Positions 1 to 64,000 are shown, counted from the stretch's first letter. The stretch is DNA of 64,000 nucleotides from Aceticella autotrophica (GCF_017357865.1 NZ_CP060096.1:1-64000), one strand, 5' to 3'. Notes: a model not told the origin generated them from the letters alone. A program made the numbers and translations.

Positions 1-10
1 AACACCTCCT
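1..10 (-). promoter_or_regulatory. Ribosome-binding site of a leftward gene beyond the left edge
   Basis: Read on the minus strand the first bases are AGGAGGTGTT, a strong Shine-Dalgarno sequence ending at the window edge. In Firmicutes the gene divergent from dnaA is rpmH (ribosomal protein L34), so the start codon of rpmH probably lies just outside. No coding sequence of that gene is visible here. Confidence 0.45.
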
Positions 11-79
11 ATAAAACCTAAAAATGCTATAAAGATTATATCGTTTATTTAAAATTATGTCAATAAATTATTCCCTTTA

Positions 80-460
80 TAAAAGTTATTAACAATACAA
101 AAACTTTTATTCATAATATACTAATTTTATATTGATAAGATGTTAATAATCTGATATCATATTAATCGAACTGTGAATAACTTTATTATTTTATAAACTA
201 AAAATAAAGACTTATTCACAGGTTGTGCATAAACCTGTGAATAAGTTGTTATTATTTAACCATATAAAAATAAATTTTATTTATATACAAGGCAGATAAA
301 GCCTTTTAAAATATAATTTTATGCATAATTATTTATACACATAATTTAAAATAATTATAAAAATACAATGCATATATTAATTTAATAAACAAAATCAACA
401 ATTAAATGTCAACATAAAATTCTTACTAACAAATTTAACTGTAAAATTATACACAGTTTG
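80..460. other. oriC: Chromosomal replication origin oriC, DnaA-box cluster upstream of dnaA
   Basis: This AT-rich gene-free stretch holds DnaA-box-like 9-mers fitting TTATNCACA: TGTGAATAA at 172-180 (inverted), TTATTCACA at 212-220, TGTGCATAA at 224-232 (inverted), TGTGAATAA at 236-244 (inverted), TTATACACA at 333-341 and at 447-455. Weaker TTATTAACA-type sites lie at 86-94 and 141-149. The three boxes at 212-244 form a compact head-to-head group. Together with dnaA and dnaN downstream this is the upstream half of a bipartite Firmicutes origin. The last box lies just before the dnaA ribosome-binding site, so it is also a likely DnaA autoregulatory site. Confidence 0.9.
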
Positions 461-486
461 TTTTTTAAGGGTTAGGAGGTCAAAAA

Positions 487-1818
487 ATGTATAATGATTG
501 TTTCCAACTCTGGAATAAAATTTTCGACATACTTAAAAATGAGTTAACTTTAACAAGTTATAATACTTGGCTCGTACATCTTAAACCAATAATTTTTATT
601 GATAATACATTAATATTAAGTACACCAAATATTTTTACTAAAAATATAATAAATGGCAGATATATTGAAGTAATATATAATGCTGCAAGAAGAGCCATAA
701 ATACAAATATAGAAATAAAAATTATTTCAGAAGATGAAGAAGAATACAATCAAATAAAAAAATCAATACAAGAGAAATCTAACGATACATCCTTAACATC
801 GACAACCTTAAATCCAAAATATACTTTTGATACATTTGTTGTCGGTAACAGTAACAAATTAGCACACGCTGCCTGCCTTGCAGTTGCACAATCCCCAGCA
901 AAAGCCTATAATCCTTTATTTATATACGGTGGTGTAGGTCTTGGTAAAACACACCTCATGCATGCAATTGGACATTTTGCAATAAGTCATAAAAGTAATA
1001 TGAAGATAATGTATGTTACATCAGAAACCTTTACAAATGAACTGGTTAATTCTATAAAAGACGACAAAAATGAAGAATTTAGAAATAAATATAGAAATAT
1101 GGATATACTTCTGATAGATGATATACAATTTATTGCAAAAAAAGAACGAACACAAGAAGAGTTTTTCCATACATTTAATACATTACATGAAGCCAATAAA
1201 CAGATTATAGTATCAAGTGACAGACCGCCTAAGGAAATACCGACACTTGAGGATAGACTAAGGTCAAGATTTGAATGGGGTTTAATAGCAGATATACAAC
1301 CACCGGATTATGAAACAAGAATTGCTATACTTAAGAAAAAAGCCCAAAACGATAATTTGGAAATACCTGATGATGTATTAGCATATATAGCTGAAAAAAT
1401 TCCTTCAAATATAAGGGAATTAGAAGGTGCATTAATAAGAATAGTTGCATTCTCTTCCCTTACAAAAGCAAATATTGATACTGAGCTGGCTAAGGATGCA
1501 TTAAAAGATTTAATATCAAATAAGACAAGACAGATAACAATAAAACTTATTCAAGAAGAAGTATGTAAATTCTTCAATATAAGATATGAAGATTTTAAAT
1601 CAAAGAAACGTACAAAGACTATTGCATATCCAAGACAAATGGCTATGTATTTATCAAGGGAAATGACTGACTTGTCGCTTCCTAAAATAGGTGAAGAATT
1701 TAATAAAGATCATACTACGGTAATACATGCATATGAAAAAATATCAAATGATATTAAAAATGACGATACCTTAAAAAAACAAATAGATGAACTTAAAAAG
1801 CGTATAAAAGGTTGTTAA
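487..1818 (+). CDS. dnaA: Chromosomal replication initiator protein DnaA
   Basis: DnaA binds 9-bp boxes in oriC, unwinds the origin as an ATP-bound filament and helps load the replicative helicase. The 443-residue product has family length. Visible parts are the N-terminal domain (about 1-85), a short linker, the AAA+ core with Walker [10 protein letters not shown] at 148-156 and Walker B LLIDDIQF at 208-215, and domain IV with the box-binding signature [12 protein letters not shown] at 408-419. The ATG follows AGGAGGT at good spacing. It is the first gene of the dnaA-dnaN-recF cluster, with origin sequences on both sides. Identification is certain. Confidence 0.99.
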
Positions 1819-1829
1819 CATATAAACAT

Positions 1830-2020
1830 CTATAAGTTGTTAATAAGTAAATAAAATATGTACCTGTTGATATTGTTGATAATTATCCATCTCCATCAAC
1901 ATATTACTAACAAACATAAATCGACATAATTCATACCATTAACACCATTATTAACAAATTAACAGGTATTACTATTACTACTACTATTTTATTATTATAT
2001 TTTTTATATATTAAATTTAT
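1830..2020. other. Downstream half of oriC with a DnaA-trio-like triplet tract and AT-rich unwinding element
   Basis: The dnaA-dnaN gap holds weak DnaA-box-like sites: TGTTAATAA at 1838-1846, TGTTGATAA at 1874-1882 and TTATTAACA at 1948-1956. About ten bases after the last one comes a three-base-periodic tract at 1967-1989, made of TAT and TAC triplets, followed by pure A/T to about 2020. In B. subtilis the equivalent gap carries the DNA unwinding element and DnaA-trio repeats (3'-GAT type) that guide a DnaA filament onto single strands. The arrangement matches, so origin melting probably starts here. The role is inferred from pattern and position. Confidence 0.7.
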
Positions 2021-2043
2021 GCATAAAACAGGAGGAAATTAAA

Positions 2044-3162
2044 ATGAAATTTTCATGTGACAAAAATTCATTATTAACTGCTGTAAATAAGGTTATAAAG
2101 GGGGTAACCCCTCGAACCACCCTTCCTATACTACAAGGTATACTTATTAAGGCTTATGAAAATAACATAAAAATGTATTCAACAGATTTAGAAATAGGAA
2201 TTGAATGTACCTTAGAGGCGAATATAGAATCATGGGGAAATATTGTGGTTTCAGCAAAAGTTTTTTCAGAACTTATAAGAAAGTTTCCTGAAGATATAGT
2301 TTATTTTGAAAGTGATGATAACAATATAATAAATATAAAATGCGGAGCATCAAATTTTACTATTTCAGGTAGCAATTCAGAAGAGTTCCCTGAAATAACA
2401 GAAATAATTAAAGAAAAGAGTCTTGTCATCAAGGCAAATATATTAAAAGATATGCTAAGGAAAACTTCCTTTTGCACCGCACAGGAACAGACAAGACCTA
2501 TTCTTACAGGTATACTTTTTGAAATAAATAAAAATCAAATAAATATGGTAGCACTTGATGGATATCGTATGGCTCTGACAAAATATTTTTCAGAGGATAT
2601 TGTATTAAATAACACAGAAAAAAATGATTTTAATATAGTAATACCAGGTACAACAGTAGATGAACTTACTAAAATTATCGATGATGACGAAAAATACATA
2701 AATATTTTTTTCACAAATAATCAAGTATTATTTGAAATGGATAATACAAAACTTATATCAAGACTTTTAGAAGGAAATTATATGAATTATAATGCGGTAC
2801 TTCCAAAAGATTTTAAAACGATAGTAAAAGTAAATAAACAAATGTTAATAGGAGGTATTGAAAGAGCATCATTATTGGCATCGGGTAAAAATAATTTAAT
2901 AAAGTTTACAATAAATGATAATGAATTAATAATATCATCAAATTCCGATATAGGTAAAATGTTTGAAAAACTACAAATTGAGTTAGAAGGAATGTTATTA
3001 GAGATAGCCTTCAACTCAAGATATTTATTAGAGGCTTTAAAGCTAATAGATGAGGAAGAGATAAATTTGTGTTTTATAAATAACATAAATCCAATGATTA
3101 TTACACCAGTTGGAAATGACAACTATTTATATATGATATTGCCAGTGAAGTTAAATAATTAA
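2044..3162 (+). CDS. dnaN: DNA polymerase III beta subunit (sliding clamp)
   Basis: The beta clamp forms a ring dimer that tethers DNA polymerase III and many repair factors to DNA. The 372-residue product has standard length and the three-fold repeated clamp fold. Recognisable clamp sequences include TPRTTLPILQG near residue 22, TRPILTGILFE near 151 and the C-terminal MITPVGNDNYLYMILPVKL, the hydrophobic peptide-binding end. The ATG is preceded by CAGGAGGAA. It follows the second part of oriC and leads into the S4-domain gene and recF, probably in one transcript. Confidence 0.98.
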   Translation: MKFSCDKNSLLTAVNKVIKGVTPRTTLPILQGILIKAYENNIKMYSTDLEIGIECTLEANIESWGNIVVSAKVFSELIRKFPEDIVYFESDDNNIINIKCGASNFTISGSNSEEFPEITEIIKEKSLVIKANILKDMLRKTSFCTAQEQTRPILTGILFEINKNQINMVALDGYRMALTKYFSEDIVLNNTEKNDFNIVIPGTTVDELTKIIDDDEKYINIFFTNNQVLFEMDNTKLISRLLEGNYMNYNAVLPKDFKTIVKVNKQMLIGGIERASLLASGKNNLIKFTINDNELIISSNSDIGKMFEKLQIELEGMLLEIAFNSRYLLEALKLIDEEEINLCFINNINPMIITPVGNDNYLYMILPVKLNN

Positions 3163-3196
3163 TATTAAACATGAGTAGAAAGGAATGTAACTTTAA

Positions 3197-3403
3197 ATGA
3201 AAGAAATAGCAATAAGTACAGATTATATTGCTTTGGACCAGTTTTTAAAATTTGCAGGTATTTCTGAAACTGGAGGAAAGGCTAAAGAAATCATCCTTAA
3301 AGGCAATGTAAAGGTAAATAAGGTAATCGAGAACAAAAGGAAAAAAAAGCTATATAAAAATGATATAGTAGAAGTTAATAACCAAAGTTATATCATAAAG
3401 TGA
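3197..3403 (+). CDS. rlbA: S4-domain RNA-binding protein (YaaA/RlbA type)
   Basis: This 68-residue protein is essentially one S4 domain: FLKFAGISETGGKAKEIILKG (about 14-34) followed by GNVKVNKVIENKRKKKLYKND, the usual alpha-L RNA-binding surface. Small S4 proteins between dnaN and recF are standard in Firmicutes and B. subtilis YaaA is linked to ribosome assembly. The RBS is AGAAAGGA and the next gene, recF, starts ten bases after its stop, so it is co-transcribed. The exact RNA target here is not shown by the sequence. Confidence 0.9.
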   Translation: MKEIAISTDYIALDQFLKFAGISETGGKAKEIILKGNVKVNKVIENKRKKKLYKNDIVEVNNQSYIIK

Positions 3404-3412
3404 GGAATTACT

Positions 3413-4501
3413 TTGTATTTAAAAGAGCTATTTATTGATAATTTTAGAAATTTAAAAAAACAAAAAATCGAATTTTCAAATAAAATCAATATATTGTATG
3501 GAAAAAATGCACAGGGTAAAAGCAATATATTAGAGATTATCAGGCTTTTAAGTATTGGAAAATCATTCAGAAATAGTAAAAACAATGAAATGGTTAATTA
3601 CAATAGCAGTTATTTTTATATAAAAGGAGTATTCGATGACGACATAGATAAAAAAATAATAGAAATCAGCTATAAAAAAGACCAGAATAGAGTAATAAGA
3701 ATAAACAATAATAAAATAAAATATACAATACAGCTGGTGGGAAATATATTAACAACAATTTTTTCACCGGAAGACTTAAATATTATTAAAGGAAGCCCAT
3801 CTATAAGAAGAAGGTATATTGATACAACGATTTCAATGATAAGAAGAAATTATTTATACAATTTATTACAATATAACAAAGTTTTGTATAATAGAAATAA
3901 GTTATTAAAGGAGTTAAGATTTAATTCTTCTAATAAAGAATTACTAAATATTTTAGATGAACAAATTGTAAATTATGGTTCAAAGATTATTTTATATAGG
4001 CAGCAATACATAAAAAATCTTGATATAGTAATTAAAAAACTTTTATATGATATATCTGGTGAAAATGCTAATTTAAAGTATGAAAACAATATAAATATTG
4101 ACACAGAAAATATAATTGACATAAAATCAAAGTATCTTGATAATTTAAAGAATAGTCAAAAAAATGATATAAAATACTGCCAAACACAATTTGGTCCGCA
4201 TAGGGACGATTTTAAATTTAATATTAATGGATATAATTCAAAAATTTATTCGTCACAGGGACAGCAGAGAACCGCAGTATTATGCCTTAAACTTGGAGAA
4301 CAGGAAATAATACTGAAAGAAACGGGAAGTAAACCTATTTTACTCCTTGATGATGTTATGTCAGAACTTGATATGGATAGGCAGAAATATATTTATAATA
4401 TGATACAAGGTTCACAGGTTATTATTACACATGTAGATAAAAAAGATATTGATGGTAATAAATACCTTCATATTCAAGATGGTTTTATCAACGAAGAATA
4501 G
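3413..4501 (+). CDS. recF: DNA replication and repair protein RecF
   Basis: RecF is an SMC-like ATPase that helps load RecA at single-strand gaps with RecO and RecR. The 362-residue protein starts with LKELFIDNFRNLKKQKIEF and has Walker A GKNAQGKSN (about 30-38), the ABC signature SSQGQQRT (about 282-289) and Walker B ILLLDDVMSELD (about 308-319). The start is TTG at 3413, supported by GAGGA eight bases upstream and by the conserved N-terminus. It stands ten bases after the S4 gene. recR, its functional partner, lies at 43581 in this window. Confidence 0.97.
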   Translation: MYLKELFIDNFRNLKKQKIEFSNKINILYGKNAQGKSNILEIIRLLSIGKSFRNSKNNEMVNYNSSYFYIKGVFDDDIDKKIIEISYKKDQNRVIRINNNKIKYTIQLVGNILTTIFSPEDLNIIKGSPSIRRRYIDTTISMIRRNYLYNLLQYNKVLYNRNKLLKELRFNSSNKELLNILDEQIVNYGSKIILYRQQYIKNLDIVIKKLLYDISGENANLKYENNINIDTENIIDIKSKYLDNLKNSQKNDIKYCQTQFGPHRDDFKFNINGYNSKIYSSQGQQRTAVLCLKLGEQEIILKETGSKPILLLDDVMSELDMDRQKYIYNMIQGSQVIITHVDKKDIDGNKYLHIQDGFINEE

Positions 4502-4624
4502 GAGGATGAAATAATGTATGTACACATATAAATTAAGAAAGATGTTATATGATAAAATGAATATTTTTACATTAAAGATGGTTTTATTAACAAAAAGTAG
4601 GAGGACAAAATAATGTATGTACAC
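4476..4624 (+). repeat. Tandem duplication of the recF end/remB start junction
   Basis: About 50 bases at 4476-4525 (end of recF, its AGGAGG and an ATG) recur at 4575-4624 with a 99-base offset and a handful of substitutions. In the first copy the ATG at 4514 opens a five-codon frame, MYVHI then stop (4514-4531). In the second copy the same ATG TAT GTA CAC leads into the complete remB gene. The simplest reading is a local tandem duplication that left a dead start site, or a mini-ORF leader, in front of remB. Confidence 0.85.
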
Positions 4625-4870
4625 TTAGGTGGTAATGTGGTTATACCGGGGAGTGATATAATAGCTATTATTGACATAAATTTTAAGGAGATTCCTGATG
4701 ATACCTTGCAATTCTTAAAAATTTCAGATGAAGAGGGGTTTATAGTAAATATATCAGAGGAAAAACCAAAATCCTTTATTATTACCGAGAAAAATAAAAA
4801 AAGTGTTATTTATTTATCACCCGTTTCTTCATATACAATTTCAAAAAGAATGAGAAAACAAATTAATTAA
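4613..4870 (+). CDS. remB: Extracellular matrix regulator RemB family protein (DUF370, YaaB)
   Basis: This 85-residue protein begins MYVHLGGNVVIPGSDIIAI and contains IYLSPVSSYTISKRM near its end, the hallmarks of the DUF370 family found after recF in many Firmicutes. In B. subtilis the paralogue RemA is a DNA-binding activator of matrix genes; RemB is related and less well understood. The ATG at 4613 follows TAGGAGGA. Its 5' end was duplicated (see the repeat at 4476-4624). A hairpin terminator follows directly. The family is sure, the regulatory targets are unknown. Confidence 0.9.
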   Translation: MYVHLGGNVVIPGSDIIAIIDINFKEIPDDTLQFLKISDEEGFIVNISEEKPKSFIITEKNKKSVIYLSPVSSYTISKRMRKQIN

Positions 4871-4898
4871 ATAGAGGATTATCCTCTATTTAAAAAAG
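4869..4898. terminator. Terminator shared by remB and gatD
   Basis: AAATAGAGGA (4869-4878) pairs with TCCTCTATTT (4882-4891) around a three-base loop and is flanked by A/T runs. It sits between two converging genes and could stop transcription from both sides. Confidence 0.8.
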
Positions 4899-5630
4899 TT
4901 AAATTTTTAAAAATCTTTTTATAATCGCATTTTGTGTATTATACTCAAATGTGTCATCAAGTGGTTGTAAAACAACGTTGCCATATTTTCTCTTAAGAGC
5001 AGTTAATATTAAATAATCAGCAAATTCAGGATTTTTTGGAAGTACGGGACCATGAAGATACGTTCCAAATGCATTTTTGTAATATGCTCCTTCTGTATGG
5101 TCTTCTCCATTATTACCACTGCCGATTATAATATTTCCCAGAGGTTTTGTGTTTTTTAGATAGGTTTTTCCAGAATGGTTTTCAAAACCCACCATTTTAA
5201 ATTTTAGATTGTTTATTTTTGCCTCAATAATTACATTAGTTATCATTCTTTTATTTCCTGCAATTGTCCAAGCATCGAATATGCCAATACCTGGAAGTTT
5301 ATTATTTGTTCCAATTTGATAATATTTACCCAGCAATTGATACCCGCCACATATGCTTAAAACCGTCATGCCATCTTCGACAGCTGATTTAAAATTTTTC
5401 ATTCTTTTCAATGTAAGGTCATCACTTACGATTTTTTGTTCCCTATCCGAACCGCCACCTAAAAAAAGTATATTAATATCAGTGAAATTTGTATTTATGT
5501 CAATTGTAATGGATTTAACTTCAATATCAATTCCCCTCCACTCACATCTTCTAATTAATGTTAGAATATTTCCTCTATCACCATACAAATTTAAAAGGTC
5601 TGGGTACATATGTCCTATTGTTAATTTCAT
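4899..5630 (-). CDS. gatD: Lipid II isoglutaminyl synthase, glutamine amidotransferase subunit GatD
   Basis: GatD releases ammonia from glutamine and feeds it to MurT, which amidates the alpha-carboxyl of D-Glu in lipid II. The 243-residue protein has the class I amidotransferase (CobB/CobQ-like) fold: nucleophile C94 in VLSICGGYQLLG and a histidine in YLHGPVLPKNPEFAD near 190. The early GHMYPDLLNLYGDRGN is typical of GatD. Its start overlaps the murT stop by four bases (ATGA), so the two are translationally coupled. The pair is inserted between the recF cluster and gyrB, in the opposite orientation. Confidence 0.95.
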   Translation of the reverse strand: MKLTIGHMYPDLLNLYGDRGNILTLIRRCEWRGIDIEVKSITIDINTNFTDINILFLGGGSDREQKIVSDDLTLKRMKNFKSAVEDGMTVLSICGGYQLLGKYYQIGTNNKLPGIGIFDAWTIAGNKRMITNVIIEAKINNLKFKMVGFENHSGKTYLKNTKPLGNIIIGSGNNGEDHTEGAYYKNAFGTYLHGPVLPKNPEFADYLILTALKRKYGNVVLQPLDDTFEYNTQNAIIKRFLKI

Positions 5631-7000
5631 TTGTCATCACCTCTTAACTTTAAGAATGTATTAACTTCATGTAAAGAAGTATAATTTGGTAATATAATTA
5701 TAAGTTCATCTTTAGTAACTGATGATATATAATCAAGAGCTTTCTCAATAGAATTAATTACTTCTATTTTTTTTGCATCAATACCTGCATATTTTAATCG
5801 AAGAGCCATGTCTTCTGCTCTTAAACCTGACGCTACGACAGAATTTATCTTTGAATTTACAACAAAATCTTCTATATTCACATCCCATAACCATGAAACA
5901 TCACGTCCGTCGGCATAGTTATCATTTATTGCAATGACAAGATTTAACGGCCTTTTTATTTCTTTCAGCATGCTTAATGTACTATCAAAACCAATAGGAT
6001 TTTTTATAAGATTTATAATTGCTTTTTTTCCATTTAAAGTTGTTTTTTGAAGTCTTCCTGCTATAGGTTTATAATTATCCAGTCCATTAATGATATCATT
6101 TATATTTGTATTAAGAAGTAAATTTGCCGTAACAGCAGCCATTACATTATATATATTATATATGCCAAAAAGATGGCTTTTAATTTTAAAGAGCCTATCT
6201 TTATATTTTAAATCGAAAGAGATACCATCTTCGTTTATGTCTATATTTAATGCACTAAAATCAAGCTTTGGTCTTTTTTTACCGCATGAAGGACAATAAT
6301 AATCACCAAGTTGTCCATAAAAAACTTCCTTATAAATATATTTATCTCCACACGAAGGACAGTATTTCTGTTCAAAAGAAGGCGACAATCCATATCCTCT
6401 ATTAATATGGTCATTTATTCCATAATACATTACTTTTAATTTTAAATCATCACCGATTGCGGCTGTGAAAGGTTCATCTGCATTTAAAAGCACTATTGAA
6501 TCTTTTGATAGTTTATTTAAAGATTCTTTAACTTTTTTTATTGTTGTATCAAGTTCTCCGTATCTATCCAATTGATCCCTAAAAAAATTTGTTATAACGA
6601 CAATATTTGGTTTTATATCATCAAGAAGGAGGGGCATATTAGCCTCATCTATTTCAAATACTCCTATATCCGCCTTCAATTTACCGTAGATATTGCTGTT
6701 TTTTATCAAAACGGTTGCAATACCACTTGACATATTTGCTCCTTCTCTGTTATGAATCACGTTTTTACCTGTGGTTTTCAATATACTTGCAATAAGCCCT
6801 GATGTTGTTGTTTTACCATTTGTACCTGTGATAACGATTTTGTCGCCTTTTATTCCTTTTATTAATTCATTTATAATTTTAGGGTTTATTTTTAATGCAA
6901 GTTTTCCAGGTAAAGAAGTTCCGCCTTTTCCTGTTATTTTACATGCAAAAACAGTAAACTTTCCTATTTCCGTACTAAAAAATTTCAAAAAAAACACCAC
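5627..7000 (-). CDS. murT: Lipid II isoglutaminyl synthase, Mur ligase-like subunit MurT
   Basis: MurT is the ATP-dependent ligase subunit that uses GatD-derived ammonia to amidate lipid II. The 457-residue product has the Mur ligase P-loop GTNGKTT at 59-65, a CPSCG...CPSCG zinc-ribbon insertion at about 210-245 (characteristic of MurT and absent from MurC-F), and the C-terminal DUF1727 domain. It is the first gene of a two-gene minus-strand operon with gatD. The promoter must lie in the 7001-7250 gap shared with gyrB. Confidence 0.95.
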   Translation of the reverse strand: MVFFLKFFSTEIGKFTVFACKITGKGGTSLPGKLALKINPKIINELIKGIKGDKIVITGTNGKTTTSGLIASILKTTGKNVIHNREGANMSSGIATVLIKNSNIYGKLKADIGVFEIDEANMPLLLDDIKPNIVVITNFFRDQLDRYGELDTTIKKVKESLNKLSKDSIVLLNADEPFTAAIGDDLKLKVMYYGINDHINRGYGLSPSFEQKYCPSCGDKYIYKEVFYGQLGDYYCPSCGKKRPKLDFSALNIDINEDGISFDLKYKDRLFKIKSHLFGIYNIYNVMAAVTANLLLNTNINDIINGLDNYKPIAGRLQKTTLNGKKAIINLIKNPIGFDSTLSMLKEIKRPLNLVIAINDNYADGRDVSWLWDVNIEDFVVNSKINSVVASGLRAEDMALRLKYAGIDAKKIEVINSIEKALDYISSVTKDELIIILPNYTSLHEVNTFLKLRGDDK

Positions 7001-7068
7001 CTTAAATAGAAAAATTAAAAAATAATTATATCAAATTTTATAATAAATTAGAACAAATGCCACAGGTA

Positions 7069-7097
7069 TTGCAATTGTTTTATTTTAAGTATATTAT
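7069..7097 (+). promoter_or_regulatory. Upstream candidate promoter of gyrB-gyrA
   Basis: TTGCAA (7069-7074), a 17-base spacer and TATTAT (7092-7097) form a good vegetative promoter. The 14-mer TTGCAATTGTTTTA that holds the -35 box recurs exactly 60 bases downstream at 7129-7142. Confidence 0.6.
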
Positions 7098-7128
7098 ATT
7101 ACAGTGTAAAATGAAAATGAAAAATTTT

Positions 7129-7156
7129 TTGCAATTGTTTTAATATGGTTTATTAT
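7129..7156 (+). promoter_or_regulatory. Downstream candidate promoter of gyrB-gyrA
   Basis: TTGCAA (7129-7134), a 16-base spacer and TATTAT (7151-7156). The -35 segment is identical to that of the promoter 60 bases upstream, so gyrB may be read from tandem, possibly duplicated, promoters. The leader to the gyrB ATG would be about 90 bases. Confidence 0.6.
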
Positions 7157-7230
7157 GAAGTTTTCCTTAAAAATCCTAAAATATCTATTCTTGTAAAAAA
7201 TTTAAAGATATGATAAAATAAAAATTATAA

Positions 7231-9153
<1,923 letters not shown>

Positions 9154-9166
9154 GGTGGTGAGATAA

Positions 9167-11590
9167 ATGAGTAATGAGATGGAAAGGGTTCTATCGGTAG
9201 ACCTTGAAGATGAGATGAAAAAATCATATATAGATTATGCAATGAGTGTAATCGTAGGGAGGGCATTGCCTGATATACGAGATGGGTTAAAGCCTGTACA
9301 CAGAAGAATTCTCTATGCAATGAATGAATTAGGATTGACCCCTGATAAGCCATACAAAAAGAGTGTTGCTGTTGTCGGTGAAGTTCTTGGAAAATATCAT
9401 CCACATGGTGATGCCGCCGTTTATGATACTATGGTAAGATTAGCACAGGATTTTTCCATGAGAGAACCATTAATTGACGGACATGGAAACTTTGGGAGTA
9501 TTGACGGGGATCCTGCTGCTGCCATGAGGTACACTGAAGCAAGGCTTTCTAAGATATCACTTGAAATGCTTACAGATATTAATAAAGAAACAGTGGATTT
9601 TATCCCAAATTTTGATGAAACATTAAAAGAGCCTGTTGTGCTTCCTTCAAGATTTCCAAATCTACTGGTGAATGGTTCACAGGGCATAGCTGTTGGAATG
9701 GCGACAAATATACCGCCACATAATCTTAATGAGGTAATAGATGGTATTATAAGTTATATAGATAACCCATATATAGAAATAGAAGACCTTATGAAGTATA
9801 TTAAAGGACCGGATTTTCCGACAGCAGGCTTAATAATTGGTAAAGATGGAATAAGGGAAACATATACTAAAGGCAGGGGTAAAATTATTGTTAGGGCTAA
9901 GGCTGAAATTGAAGAATATCATGGTAGAAATCGAATTGTTGTAACAGAAATTCCATATATGGTTATCAAAGCAAGGCTTGTGGAAAAAATTGCCGAACTT
10001 GCAAAGGATAAGCATATTGAAGGAATTTTTGATTTAAGAGATGAGTCGGATAGAAACGGTATGAAGATTGTCATAGAACTAAAAAGAGATGCAAATCCGA
10101 AAGTCGTATTAAATAAATTATATATGCATACACAGATGCAGCAGACATTTGGTGCAATTATGCTGGCGCTTGTTGATGGTGAGCCAAAGATATTAAATTT
10201 AAAACAGATAATTGAAAAATATGTAGACCATCAGGTTGATGTTATTACAAGAAGAACTAAATTTGAATTAAGAAAAGCTGAAGAAAGAGCACATATTTTA
10301 GAAGGTCTTAAGATTGCTCTTGATTATATTGATGAAGTTATAAATATAATTCGAGGTTCCAAAAATGAAACAATTGCTAAACAAAATTTAATAGAAAGAT
10401 TCACTTTAAGTGAGAAGCAGGCACAGGCAATTGTTGATATGAGGCTTGGCAGACTTACCGGTCTTGAAAGGCATAAAATAGAAGAAGAATTGAATGGATT
10501 ATATGACAGAATAAAACAATTAAAAAATATACTTGCAGATGAAAAGAAGGTACTTGATGTTATAAAAAGGGAACTTACAGAAATAAAAAATAAATTTGCT
10601 ACTGAAAGACGTACACATATAGTAGCAAAAGAAGATGAACTTAATCTTGAGGACCTTGTGGAACTTGAAGATGTGGTTGTAGCAATGACACATTTTGGAT
10701 ATGTTAAAAGGATGCCTCTTGATGTATATAAATCTCAAAAGCGAGGAGGAAAGGGTATATCGGGAATATCTACAAGGGAAAATGATTTTGTGGAAGATGT
10801 TTTTATCACAACAACCCATGAAAAACTTTTGTTTTTTACAAACAAAGGCAAGGTTTATAGTTTAAGAACGATAGATATACCTGAATTTGGCAGACAGGCC
10901 AAAGGAACGGCAATTATAAATTTACTGCAGATATCACAAGAAGAGAAGGTAAATGCCGTAATACCGGTTAAAAAGGTTTCAAATGTAAAATATGTCTTAA
11001 TGTGTACTAAGTCAGGTATAATAAAAAAGACCTCTATTGATGAATTTTCATCGATTAAGAAAAACGGTCTTATTGCAATAAATCTTGATGAAAATGATGA
11101 GCTTATTAACGTAAAACTTACTGATGGAAAAAGGGAGATAATAATAGGAACATCAAATGGATATTCTATCAGATTTAGTGAAAAAAATGTAAGGCATATG
11201 GGAAGGACGGCAAGAGGAGTCAAAGCTATTTCTCTAAGAGAGGGAGATATGGTCGTAGGTATGGACCTTGTAAGTCCTGATAAGGATATTTTAATTGTTA
11301 CAGAAAACGGATTTGGCAAACGAACGGAACTTAAAGAATATAGCCTTCAGAAAAGGGCAGGGAAGGGATTAATAGCAATCAAATTAAGCAAAAAAACCGG
11401 TAAACTTGTTGCTATAAGGTCGGTGCACCAAGATGACGAGATTATGATAATTTCCGCAAATGGAATTTTAATACGGATAAATGTTTCTGATATATCAAAA
11501 ATGCACAGGGGAACTAAAGGTGTAACTTTGATGAAACTTGATAAAGGGGATAGGGTCGTATCAACCGCACTTATAAACAATGAAGGATAA
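9167..11590 (+). CDS. gyrA: DNA gyrase subunit A
   Basis: GyrA carries out DNA breakage and rejoining and wraps DNA through its C-terminal beta-pinwheel. In the 807-residue product the catalytic tyrosine is Y122 ([11 protein letters not shown]). The C-terminal half carries pinwheel repeats with the GyrA box QKRGGKG near 528, which separates gyrase from topoisomerase IV. In the quinolone-determining segment [11 protein letters not shown], alanine 83 stands where E. coli has serine 83. The RBS is GGTGGTGAG and the gene is co-transcribed with gyrB. Its stop codon lies within the base of a long terminator hairpin. Confidence 0.98.
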
Positions 11591-11624
11591 AACCACGATT
11601 TATTGTGGTTTTATCCTTCATTTT
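11582..11624 (+). terminator. Terminator of gyrB-gyrA
   Basis: A perfect 15-bp stem, GAAGGATAAAACCAC (11582-11596) with GTGGTTTTATCCTTC (11605-11619), is followed by ATTTT. The left arm includes the gyrA stop codon. Confidence 0.9.
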
Positions 11625-11745
11625 ACTATAAAATGGTTTGTAATATATTAGCTATAATAAACAGAAATGAATTTTTATTGATTAATTATTTAAAAATTTT
11701 AATAAATGTAAACGATGGATTATTTAAAATTTACAAAAAATTAAT

Positions 11746-11774
11746 TTGACTTAAATATATAAAACTGATAAAAT
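11746..11774 (+). promoter_or_regulatory. Promoter of the ilv-leu operon
   Basis: TTGACT (11746-11751), a 17-base spacer and TAAAAT (11769-11774), placed about 40 bases before the first T-box stem. Confidence 0.75.
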
Positions 11775-11810
11775 AGCATATAAATCCACTTAATTTAATA
11801 TTTTAATTTT

Positions 11811-12060
11811 CAGCGATGAAAGAGAGGGGTATATTATGTAAGCTGAAGAGAGCCGATGTTTGCTGCAAATCGGTGCTTGCATGTATATTTGATCGCTCCG
11901 GAGCAGTATAGTTGAAACATAAGTAGGCTATACCGTAGGTCTGCGTTAAAGATAAGTATAATTACTTGCTGAGGTTATTATCGTGAGATAATAGCGAATT
12001 CAGGTGGTATCGCGTGGACAGTTCCTCGCCCTGACTTTTTTAGGGCGAGGTTATTTTTTA
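11811..12060 (+). promoter_or_regulatory. T-box riboswitch controlling branched-chain amino acid synthesis
   Basis: T-box leaders bind an uncharged tRNA and then switch from terminator to antiterminator. Seen here: a long stem I closed by AGCGAT (11813-11818) with ATCGCT (11892-11897), the conserved T-box core GGTGGTATCGCG (12003-12014), and a terminator CCTCGCCCT/AGGGCGAGG (12024-12050) with a T run. ATC, an Ile codon, overlaps the closing stem at 11892-11894 and is a possible specifier, but I cannot fix the specifier loop by eye. The operon downstream makes Leu, Ile and Val, so the sensed tRNA should be one of these. Confidence 0.92.
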
Positions 12061-12074
12061 AGGAGGTGGTAAAT

Positions 12075-12581
12075 ATATTACATGTAATTTCGGTTTTGGT
12101 AGAAAATCATTCTGGAGTATTATCAAGGGTTGTAAGTCTTTTTTCCAGGAGAGGTTACAATATTGAAAGTCTTGCTGTTGGTCCCTCCGAACAAAAAGAT
12201 ATATCCAGAATAACGTTGACAGTCAATGGTGATGATTATGTTATAACACAGATCATGAGACAGCTTAAAAAATTGTATGAAGTAATAAAAGTACAGGACC
12301 TAAGTGCATATGATAATGTATCAAGAGAGCTTCTCATGGTAAAAGTAGGGATTGATTCAAATACACGGGATAATATTACTCAAATAGCAGAAACTTTTAG
12401 AGGAAAAATAATCGATATATCACTTAATTCGCTTATTATTGAAATTACTGGTGATAGTGAAAAAATTAATGCTTTTATTAACCTAATCAAGCAATTTGAG
12501 GTAAAAGAACTCGTGAGAACAGGTTTAATTTCTCTTGAAAGAGGAAGCAGAACTTTAAAAGAATATAAGGAGGAAATTTAA
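12075..12581 (+). CDS. ilvN: Acetolactate synthase small (regulatory) subunit, apparent ATA start
   Basis: This ACT-domain subunit binds valine and stimulates the catalytic subunit IlvB. The conserved N-terminus [21 protein letters not shown] and [13 protein letters not shown] are clear. The only strong RBS, AAGGAGG at 12060-12066, would overlap the in-frame GTG at 12066 and so cannot serve it. Eight bases after the RBS stands ATA (12075) followed by TTA CAT GTA, exactly where the family usually has its methionine, giving 168 residues. No in-frame ATG, GTG or TTG is as well placed. The catalytic partner ilvB is at the far end of the operon. Confidence 0.9.
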
Positions 12582-12582
12582 T

Positions 12583-13578
12583 ATGGCTAAAATGTTTTAT
12601 AATGAAGATGCGGATTTAAATCTTTTGAAGGGTAAAAAAATAGCGATAATTGGATATGGAAGTCAAGGTCATGCTCATGCTTTAAATCTCAAGGATTCAG
12701 GTCTTGATGTTGTTGTAGGGCTTTATGAAAAAAGTAAATCGAGAGAAAGAGCTGAAACTGCAGGTCTTAAAGTAATGAGTGTTGAGGATGCTGCGGAGGC
12801 TGCTAATGTTATAATGATGCTTATTCCTGATGAAAAACAATCTAAGGTATACAAGGAAAGCATTGAAAAACATTTAAAAGAAGGGGATGCACTGGCATTT
12901 GCACATGGATTTAACATACATTTTCATCAGATAGTTCCGCCAAAATATGTTGATGTATTTATGGTGGCACCAAAAGGACCGGGTCATCTTGTAAGAAGAG
13001 TATATGAAGAAGGCAAAGGGGTACCCGACCTTGTTGCGGTATATCAGAATTTTACAGGTAAAGCATTTGATACAGCATTAGCATATGCGAAGGGGATTGG
13101 TGGAACAAGAGCAGGTGTTATTGAAACCACATTTAAAGAGGAAACTGAAACAGACCTTTTTGGTGAGCAAGCGGTACTTTGCGGTGGTGTAACGGAATTG
13201 ATGAAAGCAGGCTTTGAAACACTTGTTGAGGCAGGTTATCAACCAGAAATAGCATATTTTGAATGCATCAATGAAATGAAATTAATTATTGACCTTATAT
13301 ATGAAGGCGGATTCAGCAAAATGAGATATTCAATATCTGATACAGCAGAATTTGGTGATTATGTAACAGGTAAAAGAATAATTACAGAAGAAACAAGAAA
13401 AGAAATGAAAAATGTTTTATCAGAGATACAGAATGGTGAATTTGCAAAGAAATGGCTCTTGGAAAATCAAGTTGGAAGACCTTCATTTAATGCAATAAGA
13501 GAAAGGGAAGCAAATTCAAAAGTGGAACAGGTAGGAAATCACTTGCGTAGTATGATGGCGTGGTTGAAGAAGGATTGA
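12583..13578 (+). CDS. ilvC: Ketol-acid reductoisomerase
   Basis: IlvC isomerises and reduces acetolactate or acetohydroxybutyrate, the second common step to Val, Leu and Ile. At 331 residues it is a class I (short) enzyme. The nucleotide-binding loop is [19 protein letters not shown] (about 20-38), and the metal ligands lie in [14 protein letters not shown] (about 190) and in the Glu-rich [14 protein letters not shown]. The start comes one base after the ilvN stop, with AAGGAGG inside the ilvN end, so the two are tightly coupled. Confidence 0.97.
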
Positions 13579-13593
13579 TATGGAGGTTATTAT

Positions 13594-14787
13594 ATGGGGG
13601 ATAGAAAAGTCATTGTTTTTGATACCACTTTAAGAGATGGTGAACAAACACCCGGTGTTAGTTTTAATAAAGAAGATAAATATAAAATTGCTGAAAAGCT
13701 TAAAAAACTTGGTGTAGATGTTTTGGAAGCGGGTTTTCCGGCTGCATCTAACGGAGATTTTGAAGCTGTTAAAAACATTGCAGAAAATTTAAAGGAAATT
13801 ACAATAGCTGCTCTGGGAAGATCGGTAAAAGAAGATATAGACAGAGCTTATGAAGCCTTAAAGCATGCTGAAAAATCAAGAATGCATTTATTTATAGCAA
13901 CATCAGATTTACACATAAAATACAAATTAAAAATGACAAAGGACGAAGTACTTAAAAGAGCTGTTGAAAGTATAAAATATGCAAAAGGTAAATTTGATGA
14001 AATACAATTTTCTGCAGAAGATGCATCGAGAAGCGATTATGATTTTCTGACGAAAGTTTTCAGTGAAGTCATAGATGCAGGTGCAAGTATAATTAATGTG
14101 CCAGATACTGTAGGTTATTCTGTACCGGGGGAATTTGGCAAGATGATTGCATATTTGAAAAAAAACATTCCCAATATTGATAATGTTATTTTAAGTACAC
14201 ATTGTCATAATGATCTTGGTATGGCAGTAGCCAATTCTCTTTCAGCAATTGAAAATGGTGCAGACCAGATAGAGGTTACAGTATGCGGTATTGGTGAAAG
14301 AGCAGGAAATGCAGCACTTGAAGAGGTTGTTATGGCACTTGATACAAGAAAGGATTATTTTAATGTATTCCATAACATCAATAAAAAAGAAATATATTCA
14401 ACATGCAGCCTTGTAAGTGAAATTGCAGGTATAAAATTACAGCCCAATAAGCCGATTGTTGGTGTAAATGCCTTTAGGCATCAGGCAGGTGTTCATCAAC
14501 ATGGTGTAATGAAAAACAGGATGACATATGAGATTTTAAATCCGGAGGATATAGGTATTGAAACAGAACATTTCGTCTTAGGTAAGCTATCAGGCAGAAA
14601 TGCTTTTGAATTAAAGGTTGAAAAACTTGGATATAAACTTTCACATGATGAAATTGATAAAGCATTTAAAAAATTTAAAGAGCTTGCAGATGAGAAAAAA
14701 ATAGTAGAAGATGAAGATATAGTAAATATCATAAAAGAACAGCTTGAAAAAGATAAGAAATTAAAGGAGGGAGAAGTTTGGGTCTAA
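13594..14787 (+). CDS. leuA: 2-isopropylmalate synthase lacking the C-terminal regulatory domain
   Basis: LeuA condenses acetyl-CoA with 2-ketoisovalerate, the first committed step to leucine. The TIM-barrel motifs are present: [15 protein letters not shown] (about 9), the metal-binding [13 protein letters not shown] (about 205) and [13 protein letters not shown] (about 294). The protein is only 397 residues; the usual enzyme is roughly 500, ending in a LeuA allosteric domain that is missing here. The end is not an obvious frameshift: it reads into a normal stop that overlaps leuC by ten bases. Related acyltransferases (citramalate or homocitrate synthase) are alternatives, but the leuCDB context favours LeuA. 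Confidence 0.9.
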
Positions 14788-16031
14788 CTTTGACGCAAAA
14801 AATACTTTCACATAAGGTAGGTCATCCTGTACATGCAGGAGAATTGATTGAAGCTGATGTGGATATGGTTCTTGGAAATGACGTAACAGCACCGGTTGCT
14901 ATAAGAGAATTTAAAAAAATTGGTGTAGATGTATTTGATAAAAACAAGATTGCCCTTGTACCGGATCATTTTGTACCGAATAAAGATATTAAATCCGCAG
15001 AGCAGGTAAATATAGTAAGAAAATTTGCAAGAGAATATGGAATAGTTAATTTTTTTGAAGTAGGTCAGATGGGTATAGAGCATGCCCTTTTGCCTGAAAA
15101 AGGTCTTGTATTGCCTGGAGAGATAGCCATAGGTGCAGATTCACATACATGTACCTATGGTGCAATCAGTTGCTTTTCAACAGGGGTAGGCAGTACAGAT
15201 ATGGCTTGTGCAATGGCGACAGGCAAGGCTTGGTTTAAAGTGCCTGAAGCTATTAAGTTTAATCTGAAAGGAAAATTATCAAAATGGGTCAGTGGTAAGG
15301 ATGTTATCTTGTATATAATTGGAAAAATCGGTGTTGATGGTGCTCTTTATAAATCAATGGAATTTACAGGTGATTTAAGTTCACTTTCAATTGATGATAG
15401 ATTTACAATTGCAAACATGGCAATAGAAGCAGGGGCTAAAAACGGTATTTTTGAATTTGATGAAATTACCGAGGATTATATTAAAGAAAGAGCAAATAGG
15501 GAATATAAGGTATTTAAAGCAGATGAAGATGCTATATACAGTGAAGTTTATGAGATAGATTTATCAGAAATAAAACCTCAAGTAGCATTTCCACATCTTC
15601 CAGAAAATACAAAGTCGATAGATGAAGTGAAAGATATAAAAATAGATCAGGTTGTAATAGGTTCATGTACAAACGGTCGTATGGAAGATATGAAAATAAC
15701 TTACGAGATATTGAAAGGAAAAAAAGTACATCCAGATGTCCGGCTTTTAATATTCCCGGCAACACAGGATATTTATCTTGAAAGTATAAAAAAAGGATAT
15801 ATTGAAGAATTTATAAAGGCAGGTGCAGCTGTATCAACACCTACATGCGGACCTTGTCTTGGTGGTCATATGGGAATTCTTGCAAAGGGTGAAAGAGCAA
15901 TATCTACCACAAACAGAAACTTTGTAGGAAGAATGGGTCATACAGAAAGTGAAGTATACCTTGCAAGCCCGGCAGTTGCGGCAGCATCAGCTATAAAGGG
16001 ATATATAGCAAGTCCTGAGGAGGTGGTTTAA
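14778..16031 (+). CDS. leuC: 3-isopropylmalate dehydratase large subunit
   Basis: LeuC with LeuD isomerises 2-isopropylmalate to 3-isopropylmalate through a [4Fe-4S] cluster. The 417-residue product belongs to the shorter LeuC clade. Cluster cysteines are in [11 protein letters not shown] (about 296) and [13 protein letters not shown] (about 355). The substrate-binding [10 protein letters not shown] segment is near 118. The start is TTG at 14778, inside the end of leuA, preceded by AAAGGAGGGA. Its stop overlaps the leuD ATG by one base. Confidence 0.96.
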
Positions 16032-16516
16032 TGGAGGGTAAAGCAATAAAATATGGAGACAATGTAGATACAGATGTTATTATACCGGCAAGATTTTTAA
16101 ACACATCAGATCCAAAAGAACTTGCATTGCATTGTATGGAGGATATTGATAAAAATTTCAAGAATAAGGTTAATAAGGGAGATATCATGGTTGCAGGCTA
16201 TAATTTTGGATGTGGGTCCTCCAGGGAGCATGCACCGCTTGCTATAAAAGAATCCGGTATTTCATGTGTTATAGCAAAATCCTTTGCAAGAATATTTTAT
16301 AGGAATTCTATTAATATAGGTCTTCCGATTTTAGAATGCAGTGATGCAGTTGATGCCATTGAAGAAGGTGATTTAATATCCATTGATACTGAAAGTGGAA
16401 GCATAAAAAATATCACAAAAGGTGAGATATATAAATCACAACCGTTTCCAGATTTTATTAAAGAAATTATTAATAATGGCGGACTGATAAATTATGTTAA
16501 GGGGAAGGTGAAATAA
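16031..16516 (+). CDS. leuD: 3-isopropylmalate dehydratase small subunit
   Basis: LeuD is the swivel domain that completes the isopropylmalate isomerase active site. The 161-residue protein has the signature [17 protein letters not shown] (about 54-70) and the early [16 protein letters not shown] typical of the short LeuD clade that pairs with 420-residue LeuC proteins. The ATG shares a base with the leuC stop and follows GAGGAGGTGG. The next gene, leuB, again overlaps by one base. Confidence 0.97.
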
Positions 16517-17592
16517 TGTATAAAATTGCAGTGCTTCCTGGTGATGGAATAGGACCGGAAGTAATAAATGAAGCATTAAAGGTATTAGATGTTATTTCAA
16601 AAAAATTTAATGTAAAATTTGATGTAAAAGAATATGCCTTTGGAGGTATAGCTATTGATAAATTTGGATGTCCATACCCAAAGGAAACAGAAAATGCATG
16701 TCTTAATAGTGATGCGGTATTATTGGGAGCTGTTGGCGGATATAAATGGGATATACTTAATGGAGATAAGAGACCGGAAGCAGGGCTTCTTGCTTTAAGA
16801 AAAAGTCTTGGTGTATATGCAAATTTAAGACCTGCAACACTTTTTAAACCCTTAAAAAGTGCATCACCTTTAAAAGATGAACTGTTAAAGGATGGGCTTG
16901 ATATTCTTGTTGTAAGAGAATTAACAGGTGGCATGTATTTTGGACCAAGAGGGACAGAAAAAATAGATGGCGGTTTTAAGGCATATGATACGGAGGTTTA
17001 CGAAACAGCAGAAATAAAAAGGATAGCCATAACTGCCTTTGAAACGGCAAGAAAAAGAAACAAGAAGATTACATCTGTTGATAAAGCAAATATACTTGAT
17101 ACTTCAAGGCTTTGGAGAAGTATTGTTAATGAGATAAGCAAGGATTATCCTGATGTGGAGTTAAACCACATGTATGTTGATAATTGTGCTATGCAGCTTA
17201 TAAAAGATCCTTCCCAATTTGATATAATACTTACATCTAATATCTTTGGAGATATTTTAAGTGATGAGGCATCACAACTGACAGGTTCTATTGGAATGCT
17301 TCCATCTGCCAGCTTAAGAGGTGATAAAGTAGGATTATATGAACCTATACATGGCTCTGCACCGGATATAGCGGGAACAAAGAAAGCAAACCCTCTTGCT
17401 ACGATATTGTCTGTTGCTATGATGCTGGAATATTCCTTTGATATGAAGGATGCTTCAAATGCGATTAAAGAAGCTGTTAATAAGGTGTTGGAAGACGGAT
17501 ATAGGACAGCTGACCTTGGCAAAGGAAAGTTGGTCAATACTGAAGAAATGGGAGATAAGGTAGCAGAATATATTGGGGTGGTAAAATGTTAA
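16516..17592 (+). CDS. leuB: 3-isopropylmalate dehydrogenase
   Basis: LeuB oxidatively decarboxylates 3-isopropylmalate with NAD to 2-ketoisocaproate. The 358-residue product has the family motifs [16 protein letters not shown] at the N-terminus, the [13 protein letters not shown] loop (about 134), the metal-binding [17 protein letters not shown] (about 242) and [13 protein letters not shown] (about 275), the adenine-binding turn. It overlaps leuD by one base and ilvD by seven, consistent with one polycistronic message. Confidence 0.97.
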
Positions 17593-19244
17593 GCGATCAG
17601 GTAAAAAAAGGTGCGGAGAAGGCGCCCCATAGGTCATTATTATATGCTTTAGGACTTACAGATGAGGAGTTAGAGCGACCTATTATAGGTGTTGCAAATT
17701 CAAAAAACGATATAATTCCGGGGCATATAAACCTTGATAAAATTGCTGAAGCTGTAAAAGCAGGTATCAGAATGGCAGGAGGTACACCAATTGAATTTTC
17801 TACAATAGGTGTATGTGATGGTATTGCTATGAACCATAAGGGAATGAAATATTCACTTGGCAGCAGGGAACTTATTGCAGACAGCGTAGAAATAATGGCA
17901 ATGGCACATGGCTTTGACGGTCTTGTCCTTATACCAAACTGCGATAAGATTGTTCCGGGAATGTTGATGGCTGCCGCAAGACTTAATATACCATCAATCG
18001 CAGTAAGCGGTGGTCCAATGCTTGCAGGGAGATATAAAGACGCTCCAAATGACCTTAGTTTATTATTTGAAGCCGTTGGTTCATTTAAATCCGGGAAAAT
18101 TTCCGATAAAGATTTACATGACATGGAAATATCTGCATGTCCCACTTGTGGGTCATGTTCAGGAATGTATACCGCAAATACAATGAATTGTTTAACAGAG
18201 GTTCTTGGTATGGGGCTTCCGGGTAATGGTACAATTCCGGCTGTATATTCAGACAGGATTAGACTTGCAAAACATGCCGGAATGAAGATAATGGAGCTTA
18301 TTAAAAAGGATATAAAACCTTGTGATATTCTTACGAAAGATGCATTTATAAATGCTTTTTGTGCAGATATGGCACTTGGCGGTTCAACAAATACCCTTTT
18401 GCATTTAAAAGCAATTGCACATGAAGCGGGAGTTGAAATATCGCTTGATGAAATAAATAAAATAAGTGCGAAAGTACCAAATCTCTGTAAACTTAGTCCT
18501 GCAGGGAAATACCACATAGAAGACTTACATTTTGCAGGTGGTATTCCGGCAATATTAAATGAACTTACAAAGATAAATGCAATAAATACGGAATTAATTA
18601 CTGTAACAGGTAAAACAGTTGGTGAGAATATAAAGGATGCTTATATAAAAAATCATGATGTAATAAAATCTGTTGAAAATCCTTATAGCAAAACAGGCGG
18701 GCTTGCGGTATTGTTTGGTAACATTGCAAAAGATGGGGCTGTTGTTAAAGCATCTGCCGTATCAGAAGAAATGCTTAAACATAAAGGTCCTGCAAGGGTA
18801 TTTAATTCTGAAGATGAGGCTATATCAGCAATATACAATGGTGAGATAAAAAAAGGTGATGTTGTTGTTATAAGGTATGAAGGACCTAAAGGAGGTCCCG
18901 GGATGAGGGAAATGCTTTCTCCAACATCGGCACTTGCAGGTATGGGACTTGATAAAGATGTGGCATTAATAACTGATGGAAGATTTTCCGGGGCTACAAG
19001 GGGTGCATGTATCGGTCATGTATCACCTGAAGCGATGGAAGGTGGAGAAATAGCTATAATAAATGATGGAGATATTATAGAAATTGATATTCCTGCAAGG
19101 AAACTCAATGTGAAGTTAAGTGATGATGAGATAAAATCAAGGTTTCAGAATTGGATTAAACCTGAACCCAAGATTAAAAAAGGATATATGGCAAGGTATG
19201 CGAATCAGGTTACATCAGCTAGTACAGGGGCAGTTTTTAAATGA
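17586..19244 (+). CDS. ilvD: Dihydroxy-acid dehydratase
   Basis: IlvD removes water from dihydroxy-isovalerate or -methylvalerate, the third common step to Val and Ile. The 552-residue enzyme carries the Fe-S cysteine segments [12 protein letters not shown] (about 118) and [19 protein letters not shown] (about 188), and the C-terminal motif [21 protein letters not shown] (about 462-482). The ATG lies inside the end of leuB, with GGGGTGG upstream. A 65-base gap with its own strong RBS then leads to ilvB. Confidence 0.97.
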
Positions 19245-19309
19245 TATCTTGATGTTAATAAATAAGGATATTTACATTCTTGTTTGAAGGTTATAAAGGA
19301 GGTGGTATT

Positions 19310-20965
19310 ATGATATTAAAAGGTGCCCAAGTAATTATAGAAGTATTAAAAGAAATGGGTGTTGATACTATTTTTGGAATACCGGGGGGTTCAGTAATTC
19401 CGCTTTATGATGCATTGTATGATTCCGATATAAAACACGTATTGGCAACACATGAGCAAATGGCAGCACATATGGCTGATGGATATGCAAGGGTAACAGG
19501 AAGAGTTGGTGTATGTATAGCAACATCAGGTCCGGGAGCTACAAATCTTGTAACAGGTATTGCAAATGCATATATGGATTCAATACCTATTGTTGCAATA
19601 ACGGGTCAGGTGCCGACAAATATGATAGGCAAGGATTCTTTTCAGGAGGTTGATATTGCAGGTATAACAATGCCAATAACAAAGCATAATTTTATTGTTA
19701 AAACACCTGAAAAATTGCCGGATATTTTAAGAGAAGCATTTTATATAGCCAAGAGGGGAAGACCGGGTCCGGTACTTGTGGATGTACCAAAAGATATTCA
19801 AACAGCCGATATAGATTATGTTAAAAGAAAAGACCATTATGTAGAAAGAGAAAATTTAAGGGTTGAAGAAGATAATTTGAATAACGCTATTCAGCTGATA
19901 TTAAAAAGTAAAAGACCTGTTATATTTGCAGGTGGGGGTGTCATATTGTCAAATGCCTCCAAGATTTTATTAGATTTTGCAAATAAAATGCAAATACCTG
20001 TAGCGACCTCTTTAATGGGGCTTGGAAGTTTTCCTGAGGACCATGAACTTTCATTAGGACTTATAGGAATGCACGGCAGTAAATTTGCCAACCTTGCGGT
20101 ATATAAATCTGACCTTTTAATAGCAATCGGGACAAGGTTCAGTGATCGTGTTGTAGGGAAATGCGAAAAATTTGCACCCATGGCAAAAATTATTCATATG
20201 GACATAGACCCTGCTGAAATAGGAAAAAATATTAAGATAGATGTGCCTCTTGTTGGAGATATAAAAGAAATATTGACACTTCTTAATGATAAAATTCCTG
20301 TAATTAGACATGAAGAATGGATAAACGAACTTCATGAAATGAAAGAAACAAACATATTTAAATATAAGAATGATGATATATTGAGACCACAGTGGATTGT
20401 TGAAAAGATACAAGAAATAGGAAAAGACAATCTTATTATGACAACAGAAGTTGGACAAAATCAAATGTGGACAGCACAGTATTTTAAATTTAAGGAGCCA
20501 AGAACATTTGTAACATCAGGAGGTCTTGGTACAATGGGTTTTGGATTACCTGCGGCACTTGGGGCACAGGTAGGGCGACCTGATAAAAGGGTTATTAATA
20601 TGGCAGGCGATGGAAGTATCAGAATGAATATACATGCATTTGAAACAGCAGCCATTTACAACATTCCTGTTATTACAATAATATTAAACAACCAGGCACT
20701 TGGAATGGTAAGACAGTGGCAAAATCTTTTATATGATAAAAGATTTTCTCATACAGACTTAAATGCAAATTTAAATTTCACAAAAATTGCTGAAGCCTTC
20801 GGTGTTGAGGCTGAAAGGATTAATACAAAAGAACAATTTGAAAACGCCTTTAAAAAGGCTATATCATTAAATAAGCCTTATGTTATAGAGTGTATGATAG
20901 ACAAAGATGAAATGGTTCTGCCATTTATTCCAGCAGGCGGAACAGTTGAAAATACCATAGAATAG
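19310..20965 (+). CDS. ilvB: Acetolactate synthase large (catalytic) subunit
   Basis: IlvB makes acetolactate or acetohydroxybutyrate from pyruvate using thiamine diphosphate and FAD. The 551-residue protein shows the catalytic glutamate in ATHEQMAAHMADGYAR (about 45), the TPP-binding GDGSIRMNIHAFETAAIYN segment (about 430) and the GLGTMGFGLPAALGAQ stretch before it. ATG 19310 is chosen over an in-frame start at 19280 because AAAGGAGGTGG sits just before it and MILKGAQVIIEVLKE fits the family. The small subunit ilvN is seven genes upstream, an unusual separation within one operon. Confidence 0.96.
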   Translation: MILKGAQVIIEVLKEMGVDTIFGIPGGSVIPLYDALYDSDIKHVLATHEQMAAHMADGYARVTGRVGVCIATSGPGATNLVTGIANAYMDSIPIVAITGQVPTNMIGKDSFQEVDIAGITMPITKHNFIVKTPEKLPDILREAFYIAKRGRPGPVLVDVPKDIQTADIDYVKRKDHYVERENLRVEEDNLNNAIQLILKSKRPVIFAGGGVILSNASKILLDFANKMQIPVATSLMGLGSFPEDHELSLGLIGMHGSKFANLAVYKSDLLIAIGTRFSDRVVGKCEKFAPMAKIIHMDIDPAEIGKNIKIDVPLVGDIKEILTLLNDKIPVIRHEEWINELHEMKETNIFKYKNDDILRPQWIVEKIQEIGKDNLIMTTEVGQNQMWTAQYFKFKEPRTFVTSGGLGTMGFGLPAALGAQVGRPDKRVINMAGDGSIRMNIHAFETAAIYNIPVITIILNNQALGMVRQWQNLLYDKRFSHTDLNANLNFTKIAEAFGVEAERINTKEQFENAFKKAISLNKPYVIECMIDKDEMVLPFIPAGGTVENTIE

Positions 20966-20974
20966 TTGTATAAT
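20946..20974 (+). promoter_or_regulatory. Promoter of the riboflavin operon
   Basis: TTGAAA (20946-20951), a 17-base spacer and TATAAT (20969-20974). The -35 box lies inside the last codons of ilvB, and the FMN riboswitch begins about 20 bases after the -10 box. Confidence 0.75.
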
Positions 20975-20995
20975 AATATTAAATAAAATAATAGA

Positions 20996-21105
20996 CCTTC
21001 AGGGATCGGTGAAATTCCGTACCGGCGGTAAAGCCCGCAAGCCTTATGGCAGATCTGGTGTAATTCCGGAGCCGACAGTAAAAAGTCTGGATGGAAGAAG
21101 GAAAA
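20996..21105 (+). promoter_or_regulatory. FMN riboswitch (RFN element)
   Basis: The conserved RFN blocks are all present in order: AGGGATCGGTGAAATTCCG, ACCGGCGGTAAAGCCCGC, a GCAGATCTGGTG segment, ATTCCGGAGCCGACAGT and GTCTGGATGGAAGAAGG. FMN binding favours termination at the hairpin at 21179-21209, so riboflavin genes shut off when FMN is high. This is the textbook arrangement ahead of ribD. Confidence 0.98.
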
Positions 21106-21178
21106 ATTATTGGTATCATTCAAAGGTATTAAAAATCCTACCTTAAAAGTGAAACTAAATAATTTAAAAATGTAATTA

Positions 21179-21209
21179 AACCCCTGAAGTTTTAAACTCA
21201 GGGGTTTTT
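21179..21209 (+). terminator. Riboswitch-controlled terminator before ribD
   Basis: AACCCCTGA (21179-21187) pairs with TCAGGGGTT (21199-21207), followed by a T run. It lies between the FMN aptamer and the ribD RBS and is the likely expression platform. Confidence 0.88.
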
Positions 21210-21240
21210 AAACTTCAAATATTAATTGGAGGTGATTCTA

Positions 21241-22320
21241 TTGGAAAAGTACATGAAAAGGGCTTTGGAGCTTGCAAAAAAAGGGTGGGGACATACTAAT
21301 CCAAACCCTCTGGTCGGCGCTGTAATTGTAAAAAATGGAAAAATAATAGGAGAAGGATATCATGAATATTTTGGAGGTCCTCATGCAGAAATAAATGCGT
21401 TAAAAAGTGCGGTTGATGATGTAGATGGCGCAACAATGTTTGTAACCTTAGAACCATGCAGCCATTTTGGTAAAACTCCTCCATGCAGTAATGCTATAAT
21501 CAAATCGGGCATAAAGGAGGTATATATAGCAATGGAGGACCCCAATCCCATGGTTAGAGGGAGGGGGATAAAAATGCTGCAAGAAGCCGGAATAAATGTA
21601 TATCTTGGTATGATGGAAAAGGAGGCAGAGAAGCTTAATGAAATATTCATAAAATATATTACAACAAAACTTCCTTTTGTTATATTAAAATCTGCTATGA
21701 GTATTGATGGAAAGATTGCCTGCTATACGGGGGATTCAAAATGGATAACCGGTGAAAAATCAAGAAAATATGTTCACAATATAAGAGGCAGGGTTTCTGC
21801 AATTATGGTTGGTGTAAATACGGTGATAAAAGACAATCCCCATCTTACAGCAAGAATAGAAGGTTATAAAAGTCCTACAAGAATTGTAGTTGACAGCAAA
21901 GGAAGGATTCCACTTGACTCAAATGTTATAAATGATAAATCCGCAAGGACAATAATTGCAACAACAGAGCTTATGTCTGATAACATCAGGAGAAAGCTTA
22001 AAGAAAGGGATATAGATATAATTGAATTAAAGAATAGCAATGGGAGAGTACCTTTAAAAGAGTTAATGGTAAAACTTGGAGAGCAAAGTATTGACAGCGT
22101 GCTTATTGAAGGAGGTGGAACATTAAATTGGTCTGTCCTTGAAGAAGCTGTAGCAGATAAAATAATGTTTTTTATTGCACCTAAGATTATAGGTGGGAAA
22201 GATGCTATAACGTCAGTAGAGGGTAAGGGTTTTTCTAAGGTGATGGATTCGATAAATTTAAGGGACATTGAGATAGAAAGGATAGAAGATGATATATTAA
22301 TTTCAGGGTATATAAAGTAA
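21241..22320 (+). CDS. ribD: Bifunctional riboflavin biosynthesis protein RibD
   Basis: RibD deaminates and then reduces the pyrimidine intermediate derived from GTP. The N-terminal zinc deaminase domain has HAEINAL (about 50) and PCSHFGKTPPC (about 75-85). The C-terminal NADPH reductase domain starts near 145 (ILKSAMSIDGKIA) with VEGGGTLNWS-type motif near 284. The start is taken as TTG at 21241, six bases after GGAGGTG and matching the common EKYMKRALELAKKG beginning (359 residues); ATG 21253 is the alternative. First gene of the FMN-controlled operon. Confidence 0.96.
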   Translation: MEKYMKRALELAKKGWGHTNPNPLVGAVIVKNGKIIGEGYHEYFGGPHAEINALKSAVDDVDGATMFVTLEPCSHFGKTPPCSNAIIKSGIKEVYIAMEDPNPMVRGRGIKMLQEAGINVYLGMMEKEAEKLNEIFIKYITTKLPFVILKSAMSIDGKIACYTGDSKWITGEKSRKYVHNIRGRVSAIMVGVNTVIKDNPHLTARIEGYKSPTRIVVDSKGRIPLDSNVINDKSARTIIATTELMSDNIRRKLKERDIDIIELKNSNGRVPLKELMVKLGEQSIDSVLIEGGGTLNWSVLEEAVADKIMFFIAPKIIGGKDAITSVEGKGFSKVMDSINLRDIEIERIEDDILISGYIK

Positions 22321-22339
22321 TTATAGTGGAGGAATCAGG

Positions 22340-22963
22340 ATGTTTACTGGGATAATAGAAGAAATGGGTATAGTGAAAAACATTGTATATGGTAATTTTT
22401 CAAAAATTATAGTAGAATGTAACAGGGTTCTTGAAGGAACAAAAATTGGGGATAGTATTGCGGTAAATGGGGTATGTTTGACTGTTAACGATATTTCTAA
22501 AGATTCATTTACCGCTGATGTAATGCCGGAGACGTTGAGAGCCAGTAATTTAAAGGACTTAAAAAATGGGAACAGGGTAAATCTTGAAAGAGCATTGCAA
22601 GCCGGCGGAAGGTTTGGCGGTCATATTGTTTCAGGACATATAGATTTTACAGGAGATATCTTAGGTAAAAGACAGGAGAAAAATGCATATATATTTAAAA
22701 TATCAACAAAGGAAAAATATTCAAAATACATTGTACAAAAAGGCAGTATCGCAGTTGATGGGATAAGTTTAACAGTTGTTGATGCACAGCAAAATTATTT
22801 TACTGTTTCAATAATCCCACATACAATGGGGGAAACCACCTTTAATTATAAGAATGTTGGAGATAGTGTCAACATTGAAGTTGATATACTTTCTAAGTAT
22901 GTGGAGAAATTAATAAATAAAAAAGACATGAAGGATTTTTTAAGCGAAAACGGATTTGTTTAA
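22340..22963 (+). CDS. ribE: Riboflavin synthase, alpha chain
   Basis: Riboflavin synthase dismutates two lumazine molecules into riboflavin. The 207-residue protein has the two tandem lumazine-binding repeats. The first opens with MFTGIIEEMGIV and has GDSIAVNGVCLTV; the second opens with GGHIVSGHIDFTG (about 93) and has KGSIAVDGISLTVVD (about 134). The RBS is GTGGAGGAA. It lies between ribD and ribBA, the normal order in Firmicutes. The symbol ribE follows Bacillus-type usage; it is ribC in some E. coli nomenclature. Confidence 0.97.
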   Translation: MFTGIIEEMGIVKNIVYGNFSKIIVECNRVLEGTKIGDSIAVNGVCLTVNDISKDSFTADVMPETLRASNLKDLKNGNRVNLERALQAGGRFGGHIVSGHIDFTGDILGKRQEKNAYIFKISTKEKYSKYIVQKGSIAVDGISLTVVDAQQNYFTVSIIPHTMGETTFNYKNVGDSVNIEVDILSKYVEKLINKKDMKDFLSENGFV

Positions 22964-22987
22964 AAACTTATTTAAGGAGGTAAAAGA

Positions 22988-24178
22988 ATGCTTAGCACGA
23001 TAGAAGAAGCGATAGAGGATATAAGACGCGGCAAAATGATTATTATTGTAGATGATGAAGATAGGGAAAACGAAGGCGACCTTGTTATGGCGGCTGAAAA
23101 GGTAAAAGGTGAAGATATTAATTTCATGATTAAATATGCACGTGGTTTAGTTTGTGTGCCAATGACAGAGGATAAGTTAAATACCTTAAATTTAAATCCT
23201 ATGGTTCAAAATAATACAGACCATAAAGAAACCGCATTTACGGTTTCAACTGATTTTAAAGAATGTACAACAGGAATTTCAGCATTTGAAAGGGCACTGA
23301 CAATTAAAAAATTAGTAGATGATAATTCGAAAGCAGAGGATTTTACAAGACCCGGACATATATTTCCACTTATGGCTAAAAACGGAGGTGTTCTTCAAAG
23401 GGCCGGACATACTGAAGCATCTGTAGACATTACACGGCTTGCAGGATTAAAGCCGGCTGCTGTAATATGTGAAATAATTAATGATGACGGAACAATGGCA
23501 AGGCTTCCAGAACTTATGGAATTTGCAAAAAAGTTTGATTTAAAGATTATCTCTATTGAAGATTTAATAAAATATAGAAGAAAAAAAGAAACCCTTATAA
23601 AAAGGGTAGCACAGGCGAAACTTCCTACAAAATTTGGTGATTTTGATATCTATGGTTATGAAGAAATATTGACAGGTAAGCAGCATATTGCACTGGTGAA
23701 AGGGGTATTAAGTGAAGAACCCATCCTTGTTAGGGTACACTCCGAATGTTTTACCGGAGATGTACTAGGTTCTTTAAGATGTGACTGCGGAGACCAGCTT
23801 CATGCAGCAATGGATAGGATTGGACGTGAAGGTGGTGTGCTTATTTATTTAAGTCAGGAAGGAAGAGGTATAGGACTTTTAAACAAGATTAAGGCATATC
23901 ATCTTCAAGATGAGGGATATGACACTGTTGAGGCAAATCTTAAACTTGGTTTTCCGGCAGATATGAGGGAATATGGAATAGGTGCGCAAATTTTAAAAGA
24001 CCTTGGGCTAAAAAAATTAAGGATAATGACAAATAACCCTAAAAAGATGGCAGGGCTTTCAGGATATGGGCTTGAAATAGTTGAAAGGGTACCTATTGAG
24101 ATATGTTATAATGACTATAATAGGAGATACCTTGAAACAAAAAAAGAAAAGATGGGGCACATGCTTTCGGACCAATAA
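22988..24178 (+). CDS. ribBA: Bifunctional DHBP synthase / GTP cyclohydrolase II
   Basis: RibBA supplies both precursors of riboflavin: dihydroxybutanone phosphate (N-terminal domain, about 1-200) and the pyrimidine from GTP (C-terminal domain). In the 396-residue protein [16 protein letters not shown] (about 19) and [21 protein letters not shown] (about 123) mark the first domain, and [21 protein letters not shown] (about 252), with the zinc cysteines, marks the second. The RBS is AAGGAGGT. A GGGACGGTTC-type repeat separates it from ribH. Confidence 0.97.
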
Positions 24179-24179
24179 A

Positions 24180-24204
24180 GACAAGGGGACGGTTCTTTTG
24201 TCTT
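24180..24204 (+). repeat. Single GGGACGGTTC repeat inside the rib operon
   Basis: GACAAGGGGACGGTTCTTTTGTC lies in the 53-base gap between ribBA and ribH. It matches the arms of the large palindrome at 31245-31304 (GGGACGGTTCCTTTTGTC) with few differences. It is therefore a solitary copy of a dispersed, REP-like repeat family. It leaves the ribH RBS intact. Confidence 0.85.
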
Positions 24205-24231
24205 AACAAATAATAAGGAGGAAAAGCAGTT

Positions 24232-24696
24232 ATGAAAATATATGAAGGAAAACTCATAGGGGAAGAGAAAAAATTTGGTATAGTTGTAAGCAGGTTTAAT
24301 GAATTTATCACAAATAAACTTTTAGAGGGTGCACTTGATGCCTTAAAAAGGCACGGTGTCAAAGAGGAGGATATTGAAATTGCATGGACACCCGGTGCAT
24401 TTGAGATACCGCTCATAGCAAAAAAGATGGCTGAATCTAAAAAGTACAATGCAGTAATTGCTTTAGGAGCAGTTATAAGGGGAGAAACGCCTCATTTTGA
24501 TTATGTGGCAAACGAAGTTTCAAAAGGTATCGCAAATGTAGGACTCAGTACAAATATGCCTGTTATATATGGGGTATTGACAACAGATACAATAGAACAG
24601 GCTATTGTAAGGGCAGGAACAAAAGCAGGGAATAAAGGCTTTGATGCGGCAGTAACAGCAATAGAGATGGTAAATTTAATAGATGAACTAAAATAA
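24232..24696 (+). CDS. ribH: 6,7-dimethyl-8-ribityllumazine synthase
   Basis: RibH joins the pyrimidine and butanone precursors into lumazine, the substrate of RibE, and usually forms a 60-subunit capsid. The 154-residue product has the expected [17 protein letters not shown] start, the substrate-binding [14 protein letters not shown] (about 45) and [17 protein letters not shown] with the catalytic histidine (about 88). The RBS is AAGGAGGAAA. It is the last gene of the operon, separated from ribBA by a dispersed repeat, and is followed by a terminator. Confidence 0.97.
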
Positions 24697-24720
24697 GGGC
24701 TATTCGCGCCCTTATTTTTT
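24694..24720. terminator. Terminator between ribH and the YtvI-like gene
   Basis: AAGGGC pairs with GCCCTT around TATTCGC, followed by a T run that reaches the end of the converging gene. A/T flanks on both sides suggest it can work in both directions. Confidence 0.8.
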
Positions 24721-25783
24721 ACTTCCAAGCCGGAATGATTCCGGCTTTTTGGAAGGCTTTAAAAATAACAACAAAGACAGGTCCCATTATAAGTCCAAAA
24801 CCACCAAAAAGTTTTGCTCCAATAAACATTGAAAGAAGGGTAACAAGTGGGTGTAAGCCGATACTTTGTCCTACTATTTTTGGTTCAATCAGCTGTCTTA
24901 CAATTGTTACAATACCGTAAAGTATTAAAATATACACACCTACCATATAATTTTTTACTGCTATGTTATAAATTGCCCATGGTACAAGAACAGAACCAGA
25001 ACCTAATACAGGAAGAATATCAATAAAGCTTACAATTAAACCTAATAAAAAAGCATAATTAAATCCAATGATTGTAAGCCCTATAGAAACCTCAAGAAAT
25101 GTTATAAACATTATAATGGTTTCTGCTCTTAAGAAACCTATAAGGGTTTGGAAAAGGTCCCCTTTTATATTTACGGCATGTTTCATCCAATTTGGAGGCA
25201 ACTGTTTTTCTAAAAAATTCAGTATAAGCCATTTATCTTTACTCATAAAGAATGTTGAAACAATCGATAATAAGAATATAAAGAAAAAATTGGGTAATGA
25301 TGCGACAAATCCTAAAAGTCCTGTTGCAATATTCTTAGCTAATATAGAAATATTATTAAGAAGCAGTTGAAGATTATTTTCAAAAAATATTGTTACATTT
25401 GGAGGAAGAGTTTTGTAGTACATTCTTATTCTATCTATTAAATTTGATATTATCATATCTACTGATTCAGTGTATTTTGGTACATATTCAGCAAGTGTAT
25501 TTAGCTCATAAATAAGCTGTGAAATAATTAAAGTTATAAAAAATCCTATTATAGCGATTAAAAGAATAATAAGAATTAATGATGAAATACCTCTTGGGAT
25601 TTTAATTTTTTTTTCAAAAAAATCTACAGCAGGGTCAATTAAAATTGCAAAGAATAAGCCGATTGCAAACGGAAGCAGGAAGGGTGTTATTTTAAATGTC
25701 AAGAGGTAAAGCAAAATAAATATAAATAATATTGTCAGACTTTTTTTAATTATTTCCTTATAAATTATAAAAAATTCCTTCAC
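24719..25783 (-). CDS. ytvI: AI-2E family membrane protein, YtvI-like
   Basis: This 354-residue membrane protein belongs to the AI-2E transporter family (PF01594). It has several hydrophobic segments: near 15-45, 65-90, the pair around 155-175, and a cluster from about 215 to 345 with the family motif GFNYAFLLGLIVSFIDILPVLGSGSVLVPWA. The FKITPFLLPFAIGLFFAILIDP start and the size resemble the sporulation protein YtvI, whose exact role is unsettled. It is a single minus-strand gene converging on ribH. Membership of the family is sure; YtvI orthology is likely but not proven. Confidence 0.8.
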   Translation of the reverse strand: MKEFFIIYKEIIKKSLTILFIFILLYLLTFKITPFLLPFAIGLFFAILIDPAVDFFEKKIKIPRGISSLILIILLIAIIGFFITLIISQLIYELNTLAEYVPKYTESVDMIISNLIDRIRMYYKTLPPNVTIFFENNLQLLLNNISILAKNIATGLLGFVASLPNFFFIFLLSIVSTFFMSKDKWLILNFLEKQLPPNWMKHAVNIKGDLFQTLIGFLRAETIIMFITFLEVSIGLTIIGFNYAFLLGLIVSFIDILPVLGSGSVLVPWAIYNIAVKNYMVGVYILILYGIVTIVRQLIEPKIVGQSIGLHPLVTLLSMFIGAKLFGGFGLIMGPVFVVIFKAFQKAGIIPAWK

Positions 25784-25848
25784 AAAAAAACCTCCCTTAT
25801 TAGTATTATAATATGGTCTATATATTTTTGTCTATGGTTAAACGAATA

Positions 25849-25871
25849 AAATCCGGTTTTAACGGATTTTA
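25849..25871. terminator. Hairpin in the ytvI-lepB gap
   Basis: AAAATCCG (25849-25856) pairs with CGGATTTT (25864-25871). Read on the minus strand it is followed by a T-rich stretch and could end the transcript of the tiny ORF at 25902-25934. On the plus strand it is also followed by T-rich sequence. Confidence 0.55.
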
Positions 25872-25901
25872 TTGGGCGGTTTTTATTATTTTTTTGATTT
25901 T

Positions 25902-25934
25902 TTACAATTTCACTGTGGGATTTATTACTTTCAT
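25902..25934 (-). CDS. Candidate ten-residue peptide
   Basis: On the minus strand AAAGGGGG stands eleven bases before ATG, and the frame reads MKVINPTVKL then stop. A hairpin with a T-rich tail follows about 30 bases further on (25849-25871), so RBS, short frame and terminator form a compact unit in a gap of about 300 bases. I do not recognise the peptide. Such short frames arise by chance in AT-rich DNA; the strong RBS and the terminator are the only positive signs. Confidence 0.25.
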   Translation of the reverse strand: MKVINPTVKL

Positions 25935-26085
25935 CACTTCTATTCCCCCTTTTATTATCTTATATAGTAATTATTAACATTATTAATTAAAATATTCATA
26001 AAAAGTTATTTTTATTAAAAAAATTTCTATATGTATTTTATGTTGTGTTATAATCTAAATATACTTAATAAAAGGAGATTGAAAA

Positions 26086-26616
26086 ATGAAAACTAATACG
26101 CGAAAAGAAATTATAAGCTGGATTTTAACAATTGCATTAGCTTTTATAATCGCTATGTTTATCAGAACATACGTGTTTGAACTTGTTGATGTGCCAACAG
26201 GTTCTATGTTGAATACAATTCAGTTGGGTGATAAATTTATTGAAAATAAATTTATTTACAGAATTGAACCAATTAAAAGAGGGGATATTGTTGTCTTTAA
26301 ATTTCCGGATAAACCTTCTACAAACTTTGTAAAGAGGGTTATTGGAATAGGTGGAGATATCATTGAAATAAAAAATGGTATTTTATACAGAAATGGCAAA
26401 GAAGTGAAAGAACCATACTTAAAAGAACCGATGATAGGGACATTCGGTCCTTATAAGGTACCGCCTAATCATTATTTTATGATGGGGGACAACAGGAATC
26501 AGTCGTATGATAGCAGATATTGGACACATAAATATGTATCAAGAGATGCTATTTTGGGTAAAATTGTTTTTAGAATATGGCCATTAGATAGCATAGGTTC
26601 GATGGAAGGTAAGTAA
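26086..26616 (+). CDS. lepB: Type I signal peptidase
   Basis: Signal peptidase I cleaves signal peptides of exported proteins on the outer membrane face. The 176-residue product has one N-terminal membrane anchor (about 10-28). The catalytic serine is S40 in VPTGSMLNTIQ and the general-base lysine is K83 in NFVKRVIGIGGD. MMGDNRNQSYDSRYW (about 140) is the conserved box D/E. The RBS is AAAGGAG, and a TATAAT (26049-26054) upstream suggests its own promoter. Exported proteins in the window include those at 28321, 32190 and 33528. Confidence 0.97.
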   Translation: MKTNTRKEIISWILTIALAFIIAMFIRTYVFELVDVPTGSMLNTIQLGDKFIENKFIYRIEPIKRGDIVVFKFPDKPSTNFVKRVIGIGGDIIEIKNGILYRNGKEVKEPYLKEPMIGTFGPYKVPPNHYFMMGDNRNQSYDSRYWTHKYVSRDAILGKIVFRIWPLDSIGSMEGK

Positions 26617-26669
26617 ATATTGAATTTGTGAATGATAAGTAGTATAATATTAACAGATAGAGTTACGGG

Positions 26670-26701
26670 AATTCCCGTCCTTAGTATTAAGGGCGGGAAT
26701 T
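26670..26701 (+). promoter_or_regulatory. Long hairpin upstream of serS, function unknown
   Basis: AATTCCCGTCCTT (26670-26682) pairs with AAGGGCGGGAATT (26689-26701), 13 bp with one G-U pair and a six-base loop. There is no T run after it, so it is not a simple terminator. It is not a T-box either: the T-box core sequence is absent. TTAGTATTAAG occurs in the loop region and again just after the stem. Confidence 0.5.
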
Positions 26702-26731
26702 AGTATTAAGATAGAATTTGGAGGAATTTTT

Positions 26732-28003
26732 ATGTTGGATATTAAGAGAATAAGAAATAATCCGGAAGCGGTAAAAAGAGCTATTGAACTAAAAAAAGAA
26801 AATACTAATATCGATGAATTTTTAAAAATTGACGAGAAAAGAAGACAGATGCTTTTAAGGCTTGAATCATTAAAAAATAAGAGGAACATAGAGTCAGAAA
26901 ATATAGCGAAACTAAAAAGGGAAGGTAAAGATGTTTCCGACTTAATTTCAGATATGAAAGGCATATCTGAAAGAATAAAAGAAATGGAATCAGAATTAAA
27001 GGACGTTGAGGAAAAGATAGATGAACTTATATGGACAATACCAAATATACCTGATAAAAGTGTTCCTGTAGGCGATAGTGATGCAGATAATATTGAGATT
27101 AGAAAATGGGGTTTGCCGCGAAAATTCGATTTTAAGATAAAGCCCCATTGGGATTTAGGTGTTGACCTTGATATATTGGATTTTGAAACTGCTTCAAAAG
27201 TTACAGGTTCACGATTTACTTTTTATAAAGGTTTAGGTTCAAGGCTTGAAAGGTCGCTTATTAATTTTATGTTGGATCTTCATACAGAAAAACACGGTTA
27301 TACAGAAATATTTCCACCCTTTATGGTACATAGGAGGAGCATGTATGGCACAGGACAGCTTCCTAAATTTGAGGAAGATGCATTTAAGGTGGCGGGGACA
27401 GATTATTTTCTGATACCAACAGCGGAAGTACCTGTAACAAACATGTACCGTGATACGATAATTGATGGTGACAAGCTTCCGATTTATCACTGTGCATTCA
27501 GTACATGTTTCAGACAGGAAGCGGGTTCTGCCGGAAGAGATACAAGAGGGCTGATAAGGCAGCATCAATTTAATAAAGTTGAACTTGTAAAATTCACAGA
27601 ACCTGATAAATCCTATGAAGAGCTTGAGAAAATGACAAATGATGCTGAGGATGTCCTCAAAGAACTTGGACTGCCATATAGAGTTGTTGCAATTTGTACA
27701 GGAGACCTTGGTTTTACAGCAGCAAAGAAATATGATATTGAAGTTTGGATGCCCAGTTACGGAAGATATGTTGAAATATCCTCTTGTAGCAACTGTGAAG
27801 ACTTTCAAGCTCGAAGGGCAAATATAAAATTCAGACCTAAAGAAGGAGGAAAAGCCCAATTCGTCCATACATTGAATGGTTCAGGGGTTGCAGTTGGAAG
27901 GACTTTTGCCGCAATACTTGAAAATTATCAGAAGGAGGATGGGTCTGTAATCATACCTGAGGCTTTGAAGCCATATATGAAATTAGAAATACTTAAAAAA
28001 TAA
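26732..28003 (+). CDS. serS: Seryl-tRNA synthetase
   Basis: SerRS charges all serine tRNAs, recognising their long variable arm through an N-terminal coiled-coil (about 1-105, very rich in Lys and Glu). The 423-residue protein shows the class II motifs: [10 protein letters not shown] (about 230), motif 2 in [21 protein letters not shown] (about 261) and motif 3 in [19 protein letters not shown] (about 387). The RBS is TGGAGGAA. Two tRNA-Ser genes follow directly and two more lie at 38.9-39.1 kb, so the enzyme is encoded among its substrates. Confidence 0.98.
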
Positions 28004-28033
28004 GAAAATTAATAAATTACACAAACAGGGTTA

Positions 28034-28062
28034 TTGACAAGAATGCCGGTATATGATATACT
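28034..28062 (+). promoter_or_regulatory. Promoter of the tRNA-Ser pair
   Basis: TTGACA (28034-28039), a 17-base spacer and TATACT (28057-28062), 20 bases before tRNA-Ser(UGA). A near-consensus stable-RNA promoter. Confidence 0.85.
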
Positions 28063-28082
28063 TTATATCGTTATAGCGGCAA

Positions 28083-28171
28083 GGAGAGGTGTCCGAGGGG
28101 TTTAAGGAGCTGGTCTTGAAAACCAGTGTCTCTTAACGGAGCCGTGGGTTCGAATCCCACCCTCTCCGCCA
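28083..28171 (+). tRNA. tRNA-Ser (anticodon UGA)
   Basis: GGAGAGG at the 5' end pairs with CCTCTCC before GCCA. The anticodon loop is CTTGAAA, the long variable arm is typical of serine and the T-loop is GGTTCGAATCC. CCA is encoded. Confidence 0.97.
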
Positions 28172-28210
28172 TACAATTAAATAACAAAATTAAGCAACTT
28201 AAGAACCTAT

Positions 28211-28304
28211 GGAGAAGTACCCAAGTTGGTGAAGGGGCGGTCCTGCTAAGACTGTAGGTCGGGGGAAACCCGGCGCGAGGGTTCAAGTCCCTCCTTCTCC
28301 GCCA
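28211..28304 (+). tRNA. tRNA-Ser (anticodon GCU)
   Basis: GGAGAAG pairs with CTTCTCC before GCCA. The anticodon is GCT, the variable arm is long and the T-loop is GGTTCAAGTCC. It lies 39 bases after tRNA-Ser(UGA) and is probably co-transcribed with it. Confidence 0.97.
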
Positions 28305-28320
28305 TTTAAAAGGTTGCTTT

Positions 28321-29511
28321 TTATTTTTTATCCTCACCTATTATGACAGTTGCATCAACATTTGGATTTTTTTTAACGTTTCTTTCAATAAAATTTATAG
28401 ATAAAGCTTTTGCAACTTTTTTTGCCTTTTCTTCACTGCTGATTATATATACAATAGATGCTGAATAGTTTATACCATCAACATTCCCTATTTTTACTAC
28501 AGTAAAACCTTGCTTTTTTAGTTTATCCGCATATTTTGTAGCAAGACCGGGAATGCCTGTCCCATTTAACACTTCAACATTTATATTTAAATTATCAATA
28601 TTTTTGTACGTACTCGGTTTAGCTGCACCATTATTAAAAAATTGGTCCGCAAGGTCTATTGTTTGACCTGTGTCAATAAAATAGTAACTAACATCATTTT
28701 GATAGCGTCCTTCACCAGGTATAGTTGCCATATTAATTTTATCAGGCTTGTTTTTGACAAAGTTTACGGCATATTCTGTCAAATCAGATATTGATAAATC
28801 GGTTTTTATATTTCTGCTTAAAGTAATTGCAAGTGAAGGTATTTTTGGTAGTATTGATGGTGATGTTACTTTATTTATAAAGGATTTAAAAAAAGCATGT
28901 TGCGCATTTATCCTTCCAATATCGCCATCACGATATCCATGACGATACCTTACAAATTCTAATGCTTTTTCTCCATCTAAAATCTGTAACCCCTTTTTAA
29001 GATTTATATGAAGTGGAGGTTTTGCAACATCGTCATCATATACCATATCAAAAGGAACATTGACTTCAACGCCGCCGATGGCGTCTACAATACGTTTAAA
29101 TCCGTCATAATTTAAAATAACATAATTATCAATATTTATTTTAAGTATATCCTCAACAGCACTTTTAAGTGTATCGATTTTACCTTCTGAATATGCCGCA
29201 TTAATTTTCATTTCTTCAGGTGAATAATAACCGGGTCGTGGATAGTATACATCTCTTGGAATCGATAACAAATTGATTTCTTTCTTTTGAATATTATAAC
29301 TTGCTACAAATATTGTATCTGATAAGCCATCCGCATCTCCTACAAAAAGAATATTTTTATTTTTTTCAGAAATATTACTCTGAATTTCATTACTTTTTAC
29401 AGGAATGTTTAAATTTATATAAAACATAAAGGTTCCTGCAGCTATTGCAATTGACATACATAGAAAAATTAAAATAATAATTTTAAAGGTTTTTTTCATC
29501 TCATATCTCAT
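28321..29511 (-). CDS. LytR-CpsA-Psr family cell-wall glycopolymer ligase
   Basis: LCP proteins transfer lipid-linked wall polymers such as teichoic acid to peptidoglycan outside the membrane. The 396-residue product has a short cytoplasmic start, one membrane anchor (about 8-30), and an LCP catalytic domain with GDADGLSDTIFVASY (about 57), SIPRDVYYPRPG (about 81) and FVRYRHGYRDGDIGRINAQHAF (about 190-211). A C-terminal LytR_C domain begins at VEVLNGTGIPGLATKYADKL (about 318). It stands alone on the minus strand, converging on the tRNA-Ser pair. The substrate polymer cannot be told from sequence. Confidence 0.92.
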   Translation of the reverse strand: MRYEMKKTFKIIILIFLCMSIAIAAGTFMFYINLNIPVKSNEIQSNISEKNKNILFVGDADGLSDTIFVASYNIQKKEINLLSIPRDVYYPRPGYYSPEEMKINAAYSEGKIDTLKSAVEDILKINIDNYVILNYDGFKRIVDAIGGVEVNVPFDMVYDDDVAKPPLHINLKKGLQILDGEKALEFVRYRHGYRDGDIGRINAQHAFFKSFINKVTSPSILPKIPSLAITLSRNIKTDLSISDLTEYAVNFVKNKPDKINMATIPGEGRYQNDVSYYFIDTGQTIDLADQFFNNGAAKPSTYKNIDNLNINVEVLNGTGIPGLATKYADKLKKQGFTVVKIGNVDGINYSASIVYIISSEEKAKKVAKALSINFIERNVKKNPNVDATVIIGEDKK

Positions 29512-29679
29512 CCTATGTTTACTGTTTTATTAATAATATACATTAGTTATTATATTTAAGCAATAAAATAAATATGGAAATCTATTGAAAAGTATAAAGC
29601 AAATGCAATATATATAGAAAATTTTGTTATATTAGTTAAACTAAAAAAGGAAATAATAAAAATGGTGGTGATGATATAG

Positions 29680-30267
29680 ATGGAAATAATTCAATCGGCA
29701 TTAAAAATAGAAAATCTCATAAAAGAAACAGAAGATATATTTGAAAAACTTAATAAATCAAATAATATTTTATTAAAAAATATTATAAAGATTGAAGAGC
29801 ATATATCAAAATTAGATTTACTTATAAATGAATATTTTACAAAAATTCAATCCATAGGAAATGAAAACAAAAGAAGTTTGTTAAATTATTTAAATAATAA
29901 TTATAAAGAGAAAAATGATTTAGAAATTGAATTTAAAAACCGACAAATAGAAATACTTAATCAAATTTCAGAGTCAATAAAAAATATGAAAGCAGATATC
30001 TATAATAATGGAATTTCAATAGAGAAAATAAAGGATTTAAAGGACAATATAAATACATTAAAATCTATGATAGAAAAGGACATAATGCTTAATATTGAGT
30101 TGAATAAAAAACCACCTGTTGAAAAAATTAAATATGTGTATGATATACCGCCTCAGCTTATTAATAATTTAAATTCTGCTTTTCAGAATGTATGTATGGC
30201 AAAAGAAGGTATAGAAAAGATAAAAGTATTTGACGATATAATCAATAATCTCCAACAAATTCAATAG
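29680..30267 (+). CDS. Uncharacterised coiled-coil protein
   Basis: The 195-residue product has no signal peptide and no motif I recognise. It is rich in Ile, Asn, Lys and Glu with heptad spacing through about residues 1-140 (for example IKETEDIFEKLNKSNNILLKN and LEIEFKNRQIEILNQISESI), so an extended coiled coil is likely. A short proline-containing stretch, KKPPVEKIKYVYDIPPQ (about 145), precedes a helical tail. ATG 29680 is preceded by GGTGGTGATG. The glutamine-rich gene follows 77 bases downstream and may share its transcript. Function unknown. Confidence 0.75.
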   Translation: MEIIQSALKIENLIKETEDIFEKLNKSNNILLKNIIKIEEHISKLDLLINEYFTKIQSIGNENKRSLLNYLNNNYKEKNDLEIEFKNRQIEILNQISESIKNMKADIYNNGISIEKIKDLKDNINTLKSMIEKDIMLNIELNKKPPVEKIKYVYDIPPQLINNLNSAFQNVCMAKEGIEKIKVFDDIINNLQQIQ

Positions 30268-30344
30268 AAGAAAAAATTTCTTTATTAATATGCAAATATG
30301 AGGGAATATTAATTTAGGGGAAAATAATTAAAAGGAGGGTTAAC

Positions 30345-30770
30345 ATGAATAGGAAAGAATTTGAGGATTATCTTGGTGAGAAGGTCAACAGTGAAGTTTC
30401 AGAAGAGCTGAGTTCAAGGTTTGGAAAACCCAATCAACAAGACCAACAACAAGCACAGCAACAGGCACAGCAGGTACAGCAGCAGCTTCAAAACATGGGT
30501 ATAAATGTTACTCCACAGCAGTTTCAGCAATTATTAAATCAGGTAAAAACTCAGGCACAACAGCAACAAAATCAAACAGATATGCAGGTACAGCAGGCGT
30601 TACAGCAGGCTATGGCAGCACTGCAGCAGGCACAGCAAAGCATACAGGCAAATCAGGTATTTGCTCAAATGAGCAAGATTTTAGATTCCTCAAATCAGCA
30701 ATTGCAGCAGTTGACTCCTCAAATGCCGGGACAGCAACCTGCCGGTATGCAACAGCCACAGGCACAGTAA
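30345..30770 (+). CDS. Glutamine-rich low-complexity protein
   Basis: The 141-residue product has a charged head (MNRKEFEDYLGEKVNSEVSE) and then becomes extremely rich in Gln with Ala, Met and Pro from about residue 30 to the end. It has no membrane segment or signal peptide. The RBS AAAGGAGGG is strong, codon spacing is clean and a terminator follows, so it is a real gene. Gln-rich proteins of spore formers include gamma-type SASPs and coat proteins, but the repeat structure of gamma-SASP is not evident. I do not assign a function; a structural or spore-related role is a guess. Confidence 0.8.
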   Translation: MNRKEFEDYLGEKVNSEVSEELSSRFGKPNQQDQQQAQQQAQQVQQQLQNMGINVTPQQFQQLLNQVKTQAQQQQNQTDMQVQQALQQAMAALQQAQQSIQANQVFAQMSKILDSSNQQLQQLTPQMPGQQPAGMQQPQAQ

Positions 30771-30830
30771 AGCATAACAGGTGTTTAGCAAAAGATTTCT
30801 CAAAAGGAAAGGTTATAGTAATTCTAAAAT

Positions 30831-30862
30831 AAGGGTTGTAAGGCAAACTTACAACCCTTTGA
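30831..30862 (+). terminator. Terminator after the glutamine-rich gene
   Basis: AAGGGTTGTAAG (30831-30842) pairs with CTTACAACCCTT (30848-30859). The T tail is short. Confidence 0.75.
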
Positions 30863-30899
30863 TTTAAATAAAATCAGAGGAAAATTATCCGCATAGTAT

Positions 30900-30928
30900 T
30901 TGCAAAAAGTATAGAAATATGATATTAT
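30900..30928 (+). promoter_or_regulatory. Promoter of tRNA-Arg(ACG)
   Basis: TTGCAA (30900-30905), a 17-base spacer and TATTAT (30923-30928), 13 bases before the tRNA. Confidence 0.7.
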
Positions 30929-30941
30929 AAAAAGAGATTAT

Positions 30942-31018
30942 GCGCCCGTAGCTCAGCTGGATAGAGCGTTTGACTACGAATCAAAAGGCCACGGGTTCGA
31001 ATCCTGTCGGGCGCACCA
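30942..31018 (+). tRNA. tRNA-Arg (anticodon ACG)
   Basis: GCGCCCG pairs with CGGGCGC before ACCA. The anticodon loop CTACGAA gives ACG, whose first base is converted to inosine by TadA. The tadA gene lies at 38482 in this window. CCA is encoded. Confidence 0.97.
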
Positions 31019-31036
31019 TTAAAATAGCATGTTTGA

Positions 31037-31066
31037 GGGTATATGCGATAAGGCATATACCCTTTT
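31037..31066 (+). terminator. Terminator of tRNA-Arg(ACG)
   Basis: GGGTATATGC (31037-31046) pairs with GCATATACCC (31053-31062), followed by TTTTT. Confidence 0.88.
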
Positions 31067-31244
31067 TGATTGCGAGTTAAAATTAGATCTTATTATAGTC
31101 AGACTGTTTTTGTTTTTCACGGTCTTTTATTTTTCGAAATCTCATAGTTTTATTTGTAAAATTAATTTCTATTGTTCAACGTGATAGGGGTGGAAATTAC
31201 TTTTTCAATTAACTTTTTTTAAAAAAGCGCTACAAAAAACAAGG

Positions 31245-31346
31245 ACAAGAGGGACGGTTCCTTTTGTCTGAAAAAAATCAGACAGAAGGAACCGTCCCTC
31301 TTGTTTTTTTTTGTTTCTTTGTTTGAGGAACCGTCCCCTTTGTTTG
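31245..31346. repeat. Large palindrome plus extra copy of the GGGACGGTTC repeat family
   Basis: The arm at 31245-31271, with core GGGACGGTTCCTTTTGTC, is repeated in inverted order at 31278-31304 with a single difference, making a 27-bp stem with a six-base loop. A long T run follows, so the plus-strand RNA could also terminate here. A further partial inverted copy, AGGAACCGTCCCC, lies at 31326-31338. A related solitary copy is at 24180-24204 in the rib operon. The composition is unlike the AT-rich surroundings. Such elements resemble REP sequences spread by IS200-like TnpA_REP transposases; none is encoded in the window. Confidence 0.9.
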
Positions 31347-31443
31347 TAACCATTTTGTAACCAAAATTTAAGGATTTATTAATAAATTTTAACATTTAAA
31401 GAGGTATAATGGAAGAAAAGGGAGAGGCAAGGAGGGTAAAGAG

Positions 31444-31845
31444 ATGAAGGAAAATGATGTAGAATTCACTTTTATTGGGTATTTAGATAGATATGTTAAG
31501 TTAGAATCTATAAAGCTTAAGAAGAAATATCAAGAAGTAAAATATAGGGAACTTTTAATATTGGATGCACCAAGAAATAATGGGAATAGTGAGAGTAAAG
31601 AAGAGGTAGTTGATAACATCACATATAGTTATATCGCATTTGAGGATGAGGTAATAGATAAATGTATGCTTTCAAAATATAAAGAATTACTTGAACCAGA
31701 GGAATTTGAGGTATTAATACTAAATATTGTAGAAGGCGTATCTCAAAAAGAAATTGCAGTAATGCTCAATAAAACACAGTCCTATGTAAGTAAAAAGAAG
31801 AAAAAAGCCTTTAGAAAATTGAAAAAATTTATTAAGGAAGTTTGA
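31444..31845 (+). CDS. Sigma-70-like protein lacking the first half of region 2 (SigO-like subunit)
   Basis: The 133-residue protein ends in a sigma region 4 helix-turn-helix: LLEPEEFEVLILNIVEG (about 83), then VSQKEIAVMLNKTQSYVSKK (about 100-119). Its first 40 residues, with FTFIGYLDRYVKLESIKLKK, resemble region 2.3-2.4 followed by a linker, but regions 1.2-2.2 are absent. The next gene, four bases downstream, encodes just that missing part. This parallels the two-subunit B. subtilis factor SigO/RsoA, in the same gene order. RBS GGAGGGT; TATAAT upstream at 31404-31409. A fragment of a second copy lies at 34671-34703. Probably a dedicated regulator of the secreted proteins downstream. Confidence 0.7.
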   Translation: MKENDVEFTFIGYLDRYVKLESIKLKKKYQEVKYRELLILDAPRNNGNSESKEEVVDNITYSYIAFEDEVIDKCMLSKYKELLEPEEFEVLILNIVEGVSQKEIAVMLNKTQSYVSKKKKKAFRKLKKFIKEV

Positions 31846-31849
31846 AATT

Positions 31850-32050
31850 ATGGAGGAATGTGAAAAGCTTTTTGAAATTATTTTGAAAGCAAAACAAGGG
31901 GATAAGGAGGCCATAGAGGAAATAATAAAGCTTTTTGAGCCCTTGATAATTGGCAGTATAAGAGGTGCAGATGAAGAAATAAAAAAAGAGTTAAAGCAGG
32001 ATTTAATCGAGATTATAATAAGAGCAGTAAAGAATTTTGAGATAAAATGA
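31850..32050 (+). CDS. Sigma region 2-like small protein (RsoA-like subunit)
   Basis: The 66-residue protein reads like sigma-70 regions 1.2-2.2: a KAKQGDKEAIEEIIKLFEPLI helix pair (about 13-33), then an acidic link and KQDLIEIIIRAVKNFEIK (about 49-66), matching the usual EGYIGLLRAI-KF core-binding helix. It stops where region 2.3 would begin, and the preceding gene supplies 2.3-2.4 and region 4. It could alternatively be called a helix-turn-helix domain protein of the conjugative-element type. The spacing of four bases and the RBS TTATGGAGGA inside the gap suggest coupled translation and a complex between the two. Confidence 0.7.
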   Translation: MEECEKLFEIILKAKQGDKEAIEEIIKLFEPLIIGSIRGADEEIKKELKQDLIEIIIRAVKNFEIK

Positions 32051-32136
32051 AAAATAAATTTTGAATTATGGAATATTTTTTAGAAATTTTAGCTTTTATA
32101 TAGATAGAGGGAGAAATAAAGAAGTGGGAGGTGAAA

Positions 32137-32193
32137 ATGTTTATAAAATGTTCCCCGGGAATAAAAGATGAGGGAGGTAGATATCTTTTATGA
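32137..32193 (+). CDS. Candidate 18-residue leader peptide coupled to the secreted protein
   Basis: GGGAGGTG stands four bases before ATG 32137, and the frame reads MFIKCSPGIKDEGGRYLL. Its TGA overlaps the ATG of the next gene (ATGA at 32190-32193), and the RBS of that gene lies inside this frame. This is the usual layout of translational coupling. No family is recognised, and it may be only a leader that meters expression of the exported protein. Confidence 0.4.
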   Translation: MFIKCSPGIKDEGGRYLL

Positions 32194-33458
32194 AACATCA
32201 AACAAGATTAACGACAGTACTACTCATTACAATATTTTTAATAGGTATAGTGACTACAGGATTTACTTCAACACCGAAAACAAGCACAAAAGAATCAGTT
32301 AGTTTAAGCAACACAACAAATTTTGATGACCCTATTGCAGTAATTAAAGGTATGATTCAAGCAATTAACGATCAGGATCCTTATGATTATATGAACTATT
32401 TTACCAATTCTAATCGCACAGCCATGACACAATTTCTTTCAAGTAATAAATCAGAATCATTCTTTAAAGAAAAGGAAGCTAAGTTGATTCAAATTAAAGA
32501 GCTTCCAAAGGAAGTAGGTGTAGTAGCTGCAGGCATAACATCTGGAGAAAACTTGAATTTGGATGATACACGCATTTTTTATGCCGAAATTAACTTTAAA
32601 GTTGATAAAGAAGATAAATGGCTATATAATGGTACAAACCATCGTGTTATTGTTGTTACAAAAGAAGATGGAAACTTGAAAATAGTAAGACTTTCGGTTC
32701 CATCTATAGAATACTTAAAAGATACCGGCAATGGATTTAATTCAGAGGATGAAAATATTGCTGTTAAAATCGAAAGCACTCTTGATAAAAAAGGACAAGT
32801 AATGAATATGAATGGCATGGTTATTGATAATATTGCTGCAAGTGAAAAACAGCTAAAAAATGAAAAATTAAATCCTATAGCTATTAAACCTGAAATTGGT
32901 ATAGATAGTACAGCAACTGATGAACATACGAGACCTTCTAATATCAGGGTTTACATGACAAACTCAGTAAATATAAATCATTATGGTTCCGGAACTCACC
33001 TTGTTGATTTTGGAGATTACGTATATAATGTATTGCCAAATGAATGGGGCGACTGGTACAATACGGCGAAAACAGCAGTTCAAGCTGGAGCTATAGCTGT
33101 AAAAATGTATGGTTGGTACCATGTGTATCATCCAAAATGGAACTTTAGCCCTTATTATGCTGACGTACAAGATAATACAAATGACCAAGTATATAAATAC
33201 AATTCAGCAACAACTAATTTTAAAAGTGCAGTCAATGATGTTGGAGGGATTGGTGTCGATATACTTAGTGGATCGTCTTATGTTCTATTTGAGGTGCATT
33301 ACGTAGCAGGATCTAAAGGACCAGGCGGGCAATATAGTGGTACGATGTGGCAATATGGAACGTTATATTGGGCAAAACAAGGTAAAGGCTATACTTACAT
33401 GTGTCATTATTATTGGGACAGCTCGGCAACTCAGCCAATACATTTCTTTTACTATTAG
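32190..33458 (+). CDS. Secreted protein with C-terminal SpoIID/LytB-type domain
   Basis: The 422-residue product has a Sec signal peptide (Lys/Arg start, hydrophobic core LLITIFLIGIVTTGF at about 12-26). The N-terminal half (about 45-180) resembles NTF2-like lipoprotein domains. The C-terminal part (about 255-422) has the SpoIID/LytB pattern: LVDFGDYVYNVLPNEW with the conserved glutamate (about 272-287), AVQAGAIAVKMYGWY (about 294-308) and QYSGTMWQYGTLYWA near the end. Members act on peptidoglycan. Start ATG 32190 follows GAGGGAGGT. It comes after a split sigma factor and a possible leader peptide; a terminator follows. Confidence 0.75.
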   Translation: MKHQTRLTTVLLITIFLIGIVTTGFTSTPKTSTKESVSLSNTTNFDDPIAVIKGMIQAINDQDPYDYMNYFTNSNRTAMTQFLSSNKSESFFKEKEAKLIQIKELPKEVGVVAAGITSGENLNLDDTRIFYAEINFKVDKEDKWLYNGTNHRVIVVTKEDGNLKIVRLSVPSIEYLKDTGNGFNSEDENIAVKIESTLDKKGQVMNMNGMVIDNIAASEKQLKNEKLNPIAIKPEIGIDSTATDEHTRPSNIRVYMTNSVNINHYGSGTHLVDFGDYVYNVLPNEWGDWYNTAKTAVQAGAIAVKMYGWYHVYHPKWNFSPYYADVQDNTNDQVYKYNSATTNFKSAVNDVGGIGVDILSGSSYVLFEVHYVAGSKGPGGQYSGTMWQYGTLYWAKQGKGYTYMCHYYWDSSATQPIHFFYY

Positions 33459-33467
33459 AAATTATTT

Positions 33468-33508
33468 AATTGAGCAGGAATAATTAATGTTTTCCTGCTC
33501 AATTTTAA
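33468..33508 (+). terminator. Terminator after the SpoIID-domain gene
   Basis: AATTGAGCAGGAA (33468-33480) pairs with TTCCTGCTCAATT (33492-33504), followed by a few T residues. Confidence 0.85.
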
Positions 33509-33527
33509 AGATTAGGAGGTATTATCA

Positions 33528-34610
33528 ATGCAAATAAAAAAATTAATGATATTGGTTTTATCTTTATTTTTATTTTTTTATTTTATTTTTATTTTTTTAT
33601 ATGGATGTCAATATCATGTTTTTGATAAAAACCAAGTTAAATTAATCAAATATTCCGTTCCAAATTTAGGGTATTTCTGTCCGATTTTTTTTCAAGGGAA
33701 AGAGATTTTAGCGCAGCAGGGGCAAGATACACCAAGGGATTTAACAAATATGGCTTTGTATTCTAGTAAAGATTTTAACAAATACAATAGGATAGCTATA
33801 TTTGAAGGTCATTTTGGGCAATTTTATGTCTCACCATATAATTCAAAAGAAATATTTTTTATGTCTACTGAAGGGAAAGAAGGTACAGAGCAAATTATTT
33901 TCAAAAGCAACGATGGCGGGAAAAGTTGGGAGCAAGTTTATTATGATTCAGCGAATAACATGATGATAGCTGATATGACATTTAGCCCTTCCAGTAGAAA
34001 TGTAATATTCTTAATTAAAAATGATAAAAAACTTGGCATTGAAATAATAAAAAGCCATGATTCGGGGATTCATTGGAGCAAGGGGAATTATATAAAAGAT
34101 ATTACTATGGCTTATCATCTTGTTATTGATCCTAATAATTCTAAGCATTTTTTAGTTTCCGCTTCAAATGGTCTTTGGGAGAGCATTGATGGAGGTGTTT
34201 CGTGGAAACAGATAACCACCTCAGAGTCTTTGGCAGCTATTTTTGTTCCTTCTAGAAATGATAATGTATACTTCATAACTAGAGAATCTGTTACTGAAAG
34301 ATGCATATATGAATTAAATAATGGAAAAATAAAAAAGATTAGTATCCCAAACGTGGAGAAATTAATTTACGACGTTGGAATTGCTTATCAAAGCAGTACA
34401 GGAAAGGTGTATGTTATAGTAATACGGCAAAATGAAAATAATTCTCTGTATGATACTGCTTTATATTACCTTAAAAATGATTCTTTTATCAAAATAACTA
34501 ATATCAAAAGTAAAGACAGTATTCTTCCAAATTTGATTTTTGATGCTACAAACTCGAACGTTATATATTTTTACAGTTATAAAAATATATACAAAGTAGT
34601 CTTATCTTGA
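33528..34610 (+). CDS. Probable lipoprotein with BNR/Asp-box beta-propeller
   Basis: The 360-residue product begins with a hydrophobic stretch rich in Leu and Phe, ending in a lipobox-like FLYGC (cysteine at about 27), so it is probably membrane-anchored outside. Three Asp-box repeats are visible: KSNDGGKSWEQ (about 133), KSHDSGIHWSK (about 180) and ESIDGGVSWKQ (about 222). Such repeats mark sialidase-like or photosystem-assembly-like propellers. No sialidase catalytic residues can be assigned, so a binding or scaffold role is as likely as an enzyme. RBS TTAGGAGGT. It lies just after the SpoIID-domain gene, beyond a terminator. Confidence 0.7.
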   Translation: MQIKKLMILVLSLFLFFYFIFIFLYGCQYHVFDKNQVKLIKYSVPNLGYFCPIFFQGKEILAQQGQDTPRDLTNMALYSSKDFNKYNRIAIFEGHFGQFYVSPYNSKEIFFMSTEGKEGTEQIIFKSNDGGKSWEQVYYDSANNMMIADMTFSPSSRNVIFLIKNDKKLGIEIIKSHDSGIHWSKGNYIKDITMAYHLVIDPNNSKHFLVSASNGLWESIDGGVSWKQITTSESLAAIFVPSRNDNVYFITRESVTERCIYELNNGKIKKISIPNVEKLIYDVGIAYQSSTGKVYVIVIRQNENNSLYDTALYYLKNDSFIKITNIKSKDSILPNLIFDATNSNVIYFYSYKNIYKVVLS

Positions 34611-34879
34611 TTCGGATGAGGGAGGCGGAATGTCTCTTTATGACCAAAGCAAGGCCCAATAAGGTTATCATAAGAAATATCAAGAAGTAAAATATAGAGA
34701 ACTATATGATAAATTTTTCTTAAATTCCATTAGCATTAATTTTATCACAAGATTATTTAATCTGATAATTTTTTCGATTTTGGACTAAATTAATTTGAGA
34801 AATGACAATTAATATCTCAAATTTCTCAGGTTCAAGTAATTCGTTAATACAACACGAGATATAGAAAGAGGATGGTTAT
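34611..34879. pseudogene. Decayed stretch with a fragment of a second sigma-like gene
   Basis: The bases at 34671-34703 match 31521-31552 inside the SigO-like gene nearly exactly (AAGAAATATCAAGAAGTAAA and on), but here no frame continues. The rest of the stretch has no gene I can support. It looks like the debris of a duplicated sigma gene or cassette. Confidence 0.7.
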
Positions 34880-35083
34880 ATGAAAATAGTTGCAGTTACA
34901 GCTTGTCCTACAGGGATTGCTCATACCTACATGGCTGCTGAAGCATTAGAAAATGCCGCAAAAAAACTTGGACACAAGATAAAGGTTGAGACACAGGGCT
35001 CAATTGGTATAGAGAATAAAATTTCTCAAAAAGAAGCTAATGAAGCAGAACTTGTAATCTTTGCATTAAGCCAGTCCGCTTAA
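34880..35083 (+). pseudogene. Truncated fructose-type PTS EIIB domain
   Basis: The 67 residues match the first two thirds of a fructose-specific IIB domain: the phosphorylated cysteine in [18 protein letters not shown] (about 6-23) and [12 protein letters not shown] (about 36). A complete IIB domain runs to about 100 residues and is normally fused to or followed by IIC and IIA. Here the frame runs into unrelated residues and a stop, and no other PTS gene is nearby. RBS AAAGAGGATGG is intact. It is best read as a gene remnant, although a short product might still be made. Confidence 0.8.
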
Positions 35084-35315
35084 AAGCGGCCAAAGTTGAA
35101 TCAATGCGCATCGCATAAGCATAAAAGCCACTTCCAAATCCGCAAGTTTGGAGGTGCTTTTGAAGAATCAGTAAATAGCATACCAGCCAAACTTACGCTA
35201 CGACATGATTATGAAGCATGAAATCGTATATCATCATTTCCAATAAAATTACTCCAAATGTATTATTTAAAATTATAATTATATCTTTAATAGTTTAAAG
35301 AATATAGGTGATATA

Positions 35316-35758
35316 ATGAAAAAGAGAGATTTTTAAGTACATATATAAAGTTTTAAAACCATATATAGGTAAGGAAGTATTAGGCTTTTTGTAATAATAA
35401 TTTCAACTATTTTGTCGCTGGTAAATCCATATGTAATTAAGTTAATTATAGATATTGCTATAGCAAACAAGGACATTCAGAGTTTAATAAGATTTAGCGC
35501 TATATATTTTGTTATATTTTTATTAGTAACATTATTGGATGTATTCCAAAAATATATTTTTACATAAATAAAGACAAAAATTATTGTATAACTTAAGAAT
35601 GAACTTAGATAAAATTATAATGAATCAAAGAATTACTTTTTTTAATGAAAAGCAAACTGGTGAAATAATGTCAAGGGTATTAAATGAACTTCCTGATGTT
35701 GTAGATTTATTTACAGGAACACTTATAAATGTTATTACTCAGGTTGCAACGTTTTAAG
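35316..35758 (+). pseudogene. Degenerate ABC-transporter transmembrane domain
   Basis: Translated fragments in shifting frames read like the start of an exporter-type ABC protein: a segment LSLVNPYVIKLIIDIAIANK near 35410-35470, hydrophobic FSAIYFVIFLLVTLLDVFQK near 35490-35550, and FFNEKQTGEIMSRVLNELPD near 35637-35700. Several stops and frameshifts interrupt it and the ATPase domain is missing. It is a clear gene remnant, next to other debris. Confidence 0.85.
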
Positions 35759-35805
35759 ACACAAATAAATTTTCCTTGATATGGTGTTTAGTGTAAAATA
35801 AATTC

Positions 35806-35948
35806 GGTCCTTTCCAAAGTTAGTTAAAATTAAAGAATAAAACCTTACTTCTTAATATTTTAAAACTACAATTGCTGTAAATATAATTTATTAGTAATTT
35901 CAATATACCTGAAAAACAAATTTTACTCAACTAACTTTAGGAAGAACC
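35806..35948. mobile_element. MITE-like element with 20-bp terminal inverted repeats
   Basis: GGTCCTTTCCAAAGTTAGTT (35806-35825) and AACTAACTTTAGGAAGAACC (35929-35948) are inverted repeats matching at 17 of 20 positions. They enclose about 100 bases of AT-rich DNA without coding capacity. The 143-bp size fits a miniature inverted-repeat element or a remnant of an insertion sequence. I see no clear target duplication, and the parent transposase is not in the window. Confidence 0.55.
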
Positions 35949-36055
35949 ACTTTTAGAGCAACATAAACAAATACGGTTTTTAAGATAAAAATAGTATGAA
36001 AAAATAATTAAAAACCACAGGGTAAAAATTGCCTTCAAAGTATTGAAATTATGGC

Positions 36056-36358
36056 TTATTTTATTTTTTCAATCATTTCTTCTACTTCTTTTGCTCCATC
36101 AACATAAAATTTTTCCTCATCCGGAGCTAATTCTTTTAAAAGCCTTAAAAACTCTCCTGCATGTACTTTTTCTTCATCCGCTATATCATTTAAAACTTCC
36201 TTTGCCAATTCATCATCAGTAGCTTCTGCCAATTGTGTGTAAAGCTGGATTGCTTCATACTCTGCAGCTACCATAAAACGTATAGCTCTTACCAACTCTT
36301 CATGGGTTATTTTTTTCTTTTCAGTGAGTCCTGAAAAAGGGGTTCCAAACTCTGGCAT
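36056..36358 (-). CDS. Half-size ferritin-like diiron protein
   Basis: The 100-residue protein has two long helices with ferritin-like metal ligands: E in VAAEYEAIQLYTQLAEATDD (about 31-50) and the paired EE-x-x-H in ADEEKVHAGEFLRLLKE (about 60-76). A complete four-helix bundle would need a dimer. The MPEFGTPFSGL start recalls small ferritin or rubrerythrin family proteins of anaerobes, some of which are cargo of encapsulin nanocompartments; no encapsulin gene is seen here. A role in iron storage or oxidative stress is likely. Single minus-strand gene beside pseudogenes and an IS. Confidence 0.85.
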   Translation of the reverse strand: MPEFGTPFSGLTEKKKITHEELVRAIRFMVAAEYEAIQLYTQLAEATDDELAKEVLNDIADEEKVHAGEFLRLLKELAPDEEKFYVDGAKEVEEMIEKIK

Positions 36359-36485
36359 AAAATCCCATCCTTTCGTATTATTATTAAACTACAAGAATAT
36401 TATATCATAAATTTAGGTAATTCCAAAAATTATAAAGCTATGATGTATATTATAATGTTCTTGAGATGGCAGTAGAATGTATTTG

Positions 36486-36502
36486 AGGTTTTTAAGGCGC
36501 TC
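36486..36502. repeat. Left target-site duplication of the insertion sequence
   Basis: AGGTTTTTAAGGCGCTC, 17 bp, identical to 38236-38252. Confidence 0.95.
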
Positions 36503-38235
36503 TGTCAATAGTCTGTGAAAATGTCATGTTTAAATATGCTTTTATGTTTCAGTGATGGTAACAAATTTTTCTTAAAACGAAGTAAAATTGTAGCAAAAGA
36601 TTTTGAATTGATAATAATATAAAATTGTCGAAGAGCCTTTCAAAGCACGCGTTAATTGTAGATATACTATGTATAGAATATTATGTCTTGTAATCTAAAG
36701 ACATAAAAACATGCAATTTATTCTATACATCTCTTTAAAAGAGAAACCTTAAAAAAGGCATAGGAAATTAAGCCTTGATAAATACCATCAAAGCGAGTAT
36801 CATAATATATGACAATATTTTTCTATGCCCATGCACGCGTAGAATTGAAAAGCTGATTAAGCATTTCAACGATCTCACGATCGGTTTCTTCATACGCGTA
36901 ATTGGGCTTCTTCTTTTGTGCATGCCGCCATGGGTGATCGGCACTTGGCTTTACTATAGTTTGTTTCACAGTTTTCTCTTTAGATAACTTTAAAGATTCT
37001 TTTTTTGGACGTTCATCAAGAAGCAAAGTATCATATATAACATCAGCATAGAAAGCTTTTACGCCTATTTTAGAACTACTTAAGACAGTAAGTTTAGCTT
37101 TGGGCATAGCTGGAGCCTTTTTACCATTCTTGATAAGTTGATAATACTTACCCTTGTAAGAAAAAGCAGACCCTTCAATGATAGTACGCTCTTCCTTTAC
37201 GCATAAGATATAATCAAGGTTAATATTAGAATCAAGCGTTCTAAAAGCATGTTCAGGATTTTCAGGTTCGACACCAAACTTTTCATTGTAAGCGACAATA
37301 AATTGCGATAAAAATGCATTAGCAGCTTTCATAGTATCAATTCCATGAATCTTAAACTCAACAGGAAGCCTGCTTTGAAGCGTATCCCATAGCTTTTCAA
37401 TGCGGCCTTTAGCTTGTGGAGAATTAGCCTTAATAACGTTGATTCCAAGCTCTCCCATAGCTCTTTCAAACTGAGTAAAATTAACTGTCTTTCCCTCTAA
37501 TTGTTCTTCTATAGATAGTTTACCGCTATTAGGAGAGACAAAGATAGTGTGACGGTCAGAATATATACTGATAGGGATACCATGGTTGTTAACGATTTGT
37601 CTTATGACTTCGAAATATCCTTCCATACACTCGTTAGGAGCAAAAAAAAGTGCAAGAATTTCACCGGTAGCGTCATCTATAGCTCCATGTAGAGTAAATG
37701 ATTTATCTCCTATGATCCATTCATGTGGAGAAGCATCAATCTGAACCAGCATTCCCTTTTGAGGCTTTCTCTTTCTTCGATGATGAGATTTACGCTTACG
37801 ATGTTTTTTAGGGCTTTTAATACCCTCTTTAGTCAATATCCTATATATTGTAGAATAACTCACATTAATATTTTCATGTTCTTCCAGTAACTCAGAAAAA
37901 TGCATGAAATTAGCCTCTTGGTACTTTGTTTGTTTTAACTCAACAATTTTGGTTCCGATTTCATCCGAGAGAGCATGCTTAGGCTTCCTACCTCTATTTT
38001 TATGAATTATGAACGCAGGACCATCTTTTAAAACCCCTCCTTTTAACCTTATTACTTGGCGTTCACTGAGGCCCAGAAGGTCAGCAGCTTCTCTTACGGT
38101 TATAATTTTATCAATAGTCTGATTGATAACTCTAAGACGACTTATTTCTTTTTGAGTCATATTGAATATCTCCTCTCTCATACAAGACATTTTATCAGAA
38201 TAAATTCAATATGACATTATCACAGAATAATTACA
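36503..38235 (-). mobile_element. Complete IS1202-type insertion sequence, 1733 bp
   Basis: The element starts TGTCAATAGTCTGTGA and its other end, read inwards, starts TGTAATTATTCTGTGA. The ends match over most of about 33 bases (common core TCTGTGA-AATGTCAT). It carries one transposase gene on the minus strand and about 320 bases of non-coding DNA at its left end, which includes a hairpin near 36680-36707. It is flanked by perfect 17-bp direct repeats. Size, TGT ends and the long duplication fit the IS1202 family. The intact gene and perfect duplication indicate a recent insertion. Confidence 0.93.
36823..38190 (-). CDS. Transposase of the IS1202-type element (DDE)
   Basis: The 455-residue transposase has an N-terminal helix-turn-helix (EAADLLGLSERQVIRLKGGV, about 34-53), a second DNA-binding segment with basic KKHRKRKSHHRRKRK (about 132), and an integrase-like DDE core: D in MLVQIDASPHEW (about 152), D in ISIYSDRHTIF (about 210) and E in QAKGRIEKLWDTLQ (about 264). 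No frameshift is seen, so it is probably functional. The 15 or so residues before MTQKE may be extra N-terminus; the exact start is uncertain. Confidence 0.92.
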   Translation of the reverse strand: MSCMREEIFNMTQKEISRLRVINQTIDKIITVREAADLLGLSERQVIRLKGGVLKDGPAFIIHKNRGRKPKHALSDEIGTKIVELKQTKYQEANFMHFSELLEEHENINVSYSTIYRILTKEGIKSPKKHRKRKSHHRRKRKPQKGMLVQIDASPHEWIIGDKSFTLHGAIDDATGEILALFFAPNECMEGYFEVIRQIVNNHGIPISIYSDRHTIFVSPNSGKLSIEEQLEGKTVNFTQFERAMGELGINVIKANSPQAKGRIEKLWDTLQSRLPVEFKIHGIDTMKAANAFLSQFIVAYNEKFGVEPENPEHAFRTLDSNINLDYILCVKEERTIIEGSAFSYKGKYYQLIKNGKKAPAMPKAKLTVLSSSKIGVKAFYADVIYDTLLLDERPKKESLKLSKEKTVKQTIVKPSADHPWRHAQKKKPNYAYEETDREIVEMLNQLFNSTRAWA

Positions 38236-38252
38236 AGGTTTTTAAGGCGCTC
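38236..38252. repeat. Right target-site duplication of the insertion sequence
   Basis: AGGTTTTTAAGGCGCTC, identical to 36486-36502. The base after it begins a TTGACA promoter box, so the insertion stopped just short of the promoter at 38253. Confidence 0.95.
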
Positions 38253-38281
38253 TTGACATTTCAATAAATGTCTGATAAAAT
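38253..38281 (+). promoter_or_regulatory. Consensus promoter upstream of tRNA-Arg(CCU)
   Basis: TTGACA (38253-38258), a 17-base spacer and TAAAAT (38276-38281). It lies directly beside the IS target duplication and about 100 bases before the tRNA. The RNA in between contains a tRNA-like remnant at 38295-38335. Confidence 0.8.
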
Positions 38282-38294
38282 ACATTTGTCGAAA

Positions 38295-38335
38295 TCACGA
38301 ATCAAAAGGGTGAGGAGGTTTGAATTCCTCGCCGC
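38295..38335 (+). pseudogene. Possible 3' tRNA remnant
   Basis: TCACGAATCAAAAGG resembles the anticodon arm of tRNA-Arg(ACG) (CTACGAATCAAAAGG at 30973-30987). It is followed by GAGGAGGTTTGAATTCCTC, which resembles a T-arm. No acceptor or D-arm can be drawn, so this is at most a decayed tRNA copy in the leader of tRNA-Arg(CCU). Confidence 0.4.
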
Positions 38336-38379
38336 GATGTAATAAGAACAATAAAAAATATTATACTATAGATTTACAT

Positions 38380-38456
<77 letters not shown>

Positions 38457-38481
38457 TTTTTTAGATAATGTTGTGATAACT

Positions 38482-38925
38482 ATGTTTAATAAATTTATGC
38501 AGGAAGCTTTAAATGAAGCTGAAAAAAGTTTGCATCTTAGCGAAGTACCTGTTGGTGCTGTCGTTGTTAAAGATGGAATAATAATAGGCAGAGGGCATAA
38601 TCTTAAAGAAACCTCAAATGATGGTACAATGCATGCCGAGATTATTGCGATAAAAAATGCCTGCAGAAATCTCAACAACTGGCGATTAAGTGATTGTGAC
38701 TTGTTTGTGACACTTGAGCCATGTCCTATGTGTGCAGGTGCAATAATTGAAACACGCATAAGAAGGGTGTATATTGGCGCTGAAAATGCAAATTCAGGTG
38801 CAGCAGGTACTGTATATGATATACTTGGCAAAAGAAGTTTAAACTCTACATCAGATATTTATTTTGGTATAATGGAAGAGGAATGTAAAAATCTATTAAA
38901 AAATTTTTTTGAAAAATTAAGGTAA
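38482..38925 (+). CDS. tadA: tRNA-specific adenosine deaminase
   Basis: TadA converts A34 of tRNA-Arg(ACG) to inosine. The 147-residue product has the zinc-deaminase motifs HAEIIAI (about 53) with the catalytic glutamate and PCPMCAGAII (about 83-92) with two zinc cysteines. A longer frame from 38422 runs through the tRNA-Arg gene and is rejected; ATG 38482 gives the family start MFNKFMQEALNEAEKSL. The RBS is weak (GTGATAA). Its substrate tRNA is encoded at 30942. It is followed at once by two tRNA-Ser genes. Confidence 0.96.
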   Translation: MFNKFMQEALNEAEKSLHLSEVPVGAVVVKDGIIIGRGHNLKETSNDGTMHAEIIAIKNACRNLNNWRLSDCDLFVTLEPCPMCAGAIIETRIRRVYIGAENANSGAAGTVYDILGKRSLNSTSDIYFGIMEEECKNLLKNFFEKLR

Positions 38926-38927
38926 AT

Positions 38928-39017
38928 GGAGAGATGGCTGAGGGGTCGAAAGCGCTCGCCTCGAAAGCGAGTGGGCAATTTATTGCCTCGTGAGTTCGAA
39001 TCTCACTCTCTCCGCCA
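38928..39017 (+). tRNA. tRNA-Ser (anticodon CGA)
   Basis: GGAGAGA pairs with TCTCTCC before GCCA. The anticodon loop CTCGAAA gives CGA, with a long variable arm. It starts two bases after the tadA stop codon. Confidence 0.97.
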
Positions 39018-39028
39018 TATAATAATAT

Positions 39029-39120
39029 GGAGAGATGGCTGAGCTGGTCTAAGGCGCACGACTGGAAATCGTGTTACGGTTAATAGCCGTACGAGGGTTC
39101 GAATCCCTCTCTCTCCGCCA
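39029..39120 (+). tRNA. tRNA-Ser (anticodon GGA)
   Basis: GGAGAGA pairs with TCTCTCC before GCCA. The anticodon loop CTGGAAA gives GGA, with a long variable arm. With 28083, 28211 and 38928, it completes four serine isoacceptors in the window. Confidence 0.97.
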
Positions 39121-39207
39121 TTTATAAAGATTTTGTTTTTACTTTAATTAATTATGTATAATTCTTGTAAAATGGGACAAATTAATAAGGAAGATTTTAT
39201 CGAGTTA

Positions 39208-39483
39208 AACGGCCGTACTAGACGGGGAGGTAGCGGTGCCCTGTAACCTGCAATCCGCTATAGCAGGGTTGAAGTCCCGAGCTGAGGTCTGTTTATTGTA
39301 AGGCTGGCATAAATAAGTAGTTATGATGCTTGAGTCCTACGCAACGAAAATTTGTGAATCCCGCCAGGTCTGGAAGGAAGCAACGGTAAGCAAACACTTT
39401 CGTGTGCCGTAGGGGTGCTTAAGTTGAGCCAACTGTTTATGTAACGCTTATGGTAGCATATCGAAGTCGGGTGTACGGCCTTT
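39208..39483 (+). ncRNA. ffs: Signal recognition particle RNA, large Bacillus type
   Basis: This is the long SRP RNA with an Alu domain. GGCCGTAC (39211-39218) pairs with GTACGGCC (39473-39480) at the base. The Alu signature GGGGAGGTAGCGGTGCCCTG follows at the 5' end. The Ffh-binding domain is GGTCTGGAAGGAAGCAAC (about 39367-39384) with its symmetric partner further on. It precedes dnaX as in B. subtilis, except that an HD-GYP gene lies between. The ends are given to within a few bases. Confidence 0.96.
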
Positions 39484-39598
39484 ATTTTATTTATAAAACA
39501 AAGGGCTAAAATTGAAAAATTTAGGATCTTTATACCTCTAAAGTTTTATCGATATTTTCCGATACTATAATTGTAATGTCATCATTTTGGAGGTAATT

Positions 39599-41488
39599 AT
39601 GCATAAGAATTATAGAAAACGATTGTTTATAGTAATATTTGGTATATCTATTATGGTATATTTATTATCATTTTTGCATAATTTTAAGACATTTGGAAAC
39701 AATGTACTGGTATCCTTTTTAATTATTCTCATATCTTTATTTATTTCTATTAAAGAGTCCAAGAATCTATCTAAGCCTATTGAAGGTTTAAATAATATTG
39801 CAAATAAGATAGCTGAAGGAGAATATAATTATAAAATTGATATAAATGATTCTGAAGAATTTATTGAAATATCAAAAGATTTCAATTTGATGGTCCAAGA
39901 ATTGAAAAAAGCACATGATATTTTAAAAAAACGTACAAAGGAATTAATAGATAAAAATAATGAATTACAGGATTTCAATTCGGAATTAGAGGCTTCATAT
40001 GAGCAATTAGAGGCGTTAACAGAGGAACTTGAAAAATCAGAGGCTAAATACAGGACACTTGTGGATAATATGGCAGATATCCTATGGTATGTTGATAAAG
40101 AGTTCAATATAGAGTTTGTTAATTTAAGGGTTTTAAGATACATGAATTTTTTGCCGGAAGAAATGATAGGGGAAAATTTACTGAAATTTGTAGATCAAAA
40201 AGATGCTGATTTATTATGGGATATGATGATGGACAGAATAAATATGGCAGAAATTAACTTTATAGGCAAAGAAGGAAAAAATATTATAACGGAAACAAGA
40301 GCAAGGGTAATAAGAGATGAAAAAGATTATATCATAGGGCTTCAAGGGATTTCAAGAGATATAACGGACTATTATAATGCCAAAAATCAAATATTAGAGC
40401 AAAATAGAGAAATTCTTACAATAGGAGATATAACACAACTTTTATCAACAAATCTAAGTTTATTTGATATACTTAGTAATATTGCAGAAAAAATTGTGCA
40501 TTTGTTCAAATCACCTTTATGTACAATAAGAACATATAATAAAGAGAGCGGCAAACTTGAGTTATATGTAAAAAATGGTGAATTAAAGGACAGACCTATG
40601 CTTAATGAGATTAGTTTAACAGAGGATGATAATACGAGATTATTTATATCAAAGGAAATAGTAATAAAAGGAATTGATAATTTTCCATTTCATGATAGAA
40701 TAAAGTCGGATCTTATAGAAAGGAAGGCTTATTTAATTATTATTGTCCCATTAATATCAAAAAATGATATAATAGGTGTAATGAATATTCTTACATCATC
40801 AAATGTGGGGAAAAACATGAATTTATTGAAGTCGCTTTCTATCAGTTTATCTATAGCTATAGAAAATGCGCGATTATATGACAATTTAAAAAATTGGTAT
40901 ATGAATACAATTCAGGCATTAGCATATGCTGTAGAAGCGAAGGATAAATACACAAAAGGTCATTCTTTGAGGGTATCAAAGTATGGCGCATTAATAGGAA
41001 AGCAAATGGGACTTTCAGATGATATAATTGAGAAAATACGTATTGCAGGAATACTTCATGATATAGGGAAGATAGGAATATCTGACAGTATATTAACAAA
41101 GCCCGGCAAACTTACGGATAAAGAATATAATCTAATAAAAGCGCATCCAAAGATATCAAGAAAAATACTGGAACCTATAGGTTTATCTGAAGAAATAATG
41201 GAGGGCATAGCAAAACATCATGAAAGATTTGATGGGAAAGGATATCCATATGGTCTTGATGACGGCGATATTCCATTAGTAGCAGCAATTTTATGTGTGG
41301 CAGATTCCCTTGATGCAATGACATCAGACAGGTCTTACAGGAAGGGAATTTCCTTAGATGATGCAATAAATGAGCTTTTAAAATATAAAGGGACACAGTT
41401 TAATCCGTCTGTTGTTGATAGTATTGTATCATTATATATGAATAAAAAAGAGGAAATAGAAAAGGTAAAATTAGAGAACAGCTTTTGA
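39599..41488 (+). CDS. Membrane-bound HD-GYP phosphodiesterase with HAMP, PAS and GAF domains
   Basis: HD-GYP proteins hydrolyse cyclic di-GMP or related dinucleotides. The 629-residue protein has two N-terminal membrane helices (about 8-28 and 36-54) with almost no external loop, a HAMP segment (about 55-105), a coiled coil (about 100-145), a PAS domain (about 145-265), a GAF domain (about 285-430) and a C-terminal HD-GYP domain with HDIGKIGISDSILTKPG and HHERFDGKGYPYG. ATG 39599 follows GGAGG; an in-frame TTG at 39587 is part of that RBS. It interrupts the usual SRP RNA-dnaX linkage. Signals sensed by PAS and GAF are unknown. Confidence 0.92.
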   Translation: MHKNYRKRLFIVIFGISIMVYLLSFLHNFKTFGNNVLVSFLIILISLFISIKESKNLSKPIEGLNNIANKIAEGEYNYKIDINDSEEFIEISKDFNLMVQELKKAHDILKKRTKELIDKNNELQDFNSELEASYEQLEALTEELEKSEAKYRTLVDNMADILWYVDKEFNIEFVNLRVLRYMNFLPEEMIGENLLKFVDQKDADLLWDMMMDRINMAEINFIGKEGKNIITETRARVIRDEKDYIIGLQGISRDITDYYNAKNQILEQNREILTIGDITQLLSTNLSLFDILSNIAEKIVHLFKSPLCTIRTYNKESGKLELYVKNGELKDRPMLNEISLTEDDNTRLFISKEIVIKGIDNFPFHDRIKSDLIERKAYLIIIVPLISKNDIIGVMNILTSSNVGKNMNLLKSLSISLSIAIENARLYDNLKNWYMNTIQALAYAVEAKDKYTKGHSLRVSKYGALIGKQMGLSDDIIEKIRIAGILHDIGKIGISDSILTKPGKLTDKEYNLIKAHPKISRKILEPIGLSEEIMEGIAKHHERFDGKGYPYGLDDGDIPLVAAILCVADSLDAMTSDRSYRKGISLDDAINELLKYKGTQFNPSVVDSIVSLYMNKKEEIEKVKLENSF

Positions 41489-41555
41489 TAATCAATTAAA
41501 AGGATATAGAAAAACATCCTTTTCTTTGTTAGAATAAAATAAATGGGGTGTTTTT

Positions 41556-43160
41556 ATGTACCAATCATTATATAGAAGATATAGACCGCAAAGTTTTGAT
41601 GAAGTTATGGGACAGGACCATATTGTTAGAACCTTAAAAAATCAGATTAAAATGGAAAGAGTGGGACATGCATACCTTTTTTGCGGAACGAGGGGTACCG
41701 GCAAGACAAGCATTGCCAAAATTTTTGCAAAAGCAGTGAACTGCCCCAATAATACAAAAGGAGAACCCTGTAATAATTGTGAGATATGCAAACTTATTGA
41801 TAGTAATGGAATAATGGATATTATTGAGATAGATGCAGCATCGAATAACAGTGTTGATGATGTAAGAGAATTAAGGAATACGATAATATATGCACCATCT
41901 ATTGCTAAATATAAGGTATACATCATAGATGAGGTACATATGCTATCAACAAGTGCATTTAACGCCCTTTTAAAGACATTGGAGGAACCGCCGTCACATG
42001 CCATATTTATTTTAGCGACTACCGAGCCAAATAAGATTCCTGTTACAATACTTTCAAGGTGTCAGAGGTTTGACTTCAAGAGGATACCGGAAAAAATAAT
42101 AGCTAAAAATCTTAAAAGAATATGTGAAAGCAGTAATATAAAAATAGAGGATAGGGCTATAACTGCAATCGCTCAATATGGTAATGGTTCTATGAGAGAT
42201 GCCATAAGTATTCTTGAACAGTGTGCGTCATATAGCGATGATATCTTGAAATATGAAGATGTATGTGATATTCTTGGAGCAGTAAATGATGATACAATAT
42301 ACGCCTTTATAAGCAGTATATATGAAAAAAATGCATCAAAAGCAATGAAATACATTGACAATTTAATGCTTTATGGAATAGATATAAGTAATATGTTAAA
42401 ATCAATTACAAGCTTTTTAAGGGATGTACTTCTTTACAAAACCTGTGGTGATAATGCTGAAACTATCCTTGATGAAGAATTAAAAGGAGTCAAACAGAAA
42501 GCGGCTTCTTTTGAATTGGAGTATCTCACAAATATTCTTGATAAATTTATATCTCTTCAGGGAGAAATACGTTATTCCGTTTCACCGAGGATTCTTTTTG
42601 AAGTTACTATCTTGAAGCTTATTAATCCTGAGATATCGACTGATTTATCCGGTATCTTAAATAGGCTTAAAAATGTCGAAAAAGAGATCGAAAAGATTAA
42701 AAATATTAATGATTACAGTGAAATGTCATGTACAAAATTAGAAAAAAGAGAAACAGATTTAATTAAGCATAATAAAAAAATGGAGGAAAAAGCAAAAATT
42801 ATTTCGGCAGAAAATATTGAGGAGAAAGTGGCAGAAAATAATTTAGTATCAAAAGACATAAAGAAAATATGGAATGATGCAATAAATATTGTAAAGAGAG
42901 ATAGACCGCTGTTATATTCTTTTATGAATTATGGGATTCCATATTTAAAAGATGATGAAATTGTGATAAAATATTCTCATAAAGATAAGGTGTATATTGA
43001 TGAACTTAGCAAAATTGAAAATAAAGATTATATTAAAGATGTATTATGTAAAATTACAGGTATGGAACTAAAATTAAAATTTGCCGTGAAAAAAAGTGAA
43101 GAAGAAGAATTGATAGAACAGGTTAGAAATTATTTTGGTGACATAGAAATTAAAGAATAA
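41556..43160 (+). CDS. dnaX: DNA polymerase III gamma/tau subunit
   Basis: DnaX is the clamp-loader ATPase that also organises the replisome. The 534-residue protein has Walker A GTRGTGKTS (about 44-52), a zinc module with cysteines in NCPNNTKGEPCNNCEIC (about 63-79), Walker B IIDEVHMLS (about 124), and the SRC motif LSRCQRFDF (about 166). The tail beyond about 390 is Lys/Glu-rich, as in tau. The RBS GGGGTG is weak to moderate. It heads the dnaX-ybaB-recR group. I see no evident slippery site for a gamma product. Confidence 0.96.
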   Translation: MYQSLYRRYRPQSFDEVMGQDHIVRTLKNQIKMERVGHAYLFCGTRGTGKTSIAKIFAKAVNCPNNTKGEPCNNCEICKLIDSNGIMDIIEIDAASNNSVDDVRELRNTIIYAPSIAKYKVYIIDEVHMLSTSAFNALLKTLEEPPSHAIFILATTEPNKIPVTILSRCQRFDFKRIPEKIIAKNLKRICESSNIKIEDRAITAIAQYGNGSMRDAISILEQCASYSDDILKYEDVCDILGAVNDDTIYAFISSIYEKNASKAMKYIDNLMLYGIDISNMLKSITSFLRDVLLYKTCGDNAETILDEELKGVKQKAASFELEYLTNILDKFISLQGEIRYSVSPRILFEVTILKLINPEISTDLSGILNRLKNVEKEIEKIKNINDYSEMSCTKLEKRETDLIKHNKKMEEKAKIISAENIEEKVAENNLVSKDIKKIWNDAINIVKRDRPLLYSFMNYGIPYLKDDEIVIKYSHKDKVYIDELSKIENKDYIKDVLCKITGMELKLKFAVKKSEEEELIEQVRNYFGDIEIKE

Positions 43161-43232
43161 TAATATTCACTATTTATCCAGAATAAGCATATAAATAAGA
43201 GTAGTTATAAAAAATCATAGGAGGTATAATTA

Positions 43233-43568
43233 ATGGCAAAAGGAGGATTTCCGGGCGGTTTTAACATGAACAATATGATTAAACAGGCCCAACAGATGCA
43301 GGAACAGATGAAGAAAACGCAGGAAGAGTTAGAAAGCAGGACTGTTGAAGAAACTGCAGGTGGAGGTGCTGTAAAGGTTGTTGCAAATGGCAAAAAGGAA
43401 CTTATAAGCATAAAGATTGATCCGACTGTTGTTGATAAAGATGATGTAGAAATGCTTGAGGACCTTGTTTTAGCTGCAGTAAATCAAGCATTAAGAAGTG
43501 CCGAACAGATGATAGCGCAGGAAATGAGTAAAATAACGGGAGGCTTGAATTTACCGGGACTATTTTGA
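43233..43568 (+). CDS. ybaB: YbaB/EbfC family nucleoid-associated protein
   Basis: This 111-residue DNA-binding protein is nearly always found between dnaX and recR. It begins with a Gly/Phe-rich stretch ([20 protein letters not shown]), followed by the long helix [15 protein letters not shown] and the [20 protein letters not shown] strand region typical of the family. It is a dimeric nucleoid protein; its exact role is unclear. RBS AGGAGGT. recR follows after 12 bases. Confidence 0.95.
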
Positions 43569-43580
43569 GGTGATATATAA

Positions 43581-44180
43581 ATGAACTATTATTCGAGGTC
43601 AATTACTAAACTCATTGAAGAATTGTCAAGGCTTCCTGGCATAGGAAGCAAAACTGCACAAAGACTTGCTTTTTTTATCATTAATATGCCGCAGAGTGAT
43701 GTAATAAGTTTAGCCAAGTCTATTATAGAAGCAAAGGAGAATCTCAAGTACTGCAGGATATGTTATAATTTCACAGACAGTGATATATGCAATATATGCA
43801 GGGATAAAACAAGAGATCCTTCATTAATATGTGTGGTATCAGATCCTAAGGATGTTGCTGCCATGGAAAAGACTCGTGAATATCATGGTTTATATCATGT
43901 ACTGCATGGCGTAATATCACCAATGGATGGGATAGGACCTGAGGACATAAAAATAAAAGAACTCCTTGAAAGGCTTAAGAAAAATGAAATAAAAGAGGTT
44001 ATACTTGCTACAAATTTAGATATTGAAGGTGAAGCAACAGCTATGTATATTGCAAAATTAATTAAGCCTCTTGGAGTAAAGGTAACAAGGATAGCATATG
44101 GAGTACCTGTAGGTGGCGACCTCGAATATACTGATGCTGTTACACTTTCAAGGGCATTAGAAGGCAGAAGGGATATGTAA
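43581..44180 (+). CDS. recR: Recombination protein RecR
   Basis: RecR works with RecF and RecO at single-strand gaps. The 199-residue product has a helix-hairpin-helix ([15 protein letters not shown], about 18), a C4 zinc finger [16 protein letters not shown] (about 57-72) and a Toprim domain starting [14 protein letters not shown] (about 82) with [10 protein letters not shown] (about 150). The RBS is TTTTGAGGTG. It ends the dnaX-ybaB-recR operon before a strong terminator. recF, its partner, is at 3413. Confidence 0.97.
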
Positions 44181-44210
44181 AAACATATATCATAAATAAA
44201 AGATTATTAC

Positions 44211-44256
44211 AAAACATGGTTAAAGTAGAAAAAGTTTTCTCTTTAACCATGTTTTT
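44211..44256 (+). terminator. Terminator after recR
   Basis: AAAACATGGTTAAAG (44211-44225) pairs with CTTTAACCATGTTTT (44241-44255) around a 15-base loop. Confidence 0.88.
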
Positions 44257-44341
44257 AAATTTAATTAGTGAGGCTTCACAAATTTATTATAATGTATATT
44301 CACTCATATTTTTGATAATAATATGGGTGAGGTGGTAACTT

Positions 44342-44605
44342 ATGGGGTTATTATATAACGCTCTAAAAGAACTTTCTTTTACAAAAGAAGTAAAAGATGA
44401 AAATTATTTATTGGTTAATGAAGTCAAAGAAACAATGAGGCAGATTAAAGATGCGGAAATATATTTTCAAAATGTTACTGATCCAGATCTTATAGATCAG
44501 GCTATTTATAATCTTGAATCATTAAAGAAAAAATATATATATTTAATAAAAAAGGCTAAAGAAAATGGTATAAATTTTAATAATTTTGATTCGCTCATAT
44601 CATAA
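44342..44605 (+). CDS. yaaL: YaaL-like protein (DUF2508)
   Basis: This 87-residue, mostly helical protein has the DUF2508 pattern MRQIKDAEIYFQNVTDPDLIDQA (about 31-53) and AIYNLESLKKKYIYLIKKAKE. It lies between recR and bofA exactly as yaaL does in B. subtilis. Its function is not known. The start ATG 44342 follows GGGTGAGGTGG. Confidence 0.88.
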   Translation: MGLLYNALKELSFTKEVKDENYLLVNEVKETMRQIKDAEIYFQNVTDPDLIDQAIYNLESLKKKYIYLIKKAKENGINFNNFDSLIS

Positions 44606-44656
44606 TTTGTCCTCCATTTAATATAATATTTATAGAAGTATTGAGGGGGAATTATT

Positions 44657-44929
44657 ATGAACTTAAGTATTGAATACAATATCATAATAGCATATGTAGT
44701 TGGGCTTTTTTTGCTTTATATTCTTGGATGGCTTCTTGTGGTACCAAGGAAGTTTTTACTGCGTTTGATTTTAAATGGAATTTTTGGTGCCGTAATATTA
44801 AATTTTTTAGATATTGCCGGAAAATCTTTTGGATTGTATGTTGGAATAAACCCTGTAACAGCTTTAATTGCTGGATTTTTAGGAATACCAGGTATTATAC
44901 TTTTAATAATACTTCAATACATAGTCTAA
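44657..44929 (+). CDS. bofA: Pro-sigma-K processing inhibitor BofA family protein
   Basis: BofA is a small membrane protein that holds the SpoIVFB protease inactive in the mother cell until pro-sigma-K should be cleaved. The 90-residue product is almost wholly hydrophobic, with two or three segments (about 8-26, 32-50 and 66-88). The last part, GINPVTALIAGFLGIPGIILLIIL, is the conserved BofA end. The RBS is GAGGGGG. Its presence implies sporulation. The order recR-yaaL-bofA-rrn matches B. subtilis. Confidence 0.93.
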   Translation: MNLSIEYNIIIAYVVGLFLLYILGWLLVVPRKFLLRLILNGIFGAVILNFLDIAGKSFGLYVGINPVTALIAGFLGIPGIILLIILQYIV

Positions 44930-45017
44930 AATACCATAAATACAAAAATACAACAGGATTAAAAAGTTCTATTATTAGAAATAATAGAAATGAAAATAAA
45001 TATAAGGAGGTTATTAT

Positions 45018-45266
45018 ATGACAGTAAAAAGTGACCTTGAAAAAGCAGCAGCTGCTGCACAGTCTGCATTGGGAACTTATGCTCAATTTGCTAGTTCCAC
45101 CGATGACCCCTCTGCAAAGCAGATGTTTCAGCAAATGCAGCAGGACATGCAAAGACATGTAAATATGCTTAACAATAGATTGAATTATGTAAATTCAAAT
45201 AACAAATTAAATCAGCAATCCCAGGCGGCACAGGTACAGCAAAATATATTTTCAAATAAAAAATAG
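45018..45266 (+). CDS. DUF1657 family protein
   Basis: The 82-residue protein starts MTVKSDLEKAAAAAQSALGTY and continues with AQFASSTDDPSAKQMFQQMQ and a MQRHVNMLNNRLNYVNSNN helix, the DUF1657 pattern. The family is widespread in spore formers, often near spoVA genes, and is probably a spore component. No spoVA gene is near here. RBS AAGGAGGT. The C-terminal end is rich in Gln and Asn, somewhat like the protein at 30345. Confidence 0.88.
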   Translation: MTVKSDLEKAAAAAQSALGTYAQFASSTDDPSAKQMFQQMQQDMQRHVNMLNNRLNYVNSNNKLNQQSQAAQVQQNIFSNKK

Positions 45267-45272
45267 GTCAAA

Positions 45273-45300
45273 AAGAGGCATATGTATGCCTCTTAATTTA
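45273..45300 (+). terminator. Terminator after the DUF1657 gene
   Basis: AAGAGGCATA (45273-45282) pairs with TATGCCTCTT (45285-45294), with a weak T tail. Confidence 0.7.
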
Positions 45301-45492
45301 TAAATTAATATAAAAAGGAAAAAGAAAGAGGATAAACAAGCTAAAGCAATATAAAGTGAAATATTAAAGATTATTTAATGCTAAATTAGTTGTAAAAGGT
45401 ATAAATATGTGCTAAAATATTAAACGTAAATATCACAATAAATTTTGAAATAAAATTCTGTAAACAATTATGAGGAAGACAGAAAAAAAGAG

Positions 45493-45521
45493 TTGACAAG
45501 AAAGAAGAGATATGATAATAT
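45493..45521 (+). promoter_or_regulatory. rRNA operon promoter
   Basis: TTGACA (45493-45498), a 17-base spacer and TAATAT (45516-45521), about 90 bases before 16S. The stretch 45301-45490 before it is AT-rich and shows no gene. Confidence 0.85.
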
Positions 45522-45553
45522 AAACAATGTCGCCAAAGAGGCGAGGGAATGGA

Positions 45554-45574
45554 CCTTGAAAATTGAACAGTAAG
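45554..45574 (+). other. 5' arm of the 16S precursor processing stem
   Basis: CCTTGAAAATTGAACAGTAAG here pairs with CTTACTGTTCAATTTTGAGG at 47240-47259 downstream of 16S. It forms the long helix in which RNase III normally releases pre-16S rRNA. Confidence 0.88.
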
Positions 45575-45607
45575 AAAGCCAGTAAAGAAAAAGAATGAGA
45601 AAAAGGA

Positions 45608-50595
<4,988 letters not shown>

Positions 50596-50654
50596 ACAAA
50601 AAGCATTGTGCAGTTATCAAAGTTCATATCTGCAAAGCGAATGAACAAAAGATT

Positions 50655-50763
50655 TCCGGTGGCAATAGCGGAGGTTAAAAACCCGTTCCCATACCGAACA
50701 CGGAAGTGAAGCCCTCCAGCGCCGATGGTACTGCGTAAGCGGGAGAGTAGGACGCTGCCGGAT
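50655..50763 (+). rRNA. rrf: 5S ribosomal RNA
   Basis: TCCGGTGGCAATAGC opens and GCTGCCGGATTT closes the molecule; the conserved CCCATACCGAACACGGAAGT loop is in the middle. It lies 59 bases after 23S and 21 bases before tRNA-Asn. The boundaries are good to a few bases. Confidence 0.96.
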
Positions 50764-50784
50764 TTAAAAATAAAAAAATAATGA

Positions 50785-50859
50785 TCCTCAGTAGCTCAAT
50801 GGTGGAGCAACCGGCTGTTAACCGGTAGGTTGTAGGTTCGAGCCCTACCTGAGGAGCCA
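50785..50859 (+). tRNA. tRNA-Asn (anticodon GUU)
   Basis: TCCTCAG pairs with CTGAGGA before GCCA. The anticodon loop CTGTTAA gives GTT. CCA is encoded; part of the rRNA transcript. Confidence 0.97.
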
Positions 50860-50880
50860 TTTTGTTATATAAATTAATGT

Positions 50881-50955
50881 GCGGATGTGGCTTAGTGGTA
50901 GAGCATCGGCTTCCCAAGCCGAGGATCGCGGGTTCGAATCCCGTCATCCGCTCCA
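50881..50955 (+). tRNA. tRNA-Gly (anticodon CCC)
   Basis: GCGGATG pairs with CATCCGC before TCCA. The anticodon loop TTCCCAA gives CCC. It is the last gene of the rRNA operon. Confidence 0.97.
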
Positions 50956-50967
50956 AAGAAAATTAGG

Positions 50968-50996
50968 GATTTCGTTCTATAGCGGAATCTTTTTTT
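50968..50996 (+). terminator. Terminator of the rRNA operon
   Basis: GATTTCGTT (50968-50976) pairs over nine positions with AGCGGAATC (50981-50989), including G-U pairs, and is followed by seven T residues. Confidence 0.85.
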
Positions 50997-51015
50997 GATA
51001 GTAGGTGAAATAAAA

Positions 51016-51753
51016 ATGTTAAATGGAAAAGTTGCTATTGTAACTGGTGGTTCAGGAGGAATTGGTCAAGCAATATGTATAGAACTTGCAAAACAGGGTG
51101 CTGCGGTTGCAATAATTTATAATAAAAATGTTGAAACTGCTTCAAGACTTAAATATTATATAAAAAATGATATTGGATATGCAGAGATTTTTAAAGCCGA
51201 TGTAAAGATACGAAATGAAATTAATGATATAGTTGAAAAAATATATAAACAATATGGACGTATAGATTTTCTTGTAAATAATGCAGGTATTGCACATATC
51301 AAACCTTTTATGGATATAACAGAGAGTGAATGGGATAATATGATAGATGTTAATCTAAAAAGTGTATTTAATTTTACGCAGAGCGTATTAAAATATATGC
51401 TATCAAAAAAATCCGGTGCTATTGTAAATATTTCATCTATGTGGGGTATTATGGGAGCATCATGTGAAGTACATTATTCAGCTTCAAAAGGTGGTGTTAT
51501 AGCATTTACAAAAGCCTTGGCAAAAGAGCTTGGACCATCAAATATAAGGGTTAATTGTATTGCTCCTGGTATTATTGATACAAATATGAATAAATTTTTA
51601 AACAACGAAGATAAGAAACAGCTTATAAATGATACACCTTTAATGAGATTGGGAAAACCCGAGGATATTGCAAAAGCAGTTTCTTTTTTACTATCTAATA
51701 ATGCATTATTTATAACTGGTCATGTTTTAACGGTGGATGGAGGTTTTGTATAA
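51016..51753 (+). CDS. Short-chain dehydrogenase/reductase, FabG- or YmfI-like
   Basis: The 245-residue protein is a classical SDR: TGGSGGIGQAI (about 10-20) binds NAD(P), NNAGIAH (about 84-90) is the structural motif, and the catalytic residues are S in NISSMWGIMGA (about 135-145) and Y-x-x-x-K in HYSASKGG (about 151). The segment WGIMGASCEV recalls the elongation factor P 5-aminopentanone reductase (YmfI) subgroup; FabG-type ketoacyl reductase is the alternative. ATG 51016 is preferred to the upstream ATA/GTG region because GTAGGTGAAA precedes it. No partner genes are next to it. Confidence 0.85.
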   Translation: MLNGKVAIVTGGSGGIGQAICIELAKQGAAVAIIYNKNVETASRLKYYIKNDIGYAEIFKADVKIRNEINDIVEKIYKQYGRIDFLVNNAGIAHIKPFMDITESEWDNMIDVNLKSVFNFTQSVLKYMLSKKSGAIVNISSMWGIMGASCEVHYSASKGGVIAFTKALAKELGPSNIRVNCIAPGIIDTNMNKFLNNEDKKQLINDTPLMRLGKPEDIAKAVSFLLSNNALFITGHVLTVDGGFV

Positions 51754-51770
51754 AAACACATTTTTAAATA

Positions 51771-51799
51771 TTGACACTGACAATTTATAAGTGTATAAT
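51771..51799 (+). promoter_or_regulatory. Consensus promoter of the hydrogenase operon
   Basis: TTGACA (51771-51776), a 17-base spacer and TATAAT (51794-51799), a perfect vegetative promoter. The leader to the first gene is about 310 bases, long enough to hold a regulatory RNA, but I recognise no riboswitch in it. Confidence 0.88.
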
Positions 51800-52119
51800 T
51801 TTTTATACAATAAGGATTACTGCTGAAATTCTTGTCAATTTTTACTAATAATTATTAAATTCGTTTCTGTTGTCATAATTTTTAAAAAAAAAGAGGGTGA
51901 TGTGTTTAAATATAATTAATGAAAAGGATTAAATTCATCATTGACTCATAATAAAATTCATAATGAAAGATATTATAAACACATAAAGGATATTAAACTT
52001 GATTTTTTCAACATATTTGTGATACTAAAATGCAGGAAAAGAAGAATTATTTATTATAAGGTTAAAAATATAGGTAAAAATAATGTCTAATCAATATTAT
52101 TAAGAAAGGCGTGGGAAAT

Positions 52120-52701
52120 TTGAAAACGAAACTTAATTCCTTTGTTGTTGCAAATGCTGCTAAATGTATCGGATGTAAATCTTGTGAAGTTGCATGTTTT
52201 ACAGTTCACAATAGAAATAATCATGTAGCAGCTACAGTTGGTACTGTAACAGTTCCAATTATACCGAGATTATATTTAATCAGATCTGAACATGGAACAA
52301 TTCCAATCCAATGCAGGCATTGCGAAGATGCACCATGTGCTAATGTATGTCCTGTAGGAGCAATTAAGCAAGAGGGTAATGCTATAATTATAAATGAAAA
52401 AACATGTATAGGATGTAAGACTTGTTTATTGGCATGTCCATTTGGAGCAATAGACTTATTGCCCCAATATGATGATGGGAAAGAAGTGCTCCAAATAAAT
52501 CTTAAAGAAGAAGAGGAAGGTGGATTAACACAAAAGGCAAGGGTGATTGCCTACAAATGCGATTTGTGTGAGGATATAGGAGAACCAGCTTGTATAAAGG
52601 CTTGTCCGGTAAATGCATTGACTTTAGTTACACCGACAGAAGAGAGAAAAGCTCGAAATAAAGAAGCTGCCTTAAGTCTTATAAAAACAATTAATGGTTA
52701 A
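52120..52701 (+). CDS. HycB/HydN-like ferredoxin with four [4Fe-4S] clusters
   Basis: The product, about 193 residues from TTG 52120, has four cysteine clusters: KCIGCKSCEVACF (about 15), CRHCEDAPCANVCPVGAI (about 66-83), CIGCKTCLLACPFGAI (about 96) and CDLCEDIGEPACIKACP (about 147). This is the electron-transfer subunit type found with formate dehydrogenase H and [FeFe] hydrogenases (HycB, HydN, CooF-like). It should pass electrons to the hydrogenase 40 bases downstream. TTG 52120 is preferred because AAAGG lies about ten bases upstream; GTG 52111 is possible. Confidence 0.9.
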   Translation: MKTKLNSFVVANAAKCIGCKSCEVACFTVHNRNNHVAATVGTVTVPIIPRLYLIRSEHGTIPIQCRHCEDAPCANVCPVGAIKQEGNAIIINEKTCIGCKTCLLACPFGAIDLLPQYDDGKEVLQINLKEEEEGGLTQKARVIAYKCDLCEDIGEPACIKACPVNALTLVTPTEERKARNKEAALSLIKTING

Positions 52702-52741
52702 TAAGAACATGTAAAAATAATAAAAAGAAAGGAACATAAAT

Positions 52742-54127
52742 ATGACGGTGAATATGAGTTATATTAATATAGATCAAGAGTTATGCACTGGATGTAGACG
52801 GTGTGCAGAGGTTTGTCCTGTTGATGCAATTGAAGGAGAAGAAGGCAAACCACAAAAAATAAACACAGAAATTTGTATAATGTGCGGACAATGTGTACAA
52901 AAATGCAGCGTTTATGCACCTTATTTTGATGATGGTATAACACCAATTAATATGAAATTGCAGGAAAGGGGAATGCTGGAAAGTGTTAAAGAACCATTAT
53001 TTGCTGCATATAATATTGGTCAGGCAAAAAAGGTTAGAGAAGCACTGGCAAACCCTCAACTTTTTAAGGTTGTACAATGTGCTCCGGCTGTTAGAGTTGC
53101 TATCGCTGAAGAATTTGGGTTAAATTTAGGAGCTTTAACACCAGGCAAAATGGCTGCTGCTCTTAGACGTTTAGGTTTTAACAAAGTATATGATACAAAT
53201 TTTGGTGCTGATTTAACTATTATGGAAGAAGGAAATGAATTAATTAAAAGAGTAACAGAAGGTAAGGATTTACCTTTGTTTACTTCCTGTTGCCCTGCTT
53301 GGGTTAAATTTATGGAGCAGGCGTATCCGGAACTTTTAAAAAATTTGTCGACTTGTAAATCCCCGCAGCAAATGCAGGGAGCAATAATAAAGACTTATGG
53401 AGCAAAAATAAATAATATGGACCCTGCAAAGATATTTAGTGTATCTGTTATGCCATGTACTTGCAAACCGTTTGAAAGCGATAGACCGGAAATGATGGCA
53501 AGCGGATACAAGGATGTAGATGTAGTAATAACTACAAGAGAATTAGCTTATTTGATAAAAGACAAGGGAATAGATTTTGCAAATCTGCCTGATGAAGGTT
53601 TTGATTTGCCATTAGGGGATTATACAGGTGCTGCTACAATTTTTGGTAGCACAGGCGGTGTAATGGAGGCAGCTCTTAGGACGGCATATGAAATAATTAC
53701 TAAAAACCCGATACCTAAAATAGATATAGAATTTGTTCGCGGAGGAGAGGGTGTAAGGACTGCAACCGTTCAGATTGGTGACTTGGAATTAAAAATAGCT
53801 GTTGTTGCAGGGTTAAAAAATGTATTACCAATACTTGAAGATTTGAAGAAAGGCAAATCTGACTATCATTTTATTGAAGTTATGGCTTGCCCTGAGGGAT
53901 GTATAAGTGGCGGCGGTCAACCAAAGGTTCTTTTGGAAGAATATAGAGGAATAGCATATAAGAATAGAAAAGATGCGATATATAAACATGATTCAGAACT
54001 CAAACTAAGGAAATCTCATGAAAATCCTGATATAAAAAAATTATATGATGAATTTTTAGGAGAACCCCTTGGCAAACAGTCACATCATTTATTACACACA
54101 AAATATAAATCAAGAAAAGAAAAATAA
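52742..54127 (+). CDS. [FeFe] hydrogenase, HydA2-like
   Basis: The 461-residue enzyme has an N-terminal two-cluster ferredoxin domain (CTGCRRCAEVCPVDAI, about 15; CIMCGQCVQKC, about 45) and the H-cluster signatures L1 TSCCPAWVKF (about 181), L2 MPCTCKPFE (about 238) and L3 MACPEGCISGGGQP (about 382). It lacks the long N-terminal NADH-type extensions. L2 usually reads MPCTAKK-E or MPCTSKK-E; here a cysteine and a proline replace the usual residues. Size and the HycB partner resemble the hydrogenase of the hydrogen-dependent CO2 reductase, but no formate dehydrogenase gene is in the window. Confidence 0.95.
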   Translation: MTVNMSYINIDQELCTGCRRCAEVCPVDAIEGEEGKPQKINTEICIMCGQCVQKCSVYAPYFDDGITPINMKLQERGMLESVKEPLFAAYNIGQAKKVREALANPQLFKVVQCAPAVRVAIAEEFGLNLGALTPGKMAAALRRLGFNKVYDTNFGADLTIMEEGNELIKRVTEGKDLPLFTSCCPAWVKFMEQAYPELLKNLSTCKSPQQMQGAIIKTYGAKINNMDPAKIFSVSVMPCTCKPFESDRPEMMASGYKDVDVVITTRELAYLIKDKGIDFANLPDEGFDLPLGDYTGAATIFGSTGGVMEAALRTAYEIITKNPIPKIDIEFVRGGEGVRTATVQIGDLELKIAVVAGLKNVLPILEDLKKGKSDYHFIEVMACPEGCISGGGQPKVLLEEYRGIAYKNRKDAIYKHDSELKLRKSHENPDIKKLYDEFLGEPLGKQSHHLLHTKYKSRKEK

Positions 54128-54156
54128 CTACGATTTTATAAAAGATTTTATAAAGA

Positions 54157-54190
54157 AAGGCTATCTTAGAGTATTCTAAGTAGCCTTTTT
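54157..54190 (+). terminator. Terminator after the hydrogenase gene
   Basis: AAGGCTATCTTAG pairs with CTAAGTAGCCTT around GTATT-type loop sequence, followed by TTTTT. Confidence 0.88.
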
Positions 54191-54212
54191 AAGTGCGCCA
54201 GGCATAGGGCAA

Positions 54213-54248
54213 AGTTATCCACAAGGGATTGTGTATATGTGGATAACT
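54213..54248. promoter_or_regulatory. Inverted pair of consensus DnaA boxes
   Basis: AGTTATCCACA and its exact mirror TGTGGATAACT face each other; the boxes are TTATCCACA at 54215-54223 and TGTGGATAA at 54238-54246, 14 bases apart. Both are perfect consensus 9-mers, stronger than any box in oriC at 1-486. The gap 54191-54469 has no gene. It may titrate DnaA or tie yycJ transcription to DnaA. Confidence 0.8.
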
Positions 54249-54469
54249 TGCTTGTTATCAGCGTAAGGGTAAATATTTTGATAAATTAAGAGATAAATCA
54301 AGATACTTTTCTTAATAAAATCGTCGTAATTCAATACAATTGTGAATAAAAACTTGCAGTGTGTCAAAATGCTTTTCTGCTAATCATAAAATGAAGTCAT
54401 AATTTACATATTATTTTAAAACTGGTATAATAAAAATTAAGGTTTAAGAAAGGGGGATACCCTTTACAT

Positions 54470-55249
54470 ATGAAATTTTGTTCTTTAAGGTCTGGCAGCG
54501 GTGGCAATGCTGTTTATATAGGTTATAAGGATATAAATCTGCTGATTGATGCGGGTTTATCCGGTAAAATAATCGAAAAAAGCCTTGTTAATATTAATGT
54601 CGATCCAAATAAGCTTTCGGCAATTTTAATTACACATGAGCATAATGACCACATAAAAGGTGCCGGTGTTCTTTCCAGAAGGTATGATATACCTATCTAT
54701 GCAAATCCAGCCACATGGAATGTAATGGAGAGGTTGCTTGGCAATATAGATGTGAAAAATAAATGCAATTTTAAAACAGGGGAGGAATTCAGTTTAGGTG
54801 AGATAAAAATAAAATCATTTAAGAAATCTCATGATGCGGCAGAGCCGGTGGGTTTTTCTTTTTTTTGCAATGGTAAAAAGATTACCATTGCAACGGACCT
54901 TGGATATATGAGCAAAGGTGTTGCTTCTAATATAATGGGCTCTGATGTTGTGCTTCTTGAGTCAAATCATGATGTGGACATGCTTATAAAAGGCAAATAT
55001 CCGTGGGCTTTAAAAAAGAGGATTCTTTCAGATTATGGACATCTTTCAAACGAATCTGCGGGGGAAGCTCTAAAAAAGTTATTTGAATTAAATTCGGTAG
55101 GCATGGTATTTTTAGGGCATTTAAGTCAGGAAAATAATAAACCTGAGATTGCTCATAAAACTGTTACAGATATGATAAAAAAATCCGGCGTTAAATGTCA
55201 TATACATATGGCTTTAAGGAATATTGAAAGCGAATTAATAAAGATATGA
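54470..55249 (+). CDS. yycJ: MBL-fold metallo-hydrolase YycJ/WalJ
   Basis: The 259-residue protein has the metallo-beta-lactamase fold with metal motif THEHNDHIKG (about 54-63), GSGGNAVYIG at the start, DLGYMS (about 143) and GHLSNESAGE (about 190). YycJ proteins are probable 5'-to-3' DNA exonucleases linked to the WalRK region and to chromosome maintenance in Firmicutes. Here it is not beside walRK. ATG 54470 follows AAAGGGGGATA. It stands alone downstream of the DnaA-box pair. Confidence 0.93.
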   Translation: MKFCSLRSGSGGNAVYIGYKDINLLIDAGLSGKIIEKSLVNINVDPNKLSAILITHEHNDHIKGAGVLSRRYDIPIYANPATWNVMERLLGNIDVKNKCNFKTGEEFSLGEIKIKSFKKSHDAAEPVGFSFFCNGKKITIATDLGYMSKGVASNIMGSDVVLLESNHDVDMLIKGKYPWALKKRILSDYGHLSNESAGEALKKLFELNSVGMVFLGHLSQENNKPEIAHKTVTDMIKKSGVKCHIHMALRNIESELIKI

Positions 55250-55357
55250 AAAAATTTTATTTACATAACTTGATTTTTTCCGTGTGCTATGATAAAATGT
55301 ACGCAATACATGGATTAATGTATATTTTTCGTGTACAAATTGTAAGGGGGTGTTATT

Positions 55358-55798
55358 TTGGGGGAAGATAGCAAGTTCTATATCATAAGGGAAGAAATTT
55401 TGTCAGAGGTTCTTAAGAAAACCCTTAAGGTAAAGGAACTTATTGAATCAGGGGAAGTCAAAACCGTCAACGATGCGGTTAAGAAAGTGGGTATGTCCCG
55501 AAGCGCATTTTATAAATACAGGGATTATGTTTTTCCATTTTCAAAATTCAGCAAAGGGAAAATAATAACACTTTCTCTTCTGTTAGAACATAGTCCGGGA
55601 GTATTATCGGCAATACTTGATATTATTGCAGCTCTGAGAGGTAATGTAATAACTATCAATCAGAGTATGCCTTCAATGGGAATTGCAGGGGTATCATTGT
55701 CAATAGATACACAATATATGGAAATAAGTATTGAAACATTATTAAACAATATTGAAAGCCAAAAAGGTGTTAGAAAAGTCGAAATCTTAGGAGAATAA
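55358..55798 (+). CDS. ACT-domain protein, PheB/UPF0735 family
   Basis: The 146-residue protein has an N-terminal helix-turn-helix-like segment ([21 protein letters not shown], about 32-52) and a C-terminal ACT domain ([20 protein letters not shown], about 73-92). It belongs to UPF0735 (YszB/PheB), which often precedes hom in Firmicutes. A regulatory role in amino acid metabolism is likely but unproven. It starts at TTG 55358, after AAGGGGGTG. hom begins 15 bases downstream, so it is probably the first gene of the threonine operon. Confidence 0.92.
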
Positions 55799-55813
55799 TT
55801 AAGGAGGGTTACT

Positions 55814-57070
55814 ATGAAAATTGGATTGATGGGACTTGGAACTGTTGGAAAAGGTGTTGTTCATGTTATAAACCAAAACGGAGACAGTATCGAGAAAAGA
55901 ATAGGAGAAAAAATAGAGATTAAAAAAATTCTTGTTAAAGATGCAGAGAAAAAAAGAAGTCCATTAGTAGAAGGAAAACTTGTTCTTGACCCCATGGAAA
56001 TTTTAAATGATGATGAGATAGATGTTGTTGTTGAAGTTATGGGGAAAGAGCATCCAGCTCTTGAATATATAAAAAAGGCTTTAGAAAATGGTAAAAGCGT
56101 TGTAACTGCTAATAAAGAAGTTATTGCAAGACATGGCAAGGAGCTTATAAAGCTTGCAAATGAAAAAAAGGTAAGCCTTCTTTATGAGGCATCTGTCGGT
56201 GGAGGCATACCAATTATCAGACCTTTAAAGCAGTGCCTTGCAGCAAACAAGATTTACGAGGTAAAGGGGATTCTGAATGGTACGACAAATTATATCCTTT
56301 CAGAAATGAAAGACAGGGGAATGAGCTTTGAAGGGGTTTTAAAGGAAGCGCAGCAAAAAGGTTATGCAGAGCTTGATCCAACAGATGATATAGAAGGATT
56401 TGATGCAGCAAGGAAATTAGCAATTTTATGCACACTTTCTTTTAATAAGTATGTCGTTCCAGATGATATATATACTAAGGGTATAAGTTCTATATCCAAA
56501 GAGGATATAAAATATGCACAGGAACTTGGGTATACCATAAAACTTATTGCATATGGCAAAATATACGAGAATGAAAAGCTTGAGGCATGGGTTCATCCTG
56601 TTATGATATCAAAAGAGAGCCCTTTAAATGGTGTAAACGGCGTTTATAATGCAATACTTATAGAGGGTAACGCAGTAGGGAGGTTAATGTTTTACGGGCA
56701 GGGTGCTGGTATGATGCCTACCGCCAGTGCCGTAGTTGCTGATATAATTGATGTTGTTAATCATATTCCGGGGAAAAATGGATATGAAGATGCTGATATA
56801 ATACCGATTCAAGATACGGTGTCTAAGTATTATATAAGGCTTATTGCCCTTGATAAACCGGGTGTTATGAGCAAGATAACAGGTATACTGGGTAATGAAG
56901 GGATAAGTCTTGTTTCTGTTGTACAGAAGGAGGTCCATGAAGATGCCGCTGAGATTGTCCTTATCACCCATCATGCAAATACCGGCAGGATATTTAAGGC
57001 ACTTGATGAGATAAAGAATCTCCATGAAATATACAAAGTGGCAAGTATAATTAGGGTAGAGGAGGACTAA
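55814..57070 (+). CDS. hom: Homoserine dehydrogenase
   Basis: Hom reduces aspartate semialdehyde to homoserine with NAD(P)H. The 418-residue protein has the Rossmann motif [12 protein letters not shown] (about 4-15), [11 protein letters not shown] (about 98), [14 protein letters not shown] (about 124-137), [11 protein letters not shown] (about 155) with the substrate-binding [19 protein letters not shown] (about 184-202), and a C-terminal ACT domain (about 350-418), typical of the threonine-regulated form. RBS AAGGAGGGT. It overlaps thrC by one base. Confidence 0.97.
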
Positions 57071-58128
57071 TGATGGAATGGGAAGGTATTATTAAAGCAT
57101 ATAGGGGTTTTATGCCAAAAATTGATGATAAAAATATTGTAACATTGAAGGAGGGTAATACACCTTTAATTGAAGCAATTAATCTTGAAAAGGAATTTCC
57201 GGGGCTAAAAATATATCTTAAATATGAGGGATTAAACCCGACAGGCTCATTTAAAGACAGAGGTATGACAATGGCGGTTAGTATGGCAAAACAGCAAGGG
57301 TCGAAGGCAATAGTTTGTGCATCAACAGGGAATACTTCGGCATCTGCTGCTGCCTATGGGGCAAGGGCTGGATTGAAATGTGTTGTTCTTATACCCGGTG
57401 GTAAAATTGCCCTTGGGAAATTGGCGCAAGCTATTGCCTATGGTGCACAGGTGATTTCTATAAATGGTAATTTTGATGATGCATTGAAACTTGTAAGGGA
57501 ACTTTCTGATAAACATCCTATAACACTTGTGAATTCAATAAATCCATATAGATTGGAAGGACAGAAATCTTCATCTTTTGAGATATGTGATACCCTTGGA
57601 GAATCTCCTGATTATCTTGCACTTCCGGTAGGTAATGCGGGAAATATTACTGCATATTGGATGGGCTTTAAAGAATACCATAAAGAAGGGAAAATCAATA
57701 AACTTCCTAAAATGATAGGATTTCAGGCAGCAGGAGCAGCACCAATAGTTGAGAATAGAATATTTGAACATCCTGAAACAATTGCAACAGCTATAAGAAT
57801 AGGCAATCCTGCCAGCTGGCAGAAGGCTGTACGTGCAAGGGATGAATCAGGGGGACTTATAGATAAGGTAACTGATGAAGAGATACTTAAAGCATATTCT
57901 TTACTTGCAAAAAAGGAAGGAATATTTGCAGAGCCTGCATCTGCTGCATCTATTGCAGGTATAACAAAGAAATATCGTGAAGGTTTATTTAAAGAAGGAG
58001 ATACCGTTGTATGCATATTGACGGGGAATGGGCTTAAAGACCCGGATACAGCTATAAAGATGAGTGGAAGTGATATAAAAATGGTTGATGCCGATTTAAA
58101 AATACTGGAGGAAATCATTTATGGATAA
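57070..58128 (+). CDS. thrC: Threonine synthase
   Basis: ThrC converts phosphohomoserine to threonine with pyridoxal phosphate. The 352-residue enzyme is of the shorter class. The PLP lysine lies in [15 protein letters not shown] (about 55-69), with [17 protein letters not shown] (about 82-98) binding the phosphate and [10 protein letters not shown] near the end. Two adjacent ATGs (57070 and 57073) are possible; the first shares a base with the hom stop. Its end overlaps thrB by eight bases. Confidence 0.97.
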
Positions 58129-59023
58129 AAGTATGATGCATGTCAGGGTACCGGCATCTACTGCAAACTTAGGACCTGGGTTTGACTGTCTTGGAATTGC
58201 ATTGAACCTTTATAATGATATTTATATGGAGTTATCCGGGAAAGAATTGACAATAGAAGTTTCTGGTGAAGGGCAGCTATTTATTGAACGCAATGAGGAA
58301 AATTTAGTTTATAAGGCAGCAAAAAAAATATTTGACAGATTGAATATTAAATTAAGCGGTTTAAAAATAAAAACTGTTAATGAGATACCCTTAGGAAGCG
58401 GTCTTGGCAGCAGCGCAGCTGCAATAATCGGAGGTATGGTTTTAGCAAACAGGATTTGCGGCAATCCCTTAAGCAGTGATGATATACTTGACCTTGCATC
58501 TGAGATGGAAGGTCATGCAGATAATGTGGGACCTTCATTGAACGGCGGTTTTAATGTGGCAACATACGATGGAGTAAAAACCCTATATATAAAAAAAAGA
58601 ATAGATGATGACATAAATTTTATTGCTTTTTATCCAAACAGGGAAGTTAAGACGAGAAGGGCAAGAGGAGTATTGCCTGAAAGAATAGATTATAAAAATG
58701 CAGTTTTTAATGTTGGCAGGGCATCATTGCTGACTGCGGCTTTTATGACGGGGGATTATGCTAAATTAAGGTATGCGACAGAAGACATGCTCCATCAGGT
58801 ATATAGAAAAGAACTTATACCGGAGCTTTATTTTGTTATTGAAGCTGCACTTATGGGGGGTGCATACGGTGCATTTTTAAGTGGTGCAGGACCAACCATG
58901 ATGGCTGTTTCTTCAAATGATATGCTGGATAATGTTATTAAATCAGTTGAGGCTGTCTATAGAGATAGAAATATACCATTAAAAATATATAGACTTAAAT
59001 GTGATAATATAGGTGCAAAATAA
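58121..59023 (+). CDS. thrB: Homoserine kinase
   Basis: ThrB phosphorylates homoserine for ThrC. The 300-residue product is a GHMP kinase with [18 protein letters not shown] (about 8-25), the ATP-binding loop [16 protein letters not shown] (about 91-106) and a C-terminal [13 protein letters not shown] (about 249). Its start lies within the end of thrC, with CTGGAGGAAA as RBS, so hom-thrC-thrB are translationally coupled. A terminator follows its stop. Confidence 0.97.
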
Positions 59024-59055
59024 TGAGAAAAGGTTAATCTTCTTTTCTCATTTAT
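59022..59055 (+). terminator. Terminator of the threonine operon
   Basis: AATGAGAAAAG pairs with CTTTTCTCATT (59042-59052) around GTTAATCTT, followed by TATTTT. The left arm overlaps the thrB stop codon. Confidence 0.82.
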
Positions 59056-59079
59056 TTTAGAAAATAGTGGAGGGAAAAA

Positions 59080-60501
59080 ATGATTGTACCATTGTACGAT
59101 GCCTTAAAAAAATATATTGATGATGGTATATTACCATTTCATATGCCGGGACATAAGGGAGGAAGAATTATTTCCCGGGAATATCTTAAGAATATAGCCA
59201 TGATAGACCTTACGGAATTACCTGGTACAGATAATCTCCATAATCCGGAAGGACCAATACTTGAAGCGGAAAAACTTGCAGCAAAAGCATTTGGAGCTAA
59301 GGAATCATTTTTTCTTGTTAATGGAACAACATCAGGTATATATGCTGCAATGGCTGCAACATTAAAAAAAGGAGATAAGGTTTTAATTCAAAGGAATTCA
59401 CATAAATCAATATATAGTGGTCTTATCTTAACAGGTGCATATCCCGTGTATTTAAGCCCTATGATTGATTTTGATTATGAAATTGCTATGGGGGTATTAC
59501 CTGAGGATGTAGAAAAAGCTTTAAAAAAAGATAAAGATATCAAAGTCGTAATAATTACATATCCAAATTATTATGGATTTTGTCCCGATATATCAAGAAT
59601 ATCGGAAATAGTTCATAGATATAATAGAATATTAGTGGTTGATGAGGCACATGGGGCTCATTTTGCTTTTTCAGATAAACTGCCAATAACATCTCTTGAA
59701 GCAGGTGCGGATATTGCTGTACAAAGTATACATAAGACATTACCTGCTTTTACTCAAAGTTCGATTCTCCATGTTGGTTCAGATAGGATTGATATTGACA
59801 GATTAAAATTTTCATTGAGATTATTTCAAACAACATCACCTTCATATATTCTAATGTCCTCAATAGACATGGCAAGGGCATATATGGAGGAGAAAGGTAA
59901 TAAAAGGCTTGATTCGGTTATAGATTTATGTAATTATATAAGAGATGAAATAAATAATATCGAAGGAATCAAATGTCATGGTAAAGATATAATAGGCAGG
60001 TATGGTATTAAAGACTTAGATGTAACGAAGCTTGCAATAAATGTAAGTGGTCTAAGGCTTACCGGCTTGGAAGCAGAAAAAATTTTAAGAGATAAGTTTA
60101 AAATACAGATGGAAATGGCTGATTTATATAATATACTTGCAATAATAACAGTAGCGGACGGAGAAGAAGAAATAAATATATTACTGAAAGCAATAAGGAG
60201 TTTAAGAAATTATAAAGGGGAAACTGATATAATAAAAATTGATGATTTTTGTGATTGCCCTGAAATTGTTATTATGCCGGCAGAGGTCTTTCAATTTAGA
60301 AAAAATATGGTTTCTTTGGATAATGCGGAGGGTAAAATTTCAGGTGATTTTATAATACCATATCCACCTGGGATTCCAATAATATGTCCCGGCGAAAGAA
60401 TAAAAAAAGGTATGGTGAAATACATATCTTTACTATATAATAAGGGTATAAGAATAATAGGTGTTAAAGATTTTAAAATTAAGGTGTGCGAAAATGTATA
60501 A
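59080..60501 (+). CDS. Orn/Lys/Arg decarboxylase family protein (YaaO-like)
   Basis: The 473-residue PLP enzyme belongs to the fold III amino acid decarboxylases: PFHMPGHKGG (about 19-28), FLVNGTTSGIYAAM (about 73-86), VVDEAHGAHF (about 187-196) and the PLP-lysine segment QSIHKTLPAFTQSS (about 212-225). It has the position of B. subtilis YaaO, just before tmk. The substrate (lysine, arginine or ornithine) cannot be told by eye. It overlaps tmk by eight bases. RBS GTGGAGGGAA. Confidence 0.92.
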   Translation: MIVPLYDALKKYIDDGILPFHMPGHKGGRIISREYLKNIAMIDLTELPGTDNLHNPEGPILEAEKLAAKAFGAKESFFLVNGTTSGIYAAMAATLKKGDKVLIQRNSHKSIYSGLILTGAYPVYLSPMIDFDYEIAMGVLPEDVEKALKKDKDIKVVIITYPNYYGFCPDISRISEIVHRYNRILVVDEAHGAHFAFSDKLPITSLEAGADIAVQSIHKTLPAFTQSSILHVGSDRIDIDRLKFSLRLFQTTSPSYILMSSIDMARAYMEEKGNKRLDSVIDLCNYIRDEINNIEGIKCHGKDIIGRYGIKDLDVTKLAINVSGLRLTGLEAEKILRDKFKIQMEMADLYNILAIITVADGEEEINILLKAIRSLRNYKGETDIIKIDDFCDCPEIVIMPAEVFQFRKNMVSLDNAEGKISGDFIIPYPPGIPIICPGERIKKGMVKYISLLYNKGIRIIGVKDFKIKVCENV

Positions 60502-61111
60502 AGGGAAACTTATAACATTTGAAGGTATAGATGGCTGCGGTAAAACGACGCAGATAAATTTATTAAAAGAGTATCTTTTAATAAAAGGTTATAATGCCAT
60601 AATATTAAGAGAACCTGGTGGTACATCAATTGGTGAAGAAATACGTAAGATACTGCTTTACAATAAAAATTATATTTATCCGGTTACTGAAGCATTATTA
60701 TATGCTGCATCAAGAGCTCAGCTTTTAGCTGAAATAATAATACCTGCTTTGGATGAAGGTAAAATTATTATCATGGATAGATTTGTCGACAGTTCTTTAG
60801 TTTATCAGGGTTATGCAAGAGGACTTGGTATGGAAAAAGTAATGGAAATTAATAGGATTGCTACATATGGAATTAAACCTGATTTGACGATATTTTTTGA
60901 TATTACTCCTGAAAATGCATTAACAAGAAGGAAAACAAGAAAACAAAACGATAGATTTGAAGAAGAAAATATGGAATTTTATGAAAAGGTTTATGAAGGT
61001 TATCATAAGTTAATAAATTTGGAGCCTGAAAGATTTGTTGTCATTAACGCAATGGAGGACATTACTATGGTACAAAAAAGTATCATAAATATAATAAATA
61101 AAATTATTTAA
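60494..61111 (+). CDS. tmk: Thymidylate kinase
   Basis: Tmk phosphorylates dTMP to dTDP. The 205-residue protein has the P-loop FEGIDGCGKTTQ (about 8-19), the DR motif MDRFVDSSLVYQG (about 93-105) with the thymidylate-binding arginine, and a LID region RRKTRKQNDRFEEE (about 145). An upstream in-frame start at 60461 would give a long extension overlapping yaaO; ATG 60494, with AAGGTGTG upstream, gives the family start MYKGKLITFEGIDG. Confidence 0.96.
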   Translation: MYKGKLITFEGIDGCGKTTQINLLKEYLLIKGYNAIILREPGGTSIGEEIRKILLYNKNYIYPVTEALLYAASRAQLLAEIIIPALDEGKIIIMDRFVDSSLVYQGYARGLGMEKVMEINRIATYGIKPDLTIFFDITPENALTRRKTRKQNDRFEEENMEFYEKVYEGYHKLINLEPERFVVINAMEDITMVQKSIINIINKII

Positions 61112-61129
61112 AGGTTGGAGGGTATGATA

Positions 61130-61459
61130 ATGAAATTGGTGCTGGCAATTGTTCAGGATGAAGACGTAAGAAGACTTATGGATGGACTTACTGAGAAAGA
61201 TTTTAGCTTTACACGTGTGGCATCAACAGGAGGTTTCTTAAGAGCGGGAAATACCACATTGTTAATCGGTGTAAATGATGAAAAACTTGACGATGTGATA
61301 GGAGTAATTGAAGAAAAATGTAAAACCAGGAATAAAATAATAACCTCACCTACACTGATGGGAGGTACAGCAGATATTTTTATGCCACAGCCTGTTGAAG
61401 TGCCGATAGGCGGTGCTACGGTATTTGTTATTGATGTTGAAAAATTTATCAGGGTATAG
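61130..61459 (+). CDS. darA: Cyclic di-AMP receptor DarA/PstA family (YaaQ)
   Basis: This 109-residue PII-like trimeric protein binds cyclic di-AMP. It shows the family start MKLVLAIVQDEDVRRLMDGL, the TRVASTGGFLRAGNTTLLIG stretch (about 28-47) that builds the ligand site, and MPQPVEVPIGGATVFVIDV near the end. Starts at 61115 and 61124 are in frame, but TTGGAGGGT just before the ATGATAATG cluster favours 61130. It lies between tmk and yaaR as in B. subtilis. Its downstream partner is unknown. Confidence 0.95.
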   Translation: MKLVLAIVQDEDVRRLMDGLTEKDFSFTRVASTGGFLRAGNTTLLIGVNDEKLDDVIGVIEEKCKTRNKIITSPTLMGGTADIFMPQPVEVPIGGATVFVIDVEKFIRV

Positions 61460-61468
61460 GTGAATTCA

Positions 61469-61912
61469 ATGAGAATACAGGAAGTCAATACAGGAAAATT
61501 GATGACAACTTCAATTGAAGAAAAAAATAAATACAGTATTGGGAATCAAAGGTTTGATGAGTTAGTTGAAAAAGAATCTAAACAGATTCGAGATGACAGA
61601 TTAAATGAGATGCTTTTGGATCTGGATAATATTTCTCAAAAATTAAAACAAAATTTGACACTTGAGAATTTGCTTTTATATAAAAAGAAGGTAAGACAAT
61701 TTCTGCAAGATACGACAAGTAGGATGTTCAGGCGAGAGAAAAGGGAATATACGGATTTGACAGGTAGAAAAAGGATATATACTCTTATAGAAAAGATAAA
61801 TGCACGACTGGAGGAAATGACAAAGGAATTTATACAGGACAATAGTAAAAACATTGACCTTTTAAAAATGATAGATGATATAAGAGGTATGCTTATAGAT
61901 ATGTATTTATAA
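61469..61912 (+). CDS. yaaR: YaaR-like protein (DUF327)
   Basis: The 147-residue product is mostly helical and charged, with the DUF327 patterns LENLLLYKKKVRQFLQDTTS (about 68) and RKRIYTLIEKINARLEEMT (about 104). The family lies between darA and holB in many Firmicutes, and its function is unknown. ATG 61469 fits the TAGGTGA RBS; GTG 61460 is an alternative that overlaps the darA stop. Confidence 0.88.
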   Translation: MRIQEVNTGKLMTTSIEEKNKYSIGNQRFDELVEKESKQIRDDRLNEMLLDLDNISQKLKQNLTLENLLLYKKKVRQFLQDTTSRMFRREKREYTDLTGRKRIYTLIEKINARLEEMTKEFIQDNSKNIDLLKMIDDIRGMLIDMYL

Positions 61913-61941
61913 AGCAGATAAGGATGTAAGGTGTTGTTAGA

Positions 61942-62907
61942 ATGTATAGGATATACGGGCATGAAAAGATGGTTTCTTTATTTGAAAAAATTATTGCTGC
62001 AGGGAAGATAGCAAATGCATATCTGTATTTAGGCGAGGAGGGTTTAGGGAAAGAGTTCATGGCAAAATATTTTGCTATGATGGTAAATTGTCGTGGAAAT
62101 AGGAAAAAACCATGTTATGAATGTTCCTCCTGTATTCAGATGCTGTCAGGGAATCAGCCTGATATATTTATTATTAAGCCTGTTGGAAATTCTATAAAAG
62201 TTGAAGAAATCAGGAGCAAAGTTATTGATAAAATCTATATAAAACCTTATGAATCAAATAAAAAGATTTTTATTATCATAGAAGCAGAGAAGATGACACA
62301 GCAGGCACAAAATTGTATTTTAAAAACCTTAGAAGAACCATCTTCATATGGGCTTTTCATATTGACTGCATCAAAAATGGAAGGATTATTACCGACTGTT
62401 ATTTCCAGATGTTCGGTAATAAGGTTTAATAGGGTTGATGATGTTATAATAAAGAAATATCTTGAGGAAGAAAAGAAATTTTTGAAGGAAAAAGCAAAAG
62501 AATTTATACCGGTTATTCAGGGGAATTTTGGTATGGCAGATAAATTTTCCGATTTGGAATATATAAAAATGAGGGAAGATTTGTTTAAGCTTTTGTGTCA
62601 AATAATAACACAAAACAAATTGGAGGCATTGGATAGTTATCAATTTTTTGAAGAAAATAAAAACCGTATAAATGATATACTGGCAATAATGATGTCGTAT
62701 TTTAGAGATATTATGGTTTATAAATTTACAAAAGAACAGGAATTAATTAGAAATAAGGATATAATAAGTGATATAGAAGTTATGTCGCAAAAATTGACGG
62801 GATTTAGACTTAATAATATAATAAATGGGATAGAAAATATTAATGATAATTTAAAATCAAATATTAATTTTCAGCTGACTATAGAAGATTTTCTTTTAAA
62901 TCTTTAG
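61942..62907 (+). CDS. holB: DNA polymerase III delta' subunit
   Basis: HolB is the clamp-loader stator, homologous to DnaX. The 321-residue protein has a degenerate P-loop YLGEEGLGKEFMAKYFA (about 29-45), a zinc module CRGNRKKPCYECSSC (about 50-64), a weakened Walker B IFIIIEAEKMTQ (about 110) and ISRCSVIRFNRVD (about 154). The weak ATPase motifs fit delta' rather than gamma/tau. It lies between yaaR and ricT, as in B. subtilis. Confidence 0.94.
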   Translation: MYRIYGHEKMVSLFEKIIAAGKIANAYLYLGEEGLGKEFMAKYFAMMVNCRGNRKKPCYECSSCIQMLSGNQPDIFIIKPVGNSIKVEEIRSKVIDKIYIKPYESNKKIFIIIEAEKMTQQAQNCILKTLEEPSSYGLFILTASKMEGLLPTVISRCSVIRFNRVDDVIIKKYLEEEKKFLKEKAKEFIPVIQGNFGMADKFSDLEYIKMREDLFKLLCQIITQNKLEALDSYQFFEENKNRINDILAIMMSYFRDIMVYKFTKEQELIRNKDIISDIEVMSQKLTGFRLNNIINGIENINDNLKSNINFQLTIEDFLLNL

Positions 62908-62918
62908 GAGGAATTATT

Positions 62919-63794
62919 TTGTATACTGTTGTAGGTATTCGTTTTAAAAAAGCCGGTAAAATCTATTATTTTGAGCCAAATGACCTTTCTATAAAGGTTG
63001 GCGATAATGTTATTGTGGAAACGGCAAGAGGCATTGAATTTGGAGAAGTTGTAGTAGGCGAAAGGGAAGTAAAAGAAGAAGAAATTGTATTACCTTTAAA
63101 GAAGGTTTTGAGAATCGCATCAGATGAGGATACGGAACATTATAATAATAATAAGGCTTGTGAGATAGAGGCGTATAATATATGCTTGAAAAAAATCCAT
63201 GAACATGACCTTAATATGAAATTAATAGATGTTGAATACACTTTTGATAATAATAAGATTATATTTTACTTTATAGCAGATGGACGCATAGATTTTAGAG
63301 ACCTTGTTAAGGATTTAGCTTCAATATTTAAAACAAGGATTGAATTAAGACAAATAGGAGTACGTGATGAAGCCAAGATTATTGGAGGGCTTGGACCATG
63401 TGGCAGACCTCTTTGCTGTTCAACGTTTCTTGGTGATTTTGAGCCTGTTTCGATTAAGATGGCAAAGGACCAGAACCTGTCTTTAAACCCAACAAAAATT
63501 TCAGGTATTTGTGGAAGACTTATGTGCTGTTTGAAATATGAACAAGAAGTATATGAAGAAATAAGAGCCCAGCTTCCAGCTGTAGGCAGTATGATAAAAG
63601 TTAATGATAAGGAAATGAGAGTTGCAGAAGTCGATGTTGTAAGAAGAAAACTTAAGGTAAAGATGAAAAACGCCGAAGGCATAGAAATATTAAAAGAGTG
63701 TTCTCCGGAAGAAGTGGTTCTTATTGAAGATAAAAAAGATGACTATGCTGATATATATGAGGAAATATTAGGGAATGATTTAAAAACCGAATAA
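62919..63794 (+). CDS. ricT: RicT/YaaT, PSP1-domain regulator
   Basis: RicT is part of the RicT-RicA-RicF complex, which carries [4Fe-4S] clusters and activates RNase Y cleavage and developmental pathways in B. subtilis. The 291-residue protein has the PSP1 domain, with cysteine-rich GGLGPCGRPLCCSTFLGDF (about 152-170) and GICGRLMCCLKYEQEVYEE (about 191-209). The start is TTG 62919 after AGGAGGAA. It overlaps the left arm of the terminator that ends the yaaO-tmk-darA-yaaR-holB-ricT group. Confidence 0.96.
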   Translation: MYTVVGIRFKKAGKIYYFEPNDLSIKVGDNVIVETARGIEFGEVVVGEREVKEEEIVLPLKKVLRIASDEDTEHYNNNKACEIEAYNICLKKIHEHDLNMKLIDVEYTFDNNKIIFYFIADGRIDFRDLVKDLASIFKTRIELRQIGVRDEAKIIGGLGPCGRPLCCSTFLGDFEPVSIKMAKDQNLSLNPTKISGICGRLMCCLKYEQEVYEEIRAQLPAVGSMIKVNDKEMRVAEVDVVRRKLKVKMKNAEGIEILKECSPEEVVLIEDKKDDYADIYEEILGNDLKTE

Positions 63795-63829
63795 CAAAGA
63801 GTAATTCCTTCTTTTTATTCGGTTTTTTT
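63782..63829. terminator. Terminator after ricT
   Basis: AAAAACCGAATAA (63782-63794) pairs with TTATTCGGTTTTT (63815-63827), followed by more T. It lies between ricT and the converging partial gene, and could act both ways. Confidence 0.88.
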
Positions 63830-63850
63830 AAACAGGTTCTTTGCATATTT

Positions 63851-64000
63851 TTATTTGTACATTTCATTTTGTAAAAGTATTAATATCGGTGGTATAGCAT
63901 ATATGCTTAATGTTGCTGCGGCAACAATACCTGCGTCATTGAAAGCTAATGCAAAAAGCATTCCTATTGTACTTCCAAAAAATCCGTAATAAATATATTC
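63851..64000 (-). CDS. C-terminal end of a membrane protein, cut by the window edge
   Basis: On the minus strand an open frame enters from the right edge and stops at 63851-63853. The 49 visible residues are mostly hydrophobic and form one or two membrane helices around MLFALAFNDAGIVAAATLS and AIPPILILLQNEMYK. The LAFNDAGIVAAAT stretch looks conserved, but I cannot name the family. The start is outside the window. Confidence 0.8.
   Translation of the reverse strand, partial: EYIYYGFFGSTIGMLFALAFNDAGIVAAATLSIYAIPPILILLQNEMYK

Follow-up and report, generated by a model that had tools for sequence, protein, structure and literature searches.

Two adjacent small genes of Aceticella autotrophica are, as judged from their sequences, complementary halves of one sigma factor, which would act as two subunits. 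It is probable that this pair switches on an array of secreted and surface-protein genes in heat-loving clostridia. In the reading that we prefer, with a probability of about two thirds, the two-subunit factor starts transcription at a conserved element, here named P2, and serves this modular array of exported genes in trans. The genes lie in the first 64,000 nucleotides (the window) of a single-contig genome of 2.27 Mb, counted from dnaA at the window start. The family to which this genome belongs includes Thermoanaerobacter and Thermoanaerobacterium.

Two Genes Predicted to Encode One Sigma Factor

The large subunit, of 133 aa, is encoded at 31444..31845 and the small subunit, of 66 aa, at 31850..32050, both on the plus strand and separated by 4 bp. 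The large subunit has an N-terminus resembling regions 2.3-2.4, followed by region 4, a composition that suggests a role like that of SigO or Orf7. The small subunit covers regions 1.2-2.2 and carries the HTH_16 domain, suggesting a role like that of RsoA or Orf8. The helix-turn-helix of region 4 is present in the 133-aa protein (Sigma70_r4, E 5e-9, 35.9 bits against a cut-off of 24.1), and the 66-aa protein matches HTH_16 (PF12645) with an E-value of 1e-12. On an HMM of intact sigma factors, the 66-aa protein occupies positions 9-69 and the 133-aa protein positions 72-196; the two halves adjoin, and their gene order is swapped. This coverage places the cut between region 2.2 and region 2.3. 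Profile-profile alignment against 11 intact sigma factors gave a similar picture, with the small family at columns 10-76 and the large family at columns 70-209 (hhalign E 1e-11 and 2e-10, respectively). By both methods, region 2 of the sigma-70 family is present and divided over the two proteins. The initial annotation had proposed a sigma factor split over two small genes in swapped order, and these matches and coordinates bear out both points.

The HTH_16 profile also matches residues ~2-65 of intact sigma factors of 180-260 aa from the same and related genomes. On sequence, PF12645 appears to be a family of sigma region 1.2-2.2 fragments and not a classical helix-turn-helix family, and its name would be misleading. 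The 66-aa protein falls on sigma regions 1.2-2.2, not merely on an unrelated helix-turn-helix family. Its AlphaFold model has a pLDDT of 90, and sigma factors make up all 17 of its best matches among PDB folds, most of them to region 2, with TM scores of 0.61-0.76 and probabilities up to 0.99; the E-values, 0.4 or more, are not significant because the protein is so short. The PDB sequence search with the same protein returned nothing useful. The model of the 133-aa protein matches sigma region 4 in Foldseek with a probability of 1.00, and its N-terminal half is modelled at low confidence. The expectation that the two proteins, fused as second-then-first, would read as one factor was borne out in part: the match of the fusion covers the whole generic sigma70-ECF model of NCBIfam, but the score rises only from 36.7 to 37.4 bits, with a cut-off of 42.9.

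The pair is present in 11 of the 20 family genomes. Between genera, 74% of second codon positions and 54% of third codon positions are conserved. This conservation speaks against a chance arrangement. A broken full-length sigma gene is ruled out by the swapped order, the conservation of the pair, and the constraint at the protein level. An origin from phages or plasmids was also considered, but the large subunit had no tblastn match in collections of plasmids and phages.

Duplicated Header Block and P1

The pair is preceded by P1, an AT-rich conserved promoter region at 31361..31413 on the plus strand, with the core TTAATAAATTTTAACATTTAAAGAGGTATAATGG at 31379-31412. It contains TATAAT, and no match to the sigma-70 -35 element was found in it. 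P1 is 69% identical between genera, and it is retained in cassettes without sigma genes. In its own genome it occurs exactly twice, ahead of each of the two copies of the pair. The header block at 31344..32119 (plus strand), composed of P1, both sigma genes, and P2, is duplicated; the second copy is 98.97% identical and lies on the minus strand at about 1.502 Mb of the same contig (G000:C1; L033 10957-10182). The flanks of the two copies are unrelated, and the second copy heads different products, an exported Amidase_6 protein and a lipoprotein. The same left edge of the block is seen in relatives. The likeness between P1 and P2 is not significant (p 0.07 and 0.32), so autoregulation of the pair's operon, a known property of SigO, is unsupported here.

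A long near-perfect inverted repeat with arms GGGACGGTTCC lies directly upstream of P1, at 31232-31314. Elements resembling it, GGAACCGTCCC, are observed in several related loci and may represent a repeat family or a terminator. Upstream of the cassette, positions 30345-30770 contain a glutamine-rich ORF of 141 aa.

P2, a Candidate Promoter Behind the Pair

The region 32051-32136, to which the initial annotation had drawn attention, contains P2, a bipartite promoter-like element GGAATATTTTT-N8-TTNGCTTTTATATA at 32070..32102 on the plus strand. A pattern built from the pair-bearing loci found 35 sites, 31 of them perfect, in 14 of the 20 family genomes; the reversed pattern, as control, found one. 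Nine genomes drawn from other families of the same order and class yielded no P2 site. When the two genus groups are compared, identity reaches 100% in the left box and 96% in the right box but 42% in the 8-base spacer, which is fixed in length; the corresponding values are 54% for the third codon positions of both sigma genes and 57% for the leader. The boxes are far better conserved than the adjacent DNA, indicating that P2 is more than a hitchhiker. Such a pattern is the signature of a promoter whose two boxes lie at a fixed distance. We infer that GGAATA would be its -35 element and that the -10 element would lie within GCTTTTAT, at a distance typical of ECF-type promoters.

P2 is present in all 11 pair-bearing genomes, each of which has a copy right behind the small gene. 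Six of the nine pair-less genomes have no P2, and three (G001, G003, and G011) have P2-like sites. The co-occurrence of pair and P2 among the 20 family genomes (Fisher p 0.002) and the excess of perfect sites in pair-bearing genomes (30/31, against 1/4 in pair-less genomes; p 0.002) come from tests that overstate independence, since the genomes share ancestry. The P2-like sites in the three pair-less genomes imply that another factor may read P2, or that P2 is decaying there. The gene next after P2 begins with an export-type N-terminus, hydrophobic or with a lipobox, at about 25 of the 28 inspected sites, whereas only 4 of 45 background genes from the rest of the window do so (p 3e-12), as scored by a simple hydrophobicity rule.

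It is also conceivable, though we consider it unlikely, that the split sigma factor is real and controls other genes, and that P2, as an ordinary promoter or operator, is used by SigA with an unknown regulator and co-duplicated with the header. The position of P2 inside the duplicated block, the retention of P1 together with P2, and the presence of P2 in three genomes without the pair all fit this explanation. However, P2 shows no match to the sigma-70 consensus, boxes at fixed spacing would not be expected to stand out so far above the adjacent DNA between genera, and P2 decays where the pair is missing.

Exported Genes and Cassette Arrays

The header in the window is followed by an ORF of 18 codons, read from the sequence at 32137..32193 (plus strand), which overlaps the next start in an ATGA. 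The initial annotation had listed a tiny coupled ORF here; the ORF is probably this one, but its peptide differs between loci and is probably not a conserved one. The frame varies among homologous leaders. Given this lack of conservation, it is more likely to be a leader sequence carrying ribosome-binding sites.

The next gene, at 32190..33458 (plus strand), encodes an exported protein of family F4 with an N-terminal signal, a DUF4829-like N-terminal part (18.3 bits, below the cut-off of 25.5), and a SpoIID-like C-terminal domain (28.5 bits, cut-off 23). The PDB sequence search with this protein gave no match. Family F4 also follows P2 in G001, G007, G009, G013, and G015. A terminator-like palindrome, a self inverted repeat at 33468..33504 (plus strand) followed by T-rich DNA, separates it from the second exported gene. 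That gene, at 33528..34610 (plus strand), encodes a lipoprotein of family F16 with a BNR/Ycf48-type beta-propeller. It matches Sortilin-Vps10 with 52 bits (cut-off 33) and NF045728 with 64 bits, under the cut-off of 175, and its hydrophobic N-terminal stretch ends in LYGC. The secreted SpoIID-domain protein and the propeller lipoprotein that had been noted downstream are both present by profile matches.

Two remnants of the large sigma gene are found behind the cassette. One, at 34672..34703 on the plus strand, is left from another copy of the gene and matches 31522-31553 with 96.9% identity over 32 bp; the other, at 34808..34846 on the minus strand, matches 31680-31718 in reverse orientation with 89.7% identity over 39 bp. 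Beyond the cassette, 34880-38190 contains apparent gene fragments (the starts of a PTS EIIB gene and of an ABC transporter gene) and a transposase-like gene. Together with the two remnants, it is a rearranged region.

In related genomes, the array unit is P1, the pair where present, P2, and exported genes, and the order of the exported families changes. The families include C39-like peptidases, Amidase_6, SpoIID-like and DUF4829-like proteins, BNR propellers, and other lipoproteins. In several species of Thermoanaerobacterium (G007, G009, G013, and G015), the arrays share one chromosomal site, flanked by an SNF2-like gene on one side and the arg operon on the other. The claimed linkage to exported genes in related genomes held in this survey. 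The products are exported, as had been suggested, but they are not specifically wall-active and the contents of cassettes vary; the conserved link is therefore to P2 and to exported genes generally.

Ten cassettes lack both sigma genes, and their P1 and P2 are 64-77 bp apart. They show two kinds of junctions, indicating that the sigma genes were lost at least twice. Short repeats, such as AGCAT, are read at the breakpoints. Two Thermoanaerobacter cassettes (L043 2994-3301, minus strand; L044 8729-9217, plus strand) keep P1, the small gene, and P2, and have lost the large gene mostly or wholly. In G014, the large gene is intact and the small gene is frameshifted. The loss of genes with retention of P1 and P2 is the pattern expected where a factor acts in trans on a target in cis.

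The pair is surrounded by exported genes, housekeeping genes, and IS elements and does not lie in an ICE with xis and int, as the Tn916-type pair does. An improbable explanation is that the pair is what remains of a regulator of the Tn916 Orf7/Orf8 type whose conjugative element has been lost, and that it is now a header, mobile or selfish, that controls no regulon. Tn916-like elements do share the split and the gene order, and the headers are duplicated and fragmented. On the other hand, no integrase, excisionase, or transfer genes were seen beside any array of the family, the proteins are under constraint in two genera, and the association with P2 and exported genes is constant. It is very improbable that the 66-aa protein is a small helix-turn-helix protein unrelated to sigma factors and the 133-aa protein a stand-alone region-4 regulator, as the Pfam name and the small gain of the generic sigma model on fusion might suggest, because profile and fold comparisons put the former on sigma regions 1.2-2.2 and HTH_16 matches the N-termini of intact sigma factors.

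Proposed Mechanism

In the preferred reading, a two-subunit sigma factor acting at P2, the 66-aa protein would supply regions 1.2-2.2, the part that binds the clamp of RNA polymerase. The 133-aa protein would contact and melt the -10 element with regions 2.3-2.4 and recognise the -35 element with region 4. Both subunits would assemble on core polymerase and initiate at P2, just downstream of the pair and ahead of most exported-gene cassettes. Units of header plus gene would duplicate and recombine, with deletion of the sigma genes from many copies, and one or two intact pairs would serve all P2 promoters of a genome in trans. The exported peptidases, amidases, and lipoproteins would have their role at the cell surface. 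The natural deletion derivatives separate the trans-acting pair from its presumed cis target.

Comparison with Known Two-Subunit Systems

Like SigO and RsoA of Bacillus subtilis, the two genes are adjacent and share the sigma-2 and sigma-4 roles, with the large subunit (region 4) first and the small subunit (region 2) second; the gene order of SigO/RsoA is presumed here from the initial annotation and the operon name yvrI-yvrHa. SigO/RsoA (YvrI/YvrHa) place the sigma-2 and sigma-4 functions on two proteins, both required at the cognate promoter, and the subunits have been employed as an AND gate (PMC10028694, PMC8103513). These papers describe RsoA as sigma-2 and, through the title of Xue et al. 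2016 cited in PMC10028694, as having a region 2.3-like segment. In contrast to RsoA as described there, the cut in the window pair is inside region 2, with regions 2.3-2.4 left to the large subunit. The genes under SigO control are oxdC-yvrL, yvrJ, and the SigO operon itself (PMC8103513), whereas the genes linked to the pair here encode variable exported proteins. In the neighbourhood of the pair, no conserved anti-sigma gene stood out.

L094 shares the split and the swapped order of the window pair: a 143-aa Sigma70_r4 protein is followed there by a 76-aa HTH_16 protein. We take L094 to be Tn916-like from its gene order and from the Xis- and Int-like proteins recognised downstream. L108, another pair from an ICE-like locus, spans sigma positions 72-193 and 10-70, with the cut at the same point as in the window pair. 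Orf7 is reported to up-regulate xis and int, and Orf7/Orf8 to raise transcription both of xis/int and of the transfer genes (PMC7288454). Unlike the window pair, to which it is only distantly similar in sequence, the Tn916-type pair adjoins excisionase and integrase and has no exported array.

Split pairs in the natural order, with separate proteins for regions 1.2-2.2 and 2.3-4 and the small-subunit gene first, are present in other Bacillota (L041 11078-11646, minus strand; L046 5605-6345; L091 5635-6390; L113 1408-2274). The L091 pair has a compatible cut point, and some of these pairs adjoin holin-like or lysozyme-like genes. Counted by eye, HTH_16 matches in short open frames occur in roughly three dozen of 399 genomes of the phylum. 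In a distant family, L045 (G041 contig 50, 1734-5052) contains a split pair and then a second copy of the small-subunit gene. Both small-subunit copies there have a nearly identical block of ~110 bases before two different genes, one of them NAGPA-like (below cut-off). The theme of a header with a changing gene is seen again, with a promoter-like block different from P2.

Because the same split is found in the Tn916-like element and in L108, and split pairs also occur in natural order, the window system is not the first of its kind, and the earlier view of SigO/RsoA as the sole such system does not hold. No two-subunit sigma factor besides SigO/RsoA was found described in the literature searched, and no description of the Thermoanaerobacter cassette arrays or of this system was found in a search that lacked most subscription journals. 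At even odds, split HTH_16/region-4 pairs are widespread two-subunit sigma factors that have gone largely unrecognised as a class, and one of them, in Thermoanaerobacter and Thermoanaerobacterium relatives, uses its own bipartite promoter to run recombining cassettes that diversify exported peptidases, amidases, and lipoproteins, the regulator being often deleted and acting in trans.

The pair would represent a second, distinct two-subunit sigma lineage beside SigO/RsoA, with a precise candidate promoter and a cut within region 2. It makes testable how a sigma factor with region 2 cut in two works, whether the HTH_16/Orf8-type genes that abound in conjugative elements encode sigma subunits, and how the members of a shuffled surface-protein array can share one regulator. 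Among the known split pairs, the system is a variant set apart by its dedicated conserved promoter and its recombining exported cassettes.
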